DNA of 43,689 nt from an uncultured Spirochaetaceae bacterium (lineage in GTDB: Bacteria; Spirochaetota; Spirochaetia; Sphaerochaetales; Sphaerochaetaceae), in assembly GCA_944392705.1 (NCBI GenBank), contig CALXXO010000003.1:1-43689 (forward strand), written 5' to 3'. Position numbers and translations under genes: made by a program. Positions 1 to 43,689 of this stretch are shown here, one piece after another. The first letter of the stretch is position 1. Every line of letters starts with the position of its first letter. The notes under the pieces were generated by a model, which searched no databases, was not told the DNA's origin, and worked only from the letters and a program-made list of their open reading frames with translations.

Positions 1-762
1 CAGACCGCGCTTTATCAGTTTTATAACCTCGAATTCCCTTTCAGTGATATGGTATGTAGCGCTGACGCTCTCAAAGGAAACCTCGCTCTTCTCCTGCACC
101 GGCACATTCTTCTCCTGATGAGACAGGGCCGTGAAGAGAAAAACAAGGTCTGCAATGGTGTAGGCAAGGCAGATAATCGGAATCGATATACTGCGGAAAT
201 ACGAGAAGAGCATGGCAAGTATGACTATCGGCAGCATTGCGAATGATATGGAAATCAATGTCGTGCAGGCAGTCCTTACAGACTTCTCCTCTATATTCTT
301 CCTTTCATGAAGGAGGAGTATAACGCAATAGACAACCGCAAGCGTCCATACCAGATACTGCAAAATGGAGAAAAGCATTATCTCCGTGATGAGCCATGCA
401 ATCGATACGCCCAGATAGAGACCTCCTGCGGCAAAGGCCCCTACCTTCTCTGGCGTAGTCATTGGACGCGCTATGATCCAGTTTATGGCAAACAGAAGCA
501 ACACGAGAATAAAAGCAGAGTCAGCCACCATCAATGTCTCCCATATATAATGGAGCACAATGCGGGCCGTTCCCGTGAATGCAAGATACGCCGACTGATC
601 CAGCGCGAAAGCGACAACTGCACCCAGTAGCGATGCAGAGAATGCAATCAGTGCCCAGGACCAGGAATACCGGGCACGTCTTGTCCATACAATCGATAGC
701 GCAAGGTCCATGCTGACTATCGAAAGCGCCAGGAATGAAAGCAGAAGAGGGACTGCATCCAT
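1..762 (-). CDS. Partial 7-TM membrane protein with C-terminal LuxR-type helix-turn-helix
   Basis: This open frame runs from an ATG at 762 to the window edge without a stop, giving 254 codons. Translation shows about seven hydrophobic segments (roughly residues 4-25, 35-55, 83-103, 112-130, 137-160, 178-200 and 205-227). A short polar linker follows, then the beginning of a LuxR/GerE DNA-binding domain (TEREFEVIKLIKRGL), which is cut off. Membrane-anchored LuxR regulators of this layout sense a signal in or at the membrane and bind DNA through the C-terminus; the signal here is unknown. It begins one base after the stop codon of the RloB-like gene, so it very likely shares the message of the ATPase/RloB pair. 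The ribosome-binding site is weak, which suggests translational coupling. Confidence 0.72.
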   Translation of the reverse strand, partial: MDAVPLLLSFLALSIVSMDLALSIVWTRRARYSWSWALIAFSASLLGAVVAFALDQSAYLAFTGTARIVLHYIWETLMVADSAFILVLLLFAINWIIARPMTTPEKVGAFAAGGLYLGVSIAWLITEIMLFSILQYLVWTLAVVYCVILLLHERKNIEEKSVRTACTTLISISFAMLPIVILAMLFSYFRSISIPIICLAYTIADLVFLFTALSHQEKNVPVQEKSEVSFESVSATYHITEREFEVIKLIKRGL

Positions 763-763
763 T

Positions 764-1396
764 CTAGCGGCGGACCTTCTGATTATGCGACATATCCGCG
801 AGACCACAGATTTCTGTCAGATTCTCATCGAAATCAGGCATAGTCGTAGCTTTAAGCCCTGTAGCTGCAATTGCAAGAGAGTTATAGTTGCGGGCATTAA
901 GATCTGCAGCACTATGTCTCGGGAAGAGTTTGATATGAAGATTCAAACCCTTTGTCAGGAAATACTCCGGGGTCATCTCATAGCCAGGAATAGCGCTCTT
1001 CAGTTTCTCCCTAAGCGGTGTGATATCGCGCACAAAAGCACCAGGAGCACCGAGGTGAAGGATGAACCAGAGCTCGAATGAAGGATTGAAGTAGAGCATC
1101 TTCACCTTCTTCTTTGCAGAATACTCCTCCATCTCCTTCACACTCTCGACAGTTGCTCCCACATCATCGAAGCCAAAAAGCGCCCAAGCTGAATCGAAGC
1201 GTCCTTTGCTTCTCTGCTTGCCCGTCCAGTCAATGAGAGCCTGGAGATTGCTGCCCTCCGGTGCCTGCATGACTGTGAGGTTCACATAGCGGCAATCTTT
1301 TCTCATCTGCGAGAAGTAGAGAGTCTCAGCCTCCGTCGCGCAAACGAGGAGAAGCATCCTTTTTGGCTCTGTAGTATTCTTCTTACGCGTTTTCAT
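764..1396 (-). CDS. RloB-like protein, partner of the upstream AAA ATPase
   Basis: The protein has 210 residues and resembles the RloB family, whose members are encoded beside RloA-type ATPases in restriction/abortive-infection loci; lactococcal AbiL is of this kind. Supporting motifs are the N-terminal hydrophobic strand ending in VCATEAETLYF, a central ALFGFDD strand end, and NPSFELWFILHLG near residues 103-115, the best-preserved family signature. Family members normally read CEG..TE.nYF and D.DD at the first two places, so the acidic residues here are shifted or substituted. The start overlaps the ATPase gene by 14 bases, which indicates translational coupling. It is probably the effector half of a two-gene toxic or antiphage module; this role is inferred from family and context, not shown by the sequence. 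Confidence 0.68.
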   Translation of the reverse strand: MKTRKKNTTEPKRMLLLVCATEAETLYFSQMRKDCRYVNLTVMQAPEGSNLQALIDWTGKQRSKGRFDSAWALFGFDDVGATVESVKEMEEYSAKKKVKMLYFNPSFELWFILHLGAPGAFVRDITPLREKLKSAIPGYEMTPEYFLTKGLNLHIKLFPRHSAADLNARNYNSLAIAATGLKATTMPDFDENLTEICGLADMSHNQKVRR

Positions 1397-2666
1397 CAGT
1401 TGCCTCCTTCTTTTCAGCTTCTACAGGTGTGCCATCATGAACAAACCAGAATTCGCTGATAATCGGGAGCGATCCATAAGCGCCCTGCATATAACGCTGG
1501 GAAGTCGGAATCCTGCCCTTCGCGCCCTTGAAATCCGAAAGTGAATAATAGACTGTCGAGCTCTCCTGATCCTTCTGCGCGAACCATACTGCATCGCGGC
1601 GCAGAAGACCGTCGCGGAGAAGCGATGGGTTGCAATCGACAACAAGCATCTGGCTCTGCTTGTCACAGTTCTCGAAGATTTCCACGAGATGGCAGAGTAC
1701 ATCAGGATGCAGAAGCTGTCCGAAATCATCTACGACAAGAACCTTCTCTGTGATGAATGCTTCGAAGAATGCAAAGCCAAGGACAATGAGACGGCGAAGC
1801 GAGAGACTTTCGCCTGCAAACATATTCGCATAGCCTTCGGCCTTCTTGTCATTAACATAGATATGGGTGAAGCGGAGATGGTCCTCTCCCTTGTCATTTG
1901 TCTTCACCTCTATGCGGCTTATATCCGTGATATCAACAGCCCAGAGGTAATTCAGTATCTGCTCGCCCCAGCCCGGATGCGCTTTCAGCATTTCACAGGC
2001 ATAGGCTTCAGCCTTGGTCGAAACACCCATCGGAAGTATATGGAGAGTCTTTTCGAACCATGTATAGAGCTCAAGGGAAGTCTGACCGCCTTTTCTTGCA
2101 GAGCCTGCAAGGAATGTCCTGTTCTCAGGAAGCTTAGCGGCCTGTCTCTTCTTCTCTCCTCTGTAGTACTTTCCAAAGCGATATGAATAGCCTTCGTCGG
2201 TAAGCTTTCTCTCGAACATCAGCTTCTTGGAACTGCCGATTATGTAGTAAAGAGATTCCTCGAAAATCTTCTCCTTATTGGCAGAGAGCGTATAGATAGC
2301 AATAACAGTCGGTTTCTCCTCATTGCCTTCCTCGCCTTTATCAAGGAGGACCTCAATGGAGATTGTCGCCGGTGTAGCCTTATCAATGCCATAAGCGAAA
2401 GTAGTTCCTGTCAAGGCACCCTGAAGAGGATTCTCCGGCCCATCCTCAGCCATGACTATCCTCTTGAGAACTTCCAGAGCTCGCACGAAGGAGCTCTTAC
2501 CTGCTCCATTCGGACCAATGATGGCACTTGTCTTTATAACGTTAAGACGATCGTTGATTTCCATAACCTTGGAAGCACTAAGGCGAGAATCCTTCACCGC
2601 CTCAAAGCTGATCGTCTGTGGAGACTTCACGGACTTGAAGTTCGCAATAGTCATGTTTAGCAGCAT
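1383..2666 (-). CDS. AAA family ATPase, RloA/AbiLi-like
   Basis: The protein has 427 residues and is of the OLD/RecF-like AAA_15/AAA_21 type. The N-terminus has the family's LNMTIANFKSV strand, then a Walker A GPNGAGKSS at residues 51-59, a signature-like GESLSLRRL segment near 282-290, and a Walker B VLVVDDFGQLLHPDV. The usual glutamate after the Walker B aspartate is aspartate here. The C-terminal RYMQGAYGSLP is typical of the family. It starts at ATG 2666 behind a strong AGGAGG with 6-base spacing, and a perfect TATAAT lies 48 bases upstream. It heads an operon with the RloB-like gene and the LuxR-type gene. By analogy with RloA/AbiLi and PARIS AriA, it would act as the sensor or ATPase that holds or activates its partner; this is inference. 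Confidence 0.8.
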   Translation of the reverse strand: MLLNMTIANFKSVKSPQTISFEAVKDSRLSASKVMEINDRLNVIKTSAIIGPNGAGKSSFVRALEVLKRIVMAEDGPENPLQGALTGTTFAYGIDKATPATISIEVLLDKGEEGNEEKPTVIAIYTLSANKEKIFEESLYYIIGSSKKLMFERKLTDEGYSYRFGKYYRGEKKRQAAKLPENRTFLAGSARKGGQTSLELYTWFEKTLHILPMGVSTKAEAYACEMLKAHPGWGEQILNYLWAVDITDISRIEVKTNDKGEDHLRFTHIYVNDKKAEGYANMFAGESLSLRRLIVLGFAFFEAFITEKVLVVDDFGQLLHPDVLCHLVEIFENCDKQSQMLVVDCNPSLLRDGLLRRDAVWFAQKDQESSTVYYSLSDFKGAKGRIPTSQRYMQGAYGSLPIISEFWFVHDGTPVEAEKKEATDENA

Positions 2667-2719
2667 AAGCCACCTCCTACTGTGGACAGGAATCGCCCCA
2701 TCCTTATTTTGTGATTATA
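2661..2719 (-). promoter_or_regulatory. Promoter -10 box and strong ribosome-binding site of the RloA/RloB operon
   Basis: On the minus strand a perfect TATAAT occupies 2714-2719, and AGGAGG lies 6 bases before the ATG at 2666. No clear -35 hexamer sits 17 bases upstream of the -10. The intervening leader contains no convincing ORF. Confidence 0.5.
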
Positions 2720-2873
2720 GCCAGTCACACACGAAATATGCAGAAAAATCGATCATTGTGGGATTTTTGCGAAATAATTGCCCATTAAAGGTAGAAAATA
2801 TGCTGAAAATGATGGAATAGAGCACCATAAAACAGCAAATGAATGCATTAAATCATTCTCAGGAGGATATCAA

Positions 2874-2915
2874 ATGAAAAAATGTTACAAAAATTACTTA
2901 AAATTCATTAAGTAA
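2874..2915 (+). other. Very short plus-strand ORF (13 codons) with a strong ribosome-binding site
   Basis: AGGAGGA at 2861-2867 precedes an ATG at 2874 by 6 bases. The reading frame MKKCYKNYLKFIK ends in TAA at 2913-2915, directly against the stop of the convergent lipoprotein gene. No plus-strand gene follows. It could be a real micro-peptide or a chance match; the lysine-rich composition may simply reflect local AT richness. The rest of 2667-2873 is AT-rich and shows nothing else that could be recognised. Confidence 0.2.
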
Positions 2916-2917
2916 TT
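2892..2917 (-). terminator. AT-rich perfect inverted repeat at the lipoprotein gene end
   Basis: A perfect 10-bp inverted repeat (arms 2892-2901 and 2908-2917, 6-base loop) overlaps the stop codon of the minus-strand lipoprotein gene. On the minus strand it is followed by a short T-run. The stem is almost purely A/T, so it would be a weak intrinsic terminator; it could also be a protein-binding palindrome. Confidence 0.35.
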
Positions 2918-4019
2918 ATCTGCCCATTACCAGTGAATAGATAGCATTGCCGTTCGGAGCTCCAAGTTCAAGCGCGCTGCTCTCTCCTGTAATCTGTCCC
3001 ATTGCCTGCTCATTTCTCGTACGGATTGTGAGAAGATTCCGGTAAAGAGACCGCACATCAGAATCATTGTACTTCTCCATTACGGATGAAAGTATATCTA
3101 TTGCTTTAGTGTAATCACCAGAGGCGGCAGCAAGGAGCGCTGCATTGTATCCAGAAGGCAGATGATTGGACTTTTCCCAGATGGACAGGAACAGATTTCC
3201 AGCCAACTCAAGATTACCATCCTTTGCGGCATCGTACGCTGATTCAGCTTCCTCGAGCTTTGGTTTGTTGGACATAAGCGAAACACTGTACTCCTGGTAC
3301 GATGGAACAAGAAGGTTCTCTATATCGTCGCTGAACGAACGTATTATCCGCCTGAAAAGATACGAAGGATCCTCAAGTCTCATCCATCGCCTGTCCAGTA
3401 TATCTTCCCGTTTATCGGTATCGGAGAATGTACGCTGGGCGACAATCCTTCCGCTCTCTGTGTCTATTACCGTGATGCTGTAGTCTAAGGAGACAATCTG
3501 CCTGTAGTAATACTCAAACTCAACCCTGTGATGCCTATCGCCATCCCTGTCCTCCCACCATTCATCGTGAGGAACTGAATAGACGCTCTCATTTACCGAC
3601 ATACCCGTGATACGTGGTATGAGCACAGCATCATAACCAAGCTTCCTGAATGATTCGGAGATATCGCCACCAAGATAGCCTGCAGTGATGACGGCATCCG
3701 TTGAATCCGGAGGAAGAATATTGAAGAAACCAGAGGATGAAAGAGTTGAATAAAGACGGTCTGTTGCATATGAAGCAGTGGAGATAGCCGTCGAATTCGT
3801 ATACCCGGAAAGCACCCTCAGCCCTGCCGCTCTAATATCAGTGCCAACGACAAAAGATGGTGCAGAATACCCTTTATATGGAACTACAGATGCAAGTGCC
3901 AGATTCCTGTAGCCTCCCATATCGATGGCAGAAGGCTGCATATATGGGACAGCGATAGATGTTGAACATGAAGAGATGACAAGTATCAGGGAAATGAAAA
4001 GGAAAAGAAGCTTTCTCAT
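2916..4019 (-). CDS. Putative lipoprotein with C-terminal TPR-like region
   Basis: The protein has 367 residues. The first 17 form a lipoprotein signal peptide ending in a lipobox-like V-I-S-S-C, so Cys18 would be lipidated. The middle (about residues 25-230) resembles the DUF6340/CsgG-like outer-membrane lipoproteins: a YRNLALASVVP strand, an alternating domain, a D-D-R-D-G-D acidic turn, and a long strand with IDTESGRIV. After about residue 255 the helices AESAYDAAKDGNLELAGNL and SGYNAALLAAASGDYTKAI look like a pair of TPR repeats. It is likely anchored in the periplasmic face of a membrane; the function is unknown. The gene ends 8 bases before nothing on its own strand and lies 7 bases after the PdxA-like gene, so the two may be co-transcribed. 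Confidence 0.75.
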   Translation of the reverse strand: MRKLLFLFISLILVISSCSTSIAVPYMQPSAIDMGGYRNLALASVVPYKGYSAPSFVVGTDIRAAGLRVLSGYTNSTAISTASYATDRLYSTLSSSGFFNILPPDSTDAVITAGYLGGDISESFRKLGYDAVLIPRITGMSVNESVYSVPHDEWWEDRDGDRHHRVEFEYYYRQIVSLDYSITVIDTESGRIVAQRTFSDTDKREDILDRRWMRLEDPSYLFRRIIRSFSDDIENLLVPSYQEYSVSLMSNKPKLEEAESAYDAAKDGNLELAGNLFLSIWEKSNHLPSGYNAALLAAASGDYTKAIDILSSVMEKYNDSDVRSLYRNLLTIRTRNEQAMGQITGESSALELGAPNGNAIYSLVMGR

Positions 4020-4026
4020 ATCTACC

Positions 4027-5040
4027 TCATGCCATCAGGGAAGCTTCCCTCAATAGAAGTGCCATAGCAATGGATGCTTCCATCCTCTCCGAGTCCGCAA
4101 CGCCCTTTCCGGCGTTCTTTAAATCAGTATCGAGAAGAGGACCTACGCGCAGAAATGGCAATCCCCATGTGATTACCGAAGCTTTTCCAGGGGATGCAGC
4201 AGATACAGCTGCAAAGCCAACCCCTGCTGTCATTACAAGGATGGAAGAATATTCCCCCTCCGCACCTTTTGCGAAAATCTCTTCAGCTGAGAGAGGACCT
4301 ACAACATTTATCCCAAGCTTCTTTACCACCTCAACTGCAGGGACGATTGCCTCCTCCTCATCAGGACCAGTCCACGTTCCATCGGGCCTGGTTGGATTTA
4401 GGGAAGCAACAGCTATAGGCTTGGATCTGTCGAAGTACGGTGACATAGTTATCGAATCGATATCAACAAGGGCAGAGATTATATTCTCGCGCTTGACCTG
4501 CCCTATTGCCTCCTTGATTGATATCCTATGTGTCAGCCCGAAGATGTTCAGATAACCGCCGCGTAGCATATTGCAAAGCCTGGCAGTCGAGGCGAACGTC
4601 GACAGAAGGTCGAAAACCGAACGCTCTTTATACCCCGCAGCCTTCAGCGCTTCCCCGCTCACAGGCGATGTGACAAGGGAGTGACCATATCCATTCTGGA
4701 TTATCTCTACAGCCGCTCTAAGTGCTTCATATGAAGCTTTTCCTGTCTCTGCAGAAATCTGTCCGTATCTGAAAGATGCAAGATCAATCGATGAGGATGA
4801 GAAGAAAATCATATTCTCCCCCTTCGACTCAGCTTCCCTCAGAGATTCAAGGCTGTCAGCATAATATGTAAAAGGCAGCGAAAGGGATAAATCGGAAGCT
4901 GTCTTCCTAAAAACACCACCATCTCCTGTAACGATAAGCCATACAGAAGAATCTGTTGAAAGCGACCTTACAGTCTTTATTATCATCTCAGGAGAGGTTC
5001 CTGCCGGTTCCCCCATTGATATCACTGTGTATCTCTGCAT
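4027..5040 (-). CDS. PdxA-like protein lacking standard metal ligands
   Basis: The protein has 337 residues from the ATG at 5040 and matches the length and domain order of 4-hydroxythreonine-4-phosphate dehydrogenase (vitamin B6 synthesis). MGEPAGTSPEM at 9-19 corresponds to the family GDPAGIGPE, SLNPT at 213-217 to LNPH, and TWGLPFLRVG at 291-300 to the TLGLPFIRTS strand. Of the three metal-binding histidines in PdxA, only the first (His171 in GLTHRI) is kept. The second is Thr217, and the YHDQG loop is replaced by MTAG at 270-273. The C-terminal HGTA motif is also gone. It is therefore either an enzyme of altered chemistry or inactive. The frame stays open upstream to 5298, but that part has no PdxA similarity. 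A TATACT lies 7 bases before the ATG, so the message may be leaderless. Confidence 0.68.
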   Translation of the reverse strand: MQRYTVISMGEPAGTSPEMIIKTVRSLSTDSSVWLIVTGDGGVFRKTASDLSLSLPFTYYADSLESLREAESKGENMIFFSSSSIDLASFRYGQISAETGKASYEALRAAVEIIQNGYGHSLVTSPVSGEALKAAGYKERSVFDLLSTFASTARLCNMLRGGYLNIFGLTHRISIKEAIGQVKRENIISALVDIDSITMSPYFDRSKPIAVASLNPTRPDGTWTGPDEEEAIVPAVEVVKKLGINVVGPLSAEEIFAKGAEGEYSSILVMTAGVGFAAVSAASPGKASVITWGLPFLRVGPLLDTDLKNAGKGVADSERMEASIAMALLLREASLMA

Positions 5041-5130
5041 ACCCCGGAGTATAGCATCCCAGGGGTATCTTGGATAGGAAAAAGCAGACAATAATGAATC
5101 ATGGTGGTATCCTTTTGTCCGGAGACGAGA

Positions 5131-5274
5131 ATGTGCATTGATGATGACGATGAAGCCATTGAGGAGTTTGAGGAGCTTTATACGATAATTCCTGTGATAG
5201 ATACAGACGACTCCGATGATGAGGAAAGACAGTACGAAGACCTCGATGACGAGGCGTTTGATATAGATTTCTAA
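5131..5274 (+). CDS. Possible small, highly acidic protein
   Basis: A 47-codon frame starts at ATG 5131, 6 bases after GGAG. An in-frame ATG at 5101 would add 10 codons but has no ribosome-binding site. About half of the residues are Asp or Glu, and GAT/GAC and GAA/GAG are mixed freely, which argues against a simple repeat. The opposite strand reads as a hydrophobic open extension of the PdxA-like gene, an expected mirror of acidic codons. It lies between the divergent PdxA-like gene and the ABC importer promoter, filling an otherwise empty 306-base gap. No family was recognised. It may be a real small protein or chance. Confidence 0.4.
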   Translation: MCIDDDDEAIEEFEELYTIIPVIDTDDSDDEERQYEDLDDEAFDIDF

Positions 5275-5291
5275 TGTTTCTACAAATAGTA

Positions 5292-5333
5292 TTGACATCT
5301 CCGGGAATACTATTTATAGTAACCGTGTTACTA
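5292..5333 (+). promoter_or_regulatory. Strong promoter with overlapping palindromic operator for the ABC importer
   Basis: TTGACA at 5292-5297 and TATAGT at 5315-5320 are separated by exactly 17 bases. A perfect 7-bp inverted repeat with a 3-base centre, TAGTAACcgtGTTACTA, at 5317-5333 covers the end of the -10 and the expected start site. A repressor bound there would block transcription. The ribosome-binding site GAAGGAG follows at 5334-5340, before ATG 5347. The cognate regulator is unknown. Confidence 0.7.
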
Positions 5334-5346
5334 GAAGGAGAAACAT

Positions 5347-6324
5347 ATGAAAAAGATTATTCCAGCTTTAATAGCTTTATTGATAATAGCCGCATCTGTG
5401 ACAGCCCTGTCTGCAGGAGGAGCACAGGAACTGGATGGCAGGCTTAAAATCGGGATATCCAAACTGATTACCCACCCAGCCCTTGATTCGATTGAACAGG
5501 GAATCAAGGACTATCTCAGCGATAATGGCATAGATGCAGTCTACGAGACTCAGACAGCTAATGGAGAGATAAGCACTGCTTCTTCCATTGCCCAGCTTTT
5601 CCAGACAGAGGGAAAGGATATAGTTGTCGGTATAGCAACACCGACTGCACAGGCGCTGGCCAATGTCTTTACGGATATCCCTGTCGTCTATGCAACTGTC
5701 ACGGATCCGGAATCTGCAGGACTTACGGGAATAGACAATGTCTGCGGAACTTCCGATATGGTACCTGTGAAAGAACAGCTCAGAATCATAAGGGAAGTGA
5801 AGGATATAAAGTCATTGGGAATGGTCTATACATCTGCAGAAGCTAATGGCATAACACTGATGGAAGCTATGCACGAAGCCTGCAATGAAGCTGGTATCGA
5901 ACTTATAACCGCTTCAGTTTCTAACTCTTCTGAAGTCAGGATGGCTGCACAGTCAATCATCGACCGCGTAGACGCAATGTATGTATCGACCGACAATACT
6001 GTGATTTCCGCGATAGCAGCCCTCTCTGAAGTATGTATAGAGAACTCCGTTCCCCTCTTCTCTGCAGATACAACATCGTCCTTCGGAACTGACGTCCTCC
6101 TAGCCGGTGGTTTTGATTACTACCAATCAGGTCGTCTCACAGGCGAAGTGATCAAGAGAATCCTCGATGGAGAAAAACCGGTGGATATCGGAACACGATA
6201 CCTTGAGAACCTCGAAATCTACGTGAACCTCGACACAGCTGCAAAACTTGGAATCGAGATTCCGGAAGATATACTCAGCACCGCTTCATATATTATAAAG
6301 GATGGCGCGGAAATCCAGCTCTAA
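5347..6324 (+). CDS. ABC importer substrate-binding protein (TrpX-like), copy 1
   Basis: The protein has 325 residues with a Sec signal peptide (about residues 1-23, cut near ALSA-GG) and no lipobox cysteine. The rest matches the ABC_sub_bind family, which includes streptococcal TrpX of the tryptophan importer. Conserved stretches shared with the next gene are GISKLITHPALDSIEQG, TANGEISTASSIAQ, TAQALANVFTDIPVVYATVTDP and AAQSIIDRVDAMYVSTDN. It would capture a small ligand, plausibly an aromatic amino acid, in the periplasm and deliver it to the permease at 7628. It has its own strong promoter and a palindromic operator. No poly-T terminator follows, so readthrough into the second copy is possible. 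Ligand identity is inferred from family only. Confidence 0.85.
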   Translation: MKKIIPALIALLIIAASVTALSAGGAQELDGRLKIGISKLITHPALDSIEQGIKDYLSDNGIDAVYETQTANGEISTASSIAQLFQTEGKDIVVGIATPTAQALANVFTDIPVVYATVTDPESAGLTGIDNVCGTSDMVPVKEQLRIIREVKDIKSLGMVYTSAEANGITLMEAMHEACNEAGIELITASVSNSSEVRMAAQSIIDRVDAMYVSTDNTVISAIAALSEVCIENSVPLFSADTTSSFGTDVLLAGGFDYYQSGRLTGEVIKRILDGEKPVDIGTRYLENLEIYVNLDTAAKLGIEIPEDILSTASYIIKDGAEIQL

Positions 6325-6381
6325 TCAAAAGGTTTTCCAGCCACACGGCCAATCAAGGAAATCTTCCAAAGCATAAGAATA

Positions 6382-6424
6382 TCATCAGTTGTCCTCGCGA
6401 TATCACCGCGGGAGACAACGATGA
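6382..6424 (+). other. Strong intergenic RNA hairpin between the two binding-protein genes
   Basis: GTTGTC at 6388-6393 pairs with GACAAC at 6414-6419, CGCG at 6396-6399 pairs with CGCG at 6407-6410, and TCATC at 6382-6386 pairs with GATGA at 6420-6424 across one bulged base. No T-run follows, so it does not look like a simple intrinsic terminator. The 3' arm contains GGGAG, 6 bases before an ATG (6421) that opens a 17-codon frame ending at 6474. The rest of 6325-6562 is AT-rich and shows only the promoter of the second copy. Confidence 0.4.
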
Positions 6425-6512
6425 GTTCTTTACATCTTATACATCAGCTCCGTAACAAGACTGCTAAAACATAATTTTATGCATAAATATTCAAAACCAT
6501 GCATATGAAATG

Positions 6513-6541
6513 TTGAAAATGAATTATCCATTGGCTATAGT
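6513..6541 (+). promoter_or_regulatory. Promoter of the second substrate-binding protein
   Basis: TTGAAA at 6513-6518 and TATAGT at 6536-6541 have a 17-base spacer. The ribosome-binding site CGGAGGA follows before ATG 6563. The palindrome seen at the first copy's promoter is absent, so the two copies may be regulated differently. Confidence 0.6.
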
Positions 6542-6562
6542 CTAATAAAAATCGGAGGAATC

Positions 6563-7564
6563 ATGAAAAAGTATATTGCTCTTTTCCTGATGCTGCTCGC
6601 TGCATTCACACTCGCAGCAGGCGGAAATGCAGAAACAGAAGATGATGGAACAGTTCTGATTGGAGTATCAAAGCTCCTCTCCCATGCAGCTCTCGATGCT
6701 GTAGAAGAAGGACTGCAGGACTATCTCTCCACTACAGACCTTCAGGTCAGATATGACTTCCAGAATGCTAATGGCGATATCTCAACAGCTGCATCGATTG
6801 CACAGCAGTTCGACAGCGAGAATTGCGACGTAGTACTCGGTATCGGAACAGCTTCAGCCCAGGCGCTGGCAAACGTCTTTACAGATATCCCTGTTCTCTT
6901 TGCAGCAGTAACCGACCCTGTCGATGCAGGTCTTGTAGTATCGAACGAAGGCAGTGCCGATTCCAACGTATGCGGCGTTTCCGACATGAACCCGGTAAAA
7001 GAACAGATCAGCCTTCTGCACGAGATTACAGGTGCAACCAGAATCGGAAATGTCTATTCTTCCGGAGAGCAGAATGGCGTCGTCCTCATGGAACAGGCAC
7101 AGGCTGCCTGCGATGAGCTAGGACTTGAGCTTGTACCAGTTGCTGTATCGAATTCCTCGGAGGTAAGAACAGCTTTGCAGTCGATAATCGACCGCGTAGA
7201 TGCCGTTTATATCGCAACAGATAACAATGTAATCTCCGCTATCGCCACAATCGATGATGTATGCAATGATGCAGGAATTCCTCTCTTCTCCTCAGACCCA
7301 TCGGGAATCGATGGTCTGGAATGCATGATTGCATGGGGCTTCAACTACCATTCAATCGGAACCGCTACAGGCGAGCTTATCTATGACATCGTCGTAAATG
7401 GAGCAAACCCGGGAGAACAGGGAACAGTCTTCCTTACAGATCCGGCAGACTTCGAGCTCTGGTTCAATCTCGACACAGCTGCTAAACTTGGATATACAAT
7501 CCCGCAGGAGTATCTCGATAGTGCTGCGGTTATCATAGAAAATGGCGTGAAGACAGAACGCTGA
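6563..7564 (+). CDS. ABC importer substrate-binding protein (TrpX-like), copy 2
   Basis: The protein has 333 residues and is a close paralogue of the gene just upstream, aligning along its whole length (for example TAQ/SAQALANVFTDIPV and QSIIDRVDA). The signal peptide covers about residues 1-19, ending LAA-GGNAE. It differs from copy 1 by a small insertion near residue 130 and by different residues in the C-terminal lobe (FNYHSIGTATGEL for DYYQSGRLTGEV), so ligand preference may differ. It has its own promoter and is followed by a GC-rich hairpin before the permease gene, the usual way to make more binding protein than permease. A tandem duplication is the simplest origin. Confidence 0.85.
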   Translation: MKKYIALFLMLLAAFTLAAGGNAETEDDGTVLIGVSKLLSHAALDAVEEGLQDYLSTTDLQVRYDFQNANGDISTAASIAQQFDSENCDVVLGIGTASAQALANVFTDIPVLFAAVTDPVDAGLVVSNEGSADSNVCGVSDMNPVKEQISLLHEITGATRIGNVYSSGEQNGVVLMEQAQAACDELGLELVPVAVSNSSEVRTALQSIIDRVDAVYIATDNNVISAIATIDDVCNDAGIPLFSSDPSGIDGLECMIAWGFNYHSIGTATGELIYDIVVNGANPGEQGTVFLTDPADFELWFNLDTAAKLGYTIPQEYLDSAAVIIENGVKTER

Positions 7565-7581
7565 AACCCTTATAATACAGG

Positions 7582-7604
7582 GAAGGCCGCCATCGGTGGC
7601 CTTC
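7582..7604 (+). terminator. GC-rich hairpin, likely partial terminator or mRNA stabiliser
   Basis: A 10-bp stem with one G-T pair (GAAGGCCGCC at 7582-7591, GGTGGCCTTC at 7595-7604) and a 3-base loop is followed by the pyrimidine-rich TCTTCT. It lies between the second binding-protein gene and the permease gene, where it would lower permease and ATPase expression relative to the binding protein or protect the upstream message. Confidence 0.6.
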
Positions 7605-7627
7605 TCTTCTGTCTCGAGAGGTAGGAA

Positions 7628-8563
7628 ATGATTGAAGGAATTCTTGTAGAAGGACTTATATTCGCAATCATGGCGCTCGGAATCCTGATAAGCTACAGGA
7701 TTCTGGACATGGCAGATCTCACTTGTGATGGTTCTGTCGCGACAGGTGCTGCAGTTGCGACGATGTGTATCGTAAACGGCCTTGGGATAACCATGGGACT
7801 CATACTCAGCTTCCTCGTTGGTGTGCTCTGCGGTCTTGTAACAGCGACCATACACAACAAACTGAAGCTTCCAGTATTGCTTGCAGGTATTCTCACGATG
7901 ACGATGCTCTACTCCGTCAACCTGAGAATACTTGGAAACAAGGCAAATGTATCGCTTGTAAGAGTCGATACTCTCTATCGCCTGTTCCCAGAGTGGTTCT
8001 CATTTGTACCAAGCGATGTAGCTTCGCTCATCGGAACACTGATTTTCGTCATAGCTGTAACAGTGCTCATGGACCTCTTCTTCCGTTCTGATATGGGTAT
8101 GGCAATAGGAGCTATGGGCGGCAATGAGCAGGTAATAATCTCCCAGGGAATGAATCCTGCAACTCTCAAGCTCATAGGACTCGGCCTTTCCAATGGTCTT
8201 ATAGCGCTTTCAGGAGGACTTCTTGCACAGTATCAGGGATTTGCCGATGCAAACCTTGGACAGGGAATGGTTGTACAGGGGCTTGCTGCTGTCATGATTG
8301 GCGAATTTCTGTTCTCATCGAACAAAATCTCGCTCATCACGCTTCGCTGTATCCTCGGAGGAATAATCTATAAAGGACTGATGTTCCTCGGAAGGAAATA
8401 TGGCTATCTCATCGGAATCACACCGAATGATTTCAAGCTCCTTACAGGAATCCTTGTCATCATATCACTTACCATTGCGAAGACAAGGACAATGGCTTCG
8501 GACAAGGCCGCCAGGAAGAAAGCTATCGAGAATGCAATGAGGAAGGAGGAGACAAATGCTTGA
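7628..8563 (+). CDS. ABC importer permease (TrpY-like, BPD_transp_2 family)
   Basis: The protein has 311 residues and is mostly hydrophobic, with about eight to nine membrane segments. The glycine-rich GLGLSNGLIALSGGLLAQYQGFADANLGQGM near residues 183-213 is characteristic of the branched-chain/TrpY-type permease fold, and SYRILDMADLTCDGSVATGAAV near 23-44 is the typical first part. It would form the transmembrane channel of the importer. It overlaps the ATPase gene by 8 bases, so the two are coupled. Its ribosome-binding site GAGGTAGGA follows the hairpin that separates it from the binding-protein gene. Confidence 0.85.
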   Translation: MIEGILVEGLIFAIMALGILISYRILDMADLTCDGSVATGAAVATMCIVNGLGITMGLILSFLVGVLCGLVTATIHNKLKLPVLLAGILTMTMLYSVNLRILGNKANVSLVRVDTLYRLFPEWFSFVPSDVASLIGTLIFVIAVTVLMDLFFRSDMGMAIGAMGGNEQVIISQGMNPATLKLIGLGLSNGLIALSGGLLAQYQGFADANLGQGMVVQGLAAVMIGEFLFSSNKISLITLRCILGGIIYKGLMFLGRKYGYLIGITPNDFKLLTGILVIISLTIAKTRTMASDKAARKKAIENAMRKEETNA

Positions 8564-9344
8564 GATACAGAATGTCACAAAGGTCTTCTTCCCGGGGACT
8601 GTAAATGAGAAGGTCGCACTGGAGAACATCAACCTCCACGTCGAGAAAGGCGATGTTGTCTGTGTCATAGGATCCAATGGATCGGGAAAGTCCACTCTCT
8701 TCAATATGATTGCGGGAACATTCCCAGTGACCAATGGAAAGATAATTGTTGATGGCAAAGATGTTACCAACGCGCCCGAATACAAAAGAGCATTCTATAT
8801 CGGTAGAATCTTCCAGGACCCGACAAAAGGCACAAGCGCGAATATGTCCATCGAGGATAACATGAATCTCGCCTGCACAAAGGGTATGAAGGGACTTAAA
8901 TTCGGCCTTACATCTGAAAGAAGAAAGGAATTCAGAAGGCTTCTCGAGCCAATAGGGCTCCAGGACCGAATGGCCGATAACGTAGGTCTTCTGTCCGGCG
9001 GACAGAGACAGGCTCTCACCCTTCTGATGACAACGCTCTCCAAGCCATCGCTGATGCTTCTGGACGAGCATACCGCAGCTCTCGACCCAAGGAATGCGGA
9101 GATTGTCATGGATCTTACGAAGAAGTATATCGAGGATGGCAAGCTCACCGCGATGATGGTGACACATAATATGCAGTTCGCTATTGACTATGGCAACAGA
9201 CTTATTATGATGGATGAAGGCCATATCATCCTTGATATAAAAGGAGACGAGAAGAAAAGGCTGACCGTACAGTCTCTCGTCGACAAGTTCAGGGAGATAA
9301 GAAAGAAGGATTTCACATCCGACGAAGGCCTACTCACAGAATAA
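8556..9344 (+). CDS. ABC importer ATP-binding protein (TrpZ-like)
   Basis: The protein has 262 residues with all ABC ATPase motifs: Walker A GSNGSGKST at 39-47, Q-loop Gln87 (FQDP), signature LSGGQ at 146-150, Walker B LMLLDE at 166-171, and switch His204. It energises import by the permease it overlaps, with the two binding proteins as ligand donors. The downstream MATE gene begins 17 bases later with a poor ribosome-binding site and may be co-transcribed. Confidence 0.9.
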   Translation: MLEIQNVTKVFFPGTVNEKVALENINLHVEKGDVVCVIGSNGSGKSTLFNMIAGTFPVTNGKIIVDGKDVTNAPEYKRAFYIGRIFQDPTKGTSANMSIEDNMNLACTKGMKGLKFGLTSERRKEFRRLLEPIGLQDRMADNVGLLSGGQRQALTLLMTTLSKPSLMLLDEHTAALDPRNAEIVMDLTKKYIEDGKLTAMMVTHNMQFAIDYGNRLIMMDEGHIILDIKGDEKKRLTVQSLVDKFREIRKKDFTSDEGLLTE

Positions 9345-9361
9345 GCAGGACTAGTCGCAAG

Positions 9362-10699
9362 ATGGAAAAACACCAGTTCACTGCCCGGGACCTCCGGGCT
9401 TTGATTATCCCGCTAATCGCGGATTCTTTTCTCTCTATCCTCATCGGAATGGCCGATACTATCATGGTCTCCGGGTGTGGGGAAGCTGCAGTATCAGGGG
9501 TATCCCTCGTTGATTCTGTATCAAATCTTCTGATAACGGTTTTCTCGGCATTCGCCACAGGAGGTGCTGTTGTAGTTTCCCAGTACCTCGGTCATGGAGA
9601 GAACGACAAAGCAAGGGACAGCGCAAAGAACCTTATCTACATCTCCATTGCTATATCAGTCCTGATGACTGCAATAATACTTCCGATGAGATCGCATATA
9701 ATCGACATACTCTTCGGTTCAATAGATAGCGACGTGAAGGGTTATACAGATGATTATTTCGTACCGATTCTTTTCTCCTACCCTTTCCTTGCTGTCTATT
9801 CAGGGCTTACAGCAATTTCCCGTTCGGAAAGAAAAAGCTTCAGGACGATGACAGTATCTGCAATGATGAATGTGATAAACATCGGAGGAAACGCCATCCT
9901 GATTTACATAGTGGGAATGGGACCGCGCGGTGCAGGTATTGCGTCCCTTTTATCACGTATTGCAGGCTGTACTGTCATGGCAATCATGATGATGAATAAG
10001 AATGAGGAGCTTAATATAAGGGGACTTCACAAGGGTCCTATCTCCCCTTACCTGATCATGAGAATCCTCCGCATAGGAATACCATCAGGCCTTGAAGGCG
10101 CTGCGTTCCATGTAGGAAAGATAATGGTGCAGTCCCTTGTCGCAAGCCTTGGTACCTCTGCAATCGCAATCAACGCTGTTGCGGCAAACTACAATTCATA
10201 TGCAAACATACCTGGCAATGGAATAAACCTCGCAATGATCACGATAGTCGGTCAGTGCAGAGGACAGGATAATATTAAGGATGTCAAATACTATACGAAG
10301 CTACTGACAGGCCTTGTGCTTCTCGCAACTGTCATCCTCTGTATTCCTTTCTATATAATCACGCCACAGGTGGTGAGCTTCTATGGTCTTGAAGCAAGCT
10401 CGATAAGCACAGCAATACCAATCTGCAGGCTCTGTCTTGTCATGTGCTTCACGATCTGGCCATTCTCATTCTCTCTTCCGAATATGCTGAAGGCTGTGGG
10501 AGATGTTAAGTTCATTCTGCTGGCATCTTTCTCATCAATGTGGCTTTGCCGTGTCGGTGGTGCGTATTTCATGGTCAGAGTGCTTGGAATGGGCGTTGAA
10601 GCAATATGGTATGCGATGTATCTGGACTGGTTGCTGCGAGGTACACTCTATACGTGGAGAGTTCTCAGCGGAAAATGGATATCGAAGAAGGTTATCTGA
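9362..10699 (+). CDS. MATE family efflux transporter, copy 1
   Basis: The protein has 445 residues and about twelve membrane helices in two related halves. Family features are IIPLIADSFLSILIGMADTIMVS at the start, a GGAVVVSQYLG segment near residues 62-72, and the second-half counterpart ANIPGNGINLAMITIVGQCRGQ. MATE proteins export cationic drugs or metabolites in exchange for sodium or protons. It follows the ABC importer ATPase by 17 bases with no terminator between them, so it may belong to the same message. The next gene is a close paralogue. Confidence 0.85.
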   Translation: MEKHQFTARDLRALIIPLIADSFLSILIGMADTIMVSGCGEAAVSGVSLVDSVSNLLITVFSAFATGGAVVVSQYLGHGENDKARDSAKNLIYISIAISVLMTAIILPMRSHIIDILFGSIDSDVKGYTDDYFVPILFSYPFLAVYSGLTAISRSERKSFRTMTVSAMMNVINIGGNAILIYIVGMGPRGAGIASLLSRIAGCTVMAIMMMNKNEELNIRGLHKGPISPYLIMRILRIGIPSGLEGAAFHVGKIMVQSLVASLGTSAIAINAVAANYNSYANIPGNGINLAMITIVGQCRGQDNIKDVKYYTKLLTGLVLLATVILCIPFYIITPQVVSFYGLEASSISTAIPICRLCLVMCFTIWPFSFSLPNMLKAVGDVKFILLASFSSMWLCRVGGAYFMVRVLGMGVEAIWYAMYLDWLLRGTLYTWRVLSGKWISKKVI

Positions 10700-10741
10700 A
10701 ATAATAATTGTCCAACGTTAAGAATAGGTTATCATGATGCC

Positions 10742-12085
10742 ATGCAACCTGAATCCCAAATGTTCGATAACCGTTATCTGCGAACGTTGATTATCCCTCT
10801 CCTGATAGAAACCCTTCTGTCAGTCACAATCGGAATGATGGACACGATAATGGTATCGACCGTCGGAGAGCACGCGGTCTCAGGAGTATCGCTTGTAGAT
10901 TCTCTGTCGAATCTCTTTGTCTTCCTCTTCTCCGCATTCTCAACAGGAGGAGCTGTTGTCGCTTCGCAGTATCTGGGAAGGAAGGACAGGGAATCTGCCT
11001 GCTTCTCAGCAAAGCAGCTGATGTATCTGACCTTGTCATTCTCCCTTGCAGTCGCCCTCGTCCTGCTTGCTTTCCGCCGCCCGATAATGAATCTGGTCTA
11101 TGGGCATATAGAAGAGAGCGTAATGTCCTCAGCTCTCGACTACTTCACACCGATTGTGATTTCCTTTCCATTCCTCGCCCTTCTGAATAGCTCCAATGCC
11201 ATATTCCGCTCGATGGGGAAAAGCCGTATCACAATGCTCGTATCGATAATCATGAATCTTATCAATGTGAGCGGGAATTCCCTTCTCATCTATGTCTTCG
11301 ATATGGGAACAGCTGGAGCAGGGATTGCATCGCTAATGTCCCGTATCGTGGCGTGTGTCTTTATGCTTTACAAAGTTACAAGGAAGCAGGAAGAGGTGCA
11401 TATCGAAAAGCCACTGAAGCTTGAAGTAGATTTCCCCATGATCAGGAAAGTACTGAAAATAGCACTTCCGTCCGGCATAGAGAACAGTGTCTTCCATATT
11501 GGAAAGATTCTTGTAAGCTCTACTATTGCATCACTTGGGACTGCATCGATAGCAGCCAGTGCTGTATTCAATGGTCTTTCGACATTCGCCAACATACCGG
11601 GTACAGCTGTCGGCATGGCAGCTGTCACAGTTATAGGACAGTGCTGCGGTGCCAGGAAGTACGATGAAGCTTCATACTACGGAAGAAAGCTGCTGCTCTT
11701 AACCTACCTCATGATGGGTATAACGTGCGCCGTTATGTATATACTCACACCTGAACTTGCAATACTTTATAATCTCTCGGACGAAGCAAACAGTCTTGCT
11801 ATCGAAGCAACAAGGCTGAACATGATTCAATCCGTAATATTCTGGCCTTTTGCATTCACTGTCCCGAACTATCTGCGAGCTGCCGGAGATGCCAAATTCA
11901 CGATGGTCGTATCAATCTTCTCAATGTGGGCATTCAGAGTACTTCTATCAAGAATTCTTGGCATAACTCTTGGTTTTGGTCTTATCGGAGTATTGTGGGG
12001 TATGTTCATTGACTGGTATTTCAGGGGAATTCTATTCACTACAAGATTCCTAAGAGGAAAATGGAAGACCAAGACTGTGGTTTGA
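10742..12085 (+). CDS. MATE family efflux transporter, copy 2
   Basis: The protein has 447 residues and is paralogous to the preceding gene along its full length (LIIPLL.ETLLS..IGMMDTIMVS, AVSGVSLVDSLSNL, STGGAVVASQYLG, ANIPGTAVGMAAVTVIGQC). An in-frame ATG six codons downstream (MFDNRYL) aligns better with copy 1 and could be the true start; the ribosome-binding site is weak for both. It ends 9 bases before the convergent HxlR gene with no hairpin between them. Two adjacent MATE genes suggest either broadened substrate range or a heterodimer; neither can be decided here. Confidence 0.83.
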   Translation: MQPESQMFDNRYLRTLIIPLLIETLLSVTIGMMDTIMVSTVGEHAVSGVSLVDSLSNLFVFLFSAFSTGGAVVASQYLGRKDRESACFSAKQLMYLTLSFSLAVALVLLAFRRPIMNLVYGHIEESVMSSALDYFTPIVISFPFLALLNSSNAIFRSMGKSRITMLVSIIMNLINVSGNSLLIYVFDMGTAGAGIASLMSRIVACVFMLYKVTRKQEEVHIEKPLKLEVDFPMIRKVLKIALPSGIENSVFHIGKILVSSTIASLGTASIAASAVFNGLSTFANIPGTAVGMAAVTVIGQCCGARKYDEASYYGRKLLLLTYLMMGITCAVMYILTPELAILYNLSDEANSLAIEATRLNMIQSVIFWPFAFTVPNYLRAAGDAKFTMVVSIFSMWAFRVLLSRILGITLGFGLIGVLWGMFIDWYFRGILFTTRFLRGKWKTKTVV

Positions 12086-12094
12086 TTCGTAAAT

Positions 12095-12418
12095 CTAAAT
12101 GACGCTCTTGTAGTATTCTCCGAAATCCGCCATCACATCCAGCAGGGATTTAAGCTTCACACCTGTTTCCGTAAGTCCATATTCGACTTTCGGAGGGTTT
12201 GTGAAGTAATCCTTTCTATAGATGATTCCGTCGCTCTCCAGTTCTCTGAGACTTGTTGTAAGCACCTTCTGCGATATCCCCTCCAATGATTTATGGAGCT
12301 CATTGAACCTCCATGCGCGTTTTGAAAGATTGCGGAGGATAAGCAGCTTCCACTTGCTTCCTATAAGATTAACAGTTGTCGCTACAGGACATTCGGGCAG
12401 TTCAGATTTTGCTTTCAT
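12095..12418 (-). CDS. HxlR family transcriptional regulator
   Basis: The protein has 107 residues from the ATG at 12418. The frame is open further upstream, but that part has no similarity to the family. It is a winged-helix regulator with the HxlR hallmarks: a cysteine near the N-terminus (Cys10 in ECPVATTVNLIGSKW), SKWKLLILRNL, RFNELHKSLEGISQKVLTTSLRELE for the recognition helix region, and VEYGLTETGVKL for the wing. The cysteine often senses oxidants or electrophiles in this family. It is divergent from the cupin gene, and the shared region holds a -10 TATAAT (12446-12451, minus) and a direct repeat, so it probably controls itself and the cupin. Confidence 0.85.
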   Translation of the reverse strand: MKAKSELPECPVATTVNLIGSKWKLLILRNLSKRAWRFNELHKSLEGISQKVLTTSLRELESDGIIYRKDYFTNPPKVEYGLTETGVKLKSLLDVMADFGEYYKSVI

Positions 12419-12445
12419 GCAATCATGATAACACACATTCAAAAT

Positions 12446-12478
12446 ATTATACGTAGTTACTTTTTTGTGCGTACTTTT
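12446..12478. promoter_or_regulatory. HxlR/cupin divergent control region with direct repeat
   Basis: TATAAT on the minus strand (12446-12451) lies 28 bases before the HxlR ATG. Immediately upstream, GTAGTTACTTTT (12453-12464) and GTGCGTACTTTT (12467-12478) form an imperfect direct repeat with 14-base periodicity. This is a plausible operator for the HxlR protein, and it also lies upstream of the cupin start. Confidence 0.4.
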
Positions 12479-12522
12479 CAGGGAAGAATCGGTATTGTAA
12501 ATTACTGATAAAGGAGAAAAAC

Positions 12523-12873
12523 ATGAGCAACTATACAAAGATTGGCAAAGTAGAAGGTGCAAGAACCGAACTGCACGACAAACTCAGACTTACCGGAGCT
12601 GAAATCAGCGTGAATACACTCCCTGCAGGAGCATCAGTACCTTTCGTACACGCACACAAGGAAAATGAAGAAATCTACTTCGTTCTCGCAGGAAAGGGCA
12701 AAGCCATAATCGATGGAGAGGAAATAGCCCTTAATGAAGGTGACTGGCTTAGAGTAGCACCGGAGGGAAAAAGGCAGTTCTTTGCAGCTCCAGATAGCGC
12801 GATAAGCTATATCTGCATCCAGGTTAAAGCTGGCTCACTTGGGGCCTATACAGCAGCGGATGCTGTGGTGTAA
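12523..12873 (+). CDS. Small cupin-domain protein
   Basis: The protein has 116 residues, nearly all one Cupin_2 barrel. Cupin motif 1 is PFVHAHKENEEIYFVLAGKG, with metal ligands His43, His45 and Glu49 or Glu50. The histidine normally found in motif 2 is absent (VAPEGKRQF near 78-86), so metal binding may be incomplete or altered. Start ATG 12523 has the ribosome-binding site AAAGGAGA. The divergent HxlR gene suggests control by a redox or electrophile signal. The ligand or reaction is unknown. A strong hairpin follows. Confidence 0.8.
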   Translation: MSNYTKIGKVEGARTELHDKLRLTGAEISVNTLPAGASVPFVHAHKENEEIYFVLAGKGKAIIDGEEIALNEGDWLRVAPEGKRQFFAAPDSAISYICIQVKAGSLGAYTAADAVV

Positions 12874-12884
12874 AGCAAAAAAGA

Positions 12885-12914
12885 AACTCCGGAATACACA
12901 ATGGTTCCGGAGTT
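12885..12914. terminator. Bidirectional intrinsic terminator
   Basis: A perfect 10-bp stem (AACTCCGGAA at 12885-12894, TTCCGGAGTT at 12905-12914) with a 10-base loop lies between the convergent cupin gene and the unknown minus-strand gene. On the minus strand it is followed by a T-rich run (TTTCTTTTTT), and on the plus strand by a pyrimidine tract. It closes both units. Confidence 0.85.
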
Positions 12915-12920
12915 CTCTCC

Positions 12921-13301
12921 TTATCTTCCCCTTCTTATCTCCTGGGCCTTCCAGGGATCGAGGTAATGTGTTGAATACAGTCTCTCGCGAACGGGGTCTC
13001 CGCTTTTCGTGAATCTAAGCGGCATTCCGCCTTTTCCTTCTTTGACATATCTGTTCACAGAGGGCTTAAGGCCGACAGCTTCTGCATAGGCTTTTATCGA
13101 CGTGACGATGGCGTGAAGCCTGGACAGATCAGTACTGCAGAAATCCTCAAGGCAGAAAGCCTTGCCGCTAAGCCACTCATTGTATTTTGAGCTCTCGAGG
13201 ACACCGATGCCTATCAGGACATCAGGAACGGTGCAATATCCACGGTCATCAAGCTGTCTCTCTATCTCGGAATTTACCTTCTCTGCTCTTTTATCTGACA
13301 T
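12921..13301 (-). CDS. Hypothetical protein downstream of rsfS
   Basis: The protein has 126 residues and no recognised family. It is mixed helical, without membrane segment or signal peptide. The first half contains LDDRGYCTVPDVLIGIGVL; the second half is basic, with RFTKSGDPVRERLYSTHYLDPWKA and a terminal EIRRGR, which could favour nucleic-acid or ribosome contact. The start overlaps the stop of rsfS by one base (TGATG), so the gene is translationally coupled to the ribosome-biogenesis cluster and is its last gene before a terminator. A role in ribosome assembly or stress is possible but rests on location only. Confidence 0.65.
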   Translation of the reverse strand: MSDKRAEKVNSEIERQLDDRGYCTVPDVLIGIGVLESSKYNEWLSGKAFCLEDFCSTDLSRLHAIVTSIKAYAEAVGLKPSVNRYVKEGKGGMPLRFTKSGDPVRERLYSTHYLDPWKAQEIRRGR

Positions 13302-13645
13302 CAGACAAGATTCTCCGTAGCCTTCCAGAGTTTCTCGAGGTTATAGAATTCCCTGAGTTCCTGTGACATGAGATGAATCACGATATCACCGCAATCAATA
13401 AGCTCCCAGCCGCTTGTATCCGGAGATTTGTGCCTGTTTATCACAGTAATGCCAAGATTATTAATCTCATCCCAGATCTGGTGAACAACACCGCGGAGAT
13501 GGCCGACAGATGATACAGTCGCAATTATAAAGCACTCAGTCCAGGAGCACTCCTCAGATACATCGATTGCTGCAACATCAGTACACTTGTGGTCCTCAAG
13601 AAATGCCTTGAGCTTATCTGCATTTGCCTTTGTTATGTCTTTCAT
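13301..13645 (-). CDS. rsfS: Ribosome silencing factor RsfS
   Basis: The protein has 114 residues, the normal length for the family. It shows the conserved core: VAAIDVSE..SWTECFIIAT, SSVGHLRGVVHQIWDE, and the C-terminal GWELIDCGDIVIHLMSQELREFYNLEKLW. RsfS binds uL14 on the 50S subunit and blocks subunit joining during slow growth. It lies 11 bases after the yqeK stop and one base overlaps the next gene, in the common nadD-yqeK-rsfS order. Confidence 0.93.
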   Translation of the reverse strand: MKDITKANADKLKAFLEDHKCTDVAAIDVSEECSWTECFIIATVSSVGHLRGVVHQIWDEINNLGITVINRHKSPDTSGWELIDCGDIVIHLMSQELREFYNLEKLWKATENLV

Positions 13646-13656
13646 TCTTTCTCCAA

Positions 13657-14238
13657 TTATAGCATTCCGCCAGATTTTATATAATCATAAAGCTCTTCGG
13701 AAACTGCCGCACTCTTTATTCCTTCCCGTCTGAAGTATTCATTCTGAGCATCCATTATCGTGATAATCATATCCTCAAGACGCTCACAAGAGAGTATCCT
13801 CTGCCTGTCCGCGTCGTCAAGATGCTTGCGCCCGGGCTCCATATAGTCAGCTATATAAAGCACTGCACCATATTTTCCCATATCCTTATGTCCAAGCGTA
13901 TGGTGGCGTACGGCGATGCGGAAATAATCAGGTACATCCCCTTCGGCATCTTCCGGAAAACGGATTGCTGCAAGAGCCCCATGTAAAAGCATCGGATCCG
14001 CTATTTCCTCCGGGAAAACCTCTATACCGTGGCTCTGGCAATAGGATGGTGTTTCATCATTGCAGCTATACCGGTAAGCGTCATGATAGATTCCGATATA
14101 TGCAGCATCGTCCGGTGAAAGACCATAGCGCTCTGCAAGCATCTTTGAAACAGAGACAACGCCAAGGGAATGCTGGAATCTCTTCTCCTTAATCATTGTC
14201 CTGACTTTACTCTCAAGTTCTGTATAGCTTATTCTCAT
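13657..14238 (-). CDS. yqeK: YqeK-like HD-domain Ap4A hydrolase
   Basis: The protein has 193 residues. HD-superfamily metal ligands are visible: His23 (FQHSLGV), His52-Asp53 (YHDAYRY), His86, His112-His113 (RHHTLG) and Asp131 (IADYMEPGR), in the order expected for YqeK. This family symmetrically cleaves diadenosine tetraphosphate to ADP. It overlaps the end of nadD by 26 bases and is preceded by AGGAAG. The nadD-yqeK pairing is widespread. Confidence 0.88.
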   Translation of the reverse strand: MRISYTELESKVRTMIKEKRFQHSLGVVSVSKMLAERYGLSPDDAAYIGIYHDAYRYSCNDETPSYCQSHGIEVFPEEIADPMLLHGALAAIRFPEDAEGDVPDYFRIAVRHHTLGHKDMGKYGAVLYIADYMEPGRKHLDDADRQRILSCERLEDMIITIMDAQNEYFRREGIKSAAVSEELYDYIKSGGML

Positions 14239-14809
14239 TCACAAACTTCCTGACGCTATCGCTAAGCATCGACAGATTCCCTGCCCTTACCTCCGAAGAA
14301 GATGCATGGTATATGGAACTGGGGATGAACACCACCTCAGCCCCAGATGTATTCTCCTGAACCCCGAGCCTTGTAAAGCAGATGAACCTCACATGGCTTC
14401 TCAGGTATTCTATATCATGCCAATGCCCGAGCGTCGGTATGATATCATCACCGATGATGAAATTCACCTTTCCATCATCCTCTGCCGATTCATAGAAAGC
14501 CCTGATTGTATCCGAAGTATAGCTTACCCCGCCCTTTTCTCCTTCAAACAGGGATATCTCAATATCAAGCTCATCATCTGGATACAGTTTCCTGTAGTCC
14601 TCAACAGCAAGATTCAGCATCCTAACTCGATCGGAAAAGGATGCAGGGTGTGTTCCCCTTTTGAAATTGGAAATATAAACAGGAATCACAATCAGACGAT
14701 TGAAACCACCGAGAAAAGCTTCATGGAAAAGATGGACGTGTCCCATGTGCACGGGATCGAACGTTCCTCCGAGAAGTGCAGTCCTACTCTTCTTCTCTGT
14801 AATGGGCAT
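14213..14809 (-). CDS. nadD: Nicotinate-nucleotide adenylyltransferase
   Basis: The protein has 198 residues from the ATG at 14809; an upstream extension of the frame lies inside obg and shows no family similarity. The nucleotidyltransferase signature is TALLGGTFDPVHMGHVHLF at about residues 10-28, and FIPSSIYHASSSEVRAG near 160 is the second family motif (ISST.vR). It transfers AMP from ATP to nicotinate mononucleotide in NAD synthesis. The start overlaps the obg end by 26 bases, with AGGA about 10 bases upstream. Confidence 0.93.
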   Translation of the reverse strand: MPITEKKSRTALLGGTFDPVHMGHVHLFHEAFLGGFNRLIVIPVYISNFKRGTHPASFSDRVRMLNLAVEDYRKLYPDDELDIEISLFEGEKGGVSYTSDTIRAFYESAEDDGKVNFIIGDDIIPTLGHWHDIEYLRSHVRFICFTRLGVQENTSGAEVVFIPSSIYHASSSEVRAGNLSMLSDSVRKFVNENKLYRT

Positions 14810-15824
14810 CGAAGTCCATCCTAGCAGTGAACCCGGTTTCCTCTTTCTCCCCGGAAAGCCTGAACAAAGCGTGCTTAAGAGGTTCCAGAAGATCGTCACG
14901 GTAAATCGAAAGAGGAAGGACAAGTGTATCACTGTACTTCTTCTTCAGTTCTTCAAACCGTTCTTCCGTACCATCTTCATCAATCTTGGTCCCGACGATT
15001 ATATGCTCTTTCTGCCCCAGCTCCTCGCTGTACTTCGAGAGTTCCGCAGAGAGGATATCATAAGCATCCAGATAATTATCGTCCGAAAGATCTACAAGAT
15101 AGCAAAGCCCCTTTGTCCTGGAAATATGGCGGAGGAACTTGTAGCCCATTCCAGAGCCTTCGCTAGCTCCCTCGATTATTCCCGGGATATCGGCAATCAC
15201 AACATCCTGGTCGCCTTCACGGAGAACTCCGAGAACAGGAATCTTCGTAGTGAATGGATAACCAGCAACCTTGGATCTTGCGTTTGTATAGAGATTGATC
15301 AGCGATGATTTTCCTGCATTAGGGAATCCAACCAGCCCTATATCAGCAATAATCTGCAGTTCAAGGCCTACACGCATCTCCGTGCCCTTTCCTCCGGGCT
15401 GGGCAAAACGAGGAGTCTGCCTTACAGCCGTGCGGAAATGCCAGTTGCCAAGACCACCCTTACCGCCTTCAAGGAATACATATCTGTCGATTCCCGTGAG
15501 ATCTTTTATAAGCTCTCCGGTATCCGCATTCCTTATCACAGTTCCAGGCGGAACAGGAATCTCTACATCCTTGCCATCGCGTCCAGCACATCTTGCCCCC
15601 TGCCCTGGCCTACCATTCTCTGCTCTGAATGAACGCTGGAGCTTAAGATGGCCAAGTGTGCGAAGGTTGTCCTTGACGACGAAGACAACGTCCCCTCCGC
15701 GGCCACCGTCACCACCGTCCGGGCCACCTTTGGGGACGAACTTCTCCCGGCGGAAGGAAACACAGCCGTGCCCCCCATTGCCGGAAGCTATATCAATATA
15801 TGTTTCGTCGGAGAAACCGAACAT
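14784..15824 (-). CDS. obg: Obg family GTPase
   Basis: The protein has 346 residues. The glycine-rich Obg fold occupies residues 1-157 (GNGGHGCVSFRREKFVPKGGPDGGDGG). The G domain has G1 GFPNAGKS at 166-173, the switch region PFTTKIP at 190-196, G3 DIPG at 212-215, and G4 TKID near 281-284, with threonine in place of the usual asparagine. There is no separate C-terminal OCT domain. Obg acts in late 50S assembly and stress signalling. The gene starts 2 bases after rpmA, as in most bacteria. Confidence 0.95.
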   Translation of the reverse strand: MFGFSDETYIDIASGNGGHGCVSFRREKFVPKGGPDGGDGGRGGDVVFVVKDNLRTLGHLKLQRSFRAENGRPGQGARCAGRDGKDVEIPVPPGTVIRNADTGELIKDLTGIDRYVFLEGGKGGLGNWHFRTAVRQTPRFAQPGGKGTEMRVGLELQIIADIGLVGFPNAGKSSLINLYTNARSKVAGYPFTTKIPVLGVLREGDQDVVIADIPGIIEGASEGSGMGYKFLRHISRTKGLCYLVDLSDDNYLDAYDILSAELSKYSEELGQKEHIIVGTKIDEDGTEERFEELKKKYSDTLVLPLSIYRDDLLEPLKHALFRLSGEKEETGFTARMDFDAHYREEE

Positions 15825-15826
15825 TA

Positions 15827-16096
15827 TTACTCGGCCTTAGCCTCTGTCACTTCGACAATCGAGCAGTACTTGCGGTTCTTTCTCTCGTGGAACTTAACAG
15901 TACCTGCAACGAGTGCAAAGAGAGTATAGTCCTTGCCGCATCCGCAGTTTGCACCCGGATGAATCTTTGTTCCTCTCTGGCGGACAATAACCTCTCCAGC
16001 CTTTACCAACTGGCCACCGAATCTCTTAACACCAAGGCGCTGAGCATTGGAATCGCGTCCGTTGCGGGATGATCCGCCACCTTTCTTATGTGCCAT
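15827..16096 (-). CDS. rpmA: 50S ribosomal protein bL27
   Basis: The protein has 89 residues with the bL27 N-terminus [19 protein letters not shown] and then [10 protein letters not shown]. There is no Firmicutes-type N-terminal extension that would need cleavage. The flexible N-terminal arm reaches the peptidyl-transferase centre. It lies between rplU (12-base gap) and obg (2-base gap). Confidence 0.97.
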
Positions 16097-16108
16097 TTCT
16101 CTCCCTCC

Positions 16109-16420
16109 TTAGCCTTCGATCTTCTCGACCTTGATAGTAGTATAAGTCTCTCTGTGTCCCTGAGTACGGCGATAGCCCTTTCTCCTGCGGAACTTGTAGA
16201 CCTTTACCTTCTCACCTCTGAACTCGCCACCAACAGTTGCTGTTACTTTAGCGCCCTCTACATAAGGAGCTCCGAACTTTGCAGCATCTCCGTCTACGAC
16301 AGCCAGAACCTTCTCAATAACATAGGAAGAACCCTCTTCCATGCTGAGCTTATCGACAACCAGCTCCTTGCCTTCTTCAGCCTTGTACTGCTTGCCGAGG
16401 ATTTCTACTAGTGCGTACAT
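16109..16420 (-). CDS. rplU: 50S ribosomal protein bL21
   Basis: The protein has 103 residues from the ATG at 16420 (MYALVEILGKQYKAEEG), with AAAGGA 7 bases upstream. A TTG five codons earlier is in frame but is not the usual start. The C-terminal KVKVYKFRRRKGYRRTQGHRE is the conserved 23S rRNA-binding part. It heads the rplU-rpmA-obg-nadD-yqeK-rsfS run. The 100-base region upstream on the minus strand holds a possible TATAAA and long A-runs; no recognisable L21 leader structure was seen. Confidence 0.97.
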   Translation of the reverse strand: MYALVEILGKQYKAEEGKELVVDKLSMEEGSSYVIEKVLAVVDGDAAKFGAPYVEGAKVTATVGGEFRGEKVKVYKFRRRKGYRRTQGHRETYTTIKVEKIEG

Positions 16421-16527
16421 CTCGTTTCCTTTCAATTAAGTCTGTACGAGGTTTTACCGTCTGCTGTTTTTTTTTGCAATAGCGGTTTATATCTTTTTTT
16501 TGGCGGAATTGGGTATATTCCAAAAAT

Positions 16528-16557
16528 AAAACAAACGTTTGTTTTGTTTTCTATAAT
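16528..16557 (+). promoter_or_regulatory. Perfect 18-bp palindrome and -10 box upstream of the TetR gene
   Basis: AAAACAAACGTTTGTTTT at 16528-16545 is a perfect palindrome, and a perfect TATAAT lies at 16552-16557, 16 bases before the ATG at 16574. The palindrome sits where the -35 region would be, a typical place for an autoregulatory TetR operator. No good -35 hexamer is visible. Confidence 0.65.
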
Positions 16558-16573
16558 TGTATATACTGGAAAC

Positions 16574-17122
16574 ATGAAAGTCAGAGACAAGGATGAAATA
16601 ATAGCGGCCGCTACCGATATAATAGCATTCTCAGGATTGGATAAGCTGACTATGCAATCTTTAGGCAAGGAGCTTGGATTGAACAAAGCTTCCATCTACC
16701 ACTGGTTCTCATCAAAGGAAGAGATACTGGAGGAGGTGTTCAGGGAAGGACACAGAAAGCTGATGGGAAAAGGCTTCAGGCTGAATCTGGAAGGAGGGAG
16801 CACTCTTGTGCTGTCCAGGGCCGCGGAAGAATGGACGAGGATATTCTCCGACGAGGAAATCCTTCCATATCTCAGAGCTGTGTTCTCACTCAAATACTCG
16901 GATGAAAGGGCCATGGAAGAAGCACGAGCACTGAGCCTTATGATAAAAAGCCAGATTGATGTAATCATCACATCGCTCGGACACTCGGATTTATTCATCT
17001 CATCACTCTTCTCATCCCTCCTTCTGCAGCACCTTGAATCCGTGCTGGAAGGAGGAGAAGAGGATTTCAAAGAGGATGCGAAGGCTTTTGCATCCCTTCT
17101 TGATCACATGGATTCCAGGTAA
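16574..17122 (+). CDS. TetR family transcriptional regulator
   Basis: The protein has 182 residues from the ATG at 16574 (MKVRDKDEIIAAA). The N-terminal helix-turn-helix is clear: FSGLDKLTMQSLGKELGLNKASIYHWFSSKEEILEEV at about residues 19-55. The rest is an all-helical ligand and dimer domain of unknown ligand. An in-frame ATG ten codons earlier overlaps the promoter region and is less likely. The upstream palindrome suggests autoregulation. The 3' end overlaps the convergent argS by 19 bases, so no terminator separates them. No obvious target gene lies beside it. Confidence 0.85.
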   Translation: MKVRDKDEIIAAATDIIAFSGLDKLTMQSLGKELGLNKASIYHWFSSKEEILEEVFREGHRKLMGKGFRLNLEGGSTLVLSRAAEEWTRIFSDEEILPYLRAVFSLKYSDERAMEEARALSLMIKSQIDVIITSLGHSDLFISSLFSSLLLQHLESVLEGGEEDFKEDAKAFASLLDHMDSR

Positions 17123-18897
17123 GGAACTCCGATTAGCGCGAAGCCATTTCTCATGACAGTCCTGAGCGCCTTGATCAGTCTGATTCTCGCTACGGCAAGA
17201 GCCTTTGTCTCTGCCTTGAGAATCTGATTGTCATGATAGTAATGGCTGAATGTCTTGGCATTCTCATAGAGATAGGAAGCTATCACAGATGGATCATATG
17301 TAAGCGCTGCCTTTCTGACAGTCTCCGGGAATGCTTCAATAGCCTTCAGCATTGCCTTCTCATCATCGTTCACAAGAAGAAATCCATCGAAAGGAACACC
17401 ACCGAATTCTTCTGAAGCTTCATCTGCCTTGCGGAGTATCGATGAGATACGAGCACAGGTATACTGGAGATACGGTCCTGTATTTCCATTGAATGAAATT
17501 GACTTCTTCGGATCGAATACCATATCATGCTGCGGCTGGACTGCAAGGAGGTAGTAATTAAGCGCTCCCAGGGCAATCTTTCTTGCGGTTTCCTGAACAT
17601 CCCCGACAGCCTCTTCCCTGCCCTTCGATTCAATCTCGTTCTTTGCGAGCTCTGTGAGCTCTGCAAGAAGGTCATCCGCATCAACAACAGTTCCCTCGCG
17701 GCTCTTCATCTTTCCCTCGGGAAGATTCACCATGCCATATGAAAGGTGATGGAGTTCCTCAGCCCATTTATAACCGAGGAGGGAAAGGACATAGAACAGC
17801 ACCTTGAAATGATAGTTCTGCTCAGAAGCGACAACGTAAATCAGCGAATCGAAAGGCCAATCCTCGTGGCGCTTCACAGCTGTACCGAGGTCCTGAGTCA
17901 TATAAAGCGTTGTTCCATCGCGGCGAAGAAGGACTTTTTTATCAAGACCTATAGGAGCGAGATCCACCTGTACAGATCCATCTTCCTCTTTCTTGAAAAC
18001 ACCGAGCTCAAGCCCTTTCATGACCTCACTTCTGCCGAGCTTGTATGTCTCGCTTTCGTAGTAGAGCTTATCGAAGGAGATACCCATATTCCTGTAGCTT
18101 TCGGAAAGTCCGGAGAGTGTCCAGCTGTTCATCTTCTCCCAGAGAGCCCTTGTCTCCTCATCCCCAGCTTCCCAAAGCCGGAGCATCTTCTGAGCTTCGG
18201 TATCAGGATCGACAAATGATGGATCATTTATGATATCAGGGTTATCCTCTTTCTGCTTCTCAACCTCTTTCTCCCAGTTTGCGAAGCGGACATAGTAGCG
18301 GCCGACGAAATGGTCGCCCTTCTCACCTGTCGATTCCGGCGTCTCACCGTTACCGAAAAGCTTATAAGCAAGCATCGATTTGCAGATATGGACACCACGG
18401 TTATTGATGAGGTTGACCTTCATAACCTCCGCCCCTGCAGCCTTTAGAAGACTAGATACAGATTCTCCGAGAGAGTCATTCCTCATATGTCCCAGATGGA
18501 GAGGTTTATTGGTGTTCGGACAGGAAAACTCAACCATGATCTTCTTGCCGTCAAGGTCATTGACTGAGCCATAGCTGTCGCATTTCCTCTCCGTTTCCGA
18601 AAGGATTCCATCAGCAAGGGATGGGATATCAAAACGGATATTAAGGTAAGGGCCAGCAACGAGCATCTCCCCTTCCGGATGATCCTTTTCGGAAAGCGAT
18701 GTCATTATATCCTTTGCAATAAGGGCCGGAGCCTTGCCTGCAGCTTTTGCGTATGCAAACATCGGGAATGCGGCATCACCCATCTCGCTCTTAGGAGGTA
18801 CACCTATTCCAAGCTCAGGAATAGCATCGCTCTTAAGATAATCCCTGAGTTCTCTCTCTATTGCGCTTTTCCATTCGTTCTTCAGTTCGTTAAGCAT
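17104..18897 (-). CDS. argS: Arginyl-tRNA synthetase
   Basis: The protein has 597 residues, a full-length class I synthetase. HLGH at 134-137 is the HIGH motif (NTNKPLHLGHMRND), and GKMKSREGTV near residue 400 replaces KMSKS. An ArgS-specific N-terminal Add-1 domain precedes the catalytic core, and the C-terminal anticodon-binding domain ends in RLIKALRTVMRNGFALIGV. It charges tRNA-Arg. GAGG lies 6 bases before the ATG. It begins 10 bases after birA, so the two are probably one transcript. Confidence 0.96.
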   Translation of the reverse strand: MLNELKNEWKSAIERELRDYLKSDAIPELGIGVPPKSEMGDAAFPMFAYAKAAGKAPALIAKDIMTSLSEKDHPEGEMLVAGPYLNIRFDIPSLADGILSETERKCDSYGSVNDLDGKKIMVEFSCPNTNKPLHLGHMRNDSLGESVSSLLKAAGAEVMKVNLINNRGVHICKSMLAYKLFGNGETPESTGEKGDHFVGRYYVRFANWEKEVEKQKEDNPDIINDPSFVDPDTEAQKMLRLWEAGDEETRALWEKMNSWTLSGLSESYRNMGISFDKLYYESETYKLGRSEVMKGLELGVFKKEEDGSVQVDLAPIGLDKKVLLRRDGTTLYMTQDLGTAVKRHEDWPFDSLIYVVASEQNYHFKVLFYVLSLLGYKWAEELHHLSYGMVNLPEGKMKSREGTVVDADDLLAELTELAKNEIESKGREEAVGDVQETARKIALGALNYYLLAVQPQHDMVFDPKKSISFNGNTGPYLQYTCARISSILRKADEASEEFGGVPFDGFLLVNDDEKAMLKAIEAFPETVRKAALTYDPSVIASYLYENAKTFSHYYHDNQILKAETKALAVARIRLIKALRTVMRNGFALIGVPYLESM

Positions 18898-18907
18898 ATA
18901 AACCTCA

Positions 18908-19843
18908 TCAGATCTTAAGTGTCACCTCTCCAGAAGAGAGTGCTTCGATTCTGCCGTCAGGATACCTTACCACAAGCTCGGCCCTATCATCCACATCTAT
19001 TGCAACAGCATCCCGCGCAGTTCCATTTTTTATGACTTTTATAGAGCTTCCTAGGATGAAGCATCTGGAACGGTATTCTTCTATGAAATCCTCGTCGAGT
19101 ATCGCCAGTATCTCCCGGCAGATTCTTGCAGCAAGCTCAGCCCTTGTCACAGGGGAAGAACCGGAAGGATAGAGATAGATCATCTTCTCCTTCAGCTCCG
19201 GCGGTATGCTCTCCGCCCCGGGTTGGAGATTGACACCGATACCTACCACGGCTTTATCAAGGCCACCTTCCTCCATGTTCACGAGCCCTTCTGTCAGAAT
19301 CCCGACAGCTTTCCTTCCATGGATGTAGATATCATTGACCCATTTGATTGAGCATCCGATACCTGTAAGGGCTTCTATAGCTCTGGACACGGCAAGGGAA
19401 GCCGCGGTTGTAAGCATATCGGGATTAGGTATTTCCTTTCCCGAAATAACCAGCGAAAGATAAACCCCGCCCTCCGGAGAGAAGAAACTCCGTCCAAGTC
19501 TGCCCCTGCCACCTTCCTGACGCCCTGCAATGACAGCAAAAGGGGCTTCAATGCCTTTGTTTATAAGATCCTTCGCTTCCGTCATCGTGCTTTTGCATAC
19601 AGGACGATAATACACAGGGATATCAAAATAGTGGTCAAGGACAGGAAGCGAGAGCACATCGCTCTTTTCCAGCCTGTAGCCACCGCTTCTTGAAACTGAA
19701 ATCCTGTAGCCTTCATCCGCCAGGCCTGCAGCACTTTTCGATATAGCCATTCTTGAGCAGCCTATCCTCTCCGCAAGCTCCGAACCGGAGACCCCATCTT
19801 CGGAGGAAAGCAGTATGGATAATAGCTCATCCTTCACGTTCAT
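18908..19843 (-). CDS. birA: Biotin-protein ligase with N-terminal DNA-binding domain
   Basis: The protein has 311 residues. An N-terminal winged helix (GSELAERIGCSRMAISKSAAGLADEGY, about 20-46) is followed by the ligase domain with GRGRLG at 112-117, FSPEGGVYLSLV, and KWVNDIYIHGRKAVGILTE near 173-191, then a small C-terminal SH3-like cap. It activates biotin as biotinyl-AMP and attaches it to carrier proteins. The DNA-binding domain suggests it also represses biotin genes, though none are in the window. Confidence 0.93.
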   Translation of the reverse strand: MNVKDELLSILLSSEDGVSGSELAERIGCSRMAISKSAAGLADEGYRISVSRSGGYRLEKSDVLSLPVLDHYFDIPVYYRPVCKSTMTEAKDLINKGIEAPFAVIAGRQEGGRGRLGRSFFSPEGGVYLSLVISGKEIPNPDMLTTAASLAVSRAIEALTGIGCSIKWVNDIYIHGRKAVGILTEGLVNMEEGGLDKAVVGIGVNLQPGAESIPPELKEKMIYLYPSGSSPVTRAELAARICREILAILDEDFIEEYRSRCFILGSSIKVIKNGTARDAVAIDVDDRAELVVRYPDGRIEALSSGEVTLKI

Positions 19844-19874
19844 AGCGATATATTACCGGCAGAGGGAATCTCTG

Positions 19875-20108
19875 TCAGCCCCAGAAACGCCGTGCGATTT
19901 TCTTCCCCTCTTCAGTCAGTCTTGCGCTGCTTAAGAGACCGAAGGATGTGGAATTATCGCAGAAGGAGATGTAAACCCCTTCTATATATCCGTTATCAAG
20001 GGCGTGTGATACAAGTTGCACAAATTCCTCTCTTCCCATTCCGAGATCTGCAGCTTCAGGGCACTTCCCCTTCGCTATCATACGTAGCATTTTTCTGAGT
20101 TTGTCCAT
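19875..20108 (-). CDS. Small hypothetical protein, possibly a YjcQ-like winged helix
   Basis: The protein has 77 residues. The pattern KLRKMLRMIAKGKCPEAADLGMGREEFVQLVSHALDNGYIEGV followed by LTEEGKKIARRF is typical of small winged-helix proteins such as the YjcQ family: helix, recognition-like helix, wing, terminal helix. No operator or partner is evident. It lies 31 bases before birA and is divergent from cysE across only 34 bases. Confidence 0.55.
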   Translation of the reverse strand: MDKLRKMLRMIAKGKCPEAADLGMGREEFVQLVSHALDNGYIEGVYISFCDNSTSFGLLSSARLTEEGKKIARRFWG

Positions 20109-20142
20109 AAGGATATTCTACAACAGATAATCGAGAGGTCCC

Positions 20143-21078
20143 ATGAACATCATACTGTTGAAGGATACGCAGAGAAGAAGCATAATCCCGGATATGTACA
20201 ATCCAGATAAATTCGTAGAGCCTTTTCTTGGCTCTTTTTCGAGAATGCACAGACCGGAGTTCGGAAGAAAGACAACCCCTCTTCCGAGAATGGATGATAT
20301 ACGCACACTGGAAGAGACGCTTATGAAGCTCTTCTTTCCAGGCCATCAGGGATCTGAGAACCCGAAAGGACTGAGAAAAGTCATACAGTATCTGATGGAA
20401 GATACGATGCATCTGATCTACGACTCAATCTTCCTTGCCTTGCAGTACGAGAATCCGGACAAGGAAGAGGGAGAGATTGAAAAGCAAGCAGTCTCCCTTG
20501 CCGACAAGGTAGGAGAAGCTCTTCCCGAAATAAGAGCGATGCTGAAAACAGATGCCCAGGCAGGCTATGAAGGAGACCCGGCATCTCTGAGCACACACGA
20601 AGTCATTCTCTGCTATCCGTATATGAAAGCAATGGCTGTGCATCGGATTGCCCACCTGATGTACAAGCTTGGTGTTCCGCTTGTCCCACGGATGATGAGC
20701 GAAGCGGTCCACTCAGAGACAGGAATCGATATCCATCCCGGCGCCAGCATCGGAGAGAGTTTCTTCATCGACCACGGAACCGGTGTATCAATCGGGGAGA
20801 CAACTGTAATCGGAAGCCACGTCAAGCTCTACCATGGTGTAACACTTGGCGCATTATCGGTAGATAACCACGGGAAGAACATACAGGGAAGGAAAAGGCA
20901 TCCGACCATTGAGGATGGGGTGAAGATTTATGCCAATGCCACTATTCTGGGGGATATCACGATAGGGAAAGGCAGTACAATCTACTCCGGCACGATGATT
21001 ACAGAAAACATACCACCATACTCAGTCGTAAGAAATGCAAATACAGAAATAACAGTCGAGCCTAAAAATCAACAGTAA
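20143..21078 (+). CDS. cysE: Serine O-acetyltransferase
   Basis: The protein has 311 residues. An N-terminal helical domain of about 180 residues precedes a left-handed beta-helix of hexapeptide repeats (IDIHPGASIGESFFIDHGTG, IGETTVIGSHVKLYHGVTLG, ILGDITIGKGSTIYSGTMI). The histidines in DIHPGA and DHGTG are those of the active site. It transfers acetyl from acetyl-CoA to serine for cysteine synthesis. The long N-terminus resembles the EpsC/plant-like type rather than E. coli CysE. GAGAGG lies just before ATG 20143. It ends inside the convergent mtaB (17-base overlap). Confidence 0.92.
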   Translation: MNIILLKDTQRRSIIPDMYNPDKFVEPFLGSFSRMHRPEFGRKTTPLPRMDDIRTLEETLMKLFFPGHQGSENPKGLRKVIQYLMEDTMHLIYDSIFLALQYENPDKEEGEIEKQAVSLADKVGEALPEIRAMLKTDAQAGYEGDPASLSTHEVILCYPYMKAMAVHRIAHLMYKLGVPLVPRMMSEAVHSETGIDIHPGASIGESFFIDHGTGVSIGETTVIGSHVKLYHGVTLGALSVDNHGKNIQGRKRHPTIEDGVKIYANATILGDITIGKGSTIYSGTMITENIPPYSVVRNANTEITVEPKNQQ

Positions 21079-22342
21079 CCGAGAGCGGGTCGATTGCCGT
21101 AACTGTCCCTTTGTAAATCATCCCGGATACCGGAACACGGTCTCCGGGAAGGACAATCCTTCCTTTCAGATAATTCCCAGTAGTTCCCTCGCTTCCGGAT
21201 TCTGCAAGGATTTCCAGCCTTTTCCCAAGCTGTCTTTCGAGATACCGCCTGCTCTGAAGATGGGACAGGGCTCTAAGTTTTTCCGCCCTTTCGTCTCGCA
21301 CCCTCTCTTCTGGTCGGTCTTTCACACCATAAAGCGGTGTACCTGGGCGCGGAGAATATGGGAATACGTGCATTGCCGCGAAATCATGGGAAGCCAGGAA
21401 GTCATAGGTTTCCCTGAATTCCTCCTCGCCTTCTCCCGGAAGTCCTGCAATCACATCGCAGGCAATGAATGGATCATCTTTTGCTTTCCGCATCCTTGAG
21501 ATTATGTAATCGACATGGCTGATTGAATAACGGCGCTGGGCAATTCTCAGCACCTTGTCGGATGCCGACTGGATGGGAATATGGAAATGCGGCTGCATCC
21601 TCTCATCCGACAGTGTATCCAGAAGTCTGTCATCCACATGATCCGGCTCCATGGATGAAAGCCTTATCCGCATTCCGCTTCCAAGCCTTGAGAGAAGCTT
21701 CTCCACAAGGCCACCAAGGCCATTCCCCTCATGATTGTACATAGTAAGATTGACACCGGTGAGCATTATCTCATGAAAACCTTCCTCTTCCAGCTTCAGC
21801 GCGCGGTTCACCACTTCATCTTCTGAAAGCGATACGGAAGGACCTCTCGCGATGGTAGTCCTGCAGTATCCGCAATGATTATCGCATCCATCCTGTATCT
21901 TGAGATACGAACGCGAATGATACTGAAAAGACGATGCATCAAACGCAAATGGATCTGAGGAACGATATGTGAATGAAACAATCGCTTCATGGAGGGACAG
22001 TCCAGAGATAAGCGCGGTCTTCAAATGCTCCGAGAGAGATAACAGAGATGCTTTCTCTTTCAGGGAGAATACTGTCACTTTATCAGAGAGGGCCTTTATC
22101 TCTTCAGGATTCAGCGCTGCATAGCAGCCAGTGACTATAACCTCAGCTTTCCTCGCGAAGAGCCTTATCATACGCCGGCCCTTCTGCTCCGCCTTCTGCG
22201 TAACTGTACATGAGTTGACAATCACAAGATCTGCATCCTCTGCAGCTGAGAGCGTGAACCCGCTTTTCGAGAAGCTGTCTGCAATCGCTTCGCTCTCCGC
22301 CTGGTTCAGACGGCAGCCAAGTGTGTAGATGTAGACATTCAC
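21062..22342 (-). CDS. mtaB: tRNA ms2t6A methylthiotransferase MtaB
   Basis: The protein has 426 residues. The N-terminal MTTase cluster cysteines are Cys10 (YTLGCRLNQAES), Cys45 and Cys73. The radical-SAM motif is C153-x3-C157-x2-C160 (QDGCDNHCGYCRTTIARGP). A C-terminal TRAM-like domain follows. TLGCRLNQAES is typical of the MtaB subgroup rather than MiaB or RimO. It adds a methylthio group to t6A at position 37 of tRNAs that read ANN codons. It overlaps tyrA by 4 bases. Confidence 0.93.
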   Translation of the reverse strand: MNVYIYTLGCRLNQAESEAIADSFSKSGFTLSAAEDADLVIVNSCTVTQKAEQKGRRMIRLFARKAEVIVTGCYAALNPEEIKALSDKVTVFSLKEKASLLSLSEHLKTALISGLSLHEAIVSFTYRSSDPFAFDASSFQYHSRSYLKIQDGCDNHCGYCRTTIARGPSVSLSEDEVVNRALKLEEEGFHEIMLTGVNLTMYNHEGNGLGGLVEKLLSRLGSGMRIRLSSMEPDHVDDRLLDTLSDERMQPHFHIPIQSASDKVLRIAQRRYSISHVDYIISRMRKAKDDPFIACDVIAGLPGEGEEEFRETYDFLASHDFAAMHVFPYSPRPGTPLYGVKDRPEERVRDERAEKLRALSHLQSRRYLERQLGKRLEILAESGSEGTTGNYLKGRIVLPGDRVPVSGMIYKGTVTAIDPLSVTVDF

Positions 22343-23070
22343 CCCTCTTCCCTCCTGAGCGCATTCAGCACCTTCTCTATAGCAACCTGGAGCGAAAGAC
22401 GCATCTCCTTGGCATAAGGATTATAGCGCTGCAGATCGTAGAAAAGCTGCAATGGGTCGTTGCAGGTCTGCTCGACAATCGTCATCAGATTCCTATAGCC
22501 CTGTGTGGCAATCGGAGTCGGCTTCATTCCCATCTGATCCAATGTGCGGCCGACGAAGTGAGTAACACCCTGGGAATATGCGGCTTCCTCATCGTGCTTT
22601 TCCGCACTCATCTCAAGCACATCGAGTCCCATCGATACAAAGAGCGCCTTCATTTCATCGTACTTCTCACCAACCGGCGATACCGGACACATGACCATGG
22701 GCAGGCCTTTTAGGCCATTTCTTCCCGAATCAGGGCCGAACATAGGATGCGTCGCTATTATTGTATGCTCCGATGATATATTATCCTTCATCCACTTGGA
22801 CGGGAGTATCTTCACAGAGCAGGTATCCATCACGACAGTATCCTTTCCTATAAGTTTTCCGACCCTCTTCAGGACATTCTCGAATGATGATATAGCCACG
22901 CAGAAGAAAAGCACCGGCGCATTCAGCACTTCCTCCTCGCTGGCTTTCCTCACACCTTCAGGAAGCTCATGTTCCGACCTGGAGTATGCAATGACATCGC
23001 ATCCAGCTTTATATAGACATTCAGCCCAGAAGGACCCGAATCTTCCGAGTCCGTATACTGCAGTTTTCAT
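22339..23070 (-). CDS. tyrA: Prephenate/arogenate dehydrogenase
   Basis: The protein has 243 residues. The dinucleotide-binding motif is GLGRFG at 7-12. MDTCSVKILP at 81-90 and ATHPMFGPDSG at 106-116, with His108, are the conserved TyrA substrate-site segments. It oxidatively decarboxylates prephenate or arogenate in tyrosine synthesis. There is no fused chorismate mutase or ACT domain, and the helical C-terminal domain is short. The stop and the mtaB start overlap by 4 bases. Co-occurrence in the window with a putative aromatic amino-acid importer is noted but not evidence of a link. Confidence 0.9.
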   Translation of the reverse strand: MKTAVYGLGRFGSFWAECLYKAGCDVIAYSRSEHELPEGVRKASEEEVLNAPVLFFCVAISSFENVLKRVGKLIGKDTVVMDTCSVKILPSKWMKDNISSEHTIIATHPMFGPDSGRNGLKGLPMVMCPVSPVGEKYDEMKALFVSMGLDVLEMSAEKHDEEAAYSQGVTHFVGRTLDQMGMKPTPIATQGYRNLMTIVEQTCNDPLQLFYDLQRYNPYAKEMRLSLQVAIEKVLNALRREEG

Positions 23071-23107
23071 ACACGAGAGAATACAGTCATTAAGGCATCA
23101 TGGGCAA

Positions 23108-24208
23108 TCAGAAAAAGGAAGGAATTATCCTTACGCGGTCACTTCTTCCCTCTCCCCTGAGGAATATCTCAGCGACACTGCCTTTCTCTGCGAATATCGT
23201 ACCGATGGAATCTGCACCGAAAAGTGAATGCACCGCTATATCCGTAACAGATGAGGGAATCACAAGCGTTGTGATGGAAGAACCTTCGAAAGCGTTGTTA
23301 TCAATACCGGTGACTCCCGGAGAAAGCACAAGTGTCTTTATTCTGGCATTCCTGAATGCACCTCTCCCGATCCTGTCGGTTCCAGTTGGTGTGACATATA
23401 CATCGCCTTCCATTTCCCCTGGATACGCCAGCAGCACTCTCTTCCAGGAATAGAGCACGCCCTCGATTGACCTGTAGTTTCCAGACTTTGCCTCCACCTC
23501 GACTTTAGAGGCATTTCCAAGTGCGTTCTCAAGGCCCTTCTTCAATGATGCCGGGACATAGACCGTCTTGACTGCCTTTGGGAAGAACGGCTCCGATGAC
23601 AAAGCCGCAATCTCCTCAACCCCATCTGGAATCGAGTAGGCCTTTCCAGCCATCTTAGGCGGATAGAACAGCAGTTTCTTTCCTTTTATCAGCACGCCAT
23701 CGTAATCCTCTGCATCTTCAGAGGGGACGAAAAGCTCGAGATCCGGGCACTCGGAAGGAAGTGCCTGAAATTCCTCAAGCTTTGACGAATAGACGAATCT
23801 CCTGAAATGAACAGTACAGCAGAATGCAGTACGCGCGACCCTGCCAAGTCTCTTCGGAGAGACGAATTCCTCCCCTTCCTTCTTCGGCGGATAGAATATA
23901 AGGCTGTAGAATGAGCTGTCGTAGAGCACTCCAGATTCAGACCTGAATGACAATGAGCCCTTACCGACCTCGAATCTTTCAAGAGTCTTCAGAGTCGGGA
24001 ACAGCCCCTCCGCTATCTCATCCACTGATGGTGGTATTGTTATGGAAACAGGACGCAGTCCTTTCTTTATCAATGTCGCTTCAATTGCCGTTGGCCTGTA
24101 TTTCTCGAAAGCTGGCGGAATGACGATATCTCTGTCCTCTCCCTTGTACTGGACAACAGAGCAAGTGTCCTTGCCAGTTTTCCTGACTTCAAAATCTCCT
24201 ATACGCAT
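23108..24208 (-). CDS. BspA-like leucine-rich-repeat protein
   Basis: The protein has 366 residues from the ATG at 24208 and carries LRR_5 repeats of the BspA/TpLRR type (for example ITIPPSVDEIAEGLFP, TVYVPASLKKGLENALG, TLVLSPGVTGIDNNAFEG, TLVIPSSVTDIAVHSLFG). There is no signal peptide or membrane anchor, so it is probably cytoplasmic, unlike surface BspA proteins. Repeats such as LFYPPKMAGKAYSIPDGV and LAYPGEMEGDVYVTPTG recur as a longer unit. A GTG ten codons upstream is also in frame. TATTAT lies 7 bases before the ATG with no ribosome-binding site, so the message may be leaderless. Function unknown; likely protein-protein contact. Confidence 0.8.
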   Translation of the reverse strand: MRIGDFEVRKTGKDTCSVVQYKGEDRDIVIPPAFEKYRPTAIEATLIKKGLRPVSITIPPSVDEIAEGLFPTLKTLERFEVGKGSLSFRSESGVLYDSSFYSLIFYPPKKEGEEFVSPKRLGRVARTAFCCTVHFRRFVYSSKLEEFQALPSECPDLELFVPSEDAEDYDGVLIKGKKLLFYPPKMAGKAYSIPDGVEEIAALSSEPFFPKAVKTVYVPASLKKGLENALGNASKVEVEAKSGNYRSIEGVLYSWKRVLLAYPGEMEGDVYVTPTGTDRIGRGAFRNARIKTLVLSPGVTGIDNNAFEGSSITTLVIPSSVTDIAVHSLFGADSIGTIFAEKGSVAEIFLRGEGRSDRVRIIPSFF

Positions 24209-24300
24209 AGCGCGTATAATAGCACATTTGCCCTTCACTCATCTGCCATTTGGAGATAAACTCTCAGAGAGTGGAGAAATCCTAAAGGAGATATTCTGAT

Positions 24301-25305
24301 ATGACATTCGCTGAGAAAATGAAGGGTCTGGCAAAGGAAGCCGGAAAGAACCTCGTTCTTGCAGAGGGGCTTGAGCCAAGAACAGTCAAGGCAGCAAGGA
24401 AGATTGCAGATGAAGGCCTTGCAGCTTCTGTCACACTTGTAGGAAACGAGGAGAAAGTGAAGGCAAATGCCGCATCGCTTGGCGTTTCACTTGAAGGAAT
24501 TAAGATCAGCGATCCTGAAGCTTCCGACAAGAAAGCTGAATTCGCACATGAATACTATGAGATGAGAAAGCACAAGGGCATGACAGAGGAACAGGCTCTT
24601 GTTGATATCGTAGATGAACTCAGATGGGGCGCAATGATGGTGCACCTCGGATATGCAGATGCAATGGTCGCAGGCGCTGAATCGACAACTGCGAATGTAC
24701 TTCGCGCAGCATTCACGATCATCAAGTGCAAGCCAGGCATCAAGAGCGCATCTTCCTGCTTCGTAATGTCCACAGACAAGACACAGTTCGGATACAATGG
24801 TGCATTCATCTTTGCAGACTGCGCTACTATTCCAAATCCTACAGCAGAACAGCTCGCAGAGATTGCAGAGGAATCAGCAGCATCCTGCCGCACATTCCTT
24901 GGAACAGAGCCTAAGATCGCGCTCCTTTCCTACTCGTCAAAGGGTTCTGCAAAGGGTGAGCTTATCGACAAGGTGACAACAGCGCTTTCCCTCGTCAAGG
25001 AGAAATGCCCAGATCTTGAAGTCGATGGAGAGCTCCAGCTCGATGCCGCAATCATTCCAGAGGTTGCAGCGCTAAAGGCAAAGGGTTCAACAGTTGCAGG
25101 ACACGCAAACACACTCATCTTCCCTGACCTTCAGGCAGGCAACATCGGATACAAGCTCGTACAGCGCCTTGCAGGAGCTGAAGCTTATGGCCCGATTCTC
25201 CAGGGATTCGCAAAGCCTGTCTCCGACCTCTCAAGAGGATGCTCGGTCGAGGATATCGTAGTCACAGCTGCAATAACACTTGCCCAGGCAGGTTCTCTGA
25301 AATAA
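24301..25305 (+). CDS. pta: Phosphate acetyltransferase
   Basis: The protein has 334 residues, the short one-domain form without an N-terminal regulatory part. Family segments are VLAEGLEPRTVKAARKI, LGYADAMVAGAESTTANVLRAA, and the C-terminal PDLQAGNIGYKLVQRLAGAEAYGPILQGFAKPVSDLSRG. It interconverts acetyl-CoA and acetyl phosphate; with an acetate kinase elsewhere it yields ATP in fermentation. AAAGGAG precedes ATG 24301. A small inverted repeat (ACTCT-CAG-AGAGT, 24260-24272) lies in the leader. Codon choice is noticeably biased toward GCA and CTT/CTC, as expected for a highly expressed gene. Confidence 0.95.
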   Translation: MTFAEKMKGLAKEAGKNLVLAEGLEPRTVKAARKIADEGLAASVTLVGNEEKVKANAASLGVSLEGIKISDPEASDKKAEFAHEYYEMRKHKGMTEEQALVDIVDELRWGAMMVHLGYADAMVAGAESTTANVLRAAFTIIKCKPGIKSASSCFVMSTDKTQFGYNGAFIFADCATIPNPTAEQLAEIAEESAASCRTFLGTEPKIALLSYSSKGSAKGELIDKVTTALSLVKEKCPDLEVDGELQLDAAIIPEVAALKAKGSTVAGHANTLIFPDLQAGNIGYKLVQRLAGAEAYGPILQGFAKPVSDLSRGCSVEDIVVTAAITLAQAGSLK

Positions 25306-25313
25306 AAGCCAAC

Positions 25314-25336
25314 AGGGGCTGCTCAGTGCGGCCCCT
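25314..25336 (+). terminator. Intrinsic terminator after pta
   Basis: A 9-bp GC-rich stem with one G-T pair (AGGGGCTGC at 25314-25322, GCGGCCCCT at 25328-25336) and a 5-base loop is followed by CTTT. It lies between pta and the DUF6506 gene and probably allows only partial readthrough. Confidence 0.65.
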
Positions 25337-25355
25337 CTTTAAGTATGGAACAAAC

Positions 25356-25640
25356 ATGAAATTCGCATTTCTAATCATGGGTGACTTCAATCCAGAGAAA
25401 GACAGAGCCGAAATCCACGGAGGAAGCGCCAGGATAATAGGTGTCTCTTCTGTCGACGAAGGATGCAGAGTTGCCGAGAATCTTATCTCCGAAGGCATAG
25501 GCTGTATCGAACTCTGCGGTGCATTCAGTCCTGCGGATGCTGAGAAAATTGTCATAGCTACAGGCAACAGAATCCCTATCGGTTACACAACGCATCTCCC
25601 GATACAGGATGATGTGTACAGGAAAGCTTTCGGCTCCTGA
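25356..25640 (+). CDS. DUF6506 family protein
   Basis: The protein has 94 residues from the ATG at 25356 (MKFAFLIMGDFNPEKD). It shows the features of the DUF6506 family as remembered: an initial beta strand, then GVSSVDEGCRVAENLISEGIGCIELCGAFS and GNRIPIGYTTHLPIQDD. Its function is unknown. Residues upstream in the same frame come from the pta terminator region and are not coding. Its stop at 25640 directly abuts the stop of convergent rsmA. It may be expressed by readthrough from pta. Confidence 0.75.
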   Translation: MKFAFLIMGDFNPEKDRAEIHGGSARIIGVSSVDEGCRVAENLISEGIGCIELCGAFSPADAEKIVIATGNRIPIGYTTHLPIQDDVYRKAFGS

Positions 25641-26489
25641 TCATTTCAAAGCTTCCATCAGCGAAACAAGGATATTGAAATCGAGCGTCTCGGCTCTTTC
25701 AGTGCCATTGAGCCCTGCCCTCTCGAAAGCCGTTTCCAAGGCTTCCTTTCCCCTGGATGAGAACTGTGGCGATGAAAGAAGATTGTTCCTTATGGTTTTC
25801 CTACGCTGCATGAAAAGTGCTCTAACCATGGAAAGGAAGAGTTTTCTATCGCCATCCTCAACAAGGCTCTTCTCCCGCCTTTTCATGACGACAACAGCAC
25901 TGTCCACATTGGGTGCTGGATAAAATGACCCCGCTTTTATAGTGAAAGCTGTAGTGTTTGTATAATCAAGCTGCGTAAGCACTGAGAATGAGGAGTAATC
26001 AGGGCTTCCTGGCTTAGAGGACATTCTGTCAGCCACTTCCTTCTGGAGCGTGAATACCATGCACTGTGGCAGATATCCATTCTCTATCAGCCTAGCAATA
26101 ACCTGGGAACCCACATTATATGGAAGATTTCCTACTATCGAGGAAAATGATGGGGGCATTGAGAATAATGTCTGCAACGCATCTCCTTCCACCAGCGTGA
26201 AATCCTCATCCTTGAACGCTTCCTCCTGCAGTACTGCGGCAAAACCATGGTCAATCTCAAATGCAGTCACATGAGCACCTGCTTTCAGCATCAGGTGCGT
26301 GATAGCCCCCAGCCCAGGCCCGATTTCCCAGATATCCATCCCGGCTGCTGGTTTGATAAGAGAGACGATGCGCTCTCTAACATCTGGGGATATAAGGAAA
26401 TTCTGGCCGAACTTCTTTGTCATAGCCAGACCATGGGAAGAGAGGACTTTCTCGATTTCCGCAACGCTGCTGTAATTAAGATTCCACAT
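25641..26489 (-). CDS. rsmA: 16S rRNA dimethyladenosine transferase RsmA (KsgA)
   Basis: The protein has 282 residues. KKFGQNFLISPDVRERIV near 25-42 is the family N-terminus, GPGLGAITHLML is SAM motif I, and NLPYNVGSQVI is the catalytic NLPY motif. It dimethylates two adjacent adenines near the 3' end of 16S rRNA and is a late 30S assembly factor. Its start overlaps the ComEC-like gene by 14 bases, so they are coupled. Confidence 0.95.
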   Translation of the reverse strand: MWNLNYSSVAEIEKVLSSHGLAMTKKFGQNFLISPDVRERIVSLIKPAAGMDIWEIGPGLGAITHLMLKAGAHVTAFEIDHGFAAVLQEEAFKDEDFTLVEGDALQTLFSMPPSFSSIVGNLPYNVGSQVIARLIENGYLPQCMVFTLQKEVADRMSSKPGSPDYSSFSVLTQLDYTNTTAFTIKAGSFYPAPNVDSAVVVMKRREKSLVEDGDRKLFLSMVRALFMQRRKTIRNNLLSSPQFSSRGKEALETAFERAGLNGTERAETLDFNILVSLMEALK

Positions 26490-27822
26490 ACCCCGATGAT
26501 AGCAGATGAGACCTTTCCTTTACCACATGGAGAGCGAATCCATGCAGAGCCATAATAATGATTGCAAGGATAACCAGAATAAGGTAAGGGACCGGACCCG
26601 ATGAAAATGGTATTGCAGCAGCGAGTTCGAATCCTTTCTCGAGCACTGCATACAGTATTGAGAGGATTATGGAGAAGAAAGGGAATATGAAGAACAGAAG
26701 TGCGGCTACCATATAGACCGACATCAGAAAATTCAGAAGATATGATGTCACCAGCGCGCCAAGCTGGTATGGTCCGAATACATTCATGGTAACAGGTATA
26801 GAGAGAATCAAGGCAGCCCATGATGACGCAAACGATTCTGCAACAGATTTTGGAAGCGGAAGGATGAATCTTATAGCCATCATGAGCCTTGGAGAAAGGA
26901 GGAATATACCGCCCAGCGATACAAAGCTATATAGCGCCCCTAAATCAGAAGACGACTCAGGAAAGAGGAAGAGAAGAAGCACGAACGAGATTATGAATGA
27001 AGACTCTGTATCCACTCCCCTCCGAATCGCAAATCTGAAGATAAGAGCCCTGACTAGCGAAGGTCTCCATCCGGATAGAAATGAAAACAGCAAGAGTATG
27101 ATATCTACAGTCAGATACCCTTTCCTGGCTCCAAGAAGAAACAGCAAAGGCTTTGTTATAAGGAATGCTATTATCGTGAGATGCATTCCAGAAAGAGCAA
27201 GTATATGGGAAAGCCCCGAGGATTTTGCATCATCGGAGAGAGCAAAAGAGCCATTACTTCCAGTTCCAAGGACAAGCAGAGAGCCAAGCTCCCCCGCATC
27301 CCCCAGTTCCCTGAATTCGCCTTTGGCTTTCTCGACAAGCTGTATCCTCTTCAGTGTCAGCCATGGCCTTTCAATTAGAACGGAACCCTGTGCGTAGAAG
27401 ACAGATCCCGAGAAACGTCCTTCTGCATATACTCTGTCGCCATAATAGAAATCACACTGTGACGACAAGACGTATACAGAGCCCGATGCTGAGAAAAGGC
27501 CACCGCTATCATCAACTGCCCCGTCGAGCAGTATACGATAGCCACAGTTCCTGTATGCTTTTATCTGGCTGTCCTGAACAACCCTTCCGTAAATCGCAGT
27601 CACTGATTCAGAAGGAATTGAAACTGAAAGGGATGTTTTTGCGGTGCTTAGTATGCAGGAAAGGAAGACAACCGCGATAAAAAGAACAATCACTCCGCTT
27701 TCTCTTGCCTTGAGCAAATACATCAAGAGAGCCAGCAACGGAAGAACCAGAAGCGGCCGCGAATAGAATTCAGGATAGAACCACATCAGATATGATGAGA
27801 TGATTATTATCGAATAGCCCAT
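26476..27822 (-). CDS. ComEC/Rec2-family membrane protein
   Basis: The protein has 448 residues and about ten membrane segments. A central extracytoplasmic part (about residues 70-160) resembles the DUF4131/OB-like domain. The competence domain then begins with GLSHILALSGMHLTIIAFL near 200-218, the hallmark of ComEC. The C-terminal metallo-beta-lactamase-like nuclease domain of long ComEC proteins is absent, as in many non-competent or short-form species. In competent bacteria this is the DNA uptake channel. Activity here is uncertain without the nuclease domain and with no other com genes in the window. Confidence 0.85.
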   Translation of the reverse strand: MGYSIIIISSYLMWFYPEFYSRPLLVLPLLALLMYLLKARESGVIVLFIAVVFLSCILSTAKTSLSVSIPSESVTAIYGRVVQDSQIKAYRNCGYRILLDGAVDDSGGLFSASGSVYVLSSQCDFYYGDRVYAEGRFSGSVFYAQGSVLIERPWLTLKRIQLVEKAKGEFRELGDAGELGSLLVLGTGSNGSFALSDDAKSSGLSHILALSGMHLTIIAFLITKPLLFLLGARKGYLTVDIILLLFSFLSGWRPSLVRALIFRFAIRRGVDTESSFIISFVLLLFLFPESSSDLGALYSFVSLGGIFLLSPRLMMAIRFILPLPKSVAESFASSWAALILSIPVTMNVFGPYQLGALVTSYLLNFLMSVYMVAALLFFIFPFFSIILSILYAVLEKGFELAAAIPFSSGPVPYLILVILAIIIMALHGFALHVVKERSHLLSSGYVES

Positions 27823-27854
27823 ACTAATGAGTACCCGAATTCTGGGCAGAATTG

Positions 27855-28595
27855 TCAGTTTTTCTCTTTCACCGCCATGAAAAGCGCAAGATCGAGGATA
27901 TCGAGCGATCCTGTTGTCACCTGATGGACAAGGAAACGGGCAGTCTTCTCTTCATCTCCATCCCCTATTCTCCTAAGCGTCCTGTCGATGCCTTTATCCT
28001 CTCTCCTGAGATGGAGAAGCAGGGAATCTGAAAGGGATTTTCCGAAAGCCTCATCGATAGAAAGCGCAGGAAGAGATGCTGTGGCAATCATCCGGCTCGT
28101 CTCAAGAAGGCTATAGGAATAAAGGTTATCATACCATTCCTCAACATTCGCCATCGACGAAGAGATTGTTACAGCTGATTTCTGCAGCGAAGAATCAATA
28201 CACTCAAGCTTCTCGCGCATGAAGGAGGACCGTCTGTCTGCTCTGGAAAGGATAACCCATAGTGCAGCAGATGCTAGAAATGACAGGAGGATTTCATCGA
28301 TGACAGGTATGGGGTCCGGAACAGCAATACTCAGGAAAAGATACAAAAAAAGAAACAGTGCGGCAGATACAAGCAGCCGCGGTATGTACCGGCGCTCCTG
28401 AAGATAGCGGTACAGAGAAATCTCGGCTTCTGCCGATACAGCTCTCTCCGCACTCTCCTTTTCGAATACGGACAAAGGAGAGGATGAGAGTATCCTGAAC
28501 TCGACACTCTCCGACAAAGCGCTGAAATCGTAGCTGGAGATGGAGGAAAGCACCAGCGGCACTCCCCTCCTTCTCAGATAGAAAACATCCATCAA
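27855..28595 (-). CDS. Hypothetical membrane protein
   Basis: The protein has 246 residues and no recognised family. Two adjacent hydrophobic segments (about residues 75-92 and 101-118) form a helical hairpin. The N-terminal 70 residues include LRRRGVPLVLSSISSYDFSAL, and the C-terminal part is a charged helical cytoplasmic domain with no motif recognised. It overlaps the phosphosugar mutase gene by 4 bases and lies 32 bases before the ComEC-like gene, so it is part of a co-transcribed run. A start one codon later is equally possible. Confidence 0.65.
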   Translation of the reverse strand: MMDVFYLRRRGVPLVLSSISSYDFSALSESVEFRILSSSPLSVFEKESAERAVSAEAEISLYRYLQERRYIPRLLVSAALFLFLYLFLSIAVPDPIPVIDEILLSFLASAALWVILSRADRRSSFMREKLECIDSSLQKSAVTISSSMANVEEWYDNLYSYSLLETSRMIATASLPALSIDEAFGKSLSDSLLLHLRREDKGIDRTLRRIGDGDEEKTARFLVHQVTTGSLDILDLALFMAVKEKN

Positions 28596-30307
28596 AGCGC
28601 TGCCATGAACTCCGCTTTGATACTGCCAACACTCTTCTCAAGCGCAGCTCTTCCTTCCGGGCCCTCTGAAAGGAAAAGATAGTATTTTATCTTCGGCTCG
28701 GTTCCAGAAGGACGGACAACAAGTTTTTCGCCGCTCTTGAACCTTATGATGATAACATCGGCCTTCGGGAAACCTGTATTTTCGCCCATTAAATCTGAGA
28801 CGGACTCAATTGTCCTTGAAACAAGAGTATCACCTGGTTTGAGCGAGCGCATTGAAGCCATGATACCCTTCATCTTCTCCTTTCCCTCGGCGCCATCATA
28901 TTCATTCGAGAAGACGACCTCCGTTGAATAACCATAGCTTGCATAAATTGCATCCAGTCTCTGCTGCAGTGTAATGCCCTTCGATGCGTAGTAGCACATC
29001 ATCTCCACAGCAGCGACAGCGGAGGATACCGCATCCTTGTCATGGACCGATGTGACTGTCAGGAAGCCATAGCTCTCCTCGCAGCCGAATAGGAAATAGC
29101 GGCCGGGGTTATCACCGCGCTCGATTCTCTCTATTTCCTCCGCAATGTACTTGAAGCCTGTAAGAACATCTTTGCACTCACCGCCATTCTTTTCAGTAAT
29201 CTTCCTGACAATATCTGTGGTGACAAGGCTCTTCGCTACAAATGGTATGCCTTCCCTTCCAATCTCCCTCGCAGTTGTTAGAAGATAATCAACAAGAAGG
29301 GTTGCTATCTGATTACCTGTAAGGAGAAGATAATCAGTCTTCGAGGAATCCTTAGGAATAGCGATTCCAAGGCGGTCAGCATCTGGATCTGTTCCAAGGA
29401 CAATATCGGCTTTTATCTCCTTTCCAAGTGCAATGACTCGTTCCATAGCTTCTGCGCTCTCAGGATTCGGCAGCTTTACCGTCGGGAAGCTTCCATCTGG
29501 TTTCTCCTGGCTTTCAACGACATGGCACTCTATTCCAAGCTCCGAAAGCATATGGCGCACAGGGACATTCCCAGATCCGTGAAGGGGTGTATATGCTACC
29601 TTGATTGAAGACTCTTTTATTAGCTCCGGGCGCCTTAACGATGATTTGACCATCGAATAATACGCTTCATCGACTGAATCGGGAACATCGGAAAGCATTC
29701 CGCTATCCCTTAGCGATTTCTCATCCGCGTCTTTTATATCATCCTTCTTGACCGCATTTGCACGCTTTGCAATCTCCGTGTCATGAGGAGGTGTCACCTG
29801 CCCGCCATCAGACCAGTAGACCTTGTAGCCATTATACTTAGAGGGGTTGTGGGATGCTGTAATCACGATGCCTGCAGTTGTGCCAAGATGGCGTACCGCG
29901 AATGAGAGCATCGGAACCGGATGGAGCGTAGTATATAGATAGACCTTCACACCATTTGCAGCAAGAACCTTGGCAGCGGATGTTGCGAACTCCTTCGAGA
30001 AAAGCCTTGAGTCATATGCTATCACTGCAGAAGGAGACTTGGAGGAAGCATTCAGGTAATCAGCAAGGCCCTGTGTCACACGACGCACCATGAATGTATT
30101 GATTCTGTTGGTTCCACCGCCAATCATGCCACGCATACCGGCAGTTCCGAAGGAAAGCGATGTATAGAAGCGGTCATACAAGCCCTCCCAATCCCCTAGC
30201 TCAACAGCATTCTCGACCTCGCGGCTGAAGACCGCATCGGTTTCAGAAGATATATATTCCCTTGCAGCAGCAAGTACATCAGATTTCATTTTCTCGGTGA
30301 ATTCCAT
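28592..30307 (-). CDS. Phosphoglucomutase/phosphomannomutase family protein
   Basis: The protein has 571 residues, the length of bacterial PgcA-type alpha-phosphoglucomutases. The catalytic serine is Ser152 in TASHNPSKYNGYKVYW, the metal loop is DPDADRLG near 315, the sugar-binding loop is GCEESYG near 395, and the phosphate-binding loop is RPSGTEPKIKYY near 533. FGTAGMRG at 53-60 is the usual N-terminal motif. It interconverts hexose 1- and 6-phosphates for glycogen or envelope sugar metabolism. The exact sugar cannot be told from sequence. It lies 22 bases after the HAD gene. Confidence 0.92.
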   Translation of the reverse strand: MEFTEKMKSDVLAAAREYISSETDAVFSREVENAVELGDWEGLYDRFYTSLSFGTAGMRGMIGGGTNRINTFMVRRVTQGLADYLNASSKSPSAVIAYDSRLFSKEFATSAAKVLAANGVKVYLYTTLHPVPMLSFAVRHLGTTAGIVITASHNPSKYNGYKVYWSDGGQVTPPHDTEIAKRANAVKKDDIKDADEKSLRDSGMLSDVPDSVDEAYYSMVKSSLRRPELIKESSIKVAYTPLHGSGNVPVRHMLSELGIECHVVESQEKPDGSFPTVKLPNPESAEAMERVIALGKEIKADIVLGTDPDADRLGIAIPKDSSKTDYLLLTGNQIATLLVDYLLTTAREIGREGIPFVAKSLVTTDIVRKITEKNGGECKDVLTGFKYIAEEIERIERGDNPGRYFLFGCEESYGFLTVTSVHDKDAVSSAVAAVEMMCYYASKGITLQQRLDAIYASYGYSTEVVFSNEYDGAEGKEKMKGIMASMRSLKPGDTLVSRTIESVSDLMGENTGFPKADVIIIRFKSGEKLVVRPSGTEPKIKYYLFLSEGPEGRAALEKSVGSIKAEFMAAL

Positions 30308-30329
30308 ACCTGATCCTCCTTATTTCTGC

Positions 30330-30995
30330 TTATTTTACCATATTATCCAGAAGTTGGCTCAATTCTGCCACGCTGGATGCAGAAGTTATTACCCCATTTT
30401 TCTCAAGCTCTTCTTTCCGTCTGAATCCATATGAGACTATCAAAGTACGTATCCCCGCTCTTTTTCCTGTCTCTGCATCGACCTCGCTATCCCCGATATA
30501 AACAGCATTATCTGCAGCTGAACCGACCTCTTTCAGTCCTTCAAGCAGAAGAGACGGATCAGGTTTCAAAGGATAATCCCTCCTCTCCCCAGAAACGAAA
30601 TCGAAAGTATCGGGAAGCAGTTCAGAGACTATCTCCTGGACTATCTCATCGGCTTTATTCGAAACTATCCCAAGCTTCATGCCTTCATCCTTCAGATGCG
30701 AAAGGAGCTCTTTCATCCCGGGATAGGGGGCTGTCTGAACAACAGCGTGGCGTCTGTAATAGCTTGTCATGAGCTGGAACATCAGTTCGAACTCTCCCTC
30801 GTCCAGCCCCTTTGGATTCTTTTCTGCAGCCGCGCTTGCAAGGGCCCTGTAAAGGCCACGCCCTACATACCTTCTGACATCCTCATCGGATGCAGTCTCT
30901 CCATCATATGCCCGGAGAGCGTAATTCATTGCATTCCTTATATCAGGGAGTGTATCCAGAAGCGTGCCATCGAGATCGAAAAATACAGCATTCAT
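30330..30995 (-). CDS. HAD-family phosphatase, phosphoglycolate phosphatase-like
   Basis: The protein has 221 residues from the ATG at 30995; a GTG two codons earlier is also in frame. HAD motif I is FFDLDGTLLDT, motif II is GIVSNKA, and motifs III/IV are PLKPDPSLLLEGL and YIGDSEVDAETGKRAG. The helical cap between motifs I and II is that of the Gph/beta-phosphoglucomutase subclass. It lies directly upstream of the phosphosugar mutase, so a sugar phosphate substrate is possible, but Gph-like proteins are broad in substrate. Confidence 0.85.
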   Translation of the reverse strand: MNAVFFDLDGTLLDTLPDIRNAMNYALRAYDGETASDEDVRRYVGRGLYRALASAAAEKNPKGLDEGEFELMFQLMTSYYRRHAVVQTAPYPGMKELLSHLKDEGMKLGIVSNKADEIVQEIVSELLPDTFDFVSGERRDYPLKPDPSLLLEGLKEVGSAADNAVYIGDSEVDAETGKRAGIRTLIVSYGFRRKEELEKNGVITSASSVAELSQLLDNMVK

Positions 30996-31058
30996 GCTCA
31001 CATTTTACAGATTCCATGCCTTCTTGCACACAGAGATTGGTAACGGTACGATGGTGAT

Positions 31059-32282
31059 ATGTACAGAATCACAATAAAGGAAGGAAAGGACAAGGCTCCG
31101 AAACGCCACCATCCATGGGTGTTCTCCGGGGCAATAGATAGAATCGAACCGGAATTCACCGAGCCGGGATGGGCAGAGGTATACTCGGCATCCGGCATTT
31201 TCATCGCATATGGCTGGTACGATGAGAAAAGCCATATCATCCTCCGCCTTATGTCATGGAACAGAAAGGAAAGCGTCGGAGATGATTTCGTAAGAAAGCT
31301 TGTAAAGGATGCGGTGATCCGCCGGAAAAGCTTCTTCTCACTTCCCAACACTACAGCATTCCGCCTGATTCACGGGGAGGCAGATTTCATCCCAGGACTG
31401 GCAGTCGATGCATATGGCAGAGAACTTAGAGCGATTGTCTCCTCGAGATTTGCGAATCAGTATCTTGCAGTTATTGCAGAAGAGCTTGACAGGATGCTTC
31501 ACCCATCTCTCATAGAAGCTGTGACAGACAAGCAGTTTGCAGGCATCGAGGGACTCGCCGAGAAGATACGGCATTTCAGGAATGGATGCGAGACAAGGGA
31601 AGATGAGAACAGGGAGAATGCCAGATTCATAGAAAATGGAATCTGGTATGAAGCGGCTCCAGGAAAGGGACAGAAGTCCGGATTCTACTGTGACCAGAGG
31701 GACAACCGCATGGTATGCGAAGAATACGCAAAGGGAAAGACAGTCCTTGACCTATTCTCCTACACAGGCGCATTCACTCTCCACCTTCTGAGAGGTGGTG
31801 CGGAAAAGGTCGACGCAGTAGATTCCTCGGAAAGCGCACTGCGCCATTTGCTTTATCAGGTGCATCTCAACGAGGATAAGAAAGTGCTTCCTGAAGGCAC
31901 TAGGGACAGGGTGACAATAACCAGCGCCAATGCCTTCGAGTGGCTGAGGGAATCGGAGGACGGCAAATACGACATGATGATACTCGATCCCCCAAAGCTC
32001 GCTAAGACGAAAGGCTCGCTTGAGAATGCGATGAAGGCGTATAAGGATCTCAACAGAGTTGCCATGATGAAGATAAAGAACGGTGGAATCATAGCAACAT
32101 ATTCATGCTCCGGTGCAATGACAAGGGAGGATTTCAGGACAATGCTCTCCTGGAGCGCAACGGACGCAGGATGCGAGATACAGATCCTCAGGACTCTCAG
32201 TGCCGGTTCAGATCATCCAGTCCGCCTTTCCTTCCCAGAGAGCGAATATCTTAAGGGATATATCCTCCGCGTAATCAAATAA
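31059..32282 (+). CDS. RlmI/RlmK-like class I rRNA methyltransferase
   Basis: The protein has 407 residues. The N-terminal PUA domain (KRHHPWVFSGAIDRIEPEF..PGWAEVYSASGIFIAYGWYD) is followed by an EEHEE-like subdomain and a Rossmann methyltransferase with VLDLFSYTGAFTLHLLRGG (SAM motif I), VDAVDSSESAL, and the catalytic DPPKLAKTK near 306. This arrangement matches RlmI, which makes 5-methylcytosine 1962 of 23S rRNA. It is divergent from the HAD gene, and its stop abuts the convergent corA stop with no gap. Confidence 0.9.
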   Translation: MYRITIKEGKDKAPKRHHPWVFSGAIDRIEPEFTEPGWAEVYSASGIFIAYGWYDEKSHIILRLMSWNRKESVGDDFVRKLVKDAVIRRKSFFSLPNTTAFRLIHGEADFIPGLAVDAYGRELRAIVSSRFANQYLAVIAEELDRMLHPSLIEAVTDKQFAGIEGLAEKIRHFRNGCETREDENRENARFIENGIWYEAAPGKGQKSGFYCDQRDNRMVCEEYAKGKTVLDLFSYTGAFTLHLLRGGAEKVDAVDSSESALRHLLYQVHLNEDKKVLPEGTRDRVTITSANAFEWLRESEDGKYDMMILDPPKLAKTKGSLENAMKAYKDLNRVAMMKIKNGGIIATYSCSGAMTREDFRTMLSWSATDAGCEIQILRTLSAGSDHPVRLSFPESEYLKGYILRVIK

Positions 32283-33323
32283 TCAGTCGTCGCCCTCGAG
32301 CGTATGCTTCTTACGCCTGAGATACTTAATCTCCGAGGGTGAATGCTTTTCCCTCTTGCCCCTTCTCCAGCGGGAGCGCTTCTCACCAAGCCCCGCCATA
32401 ATCACGGAACGGTTCTTCCTGTCAGAGATTATTATCATGCCAATGACAGCAGCGAGGGCACAGAGAGCCAGGAGTACAAGCCATGCCCACTTTCCATCCA
32501 TTCCAGGGATGGAGACATTCATCCCAAAAAAGCCTGTGATGAATGTAGGGAACATCAGGGAAAGCGAGATTATCGTCAGACGCTTCATGATCGCATTCAT
32601 ATTGTTCCCTATTACAGATGCAAAGGCATCCATTGTTCCTGTAAGGATATCTGAATAGATATTGGCCATCGCTATAGCCTGTTTGTTATCGGTAATGCTG
32701 TCCTCCAGGAATTCGAGCTCCTCCTCTGACGAGAGAGTGAAGTATGGTGTCTTCTGAAGCTTCTCAAGAAGGACTTCGTTGTCGGTAAGGCCAGTTGTCA
32801 GATAGACAAGGGATTTCTGGATCTGCAGAAGCTGGATCAGCTCATAGTTCATAATCGACTGATGGAGCTGCTCCTCGACGAGGTCCTTCTGCCTGTTTAT
32901 GTATTTAAGGAATCTTATGTAGACAAGTGCCGCGCGCCCGAGAATCGAGACAACAAATCCCTCCTTTGTATCGACAGGGCACTGGCGGAAACGACGCCTT
33001 GCGAAATCATCGATGACGACGCTATCTCCACGGCATATTGTTATGACTTTATCTGGGAAGAGAACGATACCAAGAGGTATTGTCGTCCTCTCCAAAGGCT
33101 TATCATCATCTTCTTCTGCAGATGGCAGACGGCATATGATGACTATATAATCATCTTCCTTCTCGATACGGCTCTGCTCATCAGCATCCATGATATCTGC
33201 AAGGAGTTCGGAAGAAATAAGATATTCATCAGAAAGGATTGAGATATCCTCTTTATCTATCTCCCTGCAGTCAATCCAGGTATATTTCTGGTTGGGACTT
33301 AAATCTGTTCTTTTTGTGATCAT
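32283..33323 (-). CDS. corA: CorA family divalent cation channel
   Basis: The protein has 346 residues. A large cytoplasmic funnel domain is followed by two membrane helices, with the signature GMNVSIPG starting at residue 267. CorA pentamers conduct magnesium (also cobalt) into the cell and gate by magnesium binding. After the second helix there is an unusually long, basic tail of about 46 residues (RSRWRRGKREK, KYLRRKKH), where typical CorA proteins end within a few residues. GGGGAG is the ribosome-binding site for ATG 33323. The leader upstream contains a short ORF and a perfect hairpin, see separate entries, suggesting control of expression by magnesium. Confidence 0.9.
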   Translation of the reverse strand: MITKRTDLSPNQKYTWIDCREIDKEDISILSDEYLISSELLADIMDADEQSRIEKEDDYIVIICRLPSAEEDDDKPLERTTIPLGIVLFPDKVITICRGDSVVIDDFARRRFRQCPVDTKEGFVVSILGRAALVYIRFLKYINRQKDLVEEQLHQSIMNYELIQLLQIQKSLVYLTTGLTDNEVLLEKLQKTPYFTLSSEEELEFLEDSITDNKQAIAMANIYSDILTGTMDAFASVIGNNMNAIMKRLTIISLSLMFPTFITGFFGMNVSIPGMDGKWAWLVLLALCALAAVIGMIIISDRKNRSVIMAGLGEKRSRWRRGKREKHSPSEIKYLRRKKHTLEGDD

Positions 33324-33336
33324 CTGGCTCTCCCCG

Positions 33337-33362
33337 GGCCTTCAGATCATAGGTTGAAGGCC
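33337..33362 (-). promoter_or_regulatory. Hairpin in the corA leader, just before the ribosome-binding site
   Basis: A perfect 8-bp stem (GGCCTTCA and TGAAGGCC, arms 33337-33344 and 33355-33362) with a 10-base loop lies on the corA leader RNA. It is 4 bases after the leader-peptide stop codon and directly before the purine-rich corA ribosome-binding site. A ribosome at the leader stop would overlap its base. Confidence 0.6.
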
Positions 33363-33366
33363 GCGT

Positions 33367-33417
33367 TTAAAATTCCGCTTTTTCAGGTAAAGGTTTTATA
33401 CTACCGCCTTCATCCAT
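33367..33417 (-). CDS. Putative corA leader peptide (16 codons)
   Basis: A short frame MDEGGSIKPLPEKAEF ends in TAA at 33367-33369. GGAGG lies 8 bases before its ATG, one of the strongest ribosome-binding sites in the window. The acidic N-terminus and Pro-Leu-Pro resemble in kind the enterobacterial mgtL peptide upstream of mgtA, where ribosome behaviour at low magnesium controls the downstream gene; Salmonella corA also has a leader ORF (corL). The sequence itself is not homologous. TATCAT at 33439-33444 (minus) is a possible -10 box. The pyrC stop is at 33491, so the promoter lies in the short gap between pyrC and corA. Confidence 0.5.
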   Translation of the reverse strand: MDEGGSIKPLPEKAEF

Positions 33418-33490
33418 GGTTTTTTCCTCCATCGCTGGATGATATCACACAAGAGAACAGAGGAAAAGAGCCATCATTTCACAAAAAGGA

Positions 33491-34522
33491 TCACTTGCTG
33501 AAAGGATCCCAGGGATACTCCGACCTGCACTCTTCATAGAGAGAATAAGGATCCGATGGAAGGATGGAATCATCATCAGATATCCCAAAAACCTTCGCCG
33601 CCGCCTGGCCGAATATCTCTTCAAGCCTTCCGCATCCCGCTGCTTTCAGTTTGGACATAAGCAGAAGCATACCCGGAAGCCCTGGAATCCCAGAAGCTCC
33701 TTTCTCCTTGTCTGCGAAAGTATGCGGTGCATGATCCGACTCTGCCCAGTCTATCGTCCCATCCATAAGAGCATCAAAGACAGCCTTCCTGTCCTCTTCT
33801 GAGCGAAGTGGTGGATTCATCTTGAGATACCTGTCATGCTCTGCCGCGTCTGCTACTGTAAGAAGCGCATGATGGGGAGTTGCCCCCATTGTTATCCTGA
33901 ATGGAGCTGTCTTTCTCCTTTCTCTCACAAGATTGATGGTGGATGCAGCAGATACGTGGCAGATATGAAGTGTCCCGCTGAAACCTGTCTCCTCTGCGAG
34001 ATCTATCAGATCCGAGACACTGCCAGTCTCTGCTTCCGCAGGCCGCGAAAGAGAATGAGTCTCCCAGCGCCCAGGAACGAAAAGCTCACTCCTCATCAGC
34101 TCTTCTTTCTCCGCGTGAACTGCAAGAACCCCTCTGTAATTGTTCTCCACAAGAGTCCTGAAGACTTTCCTCTGGTTTTCCTTTCCTATTATCCCCATGT
34201 TCCCCGTCGACTGTCCGGCGAACATCTTCAGCCCGATTACAAGGGGAAAGAGCTCACCGAAAAGTGAAACCATGGAAGCAATCTGATCGCTGTCAGATGT
34301 GATTCCTGCATAAAGATGATAGGACACACCTGTCTTTTCAGAAGCTTCACCGCCATCTGCAAGACGGGAAAGTATCGTATCGCGGTCAGTGCATGGAGGG
34401 TTGGTATTCGGCATATCGAAGAGATGGGAGAAACCAAGCTTCGAAGCGACGCTCATTCCATGAAGGATTGTCTCCTTATCCTTCTGGCCCCAGTCTCTTA
34501 GATGAACATGAGGATCAATCAT
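33491..34522 (-). CDS. pyrC: Dihydroorotase
   Basis: The protein has 343 residues from the ATG at 34522, the start that gives the family N-terminus MIDPHVHLRDWG; the frame's upstream extension lies inside pyrDK. Metal ligands are His5 and His7, Lys99 in GLKMFAGQSTG (the carboxylated lysine), later histidines in AVHAEKEE and HICHVSAAS, and the aspartate in ESDHAPH. It cyclises carbamoyl aspartate to dihydroorotate, the third pyrimidine step. It overlaps pyrDK by 4 bases (ATGA) and is the last gene of the pyr operon. Confidence 0.93.
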   Translation of the reverse strand: MIDPHVHLRDWGQKDKETILHGMSVASKLGFSHLFDMPNTNPPCTDRDTILSRLADGGEASEKTGVSYHLYAGITSDSDQIASMVSLFGELFPLVIGLKMFAGQSTGNMGIIGKENQRKVFRTLVENNYRGVLAVHAEKEELMRSELFVPGRWETHSLSRPAEAETGSVSDLIDLAEETGFSGTLHICHVSAASTINLVRERRKTAPFRITMGATPHHALLTVADAAEHDRYLKMNPPLRSEEDRKAVFDALMDGTIDWAESDHAPHTFADKEKGASGIPGLPGMLLLMSKLKAAGCGRLEEIFGQAAAKVFGISDDDSILPSDPYSLYEECRSEYPWDPFSK

Positions 34523-36186
34523 AGGGATACACCATTCTCTTTGAGAGTATGCCATGTGAAGAATGTGCCTTCCTTGCAAGGGAGATGCCCACCGCAAACA
34601 CACTCTCCGCACATTCCGATACCGCACATTGTATTCTTTTCCATAGAAAGATAGATGCGGTTATCATCCATCCCAAGGGAAGTGAGAATCATAGCAGCCT
34701 TCTCCATCATCTTTCCAGGACCGACGATATATGCGGAAACATCCCCTTCGATATCCTCCTTAGTGATTGTATCCAGAACTCTTCCCGGCTTACCGTCATC
34801 AGCAACTGCCTGGTAACGGCCGTAGGATGAGAGCACATCGCCAAGTGGTTCGTTCCCATCCTCCTTCTCAACGACACCTACCCTTATATCCATCTCAGTG
34901 CCATCGCCTTTGAGTTTCTCTCCAATGAGAGGAAGGACTGCAGCTCCGGTTCCTCCCCCGATAAGCAGAGCTTTCCTGGAAGGAGTATAGACCATCGGGC
35001 TTCCATAAAGTCCACGTGTATACACTGTATCGCCGACCTTTGTATCGAAAAGCGCCCTGGTGAACTCGCCGCGTTTCTTTATAAGGAATGTGAGAGGATT
35101 ATTTACAGCAACAGAGAAAGGTTTCTCCCCCTTGCCAGGGACCCAGATGAACACAAACTCACCCGGCTGACATGAAAGATTGCCGGAAAGGGTCATGATC
35201 ATAACATCTCCCTTGTGCATCTCGATTCCTGTCACAGTATGCGGAGTGTAGACAAGCTTATTCTCATTTGAAAGAAGGGAGGATACATCCCCTCCTGTTT
35301 TCATTGCATGGAGGTAATTCTCCCACTCTGTCGGCATAACCCTGGACAAAGCAGAACCGATGCCGACACTGTCTGCACCTGCTTCAAGCATAGCGCTTAC
35401 ATCACAAGGCCTGGTGACACCTCCCATTCCGAGGATAATGGGTTCATCGCCTATTGCTTTTCTTATCTCTCTGATACACTCAAGGGCTTCTTCCCTTACC
35501 CACTCTCCGGAAGCTCCGCCCTTTCCACCAACTTTATTGTTAAGAATAACAGCGCCTGAATGAGGTTCCGTATAGAGCTTTGGGCCTACCGTATTGATTG
35601 CGGCAATACCATCAGCACCAGCGTCAATAACAGCCTTTGCAATCATTCCGATATCGGGCACATTTGGTGTAAGCTTAATTATAAGAAGGGCTTTTCTTTC
35701 CGGGTATGCATCGTTTATCGCCTTGACATAAGACTCAGCAATGGCTTTATCGCTACCGATGGATGCCCCGTAGCCTGCTGCAGCATGAGGGCAGGAGAAG
35801 TTGAGCTCCAGCATATCGGCATAGGGGTCGAATGCTTTTACGAGCGTTATGAAATCCTCCGGGCTGGATGCTGAAAGGGATATATTGAGAAGAGCTCTCA
35901 TTCCATTTGCCCTGATTTCCTGTATTTCGGGCAGGATAACATCCATTCCAGGATTCCTGAGTCCCACAGAATTGCCGAAGTCACCGGCAGAAGGCGAGCA
36001 GACAATGGGCTCCCTGTTGCCAGGATTCGGCTTAACCTGGAAGCTCTTTGTCGTGATTATATCAATGCTTGGAATCTTCCTGTCGAAGAGTTCTATGAGC
36101 TCCTTCTTCGTCGATGCGACTCCTGATACCGTTGCAAGTATCGGAGTCTTTCTCAAATGGTTCTTCCTCAGTGCGCTTATATCCAT
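34519..36186 (-). CDS. pyrDK: Fused dihydroorotate dehydrogenase and electron-transfer subunit (PyrD-PyrK)
   Basis: The protein has 555 residues from the ATG at 36186. Residues 1 to about 300 are a class 1 dihydroorotate dehydrogenase barrel: Cys132 in LNFSCPH is the catalytic base position, KLTPNV at 171-176 and the FMN-phosphate segments GMGGV at 253-257 and GADSVGIGSAL near 270-280 follow. From about 310 a PyrK-like ferredoxin reductase module begins: flavin-binding KPFSVA at 355-360, NAD-binding GGGTGAAVLPLIG at 410-422, and 2Fe-2S cysteines Cys521, Cys526, Cys529 and Cys537. In Firmicutes these are two separate subunits of the NAD-dependent class 1B enzyme. The start overlaps the pyrF stop by one base (TGATG). 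Confidence 0.88.
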   Translation of the reverse strand: MDISALRKNHLRKTPILATVSGVASTKKELIELFDRKIPSIDIITTKSFQVKPNPGNREPIVCSPSAGDFGNSVGLRNPGMDVILPEIQEIRANGMRALLNISLSASSPEDFITLVKAFDPYADMLELNFSCPHAAAGYGASIGSDKAIAESYVKAINDAYPERKALLIIKLTPNVPDIGMIAKAVIDAGADGIAAINTVGPKLYTEPHSGAVILNNKVGGKGGASGEWVREEALECIREIRKAIGDEPIILGMGGVTRPCDVSAMLEAGADSVGIGSALSRVMPTEWENYLHAMKTGGDVSSLLSNENKLVYTPHTVTGIEMHKGDVMIMTLSGNLSCQPGEFVFIWVPGKGEKPFSVAVNNPLTFLIKKRGEFTRALFDTKVGDTVYTRGLYGSPMVYTPSRKALLIGGGTGAAVLPLIGEKLKGDGTEMDIRVGVVEKEDGNEPLGDVLSSYGRYQAVADDGKPGRVLDTITKEDIEGDVSAYIVGPGKMMEKAAMILTSLGMDDNRIYLSMEKNTMCGIGMCGECVCGGHLPCKEGTFFTWHTLKENGVSL

Positions 36187-37067
36187 CAGACAGCAGCCTC
36201 CGCAACAAGGGCGCGAATAGCTCTGATTACCATATCGAGCCAATCATCAGGGGCCCCACCCTTCTTCCATGGATGCGTAAGACCTGAGGATGAATTTATT
36301 CTTGCAAGTTCTGCAGGATATTCCGCAGCCTTGAGCGCAGCCATAACGTCGGTAGCGCTTCCTCCTTGAGAACCAACGCCAGGAATCAGCATCGGGATAT
36401 CGCGGTCGGAATAATAGGCTGCAATCTCTCCAAGTTCCTTCATGCTTGTCGCACCAACAACAGCACCGATTCCAGGATGCTCGGATGCCCAGCGGGAAAT
36501 CCGATGCGCGACAGAGATATACATAGGATAGAGTTCCTTCTCGTCGACGGCATCGATTGTAACGACATTCTGCAGATCCACAGCACCAGGATTTGAAGTG
36601 CGGTTGAGGATATATACTCCCTTATCCTCGAAAGCGAATGGCATTACCGAATCGGTTCCCATGTATGGCGATACTGTTACAGCATCTGTCTTCCAGACAT
36701 TGAAGGCTTCTTCGGCATAATTTCCGCTGGATCTCGCGATATCACCGCGCTTGCTGTCCAGAATGACAGTTACACCGGGGAAGAAATTCTCGATGAGGTC
36801 AAGGATATCGGCGAGAGCAAGAGACCCTTGGAAATCCTCCTCCCTCGGATTATCGAGAACCGCATAATACCCGATATTAGGCTTGAATGCAGCTGGAGAG
36901 AGCCCCTCCAGTCTCATTCTGTGGAATATCTCGGCAAAATAGGAGGAAAGGCGCTCCCTTACAGGAGCTTCCGATGCAGGAAGCACAGATATCACGGGAT
37001 CCAGGCCCATGCAGATAATATTTCCAGATGCCTTTGCGCTTTCTCTGAGTTTGTCGATATAGCTCAT
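36186..37067 (-). CDS. pyrF: Orotidine 5'-phosphate decarboxylase, type 2
   Basis: The protein has 293 residues, the longer type 2 form. GLDPVISVLP near 21-30, FKPNIGYYAV near 61-70, and the catalytic DSKRGDIARSSGNYA near 104-118 (the DxKxxDI motif) are clear; VVGATSM and LIPGVGSQGG are the phosphate-binding parts. It converts OMP to UMP, the last step of the de novo pathway. It overlaps pyrE by 4 bases and pyrDK by 1. Confidence 0.94.
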   Translation of the reverse strand: MSYIDKLRESAKASGNIICMGLDPVISVLPASEAPVRERLSSYFAEIFHRMRLEGLSPAAFKPNIGYYAVLDNPREEDFQGSLALADILDLIENFFPGVTVILDSKRGDIARSSGNYAEEAFNVWKTDAVTVSPYMGTDSVMPFAFEDKGVYILNRTSNPGAVDLQNVVTIDAVDEKELYPMYISVAHRISRWASEHPGIGAVVGATSMKELGEIAAYYSDRDIPMLIPGVGSQGGSATDVMAALKAAEYPAELARINSSSGLTHPWKKGGAPDDWLDMVIRAIRALVAEAAV

Positions 37068-37762
37068 GCCTTAACCTCCCTTGGAAATCCTCTCTTCTCT
37101 CCCCATCCGAAAGGATCCTCTCTCCATTCGTGAAGAACATCGGCTTCTTCGGAGGAGATATATCCTGTCTCACAGGCTGTGTGAATCATCGTATCGTAGG
37201 AAAGGATTGTATGGAAAATACACTCCGGATTCAGCGCTGCAAATGCATCGACAGCAGCCTGAAGGCCATATGTGAAGATGGCAAGGCAAAGAGTGCAATC
37301 CCCATTCGCATTCCTGATGGCTTCAACAGCTTTGAGGGAAGAAGAGCCCGTGGAGATAAGATCCTCAATAAGCACTACCTTCTGCCCGTTGTATCCATCC
37401 TTCCCAATCCCCTCAATCTGATGCCCCAGTCCATGGTCCTTCGAGGAGGAACGGACATATGAAAGCGGTTTGTAAAGCATATCAGCAAGGCTTGTGGCAT
37501 GGGGAATTCCGGCAGTTGCCGTTCCCGCGATATTATCGCACTTCTCCCCAGTGGCAGCGAGCATATCTGCAAATGCATCGCGGATAAGCGCTCTGTACTT
37601 AGGAGATGAAAGGAACATCCTGTTGTCATTATATATAGGCATCCTGTAGCCAGAAGCCCATGTAAATGGCGCTGCTGGAGAAAGTTTTATAGCTCCAAGC
37701 TCGAAAGCTCCTTTAGCCAGTATCGGTCCATAGTATTCTGTTATTTCATCAAGTCTCTTCAT
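37064..37762 (-). CDS. pyrE: Orotate phosphoribosyltransferase
   Basis: The protein has 232 residues from the ATG at 37762, with GGAG 6 bases upstream; a TTG four codons earlier is less likely. The PRPP-binding motif is VVLIEDLISTGSSSLKAVE, and AGTATAGIPHATSLADML and YVRSSSKDHGLGHQIEG are the other family segments. It joins orotate with PRPP to give OMP. It lies 21 bases after pyrBI and overlaps pyrF by 4 bases. Confidence 0.94.
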   Translation of the reverse strand: MKRLDEITEYYGPILAKGAFELGAIKLSPAAPFTWASGYRMPIYNDNRMFLSSPKYRALIRDAFADMLAATGEKCDNIAGTATAGIPHATSLADMLYKPLSYVRSSSKDHGLGHQIEGIGKDGYNGQKVVLIEDLISTGSSSLKAVEAIRNANGDCTLCLAIFTYGLQAAVDAFAALNPECIFHTILSYDTMIHTACETGYISSEEADVLHEWREDPFGWGEKRGFPREVKA

Positions 37763-37783
37763 ATCAATCTCCAATTTTATCAG

Positions 37784-39376
37784 TTATGAGCGTTTTTTCC
37801 AGATTTCCTTGAATGTATGGAAGCGTCCACAGTAAGCACAGGCAAAATGGCCATCCGCAGTACGATAGAAAGCGGCAGGGACCCCCTCTCCGTTCACAGG
37901 ATTGGAAATACAGGCTTCGTTCTGGCAGCAGAGATCATCGAAGTTATAGATGCGAGGTGGCATATGTGTTCTGTATTTCTCCGCGACACGGCCGGAGCGG
38001 ATTATATTCAGAGTACAATGAGGTGCCACTGCAGCAAGCCTTTTAAGGTCCTTTCTCTCAAGAGGTCTTGCACCAGGGCGGAATATGATTCCTTTGTACT
38101 GGCCATCGGATCCTCTGGAAACCCACTCACCCCCCTTCGAATCATCAAGTCCGAGAATTGATGATATAAGGCGCATATGGCTCCTGATTGCACCAGGATC
38201 ATCACCTTTGCAGATGTGGTCGATTACGATGCCGTCGGTAATCGGGCGAACACCTTCGGAGTAGTTCTTATCTTTCTTCTCTTTAGATGGTTCTACCTGG
38301 ATTATATACTCCTCTGTCCTTCTGTCCGTTTCATGTTCGCCAGGAACGGGAACATAATCATCTCCAATCTTTCCACCTATGAGGGAAAGCAGCACTATAC
38401 GGCAATACATACCATTGATAGCCTGTCTCTCCCAGGCGTTGAGAGGTGTCTTATCGAGCCATGTAGGGATAGTAGGATGCTCCTTGTGGCGCGGAAGCGG
38501 ATGATAGAACTTTGTTCCTTCCTTGATGCATGGAAGGAAATCGCGGCGGAATGTAATGGCTTCCCTCAGGATTTCCTGCTTCTGAAGAATCCGCTCACCC
38601 ATCCTCTCCAGCTGCGGCCTTGTAAAATACCAGAGCTTTGCAGGGTCTCCTGCTTTAAGATACTCCTCAATCGAAGAATAGATTGCTACCTCAAAGCCAT
38701 TCTCTTTCATCTTCTCGATGTAGGACTCCGGCATCATCAGCTCCTCCGGAGCAATCAGGTCGACCTTGACATGATCGAAGATTCTGAGCCCATCGGCTTT
38801 TGAATGCACCGTGCGGCCATGATAGAGATCACCTACGAGAGCAACATGAATCGAGCTGAAATCCATTCCAAGATCCTCAAGGAATGTGAATTCATCAAGA
38901 AGCTCCTGTGTAGGATGCTCATGCTTTCCATCGCCAGCGTTGATGAATGCAGGCCTGTATGGGAGGTTATTGCGCTCCGCATATTCAGAGCACTCCTCTG
39001 AAAGCCATTTCGTCAATCCTTCAACCTTGCTCCGAACGATGAAGATTGAATTATGATAGCCCGAAAGCATATTGAATGTGTCTGCATAGCTCTCGCCCTT
39101 GTTGATTGAAGAAGATGAGGAGATAAGCTCTGAAACCTTGGCATGGTGGAATGCCGCAGCATTCCTGAATGATTCCTTTGTCCTCGTGCTGTCTTCAAGG
39201 AACACTTCATAGATACCGAAGTCTGGATCGTTGATGCGGAAGGCATCCATCACCTTCTCATCGCCCTTGATGATTGCATCTTTTAGTTCTTTTACCTTTT
39301 TGAAGAAATATCTGCGCTCATTAATCGACAGATCGTCTATAACATTCAGCGATCTCGAAGCGAAAACATTAGACAT
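37784..39376 (-). CDS. pyrBI: Fused aspartate carbamoyltransferase catalytic and regulatory chains (PyrB-PyrI)
   Basis: The protein has 530 residues from the ATG at 39376 (AAGGAG 5 bases before). The first 350 or so are the catalytic chain: STRT at 63-66 binds carbamoyl phosphate, then HEHPTQELLDEF, GDLYHGRTVHS and FYHPLPRHKE. The remainder is the regulatory chain: GIVIDHICKGD is the nucleotide-binding start, and the C-terminal zinc site has the pattern C-x4-C ... C-x2-C (CQNEAC and CAYC). Such fusions are known in Treponema and Thermotoga. Full zinc and allosteric parts suggest feedback control by nucleotides. It heads the pyr operon behind an attenuator-like leader. Confidence 0.93.
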   Translation of the reverse strand: MSNVFASRSLNVIDDLSINERRYFFKKVKELKDAIIKGDEKVMDAFRINDPDFGIYEVFLEDSTRTKESFRNAAAFHHAKVSELISSSSSINKGESYADTFNMLSGYHNSIFIVRSKVEGLTKWLSEECSEYAERNNLPYRPAFINAGDGKHEHPTQELLDEFTFLEDLGMDFSSIHVALVGDLYHGRTVHSKADGLRIFDHVKVDLIAPEELMMPESYIEKMKENGFEVAIYSSIEEYLKAGDPAKLWYFTRPQLERMGERILQKQEILREAITFRRDFLPCIKEGTKFYHPLPRHKEHPTIPTWLDKTPLNAWERQAINGMYCRIVLLSLIGGKIGDDYVPVPGEHETDRRTEEYIIQVEPSKEKKDKNYSEGVRPITDGIVIDHICKGDDPGAIRSHMRLISSILGLDDSKGGEWVSRGSDGQYKGIIFRPGARPLERKDLKRLAAVAPHCTLNIIRSGRVAEKYRTHMPPRIYNFDDLCCQNEACISNPVNGEGVPAAFYRTADGHFACAYCGRFHTFKEIWKKRS

Positions 39377-39387
39377 GGCCACTCCTT

Positions 39388-39412
39388 AATAAAAAAGCCG
39401 GACAATGCCGGC
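39388..39412 (-). terminator. Intrinsic terminator in the pyrBI leader (candidate attenuator)
   Basis: On the minus strand GCCGG and CCGGC (39408-39412 and 39397-39401) form a GC stem with a 6-base loop, followed at once by TTTTTTATT. The T-run ends only a few bases before the pyrBI ribosome-binding site, so it must be read through for pyr expression. It could also end transcription from the upstream nitroreductase remnant. Confidence 0.72.
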
Positions 39413-39415
39413 AAA

Positions 39416-39478
39416 TCATTCAGAAACAATAATGGTAAGGGTCAACGATATGGAAAATCTTTCCATCTTATTTTTCAT
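39416..39478 (-). CDS. Putative pyrBI leader peptide (20 codons, PyrL-like)
   Basis: A short frame begins at ATG 39478, 6 bases after a strong GGAGG, reads MKNKMERFSI then SLTLTIIVSE, and stops at TGA 39416-39418. Three bases separate the stop from the terminator stem. A ribosome ending translation here would cover the stem and allow readthrough. The last part of the frame is U-rich in RNA (UUAUUGUUUCU), so RNA polymerase would slow when UTP is low, the mechanism established for E. coli pyrL-pyrBI. There is no sequence homology to PyrL; the claim rests on architecture. Confidence 0.6.
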   Translation of the reverse strand: MKNKMERFSISLTLTIIVSE

Positions 39479-39497
39479 CCCTTGCCTCCGATGTCGT

Positions 39498-39526
39498 AGA
39501 ATATCAGAAGGAGGAACCTGTGACAA
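39498..39526 (-). promoter_or_regulatory. Promoter of the pyr operon
   Basis: On the minus strand TTGTCA (39521-39526) and TATTCT (39498-39503) are separated by 17 bases. Transcription would start near 39490, giving a leader of about 115 bases that contains the leader peptide and the terminator. The -35 lies 16 bases after the nitroreductase stop. Confidence 0.6.
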
Positions 39527-39542
39527 TACCACGCGTCGAGAC

Positions 39543-40170
39543 TCACTTCCAGCATCCATAGTGAAGCTGCTTATCGAAGTCTGGCTCACACTGCTCCAGA
39601 TTCATTTCAGAAGGATCTGGATGACCGATTCCGATAAATACAGGCATCTTATATGTTGCAGGCACCTTCAGTATCTTTTTTACAGCTTCATGTTCCTCAT
39701 TCTCAGGTATACGCATTGAGCATGAGAGACCTTCAGCGGTAGCAGCTAGAAAGATATTTTCCACAGAACACCAAAGGGTGGCAAACTGATTGAGATGGGA
39801 GAAATCACCGCCGCTGATGTTCCTCTCCTGAAACAGAGGAATGATAATCACCGATGCATTTTTCAGCATTGTATATTGTTTTGGCACAGCATAAGCAAAC
39901 ATTCTCTGTCCCGCAGTAATCGGATAAGGACGCGGAACATTTAAATACTTTTCTGCGTCAAACTTCTCAGCAGTCTTCCGCGCATAGTCAAGAATCTTAT
40001 CCTTTTCTTCCTGCTGTCCTCAGGATTATGAAATGCCAGTTACGTTTATGATTCCAAGTAGGAACCTTGTATGCTGCTTCTAGAATTCTCTTCATTGATT
40101 CGGGCTTTATTTCCTCATCAATGAACTCTCTTGCAGTCCGCCTTTTTTCGATTACCTCATAGAACTCCAT
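39543..40170 (-). pseudogene. Frameshifted nitroreductase
   Basis: From ATG 40170 (AGAGGG ribosome-binding site) the frame reads as an FMN-dependent nitroreductase N-terminus (VIEKRRTAREFIDEE, then VPTWNHKRNWHFIIL) and then hits TAA after about 59 codons. The rest of the protein (EEKDKILDYARKTAEKFD to ITAGQRMFAYAVPKQ and on to IGIGHPDP) continues in the +1 frame until TGA at 39543. The whole span is 628 bases, one more than a 209-codon gene needs, so a single inserted base near 40000-40021 explains it. Either the gene is inactive or this is a sequencing error. The intact protein would reduce nitro compounds or quinones using NAD(P)H. Confidence 0.82.
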
Positions 40171-40294
40171 GAATCCCTCTTGCCCTTATCCCATAGTATC
40201 ATATGATGCCATGATTAAATGAGCGTGATAAGATAATGCAGGCGATTCATCTCTAGCTTATTGCCAAAACAGGATAAAAACATTGGAGGTTTTC

Positions 40295-41086
40295 ATGAAG
40301 ACATTTGCAATCGCAGGTTGCGGTCATCTTGGTAAAATTGTCAAGGAAGCATATATAAGCGGTCTATTGAAAGGTTATAAACTCATAGCTACCTACTCAA
40401 GGAAGATAGAAGATGCAGAAAAGCTAACCGAAGGAACAGAAGCAAAAGCACTTCCATCAATGGAGGATGTGATCGCACTAAAACCAGATTACATCATCGA
40501 AACAGCATCAATTGCGCTCTTGAAGGAATTCACAATCCCGGCTCTTGAAAAAGGAACCAGCATCATTCCCCTTTCAATCGGTGCTTTTGCAGATAGCGAT
40601 TTCAAGACAAAAGCTTTGGAAGCAGCAGAAAACAGTGGAGCAAGAATATACATTCCGTCAGGTGCTGTTGGAGGATTTGATGTGTTGAACACAATCTCCC
40701 TCATTGCAAAATACAATGAATGGGAAATAAAAGCTGGGATACATACACATAAAGGACCGAATTCACTGAAGAATACCCCGCTCTACTCCGACAACCTCCA
40801 GGACGAGGAAAAGGAAGTCTTCTCCGGTTCAACAAAGGAAGCCATTGCACTTCTTCCAACAAAAGTGAATGTAGCAGTTGCTTCAGCATTGGCGACAATC
40901 GGGCCGGAAAACGCAAAAGCTGAAATCACAAGCGTTCCTGGGTTCATAGGAGATGACCACTGCATCACCGTGGAAACAGAAGGACTTAAAGCCATTGTTG
41001 ATATCTACTCGGCAAACAGCGACATAGCAGCATGGTCTGTCGTCGCGCTGATGAGGAATCTCTCATCCCCGATGATGTTCTTCTAG
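40295..41086 (+). CDS. Aspartate dehydrogenase-like oxidoreductase
   Basis: The protein has 263 residues from the ATG at 40295 (ribosome-binding site GGAGG). The NAD-binding motif AGCGHLG lies at 7-13, and the family layout of L-aspartate dehydrogenase (NadX, DUF108) is visible: PDYIIETAS, IIPLSIGAFAD, IPSGAVGGFDVLNTI and LPTKVNVAVASALA, with a late DDHCITVETEG. NadX oxidises aspartate to iminoaspartate for NAD synthesis, but there are no nadA or nadC genes here. Instead a 2-hydroxyacid dehydrogenase-like gene follows after 9 bases, so the true substrate may be another amino acid or imine. Confidence 0.78.
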   Translation: MKTFAIAGCGHLGKIVKEAYISGLLKGYKLIATYSRKIEDAEKLTEGTEAKALPSMEDVIALKPDYIIETASIALLKEFTIPALEKGTSIIPLSIGAFADSDFKTKALEAAENSGARIYIPSGAVGGFDVLNTISLIAKYNEWEIKAGIHTHKGPNSLKNTPLYSDNLQDEEKEVFSGSTKEAIALLPTKVNVAVASALATIGPENAKAEITSVPGFIGDDHCITVETEGLKAIVDIYSANSDIAAWSVVALMRNLSSPMMFF

Positions 41087-41095
41087 AGGTGCAAT

Positions 41096-41998
41096 ATGAG
41101 AAAATTCAGGAAACTTGTCGAAGTCGGACCTATAGGACTTCAGGATTGGGCAGAAGCCAAACTCAAAGACGTAGCAACCGAAATTGTCCGCTACGACACT
41201 CTCCCGGAAAGCGAGGATGAACTTGTTGAAAGAATCGCGGATGCAGATGCAATCCTTGTAAGGACTCTGCCCCAGGTACCTGCTTCCGTCCTATCAAGAT
41301 GCCCGAATCTTAAGTATGTGGGAATGTGCTGTTCCCTCTACTCCAAGGAAAGTGCCAATGTCGATATAGCTTATGCCGAAAGCCATGGGATAACAGTCTA
41401 TGGAATCAGGGACTATGGAGACAAAGGTGTAACTGAATTCGTTGTCTATGCACTGGTAAGAATACTCCATGGATATGATTGGCCGATGTGGAGGAAAAGA
41501 CCAAAGGAAATAACGGGACTGAAAATAGGCTTCGTCGGCTTCGGCACAAGCGGTCAGATGACGGCAAGGCTTTTGAAGGCAATGGGAGCTGAAATAACAT
41601 ACTTTGCACGTTCTGTGAAAGATGAATGCGAAAAAGAAGGAATGCACTATCAGCCGCTTGAGGACCTTCTCGAACAGTCAGAAGTGGTGATTACCTGCCT
41701 GAACAAAGGTGTGATCCTGCTGGGTGAAGAAGAATTCAAGCATCTGGGAAACGGCAAGATAATGATCAACACTTCCATCGGACCTGCTTCTGATATGGCA
41801 GCCCTTAAGAAATGGATACTTGACGACAGCAACACATTCGTTTCCGATACATCTGGCGGTGTCGGCGATATCTACAACGAAGTCAAGGATAGAAAGAATG
41901 TACTATGCCCCGATGCATCCGCAGGAATGACTGAGGAAGCATATGATCTCATGAGTAGGAAAGTCCTGGATAACATAGAGAAGATGCTTTCGGAATGA
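41096..41998 (+). CDS. D-2-hydroxyacid dehydrogenase-like oxidoreductase with altered active site
   Basis: The protein has 300 residues. The fold is that of NAD-dependent D-isomer-specific 2-hydroxyacid dehydrogenases: catalytic-domain strand ADAILVRTLPQVPASVLSRCPNLKYVG, Rossmann motif GFGTSG at 148-153, and the EVVITCLN segment. The expected catalytic arginine (family N-x-x-R-G) is Ile228 in NTSIGPAS, and the active-site histidine (family P-H) is Asp273 in CPDAS. The chemistry must therefore differ from standard members, or the enzyme binds NAD for another purpose. It follows the aspartate dehydrogenase-like gene by 9 bases in an apparent two-gene operon that ends in a terminator. Confidence 0.8.
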   Translation: MRKFRKLVEVGPIGLQDWAEAKLKDVATEIVRYDTLPESEDELVERIADADAILVRTLPQVPASVLSRCPNLKYVGMCCSLYSKESANVDIAYAESHGITVYGIRDYGDKGVTEFVVYALVRILHGYDWPMWRKRPKEITGLKIGFVGFGTSGQMTARLLKAMGAEITYFARSVKDECEKEGMHYQPLEDLLEQSEVVITCLNKGVILLGEEEFKHLGNGKIMINTSIGPASDMAALKKWILDDSNTFVSDTSGGVGDIYNEVKDRKNVLCPDASAGMTEEAYDLMSRKVLDNIEKMLSE

Positions 41999-42015
41999 AA
42001 CCTTAAGTCGACAAT

Positions 42016-42048
42016 ACAGCTCTGGACAAAACCAATTTCCAGAGCTGT
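42016..42048 (+). terminator. Intrinsic terminator of the two-dehydrogenase operon
   Basis: A perfect 10-bp stem (ACAGCTCTGG at 42016-42025, CCAGAGCTGT at 42039-42048) with a 13-base loop is followed by TTTTC. It lies between the convergent hydroxyacid dehydrogenase-like gene and the DUF1275 gene. Confidence 0.8.
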
Positions 42049-42059
42049 TTTCATCTGCT

Positions 42060-42779
42060 TCAATGCCCTGAAGGTTTTCTATCGAGCATATCATGTTCAG
42101 ATGTGAGATCTGCGCGAACGAGGGCAATGAATACAATCATGGTCGGGATGATGGCAATCCATATCGCTCTCTCCTGAAGAATCTGGCAGAACGCTGTGAG
42201 CACAACACCGCCAACAAGGAAGGCGACAAGCATACAGAAGTGGACAAGTCCCCTTCTGGCTGCCTTCATGTCTCCTTTTCTGACAATCTTTGCGAGCGCG
42301 ACACCAACCTGCCTGACATGATTGGTGCAGAAAGTGGTGGCCATCGGAATCCCCTCCATCTGCCTGAAGGTGTTGTACTGCATCGCCGCAACGAAATTTA
42401 TGATGATCTGCACGACATGATCAGGCACTTCAAGCGGAATGAATCCCACAGAAAAGAAAACAAGCATCTCGAATGCAATCAGGTAAGTATCCCATCTAAG
42501 GAACCCCAGCTTCTTCACAGGAGATGGAAGGGCCTCTGAAATAAAGGATCCCAGACAGTAGGCCGTGAATGGAATAAGATAATAAAGCGCTCCTGAAATA
42601 TCCTTATGCCCAAACTCAACAGCCATCAGGACCATGTTAGCTGTCTGAGCATTGCAGAATACCCCGCCCCTCATATTATATGTATAAGCACCCATCATTC
42701 CTGCGCTCAACATCAAAAGCGCATATATTTCTCGCCGTTCACAAGTAAGATACCGAGGTTTTTCTGTCTCTGAAGCCAT
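42060..42779 (-). CDS. DUF1275 (YoaK-like) membrane protein
   Basis: The protein has 239 residues and about six membrane helices. LLMLSAGMMGAYTYNMRGGVFCNAQTANMVLMA near residues 20-52 is the DUF1275 signature (a Gly-rich first helix, then an xQTGN-like turn, here AQTAN), and AAMQYNTFRQMEGIPMATTFCTNHVRQVG is the second (family MG.QN......T..TTNMTG). Its transport or other function is unknown; YoaK-like proteins are inner-membrane proteins of unclear role. A strong AGGAGGG ribosome-binding site precedes ATG 42779. It is divergent from fhs. Confidence 0.85.
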   Translation of the reverse strand: MASETEKPRYLTCERREIYALLMLSAGMMGAYTYNMRGGVFCNAQTANMVLMAVEFGHKDISGALYYLIPFTAYCLGSFISEALPSPVKKLGFLRWDTYLIAFEMLVFFSVGFIPLEVPDHVVQIIINFVAAMQYNTFRQMEGIPMATTFCTNHVRQVGVALAKIVRKGDMKAARRGLVHFCMLVAFLVGGVVLTAFCQILQERAIWIAIIPTMIVFIALVRADLTSEHDMLDRKPSGH

Positions 42780-42838
42780 ATTTCCCTCCTCTGAGTCCAG
42801 CTGAGTCTACACCCATTGGTTTTTCTTAACAACGCTCA

Positions 42839-42866
42839 TTGACTCGCCATTCGCCAATGCCTAAAT
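42839..42866 (+). promoter_or_regulatory. Possible fhs promoter
   Basis: TTGACT at 42839-42844 and CTAAAT at 42861-42866 have a 16-base spacer. The predicted start site near 42873 is only about 5 bases before ATG 42878, so the message would be nearly leaderless; no ribosome-binding site is seen. Confidence 0.4.
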
Positions 42867-42877
42867 TGGACAGGGAT

Positions 42878-43689
42878 ATGCTTACAGATATTGAGATTGC
42901 ACAGAACGCAAAAGCAGAGAAGATTGAGGATATTGCCGCAAAGGTAAACCTTTCGGAGGAAATTCTCGAACCATACGGACGATACAAGGCAAAAGTGGAT
43001 TACACTGCTATCAAAAACAGGGAAGAAAAAGGCAGGCTTATCCTTGTAACAGCTATAAACCCTACTCCAGAAGGAGAAGGAAAGACGACTGTCTCGATAG
43101 GACTTGCAGACGCGCTCGCGCTCAAAGGTGTCAAAGTCTCGCTTGCATTGAGGGAACCCTCGCTCGGCCCTGTATTCGGGCTCAAAGGAGGAGCAACAGG
43201 CGGTGGATACTCACAGATTATCCCGATGGAGGATATCAATCTGCATTTCACCGGCGATATGCACGCAATAAGCGCTGCAAACAATCTCATTGCTGCCATG
43301 ATAGACAACTCGATAGAACACTCCAATCCTCTCGGGATAGATCCCCGAAGAGTTTACTGGCGCCGATGTGTCGATATGAATGACAGGCAGCTACGGTTCA
43401 TAGTATCCGGGCTTGGAGGAAAGAATAACGGAACACCAAGGGAGGAGTCGTTCGATATAACAGCGGCGAGCGAGATAATGGCAACACTCTGTCTTGCAGA
43501 GGATATGGCTGATCTGAAGAAGAGAGTATCCCGACTCATCGTCGCAAGAAAGTATTCCGGAGGACTTGTACGTGTATCAGACCTGAATGTGACAGGAGCA
43601 GTATGTACGCTTCTTAAAGATGCAATCAAGCCGAACCTTGTACAGACACTTGGAGGAACACCGGCTTTTGTGCATGGCGGTCCTTTTGC
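42878..43689 (+). CDS. fhs: Formate-tetrahydrofolate ligase, partial (C-terminus outside window)
   Basis: The frame is open from ATG 42878 to the window end, 270 codons. [20 protein letters not shown] is the usual family N-terminus, [23 protein letters not shown] contains the nucleotide-binding loop, and [36 protein letters not shown] and [17 protein letters not shown] are conserved family blocks. It makes 10-formyl-tetrahydrofolate from formate, ATP and tetrahydrofolate for one-carbon metabolism. An in-frame ATG at 42857 would add seven residues but lies upstream of the predicted transcription start. Confidence 0.95.

Follow-up and report, generated by a model that had tools for sequence, protein, structure and literature searches.

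Among the described systems of pyrimidine control, the locus analysed here comes closest to the pyrBI operon of Escherichia coli and other enterobacteria, which is headed by the short leader gene pyrL. There, UTP-limited pausing on pyrL allows a coupled ribosome to block the terminator (PMC10135430), and UTP-dependent slippage is known as well at E. coli pyrBI (PMC6245113). Elsewhere, it has been reported that a stop codon near a terminator suppresses termination, and that catch-up of the ribosome within the first 100 bp needs pauses (PMC4824070). The Thermus pyr leader peptide is a further case of attenuation ahead of a pyr operon. In the literature that we searched, we came across no description of pyrL-type attenuation outside the enterobacteria, or in spirochaetes. 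Here, we describe a spirochaete locus that resembles the enterobacterial pyrBI-pyrL region in operon function and in having a short open reading frame (ORF) with a Shine-Dalgarno sequence (SD), a U-rich stretch, an intrinsic terminator, and an adjoining pyrB ribosome-binding site (RBS).

The locus lies on the minus strand of the window, by which we mean the whole stretch of DNA that was analysed (43,689 nucleotides). Its spirochaete origin, surmised in a preliminary description made without database searches, was upheld; the nearest named relatives of the window's genome are Candidatus Ornithospirochaeta MAGs, and these belong with Bullifex porci and Sphaerochaeta to the family Sphaerochaetaceae. 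With NCBIfam profiles, the operon order in the window reads pyrBI-pyrE-pyrF-pyrDK-pyrC, and a fused PyrBI is found in 119 of 139 family genomes and in 48 of the 48 genomes of the window's genus. The features of the locus are as follows.

39498..39526, minus strand: promoter, with TTGTCA at 39526-39521, a spacing of 17 nt, and an extended -10 element TGA-TATTCT at 39503-39498; transcript start expected at about 39490
39485..39489, minus strand: SD of the leader ORF, GGAGG; anti-SD duplex of -9.5 kcal/mol
39416..39478, minus strand: leader ORF of 20 codons, MKNKMERFSISLTLTIIVSE; ATG at 39478-39476 and TGA at 39418-39416, the stop lying 3 nt before the terminator stem
39479..39489, minus strand: 5' arm of the proposed RBS-sequestering hairpin, GGAGGCAAGGG; the evidence is family-wide and weak in the window's leader alone
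39434..39441, minus strand: 3' arm of the proposed RBS-sequestering hairpin, CCCUUACC; directly 5' of the U-rich tract, and varying with the 5' arm in relatives
39422..39433, minus strand: U-rich tract, AUUAUUGUUUCU, the proposed UTP-sensitive pause region; U enrichment seen across 74 leaders
39391..39412, minus strand: intrinsic terminator; stem-loop GCCGGCATTGTCCGGC at 39412-39397 (5-bp GC stem, 6-nt loop) and T6 at 39396-39391
39382..39387, minus strand: pyrBI RBS, AAGGAG, 3 nt after the T-run
37784..39376, minus strand: pyrBI, fused catalytic and regulatory chains of aspartate carbamoyltransferase; ATG at 39376-39374; NCBIfam NF009916, above cut-off
37064..37774, minus strand: pyrE (TIGR00336)
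36186..37067, minus strand: pyrF (TIGR02127)
34519..36243, minus strand: pyrDK, one polypeptide with PyrD- and PyrK-like halves; ORF bounds, the true start being probably further in
33491..34627, minus strand: pyrC (TIGR00857, below cut-off); ORF bounds, overlapping pyrDK, the true start being probably further in

The promoter, the 20-codon ORF, the GGAGG, the stop codon 3 nt from a GC stem, the T6 run, and the pyrBI RBS had all been named in the preliminary description, and each of them held to the base. Within the window alone, no element stands out beyond chance: its 1.5 kb contains 2 terminator-like sites (1.0 in shuffles) and 3 promoter-like sites (2.8 in shuffles), and folding of the leader, which had been proposed as a check, gave a z of only -0.58 for the window sequence. 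Since a single sequence stays within chance, the case rests on the relatives and is thus a comparative one, the layout recurring in nearly every one of them. For this, pyrBI upstream regions were collected from some 115 genomes of the family, and in each the start codon with the best anti-SD duplex energy, given a small ATG bonus, was taken as that of the leader, stop codons being ignored. Leaders more than 75% identical were collapsed, which gave 74 non-redundant leaders with an SD; as these share ancestry, the counts given below are not fully independent. One genome (G013) was seen to carry two distinct pyrBI loci, each with its own leader (L005 on contig C7 and L032 on contig C8), from either a duplication or the mixing of strains in the bin.

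A terminator-like stem with a T-run precedes pyrBI in nearly all family genomes, and almost all of some 110 leaders, diverged as their sequence is, repeat the same order of promoter, SD, open frame, U tract, and terminator. The promoter scores above shuffles in 68 of 73 leaders (58 have the TG extension), and the median distance from the -10 element to the start codon is 22 nt across these 73 leaders. As for folding, the terminator is the favoured structure in 73/74 leaders, and we found no antiterminator, the 5' arm of the terminator pairing with upstream sequence less than it does in shuffles (0.30 versus 0.47; 74 leaders). More conspicuously, the fraction of U in the stretch from -25 to -6 ahead of the stem is about 0.465 in the 74 leaders, as compared with about 0.275 at 131 control terminators from the same genomes (P=2e-17). 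The U-rich tract is thus specific to the pyrBI terminator, and it is an element that the UTP-sensing reading needs; as sequence it is shown, though pausing within it is inferred, and U-richness by itself is no proof of UTP sensing. In the window, the first nucleotides to be transcribed include no T-run, so that we do not expect the UTP-dependent slippage known from E. coli pyrBI.

With regard to the leader ORF, the frame set by the SD runs on without a stop codon until no more than 12 nt separate it from the terminator stem in 71 of the 74 leaders, as against 29 and 23 for the other two frames, and 500 dinucleotide shuffles gave a count of only 28.2±4.0 with a maximum of 41. The stop codon falls just before the stem (-5 to +12 of the stem) in 34 leaders, where 7.7 would be expected, within the stem or T-run in 24, and past both in 13. 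Moreover, its position switches among close relatives, such as G033 and G024, the PyrBI of which is 94% identical to that of the window. The encoded peptides are unrelated across lineages, and their amino-acid make-up is that of shuffled nucleotides. Among close relatives, differences per codon position number 22/19/18 in the leader ORF and 18/15/41 in pyrBI for the same seven pairs. None of six spirochaete peptides matched the Pfam family PyrBI_leader (PF08052) at E<=1, a search in which the E. coli and Klebsiella peptides gave 3e-34 and 6e-15, respectively. From this comparison we conclude that there is selection on a translatable frame, independent of the peptide, with translation itself being an inference. 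What is conserved, we infer from the same comparison, is the access of a ribosome to the terminator stem and not the stop position or the peptide. The preliminary description had held that start, stop, and stem should be kept in relatives despite a changing peptide, and this was borne out, the peptide in fact changing completely; its statement that the peptide is not homologous to PyrL was also sustained by the lack of a PF08052 match. Its stop-before-stem layout survives only in part, many relatives reading through the stem as E. coli pyrL does.

Two further observations concern the leader ORFs. Some pyrBI leaders without an SD have an ATG near the expected transcript start (L231-L232 in f22, L045-L049 in the clade with PyrR, L165, L195, and L207 in g21), which suggests leaderless translation of the leader ORF. 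In f24 (L209-L212), a leader peptide, MIYSLITRSCKFCHPRLF, and variants of it show uncommonly high conservation from genome to genome, which is not the case in the window's family.

Neither of the elements to which we now turn the argument, namely the U-rich tract described above and a hairpin covarying over the leader RBS, had been mentioned in the preliminary description. Sequence alignment followed by RNAalifold did not recover this hairpin because its register shifts between leaders, and swap and shuffle tests were used in their place. In base-pair profiles, two regions were paired in excess, namely the SD and the segment from -36 to -21. When the SD/start segment was paired with the nucleotides -40 to -14 before the stem, the native duplexes had a mean of -16.6 kcal/mol, while swapping the 3' segments between leaders gave -11.8±0.34 kcal/mol, with 0 of 5000 permutations reaching the native value. 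This effect is present in each genus taken separately. According to a reversed-segment control, about 1.2 of the roughly 4 kcal/mol swap effect is shared composition; with composition removed by shuffling the 3' segment, the mean z was -1.67 (combined z -13.8), and 93% of the leaders were negative. Four control placements of the segments stayed near zero or slightly positive (|z|<=2.1). Moreover, a window-by-window pairing map revealed a single antidiagonal (start -10 to +3 with stem -30 to -17; z -12) and nothing comparable elsewhere, with pairing of the leader to the terminator arms being, if anything, avoided. In the closest relatives of the window, the two arms change together (AAGGG/CCCUU, AAGGA/UCCUU, and AAGGU/ACCUU). 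Of 68 leaders, 45 have the SD within the longest helix and 24 have the start codon within it; the 3' arm of the hairpin ends at about -17 to -21, the U-rich stretch coming next. The comparison thus shows a covarying hairpin that pairs the SD/start segment of the leader with a segment before the U-rich tract through lineage-specific complementarity. The window's own hairpin is a short helix with one mismatch and is not significant alone (z -0.27). Outside the family, in other spirochaete families and Clostridia, the hairpin is unsupported as a set (native -11.2 versus -10.4).

Our preferred reading is that the leader attenuates transcription, with a translating ribosome in the role of the antiterminator and the supply of UTP as the signal, as at E. 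coli pyrBI. We consider this likely, with a probability of roughly 0.74; the UTP response, the pausing, and the translation are all inferred, there being no expression or footprint data. In this view, polymerase supplied with ample UTP would cross the U-rich tract fast, upon which the 3' arm of the hairpin would emerge and the leader RBS would be covered, leaving the ORF untranslated and the terminator free to fold. With UTP scarce, polymerase would be slow to leave the U-rich tract, its exit channel still holding part of the 3' arm, and a ribosome could then initiate on the leader and trail the polymerase to a stop codon at or past the stem. There it would prevent folding of the terminator, and pyrBI-E-F-DK-C would be transcribed. 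The kinetic gating of the leader RBS by UTP-dependent pausing is thus an inferred step, and the hairpin may instead, or also, act as a pause hairpin, the data not separating the two.

This last possibility forms the rival that survives best, namely a coupled attenuator whose hairpin would be of the classical pausing type known from the trp and his leaders, halting polymerase until the ribosome melts it, with no gating involved. In its favour, the end of the 3' arm at about -17 to -21 followed by a U-rich stretch is the geometry of a hairpin-stabilised pause. Against it, the covering of the SD (45/68) and of the start codon (24/68) would be needless for a pause. Moreover, when the pause at E. 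coli pyrL was tested, there was no effect of NusA and no rescue by compensatory mutants (PMC9291695), though the hairpin tested there was a different, local one. On balance, we lean slightly away from this alternative.

A second rival, which we regard as unlikely, is a ribosome-dependent attenuation that senses some other signal, for instance CTP, the general translation capacity, or an amino acid (arginine, with which carbamoyl phosphate is shared). A leader ORF and terminator without an antiterminator would indeed answer any change in ribosome-polymerase spacing, and arginine is slightly raised in the leader peptides (8.2 versus 6.0%). However, no codon is strongly enriched and there is no antiterminator, the U tract is specific to the pyrBI terminator, and the operon is purely one of pyrimidine biosynthesis. 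An amino-acid leader-peptide attenuator was itself considered and rejected, with no regulatory codon run (the make-up matching shuffles) and no antiterminator.

Control of the attenuator by PyrR or a riboswitch, with the ORF being incidental, is very unlikely and already largely refuted. It is true that control by PyrR is what is commonly found at pyr attenuators elsewhere, and that PyrR occurs in 5/139 family genomes, all from one clade of the window's genus (G003, G004, G005, G029, and G030). However, the PyrR-binding RNA (RF00515) was found in 0 of 48 genomes of that genus by a search that detects the one of Bacillus subtilis, no Rfam family matched in the window at gathering scores, and neither the window's genome (75% complete) nor 133 other family genomes yielded a PyrR gene. 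The open frame, moreover, is far above chance. The absence of a PyrR-binding loop, as first noted, therefore stands. Just as unlikely, a constitutive terminator of the upstream gene with a chance ORF, pyrBI being transcribed from elsewhere, would accord with each element being within chance in the window, but not with the fixed order in which the elements recur across nearly all the roughly 110 diverged leaders.

The five genomes with PyrR deserve a separate description. Their short leader ORF has no SD, and PyrR-free g21 genomes are similar; the idea that PyrR replaces the leader ORF was accordingly rejected as confounded by these g21 genomes. In all five, pyrR is divergent from a uraA-type uracil permease gene (in L132, at 1453-2043 on the plus strand and 2-1276 on the minus strand; also L135-L138), and none has a match to carA. 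The uraA leader in this clade has an apparent hairpin with its own T-run, although for carA and uraA no attenuator of the pyrBI type was seen (few loci, inspected by eye). In addition, TGTTGCA and TTGCAACA motifs are repeated upstream of carA (L269-L274) and between uraA and pyrR (L132 and L135), and these may possibly be operators of an unknown regulator.

Beyond the family, the layout of terminator and ORF is present in spirochaete families f24, f4, f17, f5, f25, f22, and others, and absent in many. Five loci from gut/rumen Clostridia (L100-L104; PyrBI 70-71% identical) also have a leader with an SD-bearing ORF, a U-rich tract, and a terminator. In the family of one of these Clostridia, such a PyrBI occurs in 1 of 101 genomes, and 5/5 of the Clostridia genomes have PyrR. 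As the spirochaete-like PyrBI is rare in its own Clostridia group and PyrR is also present, horizontal transfer is suggested and appears likely. With PyrR and a spirochaete-like operon together in these Clostridia, it can be asked how the operon with its leader functions in a foreign host. The roughly 85 diverged leaders of the window's family amount to an evolutionary experiment beyond the reach of the few enterobacterial sequences, and by implication transcription and translation would be tightly coupled near promoters in spirochaetes, with the leader offering a natural reporter for such coupling.

In comparison with the known systems, the PyrR attenuators of Firmicutes likewise stand ahead of pyr operons, whereas the spirochaetes have no PyrR site and, one clade excepted, no PyrR. 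The trp and his attenuators similarly combine a leader ORF, an upstream hairpin, and a terminator, with ribosome position being decisive, but they depend on a regulatory codon run and an antiterminator, both of which are missing in the spirochaete leader. At E. coli rph-pyrE, an upstream frame also ends before a terminator (T8) ahead of a pyrimidine gene, though this frame is a real gene, rph, and that of the spirochaetes a throw-away leader. Closest is E. coli pyrL, and the PyrL-type UTP-sensing attenuation originally proposed for the window is supported by our comparison, the sensing of UTP being inferred and not measured. Nevertheless, pyrL ends beyond the terminator, 3 nt before pyrB, whereas the spirochaete ORF is shorter and its stop is often just before the stem; the leader peptides are not homologous, and the spirochaete aspartate carbamoyltransferase chains are fused. 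Given that lack of peptide homology, an origin independent of the enterobacterial pyrL, as also claimed at the outset, is likely but not proven.

The set of spirochaete leaders, besides showing selection for ribosome access over peptide, brought to light the RBS hairpin, which was then predicted in E. coli pyrL. In K-12, the pyrL SD, CGGGAGGA, is predicted to pair with UCUUCCCG in the U-rich region (P=0.001-0.002 versus shuffles), and the latter arm stops some 16 nt short of the terminator stem. Duplexes in the same place are found for Klebsiella (P=0.05), Photobacterium (0.01), Aeromonas (0.10), and Proteus (0.17), and in this pyrL set the native mean is -20.9 as compared with -16.1 for swapped segments, although the sequences are few and not all independent. 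E. coli pyrL is thus predicted to have the same hairpin topology. The literature that we searched held no description of RBS sequestration at pyrL, but it did not cover the main review (Turnbough and Switzer 2008), and we claim no priority. A bolder reading, which we would judge as apt to be right as wrong, is that coupled UTP-sensing attenuators are two-hairpin kinetic switches. In these, the 3' arm of an RBS-hiding hairpin would lie just before or in a U-rich pause tract, and polymerase speed, as set by UTP, would decide whether a ribosome loads before closure, a design that would be common to the Sphaerochaetaceae and E. coli pyrL despite their unrelated peptides.
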